The notes beneath the pieces were generated by a model. The model searched no databases, was not told the DNA's origin, and was given only the letters and a program-made list of their open reading frames with translations. Shown here in pieces: positions 1 through 37,495 of a stretch of DNA of 37,495 nt; within the stretch, counting starts at the first letter, position 1, and each line of letters starts with the position of its first letter. The position numbers and the translations under genes were made by a program. This DNA is from Planctomycetota bacterium (GTDB lineage Bacteria; Planctomycetota; Phycisphaerae; Sedimentisphaerales; Anaerobacaceae). Location of the stretch: NCBI GenBank assembly GCA_023135865.1, contig JAGLSG010000033.1, forward strand, positions 1 to 37,495, written 5' to 3'.

Positions 1-494
1 GGCACATAAACAAATCCCGGCAGAAGCGGCAGAAAGCCCTCGTGATATTTCGGCTGAGCGGTCGCTGTAACCGTTGCGAAAGTTCGGCCGTGAAAACTGC
101 CGTGCGCGGTAATGAATTTATATTTTTCTTTTGAAGTATAAAGTCGTGCAAGTTTCATTGCAGCTTCGTTGGCCTCAGCTCCGCTGTTGCAGAAAAAACA
201 TTTTCCGCCGAAACTGCGCTCACTTAAAAGTTTTGCGAGTTTTCCCTGCGGCTCAGAATAAAAAGTGTTGTCAATGTGTAAAAGTTTTTTTGCCTGCTCG
301 CAGATTGCATCAACAACTTTCGGATGGCAATGGCCGATTCCGCTGACTGCCCATCCGGGAAACATATCCAGGATTTTATTGCCTTCGGAGTCATAAATAT
401 AGCAGCCATCGCCTTTGACAATCACCCGGCTCAGTCGGCTGTAATTGCCGATTACATATTTTTTGAATAAATCAATTGTTTCCTGTGTAGTCAT
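1..494 (-). CDS. argD: Acetylornithine aminotransferase, N-terminal part (runs off window)
   Basis: The minus strand from an ATG at 494 stays open to the window edge, giving about 164 residues beginning [20 protein letters not shown]. The segment [18 protein letters not shown] and the motif [15 protein letters not shown] are typical of class III PLP-dependent acetylornithine/ornithine aminotransferases, and [20 protein letters not shown] follows as expected. The family converts N-acetylglutamate semialdehyde and glutamate to N-acetylornithine and 2-oxoglutarate in arginine biosynthesis. The PLP lysine would lie beyond the visible part. It sits downstream of argB on the same strand, across a 90-bp repeat-like gap, so an argB-argD operon is likely. 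The C-terminus, and hence completeness, cannot be judged. Confidence 0.93.
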
Positions 495-584
495 AATTAA
501 AATTTAAAATTCAAAGTTAAAAGTTAAAAATTGTGGAGTCCCTTCGGGACGACTTCATTAATTTTGCACTTTACATTTTGCACT
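495..584. repeat. AT-rich repetitive spacer with GTCCCTTCGGGAC palindrome
   Basis: The argB-argD gap consists of A/T-rich iterations (AAAGTTAAAAGTTAAAAA; TTTTGCACTTTACA twice) plus a perfect palindrome GTCCCTTCGGGAC at 538-550. A matching palindrome, ATCCCTTCGGGAT, occurs at 5489-5501, and TTTTGCACTTT recurs near 25498. These look like short dispersed intergenic repeats and not coding sequence. Confidence 0.6.
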
Positions 585-1457
585 TTACACTATTTCTGTT
601 CCAATTCCTTTGTCGGTGTAAATTTCGAGCAGAAGCGAATGAGCTATTCTGCCGTCAATGATATGCGTTTTTTTCACGCCCGCATCGAGTGCCTCAATGC
701 ACGCTTCTGCTTTTGGAAAAATCTGCTGGCCAATCACGCCCGACTCAATCATATCTTTAATCTGCTGTTCGTTCAAACTTGAAATTGTACTTTCGGCTTT
801 ATTAACGTCAGCGAGTATTCCGTGCGTATCGCTCACTACGACGAGTTTTTCAGCAGATACTTTCGCGGCGACTTTTCCAGCGGCACTGTCAGCGTTGACA
901 TTTAGTTTTCCGCCTGCTGCATCTTTTGCAACCGGAGCAATAACCGGAATAATCCTGTCGGCGCAAAGCGTTTTTAATAGCTTTGCATTTATCTCGCTTA
1001 CTTTTCCAACGCGTCCAACGTCAAGTTTTCTTCCGTCTTCTGCTTCCAATCGCAAAAGTTCAGCCGACAAAACACAGCTGGCCAGCGAACTTAATCCCAT
1101 CGGTTTGCAGCCAAGCTCGGTTAGCGTTTCGCAAATCGGCGTATTGACTTTATGCACAAGCGTATGCTCGGCGATTGTCAGCGTTCGCTCATCGGTGTAT
1201 CGGCGACCCTGAACCCATTGCGGCTCAAGGCCGGCCCGGCTCATCGCTTTTGTGATTGCTTTTCCACCGCCGTGAACAATAATCGGCCGCATCCCGACAG
1301 TAGCCATAAAAGCAACGTCAGTTAGTAATTTCCTCTGCAATTCAATATCATCGAGAACGCTTCCGCCGAGTTTTACGACAACGATTTTGCCGTCGAATTT
1401 GCGGATGTATTCCATCGCTTCAATTAGAGCAGCAGCTTTTGCAATTGCCTCTTTCAC
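585..1457 (-). CDS. argB: Acetylglutamate kinase
   Basis: This 290-residue protein phosphorylates N-acetylglutamate with ATP, the second step of arginine biosynthesis. The amino acid kinase fold shows in the glycine-rich VVVKLGGSVLDD near residue 30, IIVHGGGKAI near 60-70, the NVNADSAAGKVA segment that binds acetylglutamate, and VVSDTHGIL near 210. The start is a GTG at 1457 with an AGAGG ribosome site about nine bases upstream. An N-terminal helix (AALIEAMEYIRKFDGK) precedes the kinase core; in characterised homologues such a helix goes with arginine-sensitive hexameric enzymes, so feedback inhibition is plausible (inference). Length is normal. argD follows on the same strand. Confidence 0.96.
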   Translation of the reverse strand: MKEAIAKAAALIEAMEYIRKFDGKIVVVKLGGSVLDDIELQRKLLTDVAFMATVGMRPIIVHGGGKAITKAMSRAGLEPQWVQGRRYTDERTLTIAEHTLVHKVNTPICETLTELGCKPMGLSSLASCVLSAELLRLEAEDGRKLDVGRVGKVSEINAKLLKTLCADRIIPVIAPVAKDAAGGKLNVNADSAAGKVAAKVSAEKLVVVSDTHGILADVNKAESTISSLNEQQIKDMIESGVIGQQIFPKAEACIEALDAGVKKTHIIDGRIAHSLLLEIYTDKGIGTEIV

Positions 1458-1503
1458 GCTGGAAACCTCTCAAAATAATAAGGTAACCTCTAAAAATACG
1501 TTC

Positions 1504-1585
1504 TGTCACTGCGAGCGAAGCGAAGCAGTCTCTTTTTTGGAGCAATAACAAAGATTGCTTCGTCGTTTCACTCCTCGCAATGACA
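1504..1585. repeat. Long imperfect inverted repeat (TCATTGCGAG family)
   Basis: The left end TGTCACTGCGAG...GAAGCAGTCT and the right end AGATTGCTTC...CTCGCAATGACA are near-perfect reverse complements, enclosing a spacer of about 25 bases. Related units appear at 5280-5351, 5828-5874 and 8470-8485, always between genes. It resembles the dispersed palindromic repeats found in many environmental bacteria. A 76-codon minus-strand reading frame over it is repeat-derived. Confidence 0.75.
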
Positions 1586-1761
1586 TTTTTAGAGGAGCCC
1601 ATAATTATAGACAAGCAGATGAGTCTATTAGCGGCCTGGCAATTCGTCAAGTTATATTTAGCTGCAACTGCTTTGGGTGCTGTTTTTGAAACAAATTTAG
1701 CTATTTTACCAAAAAAACGAGCTACAAAAAAATGATGGAAATAACAATTCTAAAAAACCGG

Positions 1762-1791
1762 TTGACTTTGTGTTCCAGTATATGTTAAAAT
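1762..1791 (+). promoter_or_regulatory. Putative sigma-70-type promoter of pckG
   Basis: TTGACT (1762-1767) and TAAAAT (1786-1791) are separated by 18 bp. It would start transcription near 1798 and give a leader of about 150 nt that contains the whole conserved element at 1817-1917. Promoter consensus in this phylum is not established here, so this is a sequence-match inference. Confidence 0.5.
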
Positions 1792-1816
1792 CCCTTGATT
1801 TTTTGAACCCAAATTT

Positions 1817-1917
1817 AACCATACCTTTTAGGGTAGTAAACGTCTGCGAGTAAAACCGTAACTTTTTTTAAGTTACTTGCCCGCGGACAAACAGAAAAAT
1901 TAAATCGTGAACAGTAT
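1817..1917 (+). repeat. Conserved ~105-bp structured element, copy A (pckG leader)
   Basis: This stretch aligns almost end to end with 35634-35739 and with the reverse complement of 32488-32595. Shared blocks in order are a TACC...GGGTA hairpin, GGGTAGTAAA, GCGAGTAAA, CCGTAACT, AAGTTACTT, CCCGCGGACAAAC and TTAAATCGTGAA. GTAACT and AGTTAC can pair locally, and GTCTGCG can pair with CGCGGAC. It lies in the 5' leader of pckG, ending 33 nt before the start. It may be a cis-acting RNA or a dispersed DNA repeat. I do not recognise it as a named family. Confidence 0.8.
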
Positions 1918-1950
1918 AAATTCAGAGTACACAGGAGGCAACATCGAAAA

Positions 1951-3825
1951 ATGAGTAATGTAAAAGGACAACTGAAAGAAAAATTAACGAGCGAAAATTA
2001 TAACAAACTAATCGCTTTGGACAATCCGAAGATGCACAAGTTTATCGCTGATGCGATTGAACTGGCAAATCCGGCATCTGTTTTTGTTTGTGATAATTCA
2101 AAAGCTGATATTGATTACATTTGTTCGCAGGCCATAAAAGCCGGCGAAGAGACCGAATTAAATATAAAAGGCCATACCTGCCATTTCGATAGCTATTATG
2201 ACCAGGGAAGAGACAAAGCCAACACAAAATATCTGATTTCAGCTGACTCCAAAATTGGGGCGACACTCAATTCCGTTGACAAAACCAGCGGAACCGAAGA
2301 AGTAAAATCCTTTTTGAAGGATTCGATGGTTGGGCGTGAAATGCTGGTTTGCTTTTTCTGTCTTGGCCCGGTTGATTCGGAATTCTCCATCGCTTGCGTG
2401 CAAATAACGGATTCGCCGTATGTTGCTCACAGTGAAAGTATTTTGTATCGAGCCGGCTACGAACAATTTAAAAGTATCGGTTCGGCGGAAAATTTCTTCC
2501 GCTTCATCCATTCCGAAGGCGAGCTTGAAGGAAATGTAAGTAAAAATATTGACAAACGCCGTGTTTACATCGATTTGGAAGAGGATTTGGTTTACAGCAC
2601 CAACACCCAATACGGCGGAAATACAATCGGCTTAAAGAAGCTTGCTCTTAGATTAGCGATTCAAAAAGCATCAAATGAGGGCTGGCTCGCTGAACATATG
2701 TTTGTTCTCGGTGCTCACGGGCCAAATAATCGGATAACCTATTTCGCAGGCGCTTTTCCGTCTGCTTGCGGCAAAACCTCAACTGCAATGCTGCCCGGCC
2801 AAACCATAATCGGTGATGATATTGCCTATCTGCGTGAAAAAGACGGCGCTGTTCGCTGCGTAAATGTTGAAAAGGGCATCTTTGGAATCATTCGAGATGT
2901 TAACGCCGAAAACGACCCGATTATCCATCAGGCACTTACGAGTCCATGCGAAGTGATTTTTTCAAACATACTGATTGATGATAAAAAGCCGCATTGGCTT
3001 GGAATGGGAGCTGAACTTCCAAAAGATGGCGTAAACTACAGCGGTCAATGGCAAACCGGCAAAACCGATGAAAAAGGAAATGAAATCACCGCTTCACATA
3101 AAAACGCCCGTTACTGCCTGAGCATAACTGAGCTTGGCAACCGTGATGAATTGGCTGATGCTCCAGAAGGCGTAGAGCTTGGCGGAATTATCTACGGCGG
3201 ACGCGACAGTGATACGTGGGTTCCGGTTGAGCAGGCATTTAGCTGGGACGAGGGTATTATTATAAAGGGTGCGTCAATTGAATCTGAAACCACCGCTGCA
3301 ACTCTCGGCAAGCAGGGCGTTCGTACATTCAATCTTATGTCGAATCTGGATTTTCTTTCGATTCCGCTCGGCCAATATATTCAGAACAATCTGGATTTCG
3401 CTAAGACAATTAAAAATCCGCCATCTGTTTTTTCAGTGAATTATTTCCTGAAGGGAAAAGACGGCGAATACTTAAATAGTATAGCTGATAAAAAGATTTG
3501 GATTTTGTGGGCGGAACTTCGCGTAAATGGCGAGGTCGAGGCAATTGAAACCCCGACCGGCTTTATTCCGAAATACGAAGATTTAGCCAAACTTTTCAAA
3601 GAGCATTTGAATGCTGACTACTCCAAATCGGATTACGTTGAGCAATTTACTATTCGCATTCCGGAAAATATTGCGAAAATCGCTCGCATTGAAAAAGTTT
3701 ACAAAGAAAAAGTTTCCGACACGCCAAAAATTGTGTTTGATACTTTTGCCAAAGTTCGCAGCCGTTTGAATTCGTTTAAGGATAAACATGGTGATTACGT
3801 ATCGCCATTTGATTTGTTGAAATAA
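1951..3825 (+). CDS. pckG: Phosphoenolpyruvate carboxykinase (GTP)
   Basis: The 624-residue product interconverts oxaloacetate and phosphoenolpyruvate using GTP/GDP, linking the TCA cycle with gluconeogenesis. The cysteine-containing P-loop FPSACGKTSTAM near residues 269-280 is diagnostic of the GTP-type enzyme, followed by the metal-binding segment IIGDDIAYLRE. SEFSIACVQITDSPYVAHSESILYR and NARYCLSITE are also family-typical, as is the length. The ATG at 1951 overlaps the TGA of a 15-codon leader frame; AGGAGG at 1933-1938 lies 12 bases upstream, somewhat far. The gene is monocistronic by position, with its own promoter candidate and a long leader holding the conserved element, so leader-mediated regulation is possible (inference). 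Confidence 0.96.
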   Translation: MSNVKGQLKEKLTSENYNKLIALDNPKMHKFIADAIELANPASVFVCDNSKADIDYICSQAIKAGEETELNIKGHTCHFDSYYDQGRDKANTKYLISADSKIGATLNSVDKTSGTEEVKSFLKDSMVGREMLVCFFCLGPVDSEFSIACVQITDSPYVAHSESILYRAGYEQFKSIGSAENFFRFIHSEGELEGNVSKNIDKRRVYIDLEEDLVYSTNTQYGGNTIGLKKLALRLAIQKASNEGWLAEHMFVLGAHGPNNRITYFAGAFPSACGKTSTAMLPGQTIIGDDIAYLREKDGAVRCVNVEKGIFGIIRDVNAENDPIIHQALTSPCEVIFSNILIDDKKPHWLGMGAELPKDGVNYSGQWQTGKTDEKGNEITASHKNARYCLSITELGNRDELADAPEGVELGGIIYGGRDSDTWVPVEQAFSWDEGIIIKGASIESETTAATLGKQGVRTFNLMSNLDFLSIPLGQYIQNNLDFAKTIKNPPSVFSVNYFLKGKDGEYLNSIADKKIWILWAELRVNGEVEAIETPTGFIPKYEDLAKLFKEHLNADYSKSDYVEQFTIRIPENIAKIARIEKVYKEKVSDTPKIVFDTFAKVRSRLNSFKDKHGDYVSPFDLLK

Positions 3826-3964
3826 ATATGTATTTTGGGGGGGCTTGGGTTGGTTGTGAAAATGGGGGCTTTTGCTAACACTAAAAAAACGTAAAACTAA
3901 CGTGCAATTTACTTGACTATCCCATTTTAACCAATTAAGCTCTTGTTTCAGATGTGGCAGCAAA

Positions 3965-3993
3965 AAAAAAGCTGTTTTACAGCGGTATTTTTT
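3965..3993 (+). terminator. Weak intrinsic terminator candidate downstream of pckG
   Basis: A short stem GCTG-TTTTA-CAGC (3971-3983) is followed by GGTA and a run of six T. The stem is only 4 bp, preceded by nine A that could pair with the T run. It could end the pckG transcript before the sigma-54 activator gene. Confidence 0.4.
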
Positions 3994-3996
3994 GTG

Positions 3997-4024
3997 TTGC
4001 TGATAGTATAAAAATTGCTATCTT
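3997..4024 (+). promoter_or_regulatory. Possible promoter of the sigma-54 activator gene
   Basis: TTGCTG (3997-4002) and TATCTT (4019-4024) are separated by 16 bp, about 50 bp before the ATG at 4075. The match is moderate; no -24/-12 site with correct spacing is visible here. Confidence 0.3.
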
Positions 4025-4074
4025 TTATTTCATAAATGTGGTTTTTAACTGCGTAATGGGATTGAGTAACAGAG

Positions 4075-5130
4075 ATGGGAGAAAACTCTAACGGACAGTC
4101 CTCAGATGGAGTTGTGCGCAAAGATTGTAGTGATGTTTTTGGAAATGAGCGTATTGAATCCAACTCCAGAGGCAAACACTACGGCAATGCTGCCAGTGAT
4201 AATTTCATAGGCAGTTCCGCTGCGTTTAATTCAATCCTTGAAACAATACAAACAATTGCTACTCGCAAATGCCCAATTATTATCACCGGCGAAACCGGCG
4301 TCGGCAAAGAAAGAGTAGCTGAACAAATTCATCGTGCCAGCAACCGAAAGAATAATGTTTTTGTTCCGGTCGATTGCACAACTTTGACCGGCCAGTTATT
4401 TGAAAGCCAGCTATTCGGCCACACTAAGGGAGCTTTTACGGGTGCAGTTGATGATACGCTCGGATTTTTCAGAGCGGCAAACGGCGGAACGATTTTTCTC
4501 GATGAAATAAGTGAGATTCCGCTTGAATTGCAGGCCAAACTTTTGCGTGTCCTTCAGGAGGGCACGGTAACACCGCTTGGCTCGACTAAAACGCATACTA
4601 TTGATGTTCGTGTTTTGTGCTCGACCAACCGTGATTTGACCGAGATGATTAAGGATGGCAAGTTTCGCAGCGATTTGTATTACCGTTTAAATGTTGTCAG
4701 CGTTGAAGTACCGCCGCTTCGCGGGCGTAAAGAAGATATTATTCCGCTTGCCGAATATTTCCTTGCGAATCAATCTGAGTTTTATGATGAGCCGGCTAAG
4801 ATGTTGAATGATGATGCGAAAAAGCTGCTCTTGAACTATTCGTGGCCGGGCAACATTCGTCAGCTTGCCAATGCGATTGAGCGGGCTTATGTTTTGACGG
4901 CTGGCGAGGAAGTTTTGTCAGCTGTTTTACCGTTTGAGATTATAATAGCTGACCCTGCTGAGTATCCTAAGAATGAACTGCCGACTCTGGCCGAAGTTAA
5001 GCGTCGGATTATCACGAAAACGCTGGAATTTACGAAGGGGCGTAAAATCGCCGCAGCCAAAATCCTCAACATTGAGCGTCGCCAGCTGAATCGTCTGATT
5101 GACAAGCTAAACATTCCCATCAAGAAGTAA
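4075..5130 (+). CDS. Sigma-54-dependent transcriptional activator without sensor domain
   Basis: The 351-residue protein is an AAA+ bacterial enhancer-binding protein. After about 45 low-complexity residues, SDNFIGSSAAF opens the AAA+ domain. Walker A GETGVGKE is near 72-79, the sigma-54 contact loop GAFTGA is intact near 119-124, and Walker B GGTIFLDEISEIP follows. The arginine-finger region FRSDLYYRLNV and sensor II YSWPGNIRQL are present. A Fis-type helix-turn-helix (GRKIAAAKILNIERRQLNRLIDKL) ends the protein. No receiver, GAF or PAS domain precedes the AAA+ module, so activity must be controlled in trans or by expression, as in PspF-like proteins (inference). Target genes cannot be told from the neighbourhood. 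Confidence 0.9.
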   Translation: MGENSNGQSSDGVVRKDCSDVFGNERIESNSRGKHYGNAASDNFIGSSAAFNSILETIQTIATRKCPIIITGETGVGKERVAEQIHRASNRKNNVFVPVDCTTLTGQLFESQLFGHTKGAFTGAVDDTLGFFRAANGGTIFLDEISEIPLELQAKLLRVLQEGTVTPLGSTKTHTIDVRVLCSTNRDLTEMIKDGKFRSDLYYRLNVVSVEVPPLRGRKEDIIPLAEYFLANQSEFYDEPAKMLNDDAKKLLLNYSWPGNIRQLANAIERAYVLTAGEEVLSAVLPFEIIIADPAEYPKNELPTLAEVKRRIITKTLEFTKGRKIAAAKILNIERRQLNRLIDKLNIPIKK

Positions 5131-5279
5131 AATTTAGAATTGAGAATGAAGAATTAAAAAATTGGACGCAGATTACGCTGAAATAAATAGTACCAAAAAT
5201 CTGCGTTAATCAGCGCAATCAGCGTCAGGAAAACGATTCAAAATTCTAATTTTCAAATATTCAAAACTGACAGCTTTGC

Positions 5280-5351
5280 TGTCATGCTGAGTGTAGCGAA
5301 GCATCTCAACCATTCAAATGGCAGAGACCCTTCGCTTCGCTCAGGGTGACA
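5280..5351. repeat. Palindromic repeat (GAGCGAAGCGAAG family)
   Basis: The left arm TGTCATGCTGAG...GCGAAGCATCTC and the right arm GAGACCCTTCGC...CTCAGGGTGACA are reverse complements over about 28 bp with few mismatches, separated by a short spacer. The central CTGAG/GCGAAG words recur in other gaps of this window. It would form a long cruciform or RNA hairpin. Confidence 0.75.
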
Positions 5352-5432
5352 CTGGCGTGTCATTTTGGTAATTGGATATTGTTTAGGATTTAGAATTTTC
5401 CATTTTCAATCAAAAACGGCATAAATGAATTA

Positions 5433-5485
5433 AGAATTGAGAATCCTTCGACCCCGCTCAGGACAGGTGCAGAATTGAGAATTAT
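5433..5485 (+). repeat. Dispersed AATCCTTCGAC..CGCTCAGGACAGG repeat, copy 1
   Basis: This about 50-bp unit (GAATTGAGAATCCTTCGAC, CGCTCAGGACAGGT, AGAATTGAGAATTA) recurs almost unchanged at 10094-10146, and its core recurs at 8535-8554. All copies lie between genes. Confidence 0.7.
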
Positions 5486-5827
5486 GGAATCCCTTCGGGA
5501 TGGATTTCAATCAAAATCGTCATAAAAATTGTCAAATTTAGGGGTAATTTTTTGGAAAATATGGTGTTTTTTGGGGCTTGAAAAAGTGATTTTCAGTGGT
5601 GTTTCTTTGTTTTTGATACTGAAAAGCCGGTTTTGCGTCAATCAAAACTGCGAAATTCGGCAAAAAGTGGCCAAAAAGTAGTCGTTTTTGAGCGTTTTTT
5701 GTCAATTTTGGTCAAAAATGAGCTGGAATTTACCGTTTTTTGTCAAAAAAGAACCAGTTTTTTCAGGTAGTATGCCGTTTTCAATCGATTGTTTTTGAAC
5801 AGTTGCTGGTTGCTAATACCTGCGATT

Positions 5828-5874
5828 TGTCATTTCGAGCGTAGCCGAGACACGAAGCGAAGCGGAGAGCCCCG
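5828..5874. repeat. Dispersed repeat TGTCATTTCGAG...GAAGCGGAGAG
   Basis: This variant of the TCATTGCGAG/GCGAAGCG repeat family is followed by CCCCGAAGGG, an echo of the CCCTTCGGG palindromes. It lies just upstream of the defence-like gene. CGAGACACGA recurs in the gap before ftsK (around 21249-21262). Confidence 0.55.
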
Positions 5875-5933
5875 AAGGGAAATCTATTTTTAATTAACCA
5901 CGGATTTTTCGTATTGCGTTGTGCGTATCTCGA

Positions 5934-5961
5934 TTGACAATTGTATAAATTTAAGGATAAT
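5934..5961 (+). promoter_or_regulatory. Putative promoter of the nuclease-nSTAND gene
   Basis: A perfect TTGACA (5934-5939) is followed after 16 bp by GATAAT (5956-5961), giving a predicted start near 5968 and a 30-nt leader before the ATG at 5999. The ribosome site is weak (GGAAAG well upstream). Confidence 0.5.
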
Positions 5962-5998
5962 ACTATTAAAGTAAATTGGAAAGCTTGTTATAAAAAAT

Positions 5999-8245
5999 AT
6001 GAGTTATGATTTCTCTCAATTAAACGATAAAGAATTTGAAATTATTGTTACCGATCTGCTTTCAGTAGTTTTCAACAAACGAATTGAAAGATTCAAACAT
6101 GGTAGGGATGGGGGGGTTGATGGAAGATTCTACTCCGACACAAACCAAGAAATTATAATCCAGAGTAAACATTATTTGAAATCTGGATACAAAGCATTAT
6201 TATCCACCCTTAGAAAAGAAGTAATCAAAATTAAAAAGTTAAAACCAGAAAGATATATACTTGTTTCATCTCTACCGTTATCAAGAGATAATAAAAAAGA
6301 GATTAAAAATGTACTTAACCCTTTTGTCAAAATGGATAACGATATTTTTGGACAAGAAGATTTAAACGACATCCTTTCTCAAAACCCAAAAATCGAAGAA
6401 AAACATTTCAAACTCTGGTTTTCTAGTACAACAGTTTTTGGAATATTACTACACAATGCAATTAAAGGAAGAAGTGAATTTGAGATTGAGCAAATCAAAA
6501 AAAGAACTCTAAAATATGTTCAAACTCAAAATCACTCCAAAGCCCATGAAATTCTCAAAAATAATAACGTAATTATTATTTCTGGTGAACCTGGAATCGG
6601 CAAAACAACTTTGGCAGAAAATCTTTGTCTAGAATATGTAGCAAATGATTATGAGTTTTTAGATATCGAAGAGTCTTTAAGAGAAGCTGAAAGTGTATAC
6701 ATAAGAGGCAAAAAACAGATCTTTTATTTCGACGACTTCCTAGGTAGTAATTATTTTGAAGCAATAGAAAATAAAAAAGATTCACATATCATCAAATTCA
6801 TTGAGAGAATTAAAAATGATAATACTAAGAAATTTATTTTAACCTCTAGAACAAACATTTTAAATAGTGGTTTGTTGCATAGCAGCATTTTTTCAACCCA
6901 AAAAATCCGTAAAAATGAATTTCTTCTTACTATTGACAGATTAGACAATTTAGAAAAAGCTAGAATTCTATATAACCATATATGGTTTAGTGAATTAAAT
7001 GAAGATTTTATGGAAGAAATTTATCGAGACAAACGATACCATCAAATCATTAAACATGAAAATTTTAATCCAAGATTAATAGAATTTATTACGGATAATG
7101 ACAGATTAAATGTTGTCTCAGATGAATACTGGTCTTACATATCAAAAACTTTAGATAATCCAAAAGATATTTGGAATAATTGTTTTAAAAACCAAAATAA
7201 TGCGTTTGTTCGAAGTCTTGTTATTTTGACAGTTTTCAATGGTAGCCAAATTACTGAAGAAGAACTAAGAAAAAGCTTCAATGCATTGATCGACATAGAA
7301 AACCTGAAGAATCCATCACACACAGAAAAAGATTTTAATTCGACTGCTCAATTGGCTACAAAATCATTTCTAAGTCGAAATAAATCAATCTATAGTCATA
7401 TTTATTCCTTATTTAACCCATCAATCGCTGACTATATATTAAACGAATATAACAAAGATGTAAGGAAGTTAATTAACATATTTAAATCACTATATACCAT
7501 TAAATCCTTAGAAATGCTAATTTCTCTAGGAAAAAGTAAAATAGTTTCCGCAAGTGACTTAGTCAAAATTCTTGATGCGCTTTTTACGGATGCTTTTCCA
7601 AAAGACAAAACTCTTGATTATCTCATTTTCATTTCACACCTATACATAGATGACGCAGCCAAAAATGATAGAATTATTTCATTTTTGAGAAAAATTATAA
7701 ATAAGCCACAAACTATTGATGAGTTTTCTAAATTTTTATGTTTACTCTCAAAGTTTGAGAAAAAATTAAAAATAACAAATTTCGATTTTTTAGTGGGAAC
7801 ATTCAAAGATAGATATTTGGATGACAACGAACTAAAAAATTTAATAATCTTTTTTGATGATAAACCTATTACTTCTTCCAAGTTATTAGATGAACTAAAA
7901 GAGCAAATCAACAGTTACATATATGGAAGATTAGAGGATATTGCGGCAGATATTGACTTATCACCATATCTTAATTTCAATGGATATGATGACGATGTGG
8001 ATGTTGATGAAGATTCTATATTTCAATATTTGACAGATTCACTACTATCAGAAATGAAGGGTGTGTGTCCCAATCTAATTGGAAAATTCAATCTTGATAT
8101 TCCAGTCCTAGCAAGCCAAGTTGATATTGACAATTTAGTATCAAACTATCTTAGCTCAATTCAATATGAATCAGAATGGGATAAAGAATATGGTAGCTAT
8201 AGAAATTTTGATAATGATATAGACGATTTATTTGAGCGTACATAG
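5999..8245 (+). CDS. Restriction-endonuclease-like/nSTAND3 NTPase, probable anti-phage protein
   Basis: This 748-residue protein starts with a PD-(D/E)XK nuclease-like domain: EFEIIVTDLLS, then GRDGGVDGRF (D37, D41) and IIIQSKHY (Q55, K57), the layout of Mrr-type restriction folds. A STAND-type P-loop NTPase follows, with Walker A GEPGIGKTT (196-204), Walker B FYFDDFLG (242-249) and the sensor-like FILTSR near 280. The remaining about 400 residues are helical and probably repeat-like, ending IDDLFERT. This matches my recollection of the nSTAND3 family (REase-nSTAND3 fusions). Related Avs proteins sense phage proteins and then activate the nuclease; that role is inference here. The gene is far richer in A/T than its neighbours, uses AT-ending codons throughout, stands alone and is flanked by repeats, which points to horizontal transfer. 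Confidence 0.82.
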   Translation: MSYDFSQLNDKEFEIIVTDLLSVVFNKRIERFKHGRDGGVDGRFYSDTNQEIIIQSKHYLKSGYKALLSTLRKEVIKIKKLKPERYILVSSLPLSRDNKKEIKNVLNPFVKMDNDIFGQEDLNDILSQNPKIEEKHFKLWFSSTTVFGILLHNAIKGRSEFEIEQIKKRTLKYVQTQNHSKAHEILKNNNVIIISGEPGIGKTTLAENLCLEYVANDYEFLDIEESLREAESVYIRGKKQIFYFDDFLGSNYFEAIENKKDSHIIKFIERIKNDNTKKFILTSRTNILNSGLLHSSIFSTQKIRKNEFLLTIDRLDNLEKARILYNHIWFSELNEDFMEEIYRDKRYHQIIKHENFNPRLIEFITDNDRLNVVSDEYWSYISKTLDNPKDIWNNCFKNQNNAFVRSLVILTVFNGSQITEEELRKSFNALIDIENLKNPSHTEKDFNSTAQLATKSFLSRNKSIYSHIYSLFNPSIADYILNEYNKDVRKLINIFKSLYTIKSLEMLISLGKSKIVSASDLVKILDALFTDAFPKDKTLDYLIFISHLYIDDAAKNDRIISFLRKIINKPQTIDEFSKFLCLLSKFEKKLKITNFDFLVGTFKDRYLDDNELKNLIIFFDDKPITSSKLLDELKEQINSYIYGRLEDIAADIDLSPYLNFNGYDDDVDVDEDSIFQYLTDSLLSEMKGVCPNLIGKFNLDIPVLASQVDIDNLVSNYLSSIQYESEWDKEYGSYRNFDNDIDDLFERT

Positions 8246-8362
8246 AATTAGTATAGTATTTAATCGATTTTGTATGTTTCATATTTCCAGCCCAATTTAG
8301 GGACGATAAACATCACGCATCATATAAAATACCCCTCCTTGACAGGAGGGGCTCTGTTGGGA

Positions 8363-8424
8363 ACTAATCACGAAATACGAAATCTGTGCTTCAAAAAGCC
8401 GGCAATTCCTGTATAATCAATCCG
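8363..8424 (+). repeat. Direct repeat, copy 1 (ATACGAAAT...TGTATAATCAATC)
   Basis: The block TCACGAAATACGAAAT, then CTTCAAAAAGCCGGC, then AATTCCTGTATAATCAATC matches 8636-8705. The last 19 bases are identical in both copies and contain TATAAT (8412-8417). Copy 1 is not next to a gene. Confidence 0.65.
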
Positions 8425-8534
8425 CAACGAAAGTTAGAAAAGTGCGAAGGGTGCTAAAAACGCCTCGCAATGACAGAAAAATGGATACCTGCCTTCGCAG
8501 GTATGACAAAATGAGTGTTGCCACAGCCACATCC

Positions 8535-8554
8535 ATTCGACTACGCTCAGGACA
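8535..8554 (+). repeat. Dispersed ATTCGACTACGCTCAGGACA core
   Basis: This is the core of the repeat also seen at 5433-5485 and 10094-10146, here without the flanking GAATTGAGAAT segments. Confidence 0.55.
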
Positions 8555-8635
8555 AGAGTGCTGGGGCTAAACAAAAAATAAACCCTGCCATTAAACAAAC
8601 CCCACCAAAGTGTTGGTGGGGCTAACCGATTACGC

Positions 8636-8705
8636 ATCACGAAATACGAAATACGCTTCACGAAATCGATGTTTCAAATAATCGGTAATTCCTGTATAAT
8701 CAATC
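8636..8705 (+). promoter_or_regulatory. Direct repeat, copy 2, carrying the putative der promoter
   Basis: A perfect TATAAT (8695-8700) is preceded after 17 bp by TTTCAA (8672-8677). Transcription would start about 65 bp upstream of der. The block duplicates 8363-8424. Confidence 0.45.
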
Positions 8706-8771
8706 AGGTACAACAAAACGAAAATCAGTGTAATCTGCAATTAAACAAAATAAAAATTAGGCAATTAAAAT

Positions 8772-10094
8772 ATGGCAATACCAACAGTAGCTATAATCGG
8801 AAGACCAAATGTCGGAAAAAGCAGCTTACTAAACGCTCTCGCAGGAGAAAGAATCAGCATAGTCGAGGCAACAGCCGGCGTAACAAGAGACCGAGTTAGC
8901 ACTATCATCGAAAAAGATGATAAATATATCGAGCTAATCGATACCGGCGGATACGGAATCGTCGATTCACAGCAACTAAGCCAGCATATCGAATCGCAAA
9001 TCCATCAGGCAATCGCAAAAGCAGATATAATACTCTTCGTTGTAGATATTAGAGACGGGATAGTGCCGCTCGATAAAACTATCGCACAGCTTCTAAAAAA
9101 AGAAAATATAAAAGTAATCGGCGTTGCAAATAAAGCTGATTCGGCAAAAATGTTTCCAGCAGCAGGCGAATTCGCGCGGCTGGGATTCGGCGAATTCCTC
9201 TGCGTTTCAGCGACAAATAATATGAACAAATCAAAACTGCTCGAAAAAGTTTTGGACGAATTAAAAGTCGCAACGTCAGAAAAACCGCCAACGCCAATTA
9301 TGAAAATGGCTATCGTGGGAAAAAGAAACGCAGGAAAAAGCACGCTCGTAAACGCTATCGTCGGCGATGACAAAAGAGTTATCGTAAGCGAAATACCAGG
9401 AACGACAAGAGATTCAGTCGATGTGCGATTCGAAAAAGATGGAAAAACAATCGTGGTTATAGATACGGCCGGCGTGCGGAAAAAAAATAAAATGTCCGAC
9501 AGTATAGAATTCTACAGCTTTATACGAGCATCAGAATCAGTTAGAAGAGCTGATATGGTAATGTTTCTAATCGATGCAACCACGCCGATTTCACAGGTCG
9601 ATAAAAAACTGGCAAAACTAATCGCTGAAGAATATAAAAGCTGTATCATCGTTATAAATAAATGGGACCTCGCAAAAGATACAGCGTCAACCGAAGATTA
9701 CGAAGATTATCTAACGAAAATGCTGCCGGGACTAAAATACGCTCCCATCGCATTTACAACGGCAACGGAATCAAAAAATGTTCAAACTATCTTAGACCTC
9801 GCAGCTGAGATATTTAAGCAGACAACAACACAAATCCCAACGCCAAAATTAAACAAAGCATTCGACATAATAAAAGAAGAAAAGGCCGGCTCAACGAAAA
9901 GAAATAAAGCCGGCTGGCCGAAAATTTATTACGCAACGCAAATCGGTGTTAATCCGGTTACGATTATGATGTTCGTAAATAAAACGCAGCTCTTCGAAGA
10001 AAACTATATGAGATTTATCGAGGGAAGATTGAAATCCATGCTGCCAATGGCGGAAGTGCCAATCAAGCTGCTCGTCAAGCCGCATAGAAAATAG
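8772..10094 (+). CDS. der: Ribosome biogenesis GTPase Der (EngA)
   Basis: The 440-residue product has two tandem GTPase domains and a C-terminal KH-like domain, the unique Der architecture. Domain 1 has G1 GRPNVGKSS near residue 9, G3 DTGG and G4 NKAD. Domain 2 has GKRNAGKST near 180, DTAG and NKWD. The tail VPIKLLVKPHRK is family-typical. Der acts in 50S subunit maturation. The ATG at 8772 has no strong ribosome site (TTAGGCAATTAAAAT). It is the last plus-strand gene before the convergent c-di-AMP operon and is flanked on both sides by dispersed repeats. Confidence 0.96.
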   Translation: MAIPTVAIIGRPNVGKSSLLNALAGERISIVEATAGVTRDRVSTIIEKDDKYIELIDTGGYGIVDSQQLSQHIESQIHQAIAKADIILFVVDIRDGIVPLDKTIAQLLKKENIKVIGVANKADSAKMFPAAGEFARLGFGEFLCVSATNNMNKSKLLEKVLDELKVATSEKPPTPIMKMAIVGKRNAGKSTLVNAIVGDDKRVIVSEIPGTTRDSVDVRFEKDGKTIVVIDTAGVRKKNKMSDSIEFYSFIRASESVRRADMVMFLIDATTPISQVDKKLAKLIAEEYKSCIIVINKWDLAKDTASTEDYEDYLTKMLPGLKYAPIAFTTATESKNVQTILDLAAEIFKQTTTQIPTPKLNKAFDIIKEEKAGSTKRNKAGWPKIYYATQIGVNPVTIMMFVNKTQLFEENYMRFIEGRLKSMLPMAEVPIKLLVKPHRK

Positions 10095-10146
10095 GAATTG
10101 AAATCCTTCGACTACGCTCAGGACAGGTTTAGAATGGAGAATTAAA
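10094..10146 (+). repeat. Dispersed AATCCTTCGAC..CGCTCAGGACAGG repeat, copy 2
   Basis: This near-identical unit to 5433-5485 starts directly at the der stop codon and ends at the ATG of the small broken frame at 10147. Its position abutting a stop is like copy B of the 105-bp element after dnaB. Confidence 0.7.
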
Positions 10147-10188
10147 ATGAGCTCTCTTCTAATTACATAACTGACAATCGCAGCTCTT

Positions 10189-10332
10189 ATGTATAAAACG
10201 TATTGCTCCCTTGCCGTTGAAAAACCGCAAATTATGCTATCTATAGTAGCTATGATTCTAATTATTCTTGCAGCATTCCTCGGCTATATAGCAATAGCAA
10301 CCGCCTTAAAAGTGAAAAAAGCTAAATCTTAA
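10189..10332 (+). CDS. Possible 47-residue membrane peptide, or remnant of a longer gene
   Basis: The frame from ATG 10189 to TAA 10332 encodes 47 residues with one clear hydrophobic helix (IMLSIVAMILIILAAFLGYI) and a basic tail KVKKAKS. In the same frame an upstream ATG at 10147 reads MSSLLIT and is broken by a TAA at 10168-10170, after which LTIAALMYK continues. A two-helix small membrane protein with one stop mutation is therefore possible. I do not recognise a family. It converges on the ybbR gene with only 3 bp between them. Existence as a gene is uncertain. Confidence 0.35.
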   Translation: MYKTYCSLAVEKPQIMLSIVAMILIILAAFLGYIAIATALKVKKAKS

Positions 10333-10335
10333 AAA

Positions 10336-11400
10336 CTAATGATTTGTGGCTGGAATATCTGTTTGGGAAATCGGCACCAGCCGAAAACGAGCAACGACCG
10401 GCGGCTGATTCAAAATTATCTCATCCTTGCGAACATATTCCGCAGGAAAATTATAAATCAACTCTTTCCGTAGCGGCTCAACGGAAACAACATCTTTATC
10501 ATTATCATCAATTTCAAGTATTACCTGGTAACGCATATTTTCATAGGCACGTTTTGCTTCGGCGGTAGAACGGATGGCTACGGCACTTATTACAGCGTCA
10601 AGATTTACAACTTCGACTTTGTATTTGCCCTGAAGATTGGAACTTAAAATCAGGCCAAGCGTTGCGTTTTGTATGGTCTCGGCTCGCAGGCGTTCCTGCT
10701 GAGCTAAGGTGGCTATTTCAACAGTGGTCGAGCTTCTTCTGATTTGGCCATCCGCCAATTCGATGCATGGCGTTTTAGTAATGGCTGCTGCTGCTGATTG
10801 CTTGATTTCCAGCGTGGTCAGTTGAACTTCGGCCTGGCCTGTATAACCAGCCGGAGCAAAAATCTCAACGAGAGCCGGCTCCACTGTCGCAATTTTTACA
10901 GGGTTGCGGTATTCGTCTATACACCTTACGGTAAATGATTTTTTTTCGAGAGAGATAACATTAACTGCAACTTTGTCCGGCTCACACAACTCAACGGCTA
11001 AACCGAGTTGTTTTATCTGGTCGCTGCGCTTCAAGAATCCGGCAACATCAAGAATGTGCTCGCCGGCAGAAGCCATCGCTTGCTGCTGAACATCAAGGAA
11101 AAACTCAAAAACCAAAGAACCCTCATTTAATCGACGCTTAATATCGGCAACCCGCGAAGCAGGGCCACGAAAAATTATTTTGTCAATAGAAACCGACTGC
11201 TTGCCGGAAAAGTTTACAAGTAAATCAGGGCCTGTCGTTTTTGCAATACTCACAGTAACACCGGAAACCGAAAAACTTTCCGTTTGAGCAAGGTCTGCCC
11301 AAACCCAAATCAAAATGGTCAAAAATAAAACCAATGCCAGTTTGCCGTATTTTATTTTCTGTTGTTTGAACTTCATATTTTTGTCAATCCATCGCTTCAA
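10336..11400 (-). CDS. YbbR-domain protein, CdaA regulator-like (CdaR)
   Basis: This 354-residue protein has an N-terminal transmembrane helix (KLALVLFLTILIWVWADL, residues about 20-38) and an extracytoplasmic region with several YbbR-like repeats, for example VEPALVEIFAPAGYTGQAEVQLTTLEI. YbbR proteins such as CdaR bind and modulate the diadenylate cyclase CdaA, usually encoded immediately upstream as here. The start overlaps cdaA by 17 bp if TTG 11400 is used, which has GGAGG about nine bases upstream. ATG 11376, just past the cdaA stop, is the alternative and gives 346 residues. Translational coupling is likely. Sequence conservation of the repeats is low, so the exact number is uncertain. 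Confidence 0.82.
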   Translation of the reverse strand: MKRWIDKNMKFKQQKIKYGKLALVLFLTILIWVWADLAQTESFSVSGVTVSIAKTTGPDLLVNFSGKQSVSIDKIIFRGPASRVADIKRRLNEGSLVFEFFLDVQQQAMASAGEHILDVAGFLKRSDQIKQLGLAVELCEPDKVAVNVISLEKKSFTVRCIDEYRNPVKIATVEPALVEIFAPAGYTGQAEVQLTTLEIKQSAAAAITKTPCIELADGQIRRSSTTVEIATLAQQERLRAETIQNATLGLILSSNLQGKYKVEVVNLDAVISAVAIRSTAEAKRAYENMRYQVILEIDDNDKDVVSVEPLRKELIYNFPAEYVRKDEIILNQPPVVARFRLVPISQTDIPATNH

Positions 11401-12190
11401 CCAAATATCCCTCCAGCCCAGATGCGCTTATGTTGCGTTTCAATTGTCCGCCAACAGCAACAGAAATAATTCCTGTCTCCTCGCTAACTACAATAACTAC
11501 CGCATCACACCCACTGGTTAAACCTACCGCTGCACGATGGCGTGAGCCAAGCTCAATACCGTCAACACTGTCGGCTTCGGCGAGCGGCAGCTGAACACGA
11601 GCGGCAACAATTCTGCTGTTACTAATAATAACCGCCATATCGTGAAGAGCCGTGCCGCTATAAAAAATTGTTCTTAGAAGTTCTGAGTTAACAATAGCAT
11701 CAAGCCGAACTCCGGTTTCAATAAATTCACCAAGAGCCACCCGCTTTTCAATAACTATAATCGCCCCGGTTTTAATAAGTGAAAGCTGGCAAACGGCAGA
11801 GATTAATTCTTCCGCCGCCTGAGTTAATTTTCGGCTGGTGCCGGATAAGAAACGTGTGCGGCCTATCCGCATTAAAGCGCGGCGAACCTCCGGCTGAAAG
11901 GCGGTTACTGCAATAATCAAAACGGCAATTAAAAAGCCCTTGTAAAGATACTGAAGCCGCTCAAAACTAAAACGCTCGACAATTAGATTTAAAATAAGTA
12001 CGCCGGAAATGAGAATGAATATGACTCCGCGAAAAAGCCGCTCGCCGCGAGTACCCTCAAGAAAATCAATTGCCCAGTAAACCACAAGAGCAATCGAAAA
12101 TATCTCAATAGCAACTACCCACCAGTTGTAACCTGCCACGCGGCTGAAATAATCGATGAACAGATCCATATGTCGCAACCCACAAATCAC
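11384..12190 (-). CDS. cdaA: Diadenylate cyclase CdaA (DisA_N domain), variant DGA motif
   Basis: The 268-residue protein would make c-di-AMP from two ATP at the membrane. Three transmembrane helices lie at about 23-42, 52-71 and 84-98, followed by AFQPEVRRALMRIG and the DAC domain. The catalytic RHR motif is intact (GSRHRAAVG, residues 215-223). The DGA motif, normally HDGAVI, reads HDMAVI: the catalytic aspartate (D184) is kept but glycine is replaced by methionine (codon at 11638-11636). The upstream start is GTG 12190; ATG 12169 (MDLFIDYF) is the more family-like start. It is followed by overlapping ybbR and preceded by a small lipoprotein gene, apparently one operon. A hairpin (CACAGCT/AGCTGTG) overlaps the GTG region. 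Confidence 0.9.
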   Translation of the reverse strand: MICGLRHMDLFIDYFSRVAGYNWWVVAIEIFSIALVVYWAIDFLEGTRGERLFRGVIFILISGVLILNLIVERFSFERLQYLYKGFLIAVLIIAVTAFQPEVRRALMRIGRTRFLSGTSRKLTQAAEELISAVCQLSLIKTGAIIVIEKRVALGEFIETGVRLDAIVNSELLRTIFYSGTALHDMAVIISNSRIVAARVQLPLAEADSVDGIELGSRHRAAVGLTSGCDAVVIVVSEETGIISVAVGGQLKRNISASGLEGYLVEAMD

Positions 12191-12246
12191 AGCTCAGTAA
12201 AGAAGCTGTGGGTAATCCATTACCAAAACCAATTATTAAAAATTTG

Positions 12247-12468
12247 CTAATCGAAGATTTTTTTGTCCGAAAGCTTACTTGGCTTGTCCCAGAGCATCGC
12301 TCTGTCTATATCCTGAATCATCTCCACATGGCAGATATCACTGTTGCGAAGATGCCTTCTACGCCCCTCTGCCTCGGTTTCACCAGGCTGAGCAGTAGTG
12401 CAGCCAAAAGGCAATACCATCAGAATACATAAAACAACGCCGAATAAAGCTGTGTAAAAGTCTCTCAT
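12247..12468 (-). CDS. Small lipoprotein upstream of cdaA
   Basis: The 73-residue product begins with a signal peptide (FYTALFGVVLCILMVLPFGC) whose lipobox LPFGC predicts lipidation at Cys 23. The mature part is short and charged (GRRRHLRNSDICHVEMIQDI, then AMLWDKPSKLSDKKIFD). I recall similar small lipoproteins from Phycisphaerae-type genomes ending in a D(K/R)PS(K/R)LS motif, but this is from memory. It precedes cdaA by 56 bp on the same strand and may be cotranscribed. Function is unknown. The WYL regulator diverges from it across 219 bp. Confidence 0.65.
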   Translation of the reverse strand: MRDFYTALFGVVLCILMVLPFGCTTAQPGETEAEGRRRHLRNSDICHVEMIQDIDRAMLWDKPSKLSDKKIFD

Positions 12469-12687
12469 AATCTGGTCATGCTAACAATTACGCCTATAAT
12501 TGTCAACCCAAAAAGTGTTAATTCTATCGGCAATTACAACTGGCTTACCTAAAGCTGCCAACTGTCTCTTTGATATGGTTTCCTGTTGACTTTTGCAGTA
12601 ATCTGTGAATAATAGCCGCCAGTTACTGTTAAGCAAAGTAGTTGGGGACGAAAAAGCGGTCAAGACAGAGCTTGCGCAGGACAAACA

Positions 12688-13743
12688 ATGAAATCCAGCA
12701 GAATCAGCAGGGTAGTGCAGATTTTAACGACACTGCAGGCAGGTAAATACTACGCCGTAGATGATTTATCGAAAATGCTTGGAACCAGCCGAAGAACTGT
12801 CTTTCGCGACCTAAAGGAACTTCAGGCAATTGGTGTGCCGTATCACTATAACAGCAAAGAGGGCGGCTATAGTATTGACCCTGAATTTTTCCTGCCGCCA
12901 ATCGATTTGAATCTGCAAGAGGCACTTAGTTTGCTTATGCTAACACACAAGGCAAGCAGACAAATGCAGTTGCCGTTTAGAAATTCAGCGCTGCTCGCTG
13001 CGTTAAAAATCGAAAACAACCTGCCATTAGAAACGAAAAGGCGATGCAACCTGCTCCTGAAAAATATATCTACAAAAGCTACCGCTCAGGCACCTACAAA
13101 ACTGCTCGACCAAGCTTTCGCAACACTGCAGAAAGCAATAGCTGAAAAAAACAAAGTGGTACTGATTTATCACTCGTTTTTTGAAGGAAAAACAATCGAC
13201 TTGCAAATACACCCTTACCATCTGCTCTATAATCAAAGGGCATGGTATCTCGTGGCCTTCTCCGAGATGCACAACAGTATTAGGACGTTTAAGCTCAACC
13301 GAATTAAAGAAATTCAGGTGCTGAAAAAACGATTTATCAGTGGTGAAAAATTTGACATTTACGACTATCTTGGAAAATGCTGGTCGATGATTCCTGAAGG
13401 AAAAATCTACAATATAAAATTGCGGTTTATGCCAAAGGTGGTAAATAATGTCGCAGAAGTACAGTGGCACAGCACACAAGAGGTAACCCTGAATCAGGAC
13501 GGCTCAGCAACGATTGAATTTCGCGTTGACGGGCTCGAGGAAATAGCGTGGTGGATACTCGGCTACGGCGACCAGGTTCAGGTATTAGCCCCAAAAGCAC
13601 TCAGGAAAAAGATTATAGAAAAAGCCAGAAATATGATTAAGATTAACGAACAACTGGAACAAAAAATAAAAACAAGCGAAATTCCCATCGTTGAATTGCC
13701 ATACAAAACAACTGCTGCTTCGGCTGCCACGAGTAATTCTTAA
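12688..13743 (+). CDS. WYL-domain transcriptional regulator (DeoR-type HTH)
   Basis: The 351-residue protein starts with a helix-turn-helix (RISRVVQILTTLQAGKYYAV, then LGTSRRTVFRDLKELQAIGV), giving a winged-helix DNA-binding domain over about 1-65. A WYL domain spans about 150-230, with the namesake triad in QRAWYLVAFSE and the conserved RTFKLNRI. A WCX-like C-terminal extension follows. WYL regulators of the YafY/PafC type bind a ligand or nucleic acid, and several respond to DNA damage. AGGA lies about nine bases before the ATG. It sits directly before the putative origin and dnaN, so a replication-stress role is conceivable but unsupported. Confidence 0.88.
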   Translation: MKSSRISRVVQILTTLQAGKYYAVDDLSKMLGTSRRTVFRDLKELQAIGVPYHYNSKEGGYSIDPEFFLPPIDLNLQEALSLLMLTHKASRQMQLPFRNSALLAALKIENNLPLETKRRCNLLLKNISTKATAQAPTKLLDQAFATLQKAIAEKNKVVLIYHSFFEGKTIDLQIHPYHLLYNQRAWYLVAFSEMHNSIRTFKLNRIKEIQVLKKRFISGEKFDIYDYLGKCWSMIPEGKIYNIKLRFMPKVVNNVAEVQWHSTQEVTLNQDGSATIEFRVDGLEEIAWWILGYGDQVQVLAPKALRKKIIEKARNMIKINEQLEQKIKTSEIPIVELPYKTTAASAATSNS

Positions 13744-14228
13744 TAATTCACAGAACACCGTGATACTTTCGACAAAAATAGCGGTAAAATAAATAAATAT
13801 TTCATCGTTTATTAACAATTTGTGGGCAAATAGGCCTGTGGAAAAGCTGTTAGTAAAACAGTTAGAAACTGGTAATAAAACACACAATAATGCCAATGGG
13901 TAAAATGAATGTAACCCCACTGAAAAAACCCACAAAAAAACTAACTCTTTATCCACAGGGGAAAAACTCATACTTAAAGTTATAAGGTACTACCGAATAA
14001 GTTGTTAGCACTAAAGGATGTGGAATATGTAACAATTTCACATTGTATATGATTAATACTAATAAATCTTTTATTATATTATAATAAGAAAGAAGCAAGC
14101 CGGCGAGCGAACCGTGGCAAGTTGGTTTTGGCGGTTTTGCTATATTGTTCTTTGTGAAATAAAGATTGTGGAAGGGTGGGTTTTAGTATAGTATACACAA
14201 CGATAAAAAATGGTTTTGGAGGTTTTTA
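13744..14228. other. oriC: Putative chromosomal replication origin (485-bp gene-free region before dnaN)
   Basis: The gap before dnaN carries one perfect DnaA box TTATCCACA (13949-13957), an inverted near-box TGTGGAAAA (13837-13845), weaker relatives TGTGGGCAA (13821), TGTGGAATA (14019) and TGTGGAAGG (14167), and an AT-only-like tract at about 14053-14092 (AATAAATCTTTTATTATATT, then ATAATAAG) suited to duplex unwinding. A palindrome GTATAGTATAC lies at 14186-14196. Adjacent dnaN and gyrB support an origin, although dnaA itself is not adjacent. No coding frame is convincing. The dnaN promoter must also lie here. Confidence 0.65.
13949..13957 (+). promoter_or_regulatory. Perfect DnaA box TTATCCACA
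   Basis: This is an exact match to the bacterial DnaA-binding consensus, within a region holding further degenerate copies in both orientations and an AT-rich stretch about 100 bp downstream. Confidence 0.65.
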
Positions 14229-15335
14229 ATGAAGATAGATTTTAATAGAGAAGCGCTTTTGGCCGGTTTGAATTTACTGACTTCCGTAATACCCGCAAGA
14301 ACGCCCAAGCCGATATTAAGATGTGTGCGAATAACAGCTGGCAAAAAAGGTACGCAGATTTGTGCTACAGATTTAGAGGTGGGGGCTGATGTGGAAGTGG
14401 CCCAAGCTAAAATCGGCGAAACCGGCGAAGTTGTGATTCCGGCGGATAGATTAATGGCGATTGTGCGAGAAAGTGCCGATGACGTTCTTTCGCTTCAGGC
14501 CAAAGATGATTCTTGCCATATTACCGGCTCTGACAGCCATTTTACAATTTTCAGCCAACAACCGGAGCAATACCCGCCAATGCCGGCCTTTGATGAATCA
14601 GCGGATATGGAAATACCGCTGAAGGACTTGCAGGCGGGAATTGGGCAGTGTTTATTTGCGACAGCAAAAGAGAGTTCACGCTATGCACTAAACGGTGTGC
14701 TGATGGAAATAAAGGGAAAGAAACTTTCACTGGTTGCGACCGATGGCCGTCGATTGGCGAGAAGTGTTGTTTCTCTTTCGGCTCAGCCGACGGGGCAAAT
14801 GGCAACAGCGAAAATAATTATGCCCGCAAAGGCCATGATATTGCTTGAAAAAATAGCCACATCAGAGAAGGATGTCGCTGCGATAAAGCTGCTCGATAAT
14901 CAGGTTCTGATCCGATGTGCAAATGTCGTTATTAGCTCCAGTTTGGTCGAAGGCAATTTCCCTAAATACGAAGATATAATTCCATCCGACTACGACAAAA
15001 AAATGAAGCTGTCAACTGATGCGGTTTTAAGCGCAGTGCGAAGAGCGGCTTTATTGACAAGCGAAGAGTCGAGGGGAATAAAACTTTCAGCTGAGAAAAA
15101 TATGCTGGTGTTTACCGGCCGAGCCGCAGAAACAGGGGATGCTAAAGTTGATATGCCCATTGAGTACAAAGGTGAGTCAATTGAAATGGGTTTTAATCCG
15201 CAGTTTTTGATAGAGGCCTTGCGAGTTATTAAAACGGACGAATTTGAACTCGAGCTTGGCCAGTCGGACAGGCCCGGCCTGATGAAAAGCGGAACAAATT
15301 TTCTTTATGTTTTAATGCCGATTAATCTGAGTTAG
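14229..15335 (+). CDS. dnaN: DNA polymerase III beta subunit (sliding clamp)
   Basis: The 368-residue product has the three-fold clamp architecture: MKIDFNREALLAGLNLLTSV at the start, ATDLEVGADVEV and IPADRLMAIV in domain 1, RYALNGVLMEI and LVATDGRRLAR in domain 2, and a C-terminus YVLMPINLS close to the usual MP(M/I) ending that lines the peptide-binding cleft. It forms a ring dimer that tethers polymerase III to DNA. GGAGG precedes the ATG by nine bases. It is followed after about 20 bp by the DUF721 gene and then gyrB, so probably one operon. Length and motifs are normal. Confidence 0.97.
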   Translation: MKIDFNREALLAGLNLLTSVIPARTPKPILRCVRITAGKKGTQICATDLEVGADVEVAQAKIGETGEVVIPADRLMAIVRESADDVLSLQAKDDSCHITGSDSHFTIFSQQPEQYPPMPAFDESADMEIPLKDLQAGIGQCLFATAKESSRYALNGVLMEIKGKKLSLVATDGRRLARSVVSLSAQPTGQMATAKIIMPAKAMILLEKIATSEKDVAAIKLLDNQVLIRCANVVISSSLVEGNFPKYEDIIPSDYDKKMKLSTDAVLSAVRRAALLTSEESRGIKLSAEKNMLVFTGRAAETGDAKVDMPIEYKGESIEMGFNPQFLIEALRVIKTDEFELELGQSDRPGLMKSGTNFLYVLMPINLS

Positions 15336-15354
15336 GCGTTTGATTGGTTTGGCT

Positions 15355-15702
15355 ATGACACTTGAAGAGAGGCAGTTGGACGATGCAATTAAGCGGCGAG
15401 CGGCGAGAAGAATTGATAAGACGGTTCGACTCGGCGGAAAAGCAGAAGATTTTGTGCGACGAGTTGTCAAACCAAGGCAGGCCAGGTTTGGCAAGGTTAT
15501 GGAGTTGTGGCACGAGATGCTGCCGGCGGAGATGGCAAAACATTGCCAAATAGCAGACTTTCAGGCAGGAGTGTTGAAAGTTGCTGTTGATTCGCCTTCA
15601 CATCGGCACGAAATGCAGATTTGCAGTCATGCCTTGCTCGAACAATTGCAGACCAGTTGTCCGAGTGCGAAAATAACAAAGATAAAATTTGTTGCAAAAT
15701 AA
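15355..15702 (+). CDS. DUF721 protein, DciA-like candidate helicase loader
   Basis: About 115 residues from ATG 15355 (MTLEERQLDDAIKRRAARR); a TTG at 15340 would add five. The C-terminal part FGKVMELWHEMLPAEMAKHC, then GVLKVAVDSPSHRHEM and a closing ALLEQL segment, matches the DUF721/DciA family, whose members recruit or load the replicative helicase DnaB in bacteria without DnaC/DnaI. Genes of this family often lie next to dnaN, recF or gyrB, as here. recF is not present between dnaN and gyrB, which may mean the DUF721 gene occupies its usual slot. dnaB lies about 15 kb downstream in this window. Confidence 0.78.
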   Translation: MTLEERQLDDAIKRRAARRIDKTVRLGGKAEDFVRRVVKPRQARFGKVMELWHEMLPAEMAKHCQIADFQAGVLKVAVDSPSHRHEMQICSHALLEQLQTSCPSAKITKIKFVAK

Positions 15703-15749
15703 ATACCGTAAAAGAATAACAAGAAAAGTTTTTTGGGAACCAACAGTAG

Positions 15750-18206
<2,457 letters not shown>

Positions 18207-18242
18207 ATTTATTATTTATAGTTTATTAAAAATAGTTTATTG

Positions 18243-18272
18243 AAACAGGCCGGATTAAAACCCGGCCTGTTT
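18243..18272. terminator. Bidirectional hairpin terminator between gyrB and the anti-sigma gene
   Basis: A perfect 11-bp stem AAACAGGCCGG / CCGGCCTGTTT with an 8-nt loop lies 36 bp after the gyrB stop and before the convergent gene ending at 18311. The stem ends in TTT on both strands and is A/T-rich on the upstream side, so it can serve both directions. Confidence 0.75.
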
Positions 18273-18310
18273 GCGAAGGAGCATACCAACTGGATAACTC
18301 AGTTGTTTTG

Positions 18311-19528
18311 TTATATTCCGCCGTGGATAATCCAACGGTCGGGATGATTTTCATCATCTCCGCATCTTGCGAATGGACCATAGGGCTCCCATGTTGTCTT
18401 TTGCCCATCAGTACCGATAATTTCCAATTTACAGGGAACCCTAAAGCTGTGCGGCCCACATTTCGGATAAGGTGTTGGGGTGCCGATTGAAATAATCGCG
18501 GTAACATTAAGCTTGCCTTCAAAATACTCTTTCATTTTTTCTTCAGATATGCCGGAGTATATCTGCCCCGCATTTTTGTAGTCCTTGTCAATCATTGCTT
18601 GGAAAAACTGACGAACTGTTTCCGCTGCGGCCTGTTCGTCAGTCATATTTCCCTGAGGTATGCCGATAAGCTGAGTGAGTTGGTTGATTTTGGTCACATC
18701 CTTAGGCACTTCATCTTCCAGAGAAAATATTTTTTCATCTATTGGGCTGTTATAGTCAAAAAACTCAGATGTCAGTAGTTCCTTGCTATCTTTGATATTA
18801 TAAACTTCGATGTGAGTAACTAAATCTGTTGCTTGGTCTATGTAGTAAATCTCCTTTCTGGGCTTGGTTTTATAAGTCGCAACTATGACAGCAGATTTTT
18901 GTATGTCTATGTCAACCCTGCCTGCCTTTTGGTCTTCAAGAAGTTTCTGCATAACCAATTTTGGTTGGCACTGCTCCTTAATGCTTTGCATCCAGCCTTC
19001 AATTCGGTTGGTTTGACAAATAAGGAAACTGTTTTTGCTCTTAAACCAGACTTCGGTTCTTTCCGGCGTCCAGGTAATGAGTTTTATACCGTCCTCGGTT
19101 ACAGGAAGGTAATATCTTGCTTTCGTGACATGGCCAAGTTCGTCCGATTTAATCCAAAACTCACCGTGCATCTGTTCGCCTCTGAATTGTTTTACGTGCA
19201 AAAAGCGAATATTATTATAGGCATCAATCACCTGCTCAATCCCGAAAGCCGCTGGTACTGACTTGACAAAAATACTTACACTTAAAACCGCTGCGACAAC
19301 TATCACAGCAGCTGTGGCGAATTTTGTAAAACTTTTCATAGCTTTTATCCTCTCTATAATTTTTATAGTTTTGATTCGCTTTGGAACTGCTGTGTCGAAG
19401 CCATCATCAATTTTGGATAATTTTTTTAGTGTTGCATCTATGACTTCCTGCGGCGGGCCGGCTGGAATCAATCCATTCTTCAAAGCATCAATGGCTTTAT
19501 TAGTTTTGTTATTTTTATTTTCTTTCAT
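18311..19528 (-). CDS. Membrane-anchored putative anti-sigma partner with extracytoplasmic domain
   Basis: The 405-residue protein has a cytoplasmic stretch of about 65 residues (PPQEVIDATLKKLSKIDD), one transmembrane helix (about 68-90, KFATAAVIVVAAVLSVSIFV) and a large extracytoplasmic part. The central region (HVKQFRGEQMHGEFWIKSDE, then EVWFKSKNSFLICQ) resembles LolA/LppX-type beta domains common in planctomycete sigma-linked proteins. The last about 110 residues (EQAAAETVRQFFQAMIDKDY) resemble an NTF2/SnoaL-like domain. Its start overlaps the stop of the ECF sigma gene by 4 bp, implying coupled translation and a shared function. No zinc-type anti-sigma motif is visible, so the regulatory role is inferred from context only. 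Confidence 0.7.
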   Translation of the reverse strand: MKENKNNKTNKAIDALKNGLIPAGPPQEVIDATLKKLSKIDDGFDTAVPKRIKTIKIIERIKAMKSFTKFATAAVIVVAAVLSVSIFVKSVPAAFGIEQVIDAYNNIRFLHVKQFRGEQMHGEFWIKSDELGHVTKARYYLPVTEDGIKLITWTPERTEVWFKSKNSFLICQTNRIEGWMQSIKEQCQPKLVMQKLLEDQKAGRVDIDIQKSAVIVATYKTKPRKEIYYIDQATDLVTHIEVYNIKDSKELLTSEFFDYNSPIDEKIFSLEDEVPKDVTKINQLTQLIGIPQGNMTDEQAAAETVRQFFQAMIDKDYKNAGQIYSGISEEKMKEYFEGKLNVTAIISIGTPTPYPKCGPHSFRVPCKLEIIGTDGQKTTWEPYGPFARCGDDENHPDRWIIHGGI

Positions 19529-20064
19529 AATACCACCTTCTTAAAAATTTCTTTTGGCGGCGATTCTTCTAAAAGGATTTTTAATTTCACTCTCGCACGA
19601 TGCAATAAAACGCCGATGGTGTTGGTCTTAATTTTGAGCTGTTTGCCGATTCGGCGATAACTGAAATCATCTAAGTAACGCAAACAAAAAACTTCTGCCT
19701 CCTGCGACCGCAGCTGGCTTAGCGACTGACGCAATTTTTCAGACAATTCCTGAGATTGTAATTTTTGCTCAGGAGCTGGCTGACCGCCGGCAATGTCATC
19801 CAAATCTGCCGAATCCATATTAACGCAATTGCTTGACCGGTAAAATCGATGACGCAATTTATCTATCGCTCTAACTGTTGCGAGATGCGTCAATAACGCC
19901 TTAAAATTGCGAATACGGCTATTGCGACGGATTTCAAGTGCAGAAACAAACGTTTCCTGAAAACAATCGGCAGAATCAGCATCGTTGCCGAGCAAACGAT
20001 ATGCCGTTCGCCAGACAGCCGGTCCGTGCTTGTCAATAATTCTTTGCCAGTCAACTGTTTGCAA
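19525..20064 (-). CDS. ECF-type RNA polymerase sigma factor
   Basis: The 179-residue protein has sigma region 2 (WRTAYRLLGNDADSADCFQE, then TFVSALE) and region 4 (EVFCLRYLDDFSYRRIGKQL, then KIKTNTIGVLLHRARVKLK) with only a short linker, the minimal ECF layout. The start is TTG 20064, supported by AGAGG eight bases upstream. Its stop overlaps the start of the membrane-anchored partner gene, a common sigma/anti-sigma arrangement. Promoter targets are not evident. The TPR lipoprotein gene diverges from it across 175 bp and could be under its control (inference). Confidence 0.9.
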   Translation of the reverse strand: MQTVDWQRIIDKHGPAVWRTAYRLLGNDADSADCFQETFVSALEIRRNSRIRNFKALLTHLATVRAIDKLRHRFYRSSNCVNMDSADLDDIAGGQPAPEQKLQSQELSEKLRQSLSQLRSQEAEVFCLRYLDDFSYRRIGKQLKIKTNTIGVLLHRARVKLKILLEESPPKEIFKKVVL

Positions 20065-20239
20065 ACAAAAATCCTCTCAAAATGACACATAAAAGACGCC
20101 GCCAACATAATAGTCGAAATACAATTCAATTTATTACAAAAAAAGATAAATTTTTTCTTGCAAACGCTTCAACATCGCTGCAAAATAGCGTTCGTTCAAT
20201 ATGTATCGGGGATTTCAAAAGTCAGTGGAGGAAAAAGTG

Positions 20240-21004
20240 ATGGCAGGCGAAAAAGTGGACAACAAGAAAGCAAGCCATAGCTCAACCGGCCAACAAAATA
20301 CAACGGCACTTATTACTTGTATAGTTTTGATTTGTGCCGCAATGCTGTCTAATGGCTGTGATTCCTTTCCACTCAATAAACTCAAATTGAGAAAATCCTC
20401 GCAGGTTGATGCAATCAAAAATACTCCGTCTGAAGAAAAGAAAGCAAAGTTGCTTAAAAAGCTCGACAAAAAATTCGAAAATCCGCAGACACATTATGAG
20501 CTTGGCAAGTTGTATCAAGAGGATGGCCTGTGGGCACAGGCGCAATATCGCTACAATTGTACACTAAGTTTTGATCCGGCGCACCGCGGCGCACAGGCAG
20601 CAATGGTTAAATCGCTGCAAGCCAGCGGCGATCAGGCAAAATCAGATTTGTCAGCGGAAATTTACATAAGCCAGGTCAATGCTTCAGCAGTGGAATCATT
20701 GAAATTGGGTCTGGCGTTTCAAAAACAGCAGCTCGATGATTACGCCCTCCAATGTTATCAGCAGGCACTGCGGCTGGCACCAAATTCGCCCAAAATCAAT
20801 CGGCAAATCGGATATTACTATCTGAGCAGAGGTGATAAAGAACAAGCAAAAAGTTATTTAACGAGAAGTTTCAATCTTGATTCCAATCAGCCGGAAGTTG
20901 CAGGTGAACTCGGACGGCTGGGAGTTGGCGTGCAAGTGCCGCGAAAAAAGCAGAAAAATACGAAAAAACTCGATAGGATTGTGGATAAATCCATTAACGA
21001 ATAA
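20240..21004 (+). CDS. TPR-repeat lipoprotein
   Basis: From ATG 20240 (GGAGG eight bases upstream; an ATG at 20201 lacks such a site) the product is 254 residues. A hydrophobic segment (TTALITCIVLICAAMLSNGC) ends in a lipobox-like SNGC, predicting a lipoprotein with an unusually long charged N-terminus. The mature region carries tetratricopeptide repeats: THYELGKLYQEDGLWAQAQY, ESLKLGLAFQKQQLDDYALQ and PKINRQIGYYYLSRGDKEQA. The C-terminus is basic (PRKKQKNTKKLD). It is probably a scaffold in the envelope; partners are unknown. A strong terminator follows at 21120. Confidence 0.78.
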   Translation: MAGEKVDNKKASHSSTGQQNTTALITCIVLICAAMLSNGCDSFPLNKLKLRKSSQVDAIKNTPSEEKKAKLLKKLDKKFENPQTHYELGKLYQEDGLWAQAQYRYNCTLSFDPAHRGAQAAMVKSLQASGDQAKSDLSAEIYISQVNASAVESLKLGLAFQKQQLDDYALQCYQQALRLAPNSPKINRQIGYYYLSRGDKEQAKSYLTRSFNLDSNQPEVAGELGRLGVGVQVPRKKQKNTKKLDRIVDKSINE

Positions 21005-21119
21005 ATCGCAGCGATGTTGCGATGGAGTAAAAACAGGCAGCCGGGCAGTTGGGATTTGGCTAATAGTTAGTGTATTATAAGGCCTGTTGAAAAAAAGAAT
21101 TAACGATGATTTCTTATAG

Positions 21120-21153
21120 CCCTGTAGCGAACGGATGCGCTGCGGGGTTTTTT
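21120..21153 (+). terminator. Intrinsic terminator after the TPR lipoprotein gene
   Basis: The stem CCCTGTAGCG / CGCTGCGGGG pairs over 10 bp (with G-U pairs), has an 8-nt loop and is followed by six T. This is a textbook rho-independent terminator about 115 bp after the stop at 21004. Confidence 0.85.
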
Positions 21154-21338
21154 CATTTTGCACTAAATATCAACACTAATAACACTAAAACAGCACCTAA
21201 AAGCTGCTAATTGTGCAGAAAATGCGGAAAACTGGCCGATATAAACTCGTGTCTCGCCCATCCCGAGCTTTTGCCGAGCGAGCCAAAGGATGCTTTATCT
21301 ATTGATTTATAACTAATTTTATCGGACTAAAAAGGAAA

Positions 21339-23708
21339 ATGAAAGAGAAAAAATCATATAAAATCGCAGCTAAATGTATTGTAATAGCTGTTTTGTTTGT
21401 AATTTTGTGCAGTTGTGCAAGTTTCAATATCGGCGATTGGCCAAGCAGCTTTGTTTATCCGCATAATGAGCCGCCGGCAAATTGGTGCGGCTTAATCGGC
21501 TCTTTTTGTGCTTACTATCTGCTCTATTACGTCGGCCCGGGAATTTTTGTAGTTTTGGTTTCGCTAATTGCATTTCTCGTGGCAAAACTTGCAAATGTTA
21601 AAGTAAAACAGCCAATCCTGCGAGCAGTTGGGCTTTCACTATTGACAGTGGCGGTTTCGAGCAGCTTTTATGTTTTCTGGCCGAATAATATTTACAGCTT
21701 TCCAACCGGCTCCGGCGGACTGCTCGGAGTAGGAATAACTCACTTTTTACAAACACATTTTGCACTGCTTGGAACATTTATACTTACTGCGGCAATTTGG
21801 ATTGTGGGAGTTGTACTGCTCGCTGACAGCTTTGTGATGGTTTTGCTTCGAGCGATTGGTTTTGTGCTCCATAAAACTTTTGGCGTAGCGATGCCGGCTT
21901 TTTCAGCGGCAAAGCAGCATTCGCAATCGTTGACTGAAATATGGCGGAAACTAAGCGAAAAAACCGCTGCAAATAATTTAAACACCGAAAGCCAAACCGA
22001 AGACGAAGATGAGGGTGCATATGTACCTGTTAATAAAAAAGATGATGTGAAAATAGAAGCACATTATTTCGATAAGCCAAAACCAAAATTAAAAGGTAAG
22101 CAAAAAGAGATTCAAAGGGCAAGTGCAGGTTTTGTGCCGGCTGATTATAAAGATTATACGCTGCCGCCGTTGGAACTGCTCGCCAAACCCGAATATGGAT
22201 TTGCAGCTGTGCAGGGAAAAGTGGTTAAGGCAAAAGCAGCAACCCTGGAAAAATTGCTTAGTGAATTTAATGTTAGTGCGAGCGTGGTCGAAGCAGAAAC
22301 CGGGCCGGTTGTAACGATGTTTGAGCTGGAACTGGCAGCAGGTGTGAAAGTCAGCCAGATATTTGCGCTTTCAAATGATATGGCAAGAGCACTTGGCGCA
22401 GGAGCTGTGCGAGTAGTAGCTCCTCTGCCGGGAAAACATACAATAGGAATTGAAGTACCGAACAACGAAAAAGAAAAAGTTCGCATCAAAGACCTGATGC
22501 AGCTGGCGGGAAATAAGCCGAGCAAGATGGCTATACCGCTGTTTCTCGGCAAAGATTCGTCGGGCGAAGCGCTCGTTTCTGACTTGGCAGCTATGCCGCA
22601 TATGCTGATTGCCGGCACAACCGGCTCGGGAAAAAGCGTTTGCATTAATTCGATTATAAGCAGTATATTGCTGACGCGGCGGCCGGATGAAGTAAAGATG
22701 ATTTTAATCGACCCGAAAATGGTTGAAATGACCGCCTTTAATACGGTTCCGCATTTAATGTCGCCAATTGTAACCGAAACCACAAGAGCTGTTCAAATTC
22801 TCGAATGGGCTACAGTAAAAATGGATGAGCGATATGCTATTCTGGCTGAAGCGAGAGTAAAAAATATAGCTGAATACAATCGGCTCGGCGCTGAAGCCAT
22901 ACTCGAAAGATTTAATCCGGCTGACGAAGATGAAGCTGCGAAAATTCCAAAGCGTCTGCCGTATATTGTGATTGTTATTGATGAGCTTGCAGATTTAATG
23001 ATGACTGCTGCAAAGGAAATTGAAGCTTATATTGTTCGGCTGGCGCAAAAGAGTAGAGCTGTTGGTATTCACATAGTGCTTGCTACGCAGCGGCCGCAAG
23101 CAACGGTTGTTACGGGACTTATAAAATCTAATATGCCGACCAGAATCGGTTTCAGAGTAGCTGCGAGAATGGATAGCAGAATTATTCTCGACCAGAACGG
23201 TGCTGAAACTCTGCTTGGCCAGGGCGATATGCTTTTCCTAAAGCCGGGAACAAGTGATTTGATTCGCGCACAGGGTGCGTTTATGGATGATATGGAAATC
23301 AAGCGAATAGTAAAACATCTAAAGGAAATTGCCGAGCCGCAATTCCATCCTGAACTAACTCAACTCAAACGGCTGGACACATCTGAAGCGGCGAGAGACG
23401 AGTTGTTTGATGATGCGGTCAGAATTGTGCTTGAAACAAAAAGAGGAAGCGTTTCTTTGCTGCAAAGACGACTTGGAATCGGCTACGCACGCTCATCTCG
23501 GATTATAGAAATGATGGCCTCTGCCGGCGTACTTGGCGAATATAAAGGTAGTCAGGCAAGAGAGGTGATGATGACACTTGAGGAATACGAACAGCTGAAT
23601 CAGCAGAGCGATGAATATGACCAAGCCGAAGAGCAAGAAGATTTTCAGCCGCCAGCAGGCCCCGCCGAAGGCCAGCACCATTACGCAGCGGTGGACAGCG
23701 AAGATTGA
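21339..23708 (+). CDS. ftsK: DNA translocase FtsK/SpoIIIE
   Basis: The 789-residue protein has four or five N-terminal transmembrane helices within about 1-180, a charged linker, the alpha/beta motor domain with Walker A GTTGSGKSV near 425 and Walker B VIVIDELADLMM near 550, the conserved RLAQKSRAVGIHIVLATQRP, and a C-terminal gamma winged-helix (GSVSLLQRRLGIGYARSSRI) at about 705-765 that reads polar DNA motifs. It pumps chromosomal DNA at the septum and normally activates XerCD at dif. AAGGA precedes the ATG. The 334-bp gap upstream holds the terminator at 21120 and a repeat-like segment near 21248-21290. Length is normal for a short-linker FtsK. Confidence 0.96.
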   Translation: MKEKKSYKIAAKCIVIAVLFVILCSCASFNIGDWPSSFVYPHNEPPANWCGLIGSFCAYYLLYYVGPGIFVVLVSLIAFLVAKLANVKVKQPILRAVGLSLLTVAVSSSFYVFWPNNIYSFPTGSGGLLGVGITHFLQTHFALLGTFILTAAIWIVGVVLLADSFVMVLLRAIGFVLHKTFGVAMPAFSAAKQHSQSLTEIWRKLSEKTAANNLNTESQTEDEDEGAYVPVNKKDDVKIEAHYFDKPKPKLKGKQKEIQRASAGFVPADYKDYTLPPLELLAKPEYGFAAVQGKVVKAKAATLEKLLSEFNVSASVVEAETGPVVTMFELELAAGVKVSQIFALSNDMARALGAGAVRVVAPLPGKHTIGIEVPNNEKEKVRIKDLMQLAGNKPSKMAIPLFLGKDSSGEALVSDLAAMPHMLIAGTTGSGKSVCINSIISSILLTRRPDEVKMILIDPKMVEMTAFNTVPHLMSPIVTETTRAVQILEWATVKMDERYAILAEARVKNIAEYNRLGAEAILERFNPADEDEAAKIPKRLPYIVIVIDELADLMMTAAKEIEAYIVRLAQKSRAVGIHIVLATQRPQATVVTGLIKSNMPTRIGFRVAARMDSRIILDQNGAETLLGQGDMLFLKPGTSDLIRAQGAFMDDMEIKRIVKHLKEIAEPQFHPELTQLKRLDTSEAARDELFDDAVRIVLETKRGSVSLLQRRLGIGYARSSRIIEMMASAGVLGEYKGSQAREVMMTLEEYEQLNQQSDEYDQAEEQEDFQPPAGPAEGQHHYAAVDSED

Positions 23709-23789
23709 CGAGAAACAGATTTCAGAAACAATATCAACAACCGCAGCCGGTTTTCCTGTTATTTGGCACGATACGATATAAGTCGATTT

Positions 23790-24359
23790 TTACTGGTTAT
23801 TATTTGTTTTCTCGGATTGTGATTTGCATTGTTTAAGAACTTTTCTTACGTGCCAGCGAACAAAATGCGGAGCTCCGCAGAGCAGATAAATTCCACACAT
23901 AAGCATAATTACCAAGGGCAGTATATTTTGTAAACTAAATTGGGCGTAGCTGTTGGTGTAAATAGTATTTGCGTTTCTGGTTTTGAGAAAGGCAAGCTGG
24001 TTTATGAGGTAAGTTGTTTTCCAGAGTACAGTGTTGATGAAATAAATTCCACCGGCCATACAGATAAGACGCAATGCAACAGGGAGCCATTGAATTTGCA
24101 AATCCGGTTCGGCAAATTGCTCTGAGCCAACGATTTTTTCAGCCAGAGCATCATTTTTATAAACTAAATAGCGTATCAGTAACACGATAAGGCAGATAGT
24201 CAGTAATATCGAAGACAAAAATGTCCACATGTTTTCTGATGACCGGCCATAACCAAACATCATAAAGATAGGTAGAACTAGCTGAGGCAACAGGCGAATA
24301 GCGAAAAATATACCTATTGCCGACAGAATGATTTTGGCCAGTGTGTGCATTTTATTCAT
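23790..24359 (-). CDS. Uncharacterised four-helix membrane protein, paralog 1
   Basis: From ATG 24359 (AGGAATTGAAA upstream) the product is 189 residues; a longer open frame to 24482 lies inside the upstream gene and is unlikely. Hydrophobic helices are visible at KIILSAIGIFFAIRLLPQLV, FLSSILLTICLIVLLIRYLV, LPVALRLICMAGGIYFINTV and ILPLVIMLMCGIYLLCG. It clearly resembles its upstream neighbour (AKIILSAIGI; K(N/D)..LA.KI.GS; W...A.R....GG; YLLCG/WLLCG), so the two are tandem duplicates. The genes overlap by 8 bp. No family recognised; function unknown. Confidence 0.72.
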   Translation of the reverse strand: MNKMHTLAKIILSAIGIFFAIRLLPQLVLPIFMMFGYGRSSENMWTFLSSILLTICLIVLLIRYLVYKNDALAEKIVGSEQFAEPDLQIQWLPVALRLICMAGGIYFINTVLWKTTYLINQLAFLKTRNANTIYTNSYAQFSLQNILPLVIMLMCGIYLLCGAPHFVRWHVRKVLKQCKSQSEKTNNNQ

Positions 24360-24933
24360 TTTCAATTCCTTCTCGATATTGATTCGGCTCTGGCAGCAAT
24401 TCAGCTTTGCCAGTGCTTGGTTGAAGACACATAAATGGTATCCGACCGCAAAGCAGCCAGGCCGACAATGAAGCATTGACAAGACCGTGTATCATACGGA
24501 ACCATTGTGTTGCGGTTAAATTAATTGATTTTGGAAAGCCCCCGAATATAAATATCTCATTTATCAGGCCACGCATATGAATAGGAAAGACCACTATTTT
24601 CAGCATTGTTGGAATGGCACCGGGTAATAATATCAAACCGCAAAAAATAGCAGCTATTCGAATTGAGGCGGTCAGCCATAAAACTTCATTTTCAGAATTT
24701 AATTTTTCACCGGACCCTGCGATTTTACTTGCCAACCAGTTGTTCTTAAAGATAAACAAATACGCAATTACTACGAGTAGAATTGTAAGTACCGCAAAAA
24801 ACAATACGACGTTAAGAATAGAGATATTTACTATCGTAAACAACGGATAGCTAAAATACTGGAAGATGCTTGTTATTGCACTGATTCCGATAATGGTAAG
24901 AATAGCTTTGGCTATAATTTGCATTTTGCTCAT
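24352..24933 (-). CDS. Uncharacterised four-helix membrane protein, paralog 2
   Basis: From ATG 24933 with AGGAA five bases upstream, the product is 193 residues beginning MSKMQIIAKAILTIIGI. Helices cover AKAILTIIGISAITSIFQYF, NVVLFFAVLTILLVVIAYLF, ASIRIAAIFCGLILLPGAIP and the WLLCGRIPF segment. The signature FKNNWLASKIAGSGEKLNSE matches KNDALAEKIVGSEQFAEPD of the downstream gene in position and spacing. Its stop overlaps the next start, indicating coupled translation. Unknown function; a two-component membrane complex is possible (inference). Confidence 0.72.
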   Translation of the reverse strand: MSKMQIIAKAILTIIGISAITSIFQYFSYPLFTIVNISILNVVLFFAVLTILLVVIAYLFIFKNNWLASKIAGSGEKLNSENEVLWLTASIRIAAIFCGLILLPGAIPTMLKIVVFPIHMRGLINEIFIFGGFPKSINLTATQWFRMIHGLVNASLSAWLLCGRIPFMCLQPSTGKAELLPEPNQYREGIENE

Positions 24934-24972
24934 TAAATTCCTTTGGCAAAAATCAAGTGTGAACATTTTCAT

Positions 24973-25535
24973 TGTATTACTAAGCGGTGTAATGTCCAGA
25001 GCAATATTATTGTGCGTGGGGCGGATTTAACGGCTGTTTCATGGGTGATTATCGAACCTGCAACTTTTTTCCGAAAAAAACCGCATTTTCAGTACTGATA
25101 TTGCCCTGTTTTGGCCGAAAAAGAAAAATAAAGTTGATTTGTCAGCTGGAACATAGTATAGTTCCCCAGTTGTAACTCGCTCTGTCGCAAGGGGCAAATA
25201 TATTTAGTTTTGAGCGTTGAGTTTTGAATTTTGAGTTAAATAAGTTATTGCCGCAAAGCGGCGATTCCGCAACTCAAAACTAAGGACTAAAAACTCAAAA
25301 CTGTATTCGGGGTCAGCAGTATCACGGCATAGCTGACTTCGGCCTCCGGCAAAGCCAATCGAACCCCGTCGTTTTGTTTCGCAAAACGGCATAGTTGGGT
25401 TACCGTGACAGATTAAAAAAGCTAAAAGCGTAAAGCGGAAAAGTTAAAACCATAGCGCAAAATTCGAGATTTTCAGTTTTTGACTTTTCAATTATGGTTT
25501 TGCACTTTCAGCTTATAAGTTTTCAGTTTATTTGT
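24973..25535. other. Gene-free gap with inverted A/T-rich repeats before tRNA-Gln
   Basis: No credible gene. AGTTTTGAG...TTGAATTTTGAGTT (25206-25237) faces its reverse complement AACTCAAAACTAAGGACTAA...CTCAAAACT (25269-25302), with TTGCCGC/GCGGCGA between. Further iterations (GCTAAAAGCGTAAAGCGG; GTTTTTGACTTTTCAA; TTTTGCACTTTCAGC) fill 25420-25530. A 62-codon minus-strand frame over 25204-25392 is repeat-derived. Confidence 0.65.
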
Positions 25536-25607
25536 TACCCGATGGTGTAATTGGTAACACATAGGCTTTTGATGCCTACATTCCAGGTTCGAGTCCTGGT
25601 CGGGTAG
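25536..25607 (+). tRNA. tRNA-Gln (anticodon UUG)
   Basis: The cloverleaf is complete: acceptor TACCCGA/TCGGGTA with discriminator G, D-arm GTGT/ACAC, anticodon stem TAGGC/GCCTA with loop TTTTGAT (anticodon TTG), and T-arm CCAGG-TTCGAGT-CCTGG. CCA is not encoded. The U1-A72 first pair is typical of glutamine tRNAs. It lies about 43 bp before glmU, an arrangement also seen before glmU/prs clusters elsewhere. Confidence 0.96.
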
Positions 25608-25650
25608 TTTTGAGAGTAAATTGTTAAAAAGGAAGTAAAAACTTAAAAAA

Positions 25651-26589
25651 ATGGAAACCGCAGCAATAATTCTCGCAGCAGGCGTGAGCAGTAGAATGAA
25701 AACAGCTCTGCCAAAGGTGATGCACGAAGTTTGTGGAAAGCCGATGCTCGAATATGTGCTGAACGCCTGCAGAAAAGCTGGAACCAAAAAAATATATGTC
25801 GTTGTCGGCTACGGAGCTGAAAAAGTAAAAAAACAGTTTGCGAATAGTAAAGATGTTGTTTGGGTAAATCAGAAAGAACAAAAAGGAACAGCTCACGCAG
25901 TTTTATGCTGCAAAAAACATCTTAAAAATTTCAGCGGCCAAACGCTTGTACTTTGCGGCGATGGCCCAATGATAAAAACGAAAACTCTAAAAACGCTTAT
26001 AAAGACACATAAAAAAGCAAGAGCAGCAGCAACTCTCGCAACGGCTATACTCGATGAACCGGCTGGATACGGAAGAATAGCAAGAGATGCAAAAGGAAAT
26101 ATAGTTGCAATCGTGGAGCATAACGATTGTTCGAAGGAGCAGTTGAAAATTAGGGAAGTTAATCCGAGCTATTATCTGTTTGATAATAAAGGTATGTTTG
26201 AGGCGCTGCGAAAAGTTGAGCCGAATAACGCTAAAAAAGAATATTACATTACAGATGCTGTAGCAATTATTCTCGCAGCTGGAAAAAAAGTGGCAGCTGT
26301 GACGGCGGTTGAGCCACGGGAAATGCTCAGCGCAAATAACAGGGCTCAATTGGCTCAGCTTAATAAAGCTATGCAGCAGAGAATTCAATCGGAAATTATG
26401 CAAAGCGGTGTAACGATTATAAATCCCGAAAATGTGTGGATTCAGCAAGGAGCCAAAATCGGGGCAGATACGGTAATCGAGCCGTTTACATATATTAACA
26501 GCGATGTGAAGGTCGGCAAAAATTGCAGGATAGGCCCGTTTGTGTGTCTGGAAAGCGGAGTTGTGTTGAAAAATGGCGAAGCTGTCTGA
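25651..26589 (+). CDS. glmU: UDP-N-acetylglucosamine pyrophosphorylase, GlmU-like short form
   Basis: The 312-residue protein has the GlmU nucleotidyltransferase domain: IILAAGVSSRMKTALPKVMH at the start, QKGTAHAVLCC, LCGDGPMI near 105, PAGYGRIARD, and EYYITDAVAII near 200. It makes UDP-GlcNAc from UTP and GlcNAc-1-phosphate for peptidoglycan and lipid A. After the pyrophosphorylase domain only about two left-handed beta-helix coils follow (WIQQGAKIGADTVIEPFTYI) before the stop at 26589. The full acetyltransferase domain, present in bifunctional GlmU of about 455 residues, is absent, including the region of its catalytic residues. The downstream 50 bp do not restore it in another frame that I can see. 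It heads the cluster glmU-prs-rplY-pth. Confidence 0.88.
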   Translation: METAAIILAAGVSSRMKTALPKVMHEVCGKPMLEYVLNACRKAGTKKIYVVVGYGAEKVKKQFANSKDVVWVNQKEQKGTAHAVLCCKKHLKNFSGQTLVLCGDGPMIKTKTLKTLIKTHKKARAAATLATAILDEPAGYGRIARDAKGNIVAIVEHNDCSKEQLKIREVNPSYYLFDNKGMFEALRKVEPNNAKKEYYITDAVAIILAAGKKVAAVTAVEPREMLSANNRAQLAQLNKAMQQRIQSEIMQSGVTIINPENVWIQQGAKIGADTVIEPFTYINSDVKVGKNCRIGPFVCLESGVVLKNGEAV

Positions 26590-26638
26590 TGCGAAGTAAT
26601 AGTAAAAATGAAAACGGAAAATGAAAGGTCAAGGATAG

Positions 26639-27592
26639 ATGTTCTTAAATGATAATCTGAAAATATTTGCAGGAAGCAGCAATCCACAATTGGCAGCAGC
26701 GGTTTGTAAATATCTTGGACTTCCGCAGGGCGGAGCAAATATAGAAAAATTCCCAGATGGCGAGAAACACATAAGGATAGAAGACGATGTTCGCGGAAGA
26801 GATTGCTTTATTGTGCAGTCAACGTGCCAGCCGGTGGATGAGTATTTAATGGAATTACTTATTTATGTTGACTGTCTTAGAAGAGCCAGCGCAAAGAGAA
26901 TTACGGTTGTGATTCCATATTTCGGCTACGCACGCCAGGATAGAAAAGATGAGGGAAGAGTGCCAATTACAGCAAAACTGGTAGCTAATCTTCTTACAGT
27001 GGCTGGAGTTGACAGGGTTCTAACGATTGATTTGCACGCAAGACAACTACAGGGCTTTTTTGATATTCCGGTTGACCATTTGACGGGCGAACTGGTGTTG
27101 AGTAATTATTTCCTCAATAAAAAAATCGATAACCTGACAATAGTTTCACCAGATGTGGGAAATATAAAAATAGCGGCTAAATATGCAGACCGGCTCGGAG
27201 GAGCACTGGCAATTGTACACAAAAAACGCGTTAGTGGAAGTAAAGTGGAAGCGCAGGAACTAATCGGAAGCGTTGAAGGAAGAAATGTTCTGATGTGCGA
27301 TGATATTATCGCTACGGCAGGAACGGTTTGCAGTGCAGTTGAACTAATCAAAAAACGAGGAGCAGAAAAAATATATGTCGGCGGAACTCACGGCGTTTTT
27401 GCAGGGCCGGCTGTGGAAAGATTAAACAAGGTATCAATCGATGAGATAGTGGTTACGGACACGATACCGCTTGCGCAGGAAGCTAAAAAAATAAAGAATA
27501 TCAAAGTACTCAGCGTTGCGTCAATGCTCGGCGAAGCAATAAAAAGAATTCATAGAAACGAATCGATCAGCAGTTTGTTTAACAATGTTTAG
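26639..27592 (+). CDS. prs: Ribose-phosphate pyrophosphokinase
   Basis: The 317-residue enzyme makes PRPP from ribose-5-phosphate and ATP for nucleotide, histidine and tryptophan synthesis. Family signatures are FPDGEKHIRIEDDVRGRDCF, IPYFGYARQDRKDEGRVPIT (ATP-binding flexible region), TIDLHARQLQGFFDIPVDHL, and the PRPP loop VLMCDDIIATAGTVCSA near 225. AAGGA precedes the ATG. It lies 49 bp after glmU and 55 bp before rplY, in the usual glmU-prs-rplY-pth order. Length and motifs are normal. Confidence 0.97.
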   Translation: MFLNDNLKIFAGSSNPQLAAAVCKYLGLPQGGANIEKFPDGEKHIRIEDDVRGRDCFIVQSTCQPVDEYLMELLIYVDCLRRASAKRITVVIPYFGYARQDRKDEGRVPITAKLVANLLTVAGVDRVLTIDLHARQLQGFFDIPVDHLTGELVLSNYFLNKKIDNLTIVSPDVGNIKIAAKYADRLGGALAIVHKKRVSGSKVEAQELIGSVEGRNVLMCDDIIATAGTVCSAVELIKKRGAEKIYVGGTHGVFAGPAVERLNKVSIDEIVVTDTIPLAQEAKKIKNIKVLSVASMLGEAIKRIHRNESISSLFNNV

Positions 27593-27647
27593 AAAATAAT
27601 TACAAAAAAATAGTTATAAAAACAATACGTTATTAAGTGAGGAAACT

Positions 27648-28298
27648 ATGGAAAAAACACCGCTTTTGAAAGCAATCGTTCGAGAGCATCAAGGCTCAAT
27701 AGCAGCAGCTAAGCTGCGAAAAGAAGGAAAAATTCCGGCTATCGTTTACGGCCATAAGGAAGAGTCGCTCGCTATAGCTCTTGATGGGCATACGCTTGAG
27801 CGGGTTTTGCACAGCGGGCACAGAATGCTTGAAGTGCAGACGGACAAAAAGAAAGAATCCGTGATGTTTAAGGATGTGCAGTATGACTATCTCGGCAAAA
27901 ATATCATTCACGTTGACTTGATGAGAGTTAATGTTGCAGAAATGATTAAGGTCGAAGTGCCAATCGAGCTAAAAGGCACGGCGAAAGGCACAAGTGAAGG
28001 TGGAATTATTCAGGAACACCTTAATAAACTTGAAATTGAGTGTAAAGCAATCGATATTCCCGACAGCATTATTGTTTCGGTAAAAGAAATGGAAATTGGC
28101 GACTCGTTGCACGCAGGCGATGTTAAGCTGCCAGAGGGAGCAAAACTTATAACAAAGCCCGAAGCGCTGCTCGCTATTTGTAGTATAGTTGCCGCTGCAA
28201 AGAGTGCCGAAGAACTCGAAGAAGAACAGCCGACAACTCCTGAGGTAATCGGTGAAACCAAAGAAGATGAGTCAGAATCAGCCGAAAAAGAAAAATAA
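27648..28298 (+). CDS. rplY: 50S ribosomal protein L25 (general stress protein Ctc type)
   Basis: The 216-residue protein has the 5S-rRNA-binding L25 domain (VREHQGSIAAAKLRKEGKIP, then AIVYGHKEE) followed by the beta-rich TL5/Ctc C-terminal domain (VPIELKGTAKGTSEGGIIQE, LEIECKAIDIPDSI, then SLHAGDVKLPEGAKLIT). The last about 30 residues are an acidic tail (EELEEEQPTTPEVIGETKED). GAGG lies before the ATG. Position between prs and pth is the common bacterial arrangement. Confidence 0.95.
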   Translation: MEKTPLLKAIVREHQGSIAAAKLRKEGKIPAIVYGHKEESLAIALDGHTLERVLHSGHRMLEVQTDKKKESVMFKDVQYDYLGKNIIHVDLMRVNVAEMIKVEVPIELKGTAKGTSEGGIIQEHLNKLEIECKAIDIPDSIIVSVKEMEIGDSLHAGDVKLPEGAKLITKPEALLAICSIVAAAKSAEELEEEQPTTPEVIGETKEDESESAEKEK

Positions 28299-28328
28299 AA
28301 TCGGCAATGAAAAATTCCCGGCTTAAAA

Positions 28329-28910
28329 ATGGAAATGGATGTTTGTAGCGGAATTAAAATTGTTGTCGGCCTCGGTAATCCCGGAAAAGAGTATGCTGAA
28401 ACAAGGCATAATCTGGGATTCAGAGTAGTAGATTTGCTCGCCGAGCAGATGAATATAAGTGTTAAGAAAAAAAAGTTCAGTTCGCTCTTCGGGCAGCTTG
28501 AATTTGGAAACGAAAATATAATATTATTGAAACCGCAGCAGTTTATGAATCGAAGCGGACAGGCCGTTGCAACTGCTGTTGGATTTTATAAAGCTAAAAT
28601 TAAAAATCTGCTCGTAGTAACAGATGATATGGCAATTGAGCCGGGAAAAATACGGCTTAGAACAAAGGGCTCCAGCGGCGGACATAATGGATTGGTAGAT
28701 ATTATAGAAAAACTTGGAACGAATCAGTTTGCCAGATTAAGAGTAGGTATTGGCCAAAGCGGCTTCGAATCGGCGAGCGGTTATGTGCTGAAGAAACCGT
28801 CAAAACAAGAGCAGGCACCGTTGGCTGAAGCGATTGAAAGAGCAAAAAAAGCGGCTCTTTGCTGGATTGAATATGGTGCAGAGAAAACTATGAACGAATT
28901 TAACGATTAG
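28329..28910 (+). CDS. pth: Peptidyl-tRNA hydrolase
   Basis: The 193-residue enzyme recycles tRNA by hydrolysing peptidyl-tRNA. It shows IVVGLGNPGKEYAETRHNLG with the catalytic histidine, LLKPQQFMNRSGQAV, VVTDDMAIEPGKIRLRTKGS, then SGGHNGL with the conserved aspartate, and LGTNQFARLRVGIGQ. Either ATG 28329 or 28335 may be the start; no strong ribosome site separates them. It follows rplY by 30 bp, suggesting cotranscription. Confidence 0.96.
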   Translation: MEMDVCSGIKIVVGLGNPGKEYAETRHNLGFRVVDLLAEQMNISVKKKKFSSLFGQLEFGNENIILLKPQQFMNRSGQAVATAVGFYKAKIKNLLVVTDDMAIEPGKIRLRTKGSSGGHNGLVDIIEKLGTNQFARLRVGIGQSGFESASGYVLKKPSKQEQAPLAEAIERAKKAALCWIEYGAEKTMNEFND

Positions 28911-28958
28911 TAAAATAAAAAAACGAACTTAAAAAATTATTTCAGGAGGTAAATCGGT

Positions 28959-29573
28959 TTGGAAACTATTGTTAAAAAATTATATGAGGCGATGTTCCTT
29001 GTTGATTCAACGAAAGCAGTCGAGTTTGATGCGATTATAAAAGCTATCGAAAGTATACTTGAAAAAGCCAAAGTAGAAATCGTCTCAATAAAAAAATGGG
29101 ACGAACGAAAACTGGCTTACAAAGTCAAAGGCGCAGCAAGAGGAACATACATACTCGTATATTTCAAAGCTGACGGCAGTACTATAGCGCAGATAGAAAG
29201 AGATGTTCAACTTTCAGAAAATATTCTGCGAGTGCTGATTCTTACAGCTGAACATATGACGCAGGAAAATGTGGAAAAGGAAACGCCGATTGCAGCAGTT
29301 GAAAGACAGCAACAGGCGGCGGCGAAAGCGGCTGAAGAAAAAGCAGCTTTGCGGGCAGAGAAGGCGGCGCAGGCAGAGCAAGCAGCAAAAGAGGCGCAGG
29401 AGGCGGCGCAAGAGATAAAGGCAGAGAAGGAAAATAACGAAAACGATGACACCGACAGTAATAAAAAAGAAGAAGCTGAAAGTGATGAGCCAAAAAACAG
29501 CGACCAAAAAGATTCAGACGTTGTTGAAGAGCCGCCGGTAGAGGAAGAAAATAAAGAAGAAGAAAAAGAATAA
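28959..29573 (+). CDS. rpsF: 30S ribosomal protein S6 with long acidic coiled-coil tail
   Basis: The start is TTG 28959, supported by AGGAGG at 28944-28949. Residues 1-95 are S6 (LYEAMFLVDSTKAVEFDAII, then WDERKLAYKVKGAARGTYIL and VQLSENILRVLIL). The total of 204 residues is about twice the usual length. From about residue 110 the chain becomes an Ala/Gln/Glu/Lys-rich helix (AAAKAAEEKAALRAEKAAQA) and then a strongly acidic tail (DDTDSNKKEEAESDEPKN), probably coiled coil followed by disorder. S6 binds 16S rRNA next to S18, whose gene follows ssb, the standard rpsF-ssb-rpsR order. Confidence 0.95.
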   Translation: METIVKKLYEAMFLVDSTKAVEFDAIIKAIESILEKAKVEIVSIKKWDERKLAYKVKGAARGTYILVYFKADGSTIAQIERDVQLSENILRVLILTAEHMTQENVEKETPIAAVERQQQAAAKAAEEKAALRAEKAAQAEQAAKEAQEAAQEIKAEKENNENDDTDSNKKEEAESDEPKNSDQKDSDVVEEPPVEEENKEEEKE

Positions 29574-29709
29574 AAGATAAATGGGAATACTTAAGGGAAT
29601 CGCTCAAAAGCACTTAAATCAGAGCTGCACTTAATATGGCGTTTCCGGTACAGAAACAGAAGCCACGGTTTTGTGGAAAAAATAATAAATAAAGATTGGG
29701 AGCTTAAGA

Positions 29710-30129
29710 ATGGCTAATCTTAACAAAGTTATGTTGATGGGTAATCTCACCCGTGACCCGCAGTTGTCGTATCTGCCGAGCCAAACGGCGGTGGTCGAAT
29801 TCGGGCTGGCGATGAACCGTAAATGGAAAGGCCAGGATGGACAAATGAAAGAGGAAACCTGCTTTGTCGATTGCAGGGCGTTCGGAAAACTGGCAGAAAA
29901 TATAAATAAATATCTGAGTAAGGGGCGGCCGCTGTTTGTGGAAGGACGGCTTACTTTTGATAGTTGGACTGCGCAGGACGGCTCAAAGCGGAGCAAGCAC
30001 AGAGTTACTGTAGAAAGTTTCCAGTTTATCGGCTCGGCGCAGACAAATAATCCTAACAAAACAGAGTCAAGCGGATATGGCCAGGCCAGCAATGCACCGC
30101 AAGCCGACTCTGACGATATACCATTCTAA
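29710..30129 (+). CDS. ssb: Single-stranded DNA-binding protein
   Basis: The 139-residue protein has one OB fold (NKVMLMGNLTRDPQLSYLPS, then ETCFVDCRAFGKLAENINKY and GRPLFVEGRLTFDSWTAQDG) and a flexible linker ending in DSDDIPF, the conserved acidic tip that recruits repair and replication partners. It protects ssDNA at forks. GGGAG precedes the ATG. It sits between rpsF and rpsR as in many bacteria. The 136-bp gap before it shows only a weak hairpin CCACGGTTTTGTGG. Confidence 0.97.
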   Translation: MANLNKVMLMGNLTRDPQLSYLPSQTAVVEFGLAMNRKWKGQDGQMKEETCFVDCRAFGKLAENINKYLSKGRPLFVEGRLTFDSWTAQDGSKRSKHRVTVESFQFIGSAQTNNPNKTESSGYGQASNAPQADSDDIPF

Positions 30130-30224
30130 CTAAAGCTGGAATCAAAAAGTAATAAATGAAAATAAAAACAAAGCGATAATTGAAAAAAGAATTTAATAAA
30201 AAAGGGCATTAACAAGGACAAACA

Positions 30225-30494
30225 ATGAGAACAACACAAAAAAGTAGTGGCGGCAGGGACAATAAAAAACGAAGCAGTTTTTCAGGTACGCGAGAACAAA
30301 CGCAATGCCGTTTTTGCAGAAGCAAAGAAAAATATGTTGATTACAAGGATATTGATACCCTGCAACGGCTTTTGACGCATCGTGGTAAAATATATTCGCG
30401 AAAGAGAAGCGGAAATTGTGCGAGCTGTCAGAGAAAAGTGCAAAAGGCAATCAAGCGTGCCAGATATATGTCTCTGCTTGTATATACTGTCTAA
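30225..30494 (+). CDS. rpsR: 30S ribosomal protein S18 (cysteine-containing form)
   Basis: The 89-residue protein contains CRFCRSKEKYVDYKDIDTLQ, LLTHRGKIYSRKRSGNCASC, then QRKVQKAIKRARYMSLLVYT, the S18 core that binds 16S rRNA with S6. Two CxxC pairs (CRFC, CASC) indicate the zinc-binding C+ variant of S18. AAGGA lies before the ATG. Its position after ssb and before rplI is canonical. Confidence 0.95.
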   Translation: MRTTQKSSGGRDNKKRSSFSGTREQTQCRFCRSKEKYVDYKDIDTLQRLLTHRGKIYSRKRSGNCASCQRKVQKAIKRARYMSLLVYTV

Positions 30495-30592
30495 AAAACA
30501 AAATATAAAAATTTCGCCGGAGTTGACTGCAAACAAAAAGGCGTTTTCGGCAAGATGCAAACAAAGCCAAAAACAGGAAGGAAAATATAAAG

Positions 30593-31075
30593 ATGTCCAA
30601 GGAAATAAAAGTTTTACTTTGCCAGGATGTAAAAACACTCGGCTGGCTGGGAGATATTATTACTGTTAAAGAAGGTTATGCGAGAAACTATCTTCTGCCG
30701 CAGAGATTGGCACTTGTGCCAACCGAGGGAAATCTTAAATCTCTCGCCAAAGAAAAACAAAAACGAGCTGAGCAGAGAATACAGGAAAAATCACGGCTTG
30801 AAAAAGCAGCGACAGCTGTCGAAGGAGCCGAAGCAGTAATTGCTGCAAAAGCAAACGAAACAGGCGTTCTATTTGGTTCGGTTACTGCTGAACAAGTAGC
30901 AGCAAATCTCAGGGAGCAGGGCTTTGAGGTCGCAGACGAAGTTGTACGTCTCGGCGAACATATTAAAGAGCTCGGCAAATCAGAAGTTACACTTAAATTT
31001 GCTGATGGCTTGACAGCTACTGTTAGTGTAGTTGTTGTGGCTCAACAGGAAGATTCAAATGAATCAGCCGACTAA
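30593..31075 (+). CDS. rplI: 50S ribosomal protein L9
   Basis: The 160-residue protein has the N-terminal 23S-rRNA-binding domain (VLLCQDVKTLGWLGDIITVK, then EGYARNYLLPQRLA), the long connecting helix and a C-terminal domain (ETGVLFGSVTAEQVAANLRE). GGAAGGA precedes the ATG. The last 17 bp overlap the start of dnaB, so translation of the two is probably coupled. Confidence 0.96.
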   Translation: MSKEIKVLLCQDVKTLGWLGDIITVKEGYARNYLLPQRLALVPTEGNLKSLAKEKQKRAEQRIQEKSRLEKAATAVEGAEAVIAAKANETGVLFGSVTAEQVAANLREQGFEVADEVVRLGEHIKELGKSEVTLKFADGLTATVSVVVVAQQEDSNESAD

Positions 31076-32486
31076 AAAAAACGGCGAAAAATTTGTACGC
31101 TCTGCAAAAAAAGCTGTAGTTGCTGGAACTGAGGTGCTGGCTGGTAAAATGATGCCGCAATCTGTTGCAGCTGAAGCGGCGGTGCTCGGCTCAATGATAA
31201 TCGACCCGGAATGTATAGGTCAGGTTGTCGAAGGGCTTGGCAATAATGCAGAAGTGTTCTACAGGCACGAAAACCAGTTAATTTTCGATGCCTTAATATC
31301 ACTCTACGAAAAAAATAAGGCAAAAGGTCTTGATGGCGTTCTGCTGCGAGACGAACTGGAAAAACGCAGTCGGCTTGAGGAAATTGGCGGGGTTAAATAT
31401 CTGGCAAAAATCGTAGAGTCGGTGCCTTCATCAGCTAATGTGATGTATTACGCAAATATCATTAAAGATAAAATGTTGATGAGGGAAATTATTCAGGCCA
31501 CTACCGATATTTTAAATGATGCCTATGATGAAGCCGGTGAACCAAGCGCAAAACTTGATGCTGCTGAACAAAAGATTTTTGCCGTTACGAATAAAAAAGT
31601 CAGCTCAGCGGCGGGCAGCTTAAAAGACCTCGTTAGAATTGCATTTGAAAGAATAGAAAAAAGGGATGGCAAAGATGTAACTGGTTTGCCAACCGGCTAT
31701 CATGAGCTTGATGCTATGACCTGCGGATTGCAAAACGGGGAAATGATAATTATCGCAGGCAGGCCGAGTATGGGAAAAACGGCTCTTGCATTGAATATCG
31801 CTGATTACATAGGCGTTGTGGAAAAAATCCCAGTAGCTATCTTTTCTCTTGAAATGAGCAGCCATCAACTCGCTGAAAGAATACTTTGTAGCAACAGTGA
31901 AATAGAATCACAGCTTGTAAGAAAAGGCATGCTAAATACTGAGCATTACGAAAAACTGATAGCGACTTGCTCGCAGCTTTCACAGGCACCGATTTATGTG
32001 GATGATACGGCGGGACTTACTCCGCTGGAATTAAGGGCAAAGGCAAGGCGACTGGTTAGTAGGTACGGCATAAAATGTATTATGGTGGACTACCTGCAAC
32101 TGATGGGACTTGGGACTGGAAGAAGTGAATCCAGGCAGCAGGAGATAACCACAATTTCAAGATACTTAAAAGGGCTTGCAAAAGAATTAGACCTTCCCGT
32201 TGTAGTACTTAGCCAGTTGAATCGTGCGTCGGAGGGAAGAGAAGGACATCGGCCAAGAATGAGCGACCTTAGAGAAAGCGGAAGTATCGAGCAGGATGCC
32301 GATGTGGTGATGCTGCTGCACCGCGAAGATTATTATCATAAAAATGAAGAAGATTATGAAGAAACCAATACGGCTGAATTGATAATAGCTAAGCAGCGAA
32401 ACGGGCCAACTGGAAGCGTGAAGATGGTGTTTAGAGAAAAATTTACGCGGTTCGAAAATGCATCTTATGCGGATACGCCGTTCTAA
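31059..32486 (+). CDS. dnaB: Replicative DNA helicase DnaB
   Basis: From ATG 31059 (AGGA nine bases upstream) the product is 475 residues; a TTG at 31032 would add nine. The N-terminal helical domain (PQSVAAEAAVLGSMIIDPEC) is followed by the RecA-like motor: TGLPTGYHELDAMTCGLQNG, Walker A GRPSMGKTALALNIA near 235, FSLEMSSHQLAERIL, Walker B IMVDYLQLMG and LRESGSIEQDADVVMLLHRE. It forms the hexameric fork helicase. It overlaps rplI by 17 bp. The DUF721 protein encoded next to dnaN is a candidate loader. Immediately after the stop begins an inverted copy of the 105-bp element. Confidence 0.97.
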   Translation: MNQPTKKNGEKFVRSAKKAVVAGTEVLAGKMMPQSVAAEAAVLGSMIIDPECIGQVVEGLGNNAEVFYRHENQLIFDALISLYEKNKAKGLDGVLLRDELEKRSRLEEIGGVKYLAKIVESVPSSANVMYYANIIKDKMLMREIIQATTDILNDAYDEAGEPSAKLDAAEQKIFAVTNKKVSSAAGSLKDLVRIAFERIEKRDGKDVTGLPTGYHELDAMTCGLQNGEMIIIAGRPSMGKTALALNIADYIGVVEKIPVAIFSLEMSSHQLAERILCSNSEIESQLVRKGMLNTEHYEKLIATCSQLSQAPIYVDDTAGLTPLELRAKARRLVSRYGIKCIMVDYLQLMGLGTGRSESRQQEITTISRYLKGLAKELDLPVVVLSQLNRASEGREGHRPRMSDLRESGSIEQDADVVMLLHREDYYHKNEEDYEETNTAELIIAKQRNGPTGSVKMVFREKFTRFENASYADTPF

Positions 32487-32487
32487 A

Positions 32488-32595
32488 TATAGTACTTACA
32501 ATTAAGTTTTTCCGTTTATTCGCGGGTAAATAATTTTAGAACGATAGGTTGTAACTTTATTCGCGGAAATTTATTACCCTGAAGGGTATAATTAT
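32488..32595 (-). repeat. Conserved ~105-bp structured element, copy B (inverted, between dnaB and bamA)
   Basis: Read on the minus strand, it matches copies A and C over the whole length: TATACCCTTCAGGGTAATAA, CGCGAATAAAG, ATTATTTACCCGCG, AATAAACGGAAAAACTTAAT. GGGTAATAA and TTATTTACCC are complementary, replacing GGGTAGTAA and TTACTTACCC of copy C. The minus orientation puts its 3' end 2 bp from the dnaB stop codon, so this copy is not a sense leader of bamA. Confidence 0.78.
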
Positions 32596-32650
32596 TGGTT
32601 TGCAGTATGCTTTTAAATAGTTTGCACAAAATAGAGCAGGAGAAACAAGG

Positions 32651-34963
32651 ATGAGAAAAAATACTTTTGCTGTTTTAATGTTAATTGTTTTTTCGTTGTG
32701 TCTTGTGCAAAATGCATATAGTCAAGTCAGTGGCGAAATAGCAATTATTAAAACCGCTGGCAATCGTGGTATCAGCACAGCGGAAATACTATCAAAAGTC
32801 CAAAGCAGAACAGGTGAAATGTTCGATTCCCAAGCAGTAAACGAAGATACAAAGCGAATAGCCCAATTAGACGGAGTTGAGTACAGCTATTATAATACTG
32901 AAATCATAGACAATAAAGTTCATCTGACATTTGTTGTTGTTGAGAAAAATGTTATCAGAAAAATTGTTTTTATTGGCAATAGCAACGTAAAAACAAAAAC
33001 ACTTCGAAAGAAACTTGGGCTAACAATCGGAAAATTTCTTGATGTTGCCCAAATAAATACAGGAGCTGAAACTCTTGAAGATTTTTACCACAAAAAGGGT
33101 TATGCGTTTGCAACGGTTGCTGCGGATAAAGAAAATTTATCGCTCGGTAAAGTCGTTTACAGAATAGATGAAGGAAAAAGAGTTAGAATAACATCGATAA
33201 AATTCAGCGGCAATAAGGCCTATTCAGCTGGAAAACTAAGCAAAGTTGTAAAAACAAAGAAAAACAAATGGCTAATTGCCAAGGCATATTACAATGAGCA
33301 GAAAGTTAATAACGACCAGCAGAAAATTAAATCTGTTTACTACGAACGCGGATTTCTAAATGTCGAAGTTGCGGCAAAGCTGAAGTTTAATTCAGACAAA
33401 AGCAAGGTCGTTGTTATTTTTGTAATTGATGAGGGAAATGCCTACGGTGTTGAAAGTATAGCAATTATAGGAAATCAGCAGCTCGAAAAATCACAGCTTC
33501 TATCAGAAATAAAATTGCAGCAGGGAAAAGTTTATAATGAAAAAACGGCAGTAGCAGATATATGGCGGCTTGCAAAACTCTATCACGAAAATGGTTTCAT
33601 AGATGTCAGAGTAGAGAAAAATGTAAAATTCATTTCCAGCAATAAAGTTGTAGTTGATTTTATAGTAACAGAAGGCCAGCGATTTAGAATTGGCAGAGTA
33701 GATATAACCGGAAATGAGCAGACGCAGGATAAGGTTATTAGAAGAATACTCGACGAATATGATTTTCAGCCGGGCAAATGGTATAATGCTGATATTGCCC
33801 GTGGAAACGGAAGCGGCTCGCTCGAGAAAAAAATCAAAACAATGGCTATGACTGATGCGGCGACTATTACGCCTGCAGGCCAAACGCCGGGACAAAGAGA
33901 TGCACAGGTTAGTGTGGTCGAAGGCCAAACTGGAATGGTGATGCTCGGAGCAGGAGTGGCAAGCGACAGCGGTGTTATGGGACAGGTTATTTTTGAACAG
34001 AGAAATTTTGACATTAAAGACTGGCCGGAAAGTTTTGGTGAATTTATTACGGGCAAAGCTTTCAAAGGTGCCGGTCAAAATTTCAGAATATCACTGCAGC
34101 CGGGAACAGAAGTCAGTCAATATTCAATCGATTTTACTGAGCCGTATTTTAAGGATAAGCCGATAGCGATGAATGTAAGCGCTTTAAGTCGTCAGTGGGA
34201 AAGAGAATGCTACGACGAAAAAAGAACAAGAGGATATATCGGTTTTGAAAAGAGATACAAAAATAACTGGCGAAGAAGCATTGGCTTTAGAGCCGAAAAC
34301 GTTGATGTTGACAGCGTTGAATCAAATGCGCCAACGGAAATCAAAGATGTAAAAGGAAGCAACGCATTTGCAGCAGTTAAACTTGGCGTTGCAAGGGATA
34401 TGACCGATAGCCGGCTTAATCCGAGCAAAGGTTATGGTTTTGAATTGAGCTATGAGCAAGCTGGCGGCGACCATACATTTGGGGTACTCAGTGGAACATA
34501 TAGAAAATATAAAACGCTCTACGAAGACCTGGCTGAGAGAAAAACCATTCTTGCTGCGAAAATTCACGCCGCAACGACAGTTGGAGATGCTCCGCCATTC
34601 GAGAAATTTTACGCCGGCGGCTCACGAAGCATAAGGGGTTTTGAATACAGGGGAGTTAGTACAAGAGGCAGAAACACATCGACAAATAAACTCGATGACC
34701 CGATAGGAAGTGATTGGTTATTGCTCGCAAGTGCAGAAGTTACTGTGCCGCTGATTAGTGATAATTTTGCAGCACTATTCTTCGTTGATACGGGAGCAAT
34801 CGATTCGGGAAATTGTCGAGCATCAGTAGGTACCGGAATACAAATAATGATTCCACAATGGTTTGGGCCAGTACCGATGAGATTTGAGATAGCTGCTCCG
34901 ATTATGAAAGACAACGAAGATGAAACTCAGACATTCAGTTTCTCAGTTGGAAGACTGTTCTAA
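32651..34963 (+). CDS. bamA: Outer membrane protein assembly factor BamA
   Basis: The 770-residue protein starts with a Sec signal peptide (FAVLMLIVFSLCLVQNAYSQ). Up to five POTRA repeats follow over about 26-390 (IRKIVFIGNSNVKTKTLRKK; VRITSIKFSGNKAYSAGKLS; GVESIAIIGNQQLEKSQLLS; FRIGRVDITGNEQTQDKVIR). The Omp85 beta-barrel fills the rest, with DFTEPYFKDKPIAMNVSALS, SRLNPSKGYGFELSYEQAGG, and the loop-6 motif SIRGFEYRG near 660. It ends in aromatic phenylalanine (VGRLF) as barrel proteins do. BamA inserts outer-membrane proteins, which shows the cell has a true outer membrane. AGGAG precedes the ATG. skp, lpxD and lpxC follow. Confidence 0.95.
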   Translation: MRKNTFAVLMLIVFSLCLVQNAYSQVSGEIAIIKTAGNRGISTAEILSKVQSRTGEMFDSQAVNEDTKRIAQLDGVEYSYYNTEIIDNKVHLTFVVVEKNVIRKIVFIGNSNVKTKTLRKKLGLTIGKFLDVAQINTGAETLEDFYHKKGYAFATVAADKENLSLGKVVYRIDEGKRVRITSIKFSGNKAYSAGKLSKVVKTKKNKWLIAKAYYNEQKVNNDQQKIKSVYYERGFLNVEVAAKLKFNSDKSKVVVIFVIDEGNAYGVESIAIIGNQQLEKSQLLSEIKLQQGKVYNEKTAVADIWRLAKLYHENGFIDVRVEKNVKFISSNKVVVDFIVTEGQRFRIGRVDITGNEQTQDKVIRRILDEYDFQPGKWYNADIARGNGSGSLEKKIKTMAMTDAATITPAGQTPGQRDAQVSVVEGQTGMVMLGAGVASDSGVMGQVIFEQRNFDIKDWPESFGEFITGKAFKGAGQNFRISLQPGTEVSQYSIDFTEPYFKDKPIAMNVSALSRQWERECYDEKRTRGYIGFEKRYKNNWRRSIGFRAENVDVDSVESNAPTEIKDVKGSNAFAAVKLGVARDMTDSRLNPSKGYGFELSYEQAGGDHTFGVLSGTYRKYKTLYEDLAERKTILAAKIHAATTVGDAPPFEKFYAGGSRSIRGFEYRGVSTRGRNTSTNKLDDPIGSDWLLLASAEVTVPLISDNFAALFFVDTGAIDSGNCRASVGTGIQIMIPQWFGPVPMRFEIAAPIMKDNEDETQTFSFSVGRLF

Positions 34964-35008
34964 TTTATTGAAAAAGAAAAATTGCAACAAAATTAGAGAG
35001 GATAATCT

Positions 35009-35623
35009 ATGAAAATTAAAATTACCATTATTAGTTGTTTGATAGCTGCGGCTGTTTTGGTTATGGGAGCTAAAGAAGAAAAGACAGAATCACAATCAGC
35101 TCAAATAGCTGTTATGAAAATCGGAGTTGTAAATGTAAGAGAGATTTTTCAAAATTGTAAAAGAAACGAGAGTTACAGGCAGCAGGCAACCGCTGAGCAG
35201 GATAAAATAATTGCGGAACTCGAAAAACTTGCTAAGGAAATCGAAGCGGAAAAGGCAGGACTAAAAACATTGAAGGTCGGCAGCAGCGATTATATGGAGC
35301 TTATGAAGGAATTGATGTCAAAGCAGGCGAATCTGCAAGCGCAGCAGGAATTTTATAAACAGCAGATAGAATTGAAAGACCAGCAGTGGACAGAGAAGCT
35401 CTATGAAGACATTTTAAGGCAGACAGCAATTGTCGCAGAGCAAAACCGGTTGGCTGTGGTATTTGAAAAAGATGAAATTGACCTCCCTGCTGCAAATGCG
35501 AATGACCTTATGCTGACCATTAGAACGCATAAGATTTTATACAGCGGCGGAGCCGAAGATATTACCGCAGAAGTTATGGAAAAACTCAACGTAATGGAAA
35601 GCGAAAAACCAAACCAAAAATAA
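35009..35623 (+). CDS. OmpH/Skp-family periplasmic chaperone
   Basis: The 204-residue protein has a signal peptide (IISCLIAAAVLVMGA), then IGVVNVREIFQNCKRNESYR, a long charged coiled coil (about 60-135, QDKIIAELEKLAKEIEAEKA) and a C-terminal beta part (LAVVFEKDEIDLPAANANDL). This matches the Skp/OmpH family, whose trimers hold unfolded outer-membrane proteins for BamA. GAGAGG lies before the ATG. It sits 45 bp after bamA, the classic bamA-skp-lpxD order. Confidence 0.88.
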   Translation: MKIKITIISCLIAAAVLVMGAKEEKTESQSAQIAVMKIGVVNVREIFQNCKRNESYRQQATAEQDKIIAELEKLAKEIEAEKAGLKTLKVGSSDYMELMKELMSKQANLQAQQEFYKQQIELKDQQWTEKLYEDILRQTAIVAEQNRLAVVFEKDEIDLPAANANDLMLTIRTHKILYSGGAEDITAEVMEKLNVMESEKPNQK

Positions 35624-35633
35624 CTTGCTATGA

Positions 35634-35739
35634 AATTATACCCTTGAAGGGTAGTAAATGTGCGCGAGTAAAGCCGTAACTAATTATTTTCAAGTTACTT
35701 ACCCACGGACAAACGGGAAAATTTAATCGTGAATAGTAT
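35634..35739 (+). repeat. Conserved ~105-bp structured element, copy C (lpxD leader)
   Basis: This is the best-formed copy: TACCCTTGAAGGGTA hairpin, GTAGTAAATGTGCGCGAGTA, AGCCGTAACT, AAGTTACTTACCCACGGACA, AACGGGAAAATTTAATCGTG, AATAGTAT. It fills the skp-lpxD gap and its 3' end overlaps the lpxD start codon (ATG 35738-35740), so any folding would bear directly on lpxD initiation. Confidence 0.8.
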
Positions 35740-36757
35740 GATAGTTAAACAATTAGCAGAAAAAATCGAAGCAGAATTAATCGGTGCCGGTTCGGCTACG
35801 ATAGATACTGTCGGAACGATTGAAGCCGGCCAGGTTAGCTGTGTTACGTTTGTTACAGATAAGAATCGTATAGCAAAACTTGGCGAATCAAAAGCGGCAG
35901 CTGTTATTTGTGCGGAAAAAATAGATGGCTTGGAAAAACCGCAATTAATAGTGAAAGATGTGAACGCAGCATTGTTGAAAACGCTGAAAATTTTTGCACC
36001 AAAACTAAAGCCGGCAAAATCAGGAATCGATTCGACAGCGAAAATTGGTGAAAATGTAGAAATCGCAGAAGGTGCATCTATAGGGGCATTTGTGGTAATT
36101 GATGACCAAGCCCAAATAGGTGCAAATAGTATAATCGAAAGCGGATGCAGGATAGGTGAGAATACAAAAATAGGAGAAAATTGCCGATTCGACAGCAATG
36201 TGGTTATCTATCACAACTGCAAAATCGGAAACAATGTAATTATTCAGGCAAACAGCGTTATTGGTTCGACCGGCTTTGGATATGTATTTACAAATGGAAG
36301 ACATCAGCTTATGCCGCATAACGGAGGGGTGGTAATCGAAGATTTTGTCGAGATAGGAGCCAATAGCTGTGTGGATAGGGCTAAGTTTGGAAATACTATA
36401 ATAGGAGCCGGAACGAAAATAGATAACATTGTTCAAATCGCTCATAATGTGGTAATCGGAAAGTGCTGCTTGATAGTGGCTTTGGTTGGCATTGCCGGCA
36501 GTAGCAAACTCGGCGATGGCGTGGTTATGGCTGGCCAGTCGGGAGTAGCAGATAATTTGGAAGTGGGTGATGGTGTAGTGGCTGGCGCTCAATCTGCCAT
36601 TACACACAATATACCGGCTGGAAAAAAACTGTTTGGTTCACCGGCATTTGACAGTGTGGAAGCGTTCAAAGTGATTGGACTAACAAAACGTTTGCCGAAA
36701 TTATTTAAACAAGTAAAACAGCTTGAAAAGCAAATGGAAAAACTTAAAGAACAATAA
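35738..36757 (+). CDS. lpxD: UDP-3-O-acylglucosamine N-acyltransferase LpxD
   Basis: From ATG 35738 the product is 339 residues (MIVKQLAEKIEAELIGAG). A GTG at 35729 would add MNS, but that segment belongs to the conserved repeat. The N-terminal substrate-binding domain (GTIEAGQVSCVTFVTDKNRI) is followed by hexapeptide left-handed beta-helix repeats (VEIAEGASIGAFVVIDDQAQ) and the catalytic region IGSTGFGYVFTNGRHQLMPH, then NGGVVIEDFVEIGANSCVDR, then IAHNVVIG with the conserved histidine. LpxD adds the second acyl chain in lipid A synthesis. No strong ribosome site is visible. lpxC follows 29 bp later. Confidence 0.94.
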   Translation: MIVKQLAEKIEAELIGAGSATIDTVGTIEAGQVSCVTFVTDKNRIAKLGESKAAAVICAEKIDGLEKPQLIVKDVNAALLKTLKIFAPKLKPAKSGIDSTAKIGENVEIAEGASIGAFVVIDDQAQIGANSIIESGCRIGENTKIGENCRFDSNVVIYHNCKIGNNVIIQANSVIGSTGFGYVFTNGRHQLMPHNGGVVIEDFVEIGANSCVDRAKFGNTIIGAGTKIDNIVQIAHNVVIGKCCLIVALVGIAGSSKLGDGVVMAGQSGVADNLEVGDGVVAGAQSAITHNIPAGKKLFGSPAFDSVEAFKVIGLTKRLPKLFKQVKQLEKQMEKLKEQ

Positions 36758-36786
36758 CACAAAAGAAAAAAACGCATACGCTGATT

Positions 36787-37495
36787 ATGAAGCTGCAAAA
36801 GACAATAAAAACTGAATGCAAAATTGCCGGCAAGGGATTGTTTGGAGGCGAGGATGCGAAGGTTGTTTTTCGGCCTGGCGCAGTAAATTCCGGAATAGTT
36901 TTTGTGCGGACAGATGTGCCGCAGCCGGTACGCATTGCCGCTATAGCTGCTAATATCATTGCGAGAAGCAGAAGAACAACTTTAACAAAAGATGATGTAA
37001 GCATCGAAACAGTTGAACATTGCCTCGCGGCTGTTAGTGCGGCTCAAATTGATAATATAATTATCGAAATAGAAGGCCCGGAATTACCGGCTGCCGATTG
37101 CAGCAGCGCAGAATATTTTAAAATTCTAAAGCGAGCCGGAATTGTCGAGCAGCAGGAAAAACGAAAAGAATTTGTCATTACAGAACCGATCAGTATTACC
37201 TCTGGAGATTCCTGCATTTATGCACTGCCATACGATGATGATGCACTGAATATCACCTATGATTTGGATTATGCCTGGTCGCCGGCGATTGGAAGGCAAA
37301 TTCTCAGCTGTAAAATAACGCCGGAAAACTTTGAGAAAAATCTGGCACCAGCGAGAACTTTTTTGATGGAAGCTGAGGCAAAACAATTCCAGGCACGTGG
37401 GATGGGAACGCATCTTGGGCCTCGTGATATATTAGTGATTAGTTCGGATGGCCCGATTAAAAACAGTTTTAGATTTCCAAATGAATGCGTAAGGC
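36787..37495 (+). CDS. lpxC: UDP-3-O-acyl-N-acetylglucosamine deacetylase LpxC, N-terminal part
   Basis: The frame from ATG 36787 is open to the window edge (236 residues). It begins MKLQKTIKTECKIAGKGLFG and contains GIVFVRTDV, the zinc-site segment SIETVEHCLAAVSAAQIDNI, then IIEIEGPELPAADCSSA, and later APARTFLMEAEAKQFQARGM with FPNECVR at the cut, matching LpxC domains I and II. LpxC catalyses the committed step of lipid A synthesis. PAADCSSAE replaces the more usual P(I/V)xDGSA(A/G) loop. The remaining zinc ligands (HKxxD) lie beyond the window, and a fusion to FabZ, known in some phyla, cannot be excluded. Confidence 0.93.
   Translation, partial: MKLQKTIKTECKIAGKGLFGGEDAKVVFRPGAVNSGIVFVRTDVPQPVRIAAIAANIIARSRRTTLTKDDVSIETVEHCLAAVSAAQIDNIIIEIEGPELPAADCSSAEYFKILKRAGIVEQQEKRKEFVITEPISITSGDSCIYALPYDDDALNITYDLDYAWSPAIGRQILSCKITPENFEKNLAPARTFLMEAEAKQFQARGMGTHLGPRDILVISSDGPIKNSFRFPNECVR

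Follow-up and report, generated by a model that had tools for sequence, protein, structure and literature searches.

The window (i.e. the whole analysed stretch of 37,495 nucleotides) belongs to a draft genome of 94.5% completeness, in which it is contig 57. Positions 5999-8245 of its forward strand are occupied by a single open frame of 748 amino acids with an ATG start and zero internal stops, exactly where a gene had been predicted; the antisense strand of this segment has stops throughout. Upstream of the gene are found an acetylglutamate kinase, PEPCK and a sigma-54 activator, and downstream Der/EngA, an ORF without assignment, CdaA, a WYL regulator, DnaN and GyrB. The neighbourhood (PEPCK and the sigma-54 activator on one side, Der/EngA on the other) is thus a housekeeping one, as originally described, and the window copy of the gene lies outside any defence island. 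The features of the locus are as follows.

5934..5961, forward strand: sigma-70-like promoter TTGACA-16-GATAAT, the ATG lying 37 nt further on (consensus match only, at 11/12 positions, the top score in the region).
5999..8245, forward strand: coding sequence, Mrr nuclease - nSTAND3 NTPase - putative helical C-terminal sensor, PDC-S73 family (ORF, Pfam and PADLOC).
5999..6418, forward strand: Mrr-type PD-(D/E)XK nuclease domain, residues 1-140, with E14, D37, D41 and Q55-x-K57 (Pfam, conservation and model).
6515..6988, forward strand: nSTAND3 NTPase, residues 173-330, with Walker A GEPGIGKT (196-203), Walker B FYFDD (D245-D246) and R284 (PF20720 and conservation).
6989..7453, forward strand: STAND arm or winged-helix-like region, residues 331-485, with H353 (21/22 homologues), P358-R359 and NPS-x-x-D (P474, S475; D478 in 21/22) (conservation, and alignment of NLR/CED-4 NB-ARC folds over residues 156-510 or so).
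7454..8203, forward strand: putative sensor, alpha-helical, repeat-like and fast-diverging, residues 486-735 (conservation of 1.2-1.7 bits).
8219..8233, forward strand: conserved C-terminal motif I741-D-D-L-F745, of pattern [ILV]-x-x-[LMI]-F (22/22 homologues).

As a whole, the protein matches the PADLOC model PDC-S73 (PDLC05079) with 819.8 bits, from residues 1-747 of the protein to positions 1-751 of the 752 of the model. Both PDC-S73 and nSTAND3 were matched by all 14 of the aligned homologues scanned, and Mrr_cat by 12 of them.

In base composition, the gene is clearly richer in A/T than its surroundings, as was expected from the first inspection: its G+C content is 28.6% (0.286), vs. a mean of 43.4 ± 2.0% in the 20 other ORFs of the window (z = -7.5), and its GC3 is 22.8% vs. 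40.7% (z = -5.3). The gaps on either side (5131-5998 and 8246-8771) both contain short imperfect repeats. The clearest of these, ATCACGAAATACGAAAT, is present only twice in the whole assembly, at 8367 and 8636, so that the description of the gaps as repeat-dense is only mildly true. Since both copies lie downstream of the gene, flanking repeats were rejected as the boundary of a mobile element, and no integrase, transposase, att-like pair or clear attachment repeats were seen at the ends of the interval. Between the gene and der (8331-8623), the minus strand carries several strong hairpins that end in T-rich tails, and terminator-like sites number seven in the whole scanned region vs. 1.5 by chance.

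Concerning the N-terminal domain, Pfam places Mrr_cat at residues 7-71 (7.7e-5, 23.2 bits for a gathering cut-off of 21). The residues singled out in the original prediction as those of an Mrr-like nuclease, D37, D41, Q55 and K57, are kept in 22/22 homologues, and E14 in 21/22. The next domain is matched by nSTAND3 (PF20720) at residues 173-330 with an E-value of 8e-50 (169 bits vs. a gathering cut-off of 27.2), and K202 of Walker A and D245 of Walker B are also present in 22/22 homologues, which bears out both the proposed comparison with PF20720 and the claim that the two Walker motifs are intact. The invariant positions comprise D37, D41, Q55, K57, K202, D245, R284, H327, P358, R359, P474, S475 and F745, while E14, H353 and D478 have one deviating row each. 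As D37, D41, Q55, K57, K202 and D245 do not vary among the 22 homologues, these motifs are not due to chance. The nuclease module taken separately (about the first 160-195 residues) matches the Argonaute-linked proteins Aga_REase-TIR and Aga_TIR of PADLOC, with 147 and 104 bits, so that the effector serves more than one defence context.

A full-length model, built from a 10-sequence alignment, has a mean pLDDT of 80.4 and a pTM of 0.55. Its predicted alpha-beta N-terminus is followed by a P-loop NTPase and then by an arm, and the C-terminus is helical. Its nuclease part follows the alpha-beta-beta-beta-alpha-beta order, with a low pLDDT at residues 34-50 (the active-site loop); the model thus does not show the lack of a PD-(D/E)XK fold that would have counted against the original prediction. 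When the model was compared with the PDB by Foldseek, ranks 1-5 were taken by the Avs4-portal complex 8dgf (2.2e-8), EfAvs5, the PaAvs5 filament and Avs3, in agreement with the Avs-like architecture initially suggested. With VIA-align, archaeal STAND ATPases, plant NLRs and CED-4 reached Z scores of 16-17, their alignments covering approximately residues 156-518. The alignment between Avs4 (chain 2-506) and residues 1-509 of the model had a Z of 11.7 and an rmsd of 12.2 over 411 aligned residues, the high rmsd being probably caused by differing domain orientations; among the matches listed, Avs4 is the one that covers both the nuclease and the NTPase. At the sequence level, a PDB search with the gene product returned generic P-loops only.

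The C-terminal part is of a different nature. Conservation among the 22 homologues is about 1.9-2.8 bits per block over the nuclease and the NTPase and 1.2-1.7 bits over residues 481-740, with a sharp rise at the last residues. Since solved STAND folds can be aligned with the model up to residue 510 or so, and the STAND core ends at about residue 485-518, the putative sensor would comprise about 230-260 residues, and not the approximately 400 first proposed. Folded alone, the C-terminal 269 residues reached a pLDDT of 72; Foldseek found no PDB fold match to this part at E<=0.001, and only generic alpha-solenoids were obtained (Z<9). A rival view is that the protein is an Mrr-like type IV restriction enzyme, its nuclease and STAND ATPase cutting modified foreign DNA without any protein sensing. 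Such an enzyme would account for the similarity to Mrr_cat and for the annotation of plasmid relatives as 'restriction endonuclease'. However, Pfam detected no modified-base reader domain, the NTPase is of the STAND type and not a translocase, and the C-terminus diverges as expected of a protein sensor, all of which makes this explanation very unlikely.

The sequence following the hypervariable region ends in a short conserved motif, which is the least expected feature of this PDC-S73 gene. The pattern [ILV]-x-x-[LMI]-F occurs within the last 40 residues of 22/22 proteins vs. 11% of the 40-residue windows across the preceding 200 residues, and its terminal phenylalanine (F745) is invariant even though the approximately 250 residues ahead of it are hardly conserved. 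It seems to be an undescribed feature of PDC-S73 proteins, in which it may act as a latch or docking peptide. Two forms of this tentative idea, which is possible but on the doubtful side, can be put forward: the tail would either be latched on the nuclease/NTPase core or be the place where a conserved host partner docks, and sensing would free or occupy it. If true, the activation logic would be unlike that of Avs1-4. The last block has a pLDDT of 76 in the full-length model and the tail falls below 50 when the C-terminus is folded alone, a drop that weakly hints at a packing of the tail against another domain, the two runs having used differing alignments (10 and 5 sequences). In PaAvs5, also an nSTAND3 protein, immunity is abolished by changes in Walker A and also by deletion of the last predicted helix, so the conserved PDC-S73 tail is worth testing, and its invariant motif provides a precise mutational target.

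Two other readings of the tail were rejected. The beta-clamp binding motif has Q at its first position; this position is always I, L or V in the PDC-S73 homologues, and canonical clamp binding by IDDLF was therefore discarded. Nor does the tail appear to be a general trait of nSTAND3 proteins, as judged from one control, a DUF4062-nSTAND3-HEAT repeat protein of the same phylum, from which it is absent. This protein (L012 958-3255, genome G262) shares the NTPase family with the gene and differs from it in both effector and sensor.

The distribution of the gene is sporadic. It is absent from all 36 other genomes of the same family, and among 24 other genomes of the order it was found in two: G053, with a full-length copy of 54% identity, and G038, whose copy (23%) has a broken nuclease frame. 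Across 392 genomes of the phylum, about five strong matches were obtained besides the window copy, which is far from the core gene that would have contradicted the original prediction; the 72 of 392 genomes with 'matches' were not retained as holding family members, these being mostly short P-loop matches at E>1e-7. In the tree, the window copy, G053 and a Parcubacteria-binned contig form one clade (100/100), and G403, G324 and G435, which belong to the window's own class, are in a separate clade.

Relatives of the gene were also observed on 55 plasmid records, of which 31 are predicted to be conjugative, on two fecal phage scaffolds and on several viral or prophage contigs; a single-protein scan of viral sequences with the gene product found nothing. 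One relative adjoins an integrase, another is directly downstream of repABC on a plasmid, and one is near recombinases on a conjugative plasmid. Horizontal transfer of the gene is thus well supported by its relatives on plasmids and phage contigs, and the acquisition first proposed is in line with the deviating G+C content and the absence from the 36 genomes of the family. The G+C content of the relatives is below that of their flanks in most hosts, from which it follows that A/T-richness is a family trait.

These data bear on two other explanations. The same machine could serve in competition between elements, its sensor recognising conjugation or replication proteins of rival plasmids and satellites instead of a lytic phage, as the plasmid records, the predicted conjugative ones among them and the positions next to repABC and near recombinases might suggest. 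Nevertheless, anti-phage genes, too, are commonly found on plasmids, and prophage carriage together with the Avs-like fold fits phage defence at least equally well, so that we regard an anti-plasmid role as unlikely. The second explanation is that of a decaying or non-defensive acquired gene (e.g. selfish toxin-like cargo) with no present immune role in its host. It would be compatible with a lone gene of strongly deviating composition and with the existence of two relatives whose breaks fall between or within the nuclease and the NTPase: the copy of G038 has lost its nuclease frame (L003 527-2930), and that of a Priestia plasmid is split into 228 and 522 amino acids (L039 6998-9335). Yet the window copy is intact over 748 codons with all its motifs kept, and a low G+C content that recurs in most hosts is no mark of decay; this explanation is hardly probable at all.

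Three relatives have particular surroundings. The one on a Prosthecochloris plasmid (L037 3550-6482) has a diversity-generating retroelement at a distance of about 2 kb, with Avd, a reverse transcriptase and formylglycine-type proteins. On a viral contig (L044 5348-8283), a phage CI-type repressor gene ends within the relative, the overlap being 4 bases (ATGA), which suggests co-transcription with this lysogeny repressor. The Parcubacteria-binned relative (L004 724-2667) has an OLD/AriA-like AAA-TOPRIM gene immediately upstream, with which it makes up a small defence cluster.

The chromosomal site itself was compared with that of a genome of the same genus (G001), in which argB, PEPCK and Der, carried by one 9-kb contig, are 91-93% identical in DNA to those of the window; an identity of 96% was also recorded for Der between the two. 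There, the stretch between PEPCK and Der lacks both the sigma-54 and the nuclease-STAND genes and holds two opposite-strand genes instead, i.e. an unrelated pair (L092 3754-5683, contig C258) made of a 162-aa DarG-C-terminal-like gene overlapping a 488-aa HD-domain gene with a weak dGTPase match, possibly a toxin-antitoxin or defence pair. In G022, from the same family, the sigma-54 gene comes after PEPCK. Given this difference in content between G001 and the window, the PEPCK-Der interval varies between genomes of the genus and seems to be a place where one or another candidate gene of defence or toxin type is acquired. It thereby offers one small chromosomal site with different candidate defence genes in two genomes of the same genus.

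We consider it likely that the gene encodes, on its own, an immune receptor that acts inside the cell and is of the NLR/STAND type of bacteria. By analogy with Avs4, Avs5 and NLRs, the protein would probably rest as an inactive monomer, until its variable helical C-terminus binds a protein made by an invader, whether a phage or a different mobile element. Binding would lead to nucleotide exchange in nSTAND3 and to oligomerisation, and the oligomer would gather the N-terminal Mrr-type nuclease domains for DNA cutting; destruction of the invader DNA, the host DNA or both would then stop the infection (abortive infection). Gao et al., whose work is summarised in PMC12724215, found that the large terminase is sensed by Avs1-3 and the portal by Avs4. 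The sensor of the gene is unrelated to the Avs sensors by any test made, and neither trigger should therefore be assumed; a new one, as first proposed, is possible. As a compact (about 750 aa) and widely transferred single-gene nuclease receptor, in which active sites are invariant and the sensor is hypervariable, the protein would be a good test case for the recognition of invaders by small bacterial NLR-like proteins.

With regard to known systems, PDC-S73, a single-gene phage defence candidate, is the closest: its architecture is the same as that of the gene, which it matches over the full length, so the original view of a system without assignment is not supported in that form. Judged by its sequence, the gene is a further member of this already catalogued anti-phage candidate family, presumably Avs-like in its working and not assigned to Avs. 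Among the papers searched, none mentions PDC-S73 by name, and no experimental test of any of its members was found. The tripartite plan of effector, STAND NTPase and C-terminal sensor is common to the gene and to Avs (AVAST types 1-5), although the helical C-terminus of the gene has no assigned repeat class. No Avs profile was listed by PADLOC at E<=1, an absence from a list that is weak evidence, and neither phmmer nor the 60 best profile matches yielded an Avs chain, which is weak evidence as well. Avs4 (the portal receptor of 8dgf), the best Foldseek PDB match, aligns from the N-terminus to residue 509; however, it has 1534 aa vs. 748 for the gene, the identity is about 13-15%, and the large Avs4 sensor is missing in the gene, so that portal recognition is not to be assumed. 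Avs5 (SIR2-nSTAND3-repeats; PaAvs5 and EfAvs5), to which the second and third Foldseek matches belong, has the same Pfam NTPase, and PaAvs5-1, at about 828 aa, is similar in total length; its effector is SIR2 whereas that of the gene is an Mrr nuclease, and the searches run showed no sequence-level match to Avs5 chains. With the Argonaute-associated REase-TIR proteins, only the nuclease module is common, the gene being devoid of a TIR or Argonaute-linked part. Finally, Rousset et al. 2022 (PMC9122126) described, in the antiviral hotspots of P4 satellites, STAND NTPase proteins that carry an Mrr_cat nuclease at the N-terminus and repeats at the C-terminus, to which the gene is likened by description and not by sequence. 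Since the family is present in PADLOC and Mrr_cat-STAND proteins were reported by these authors, the gene is not a new kind of system.
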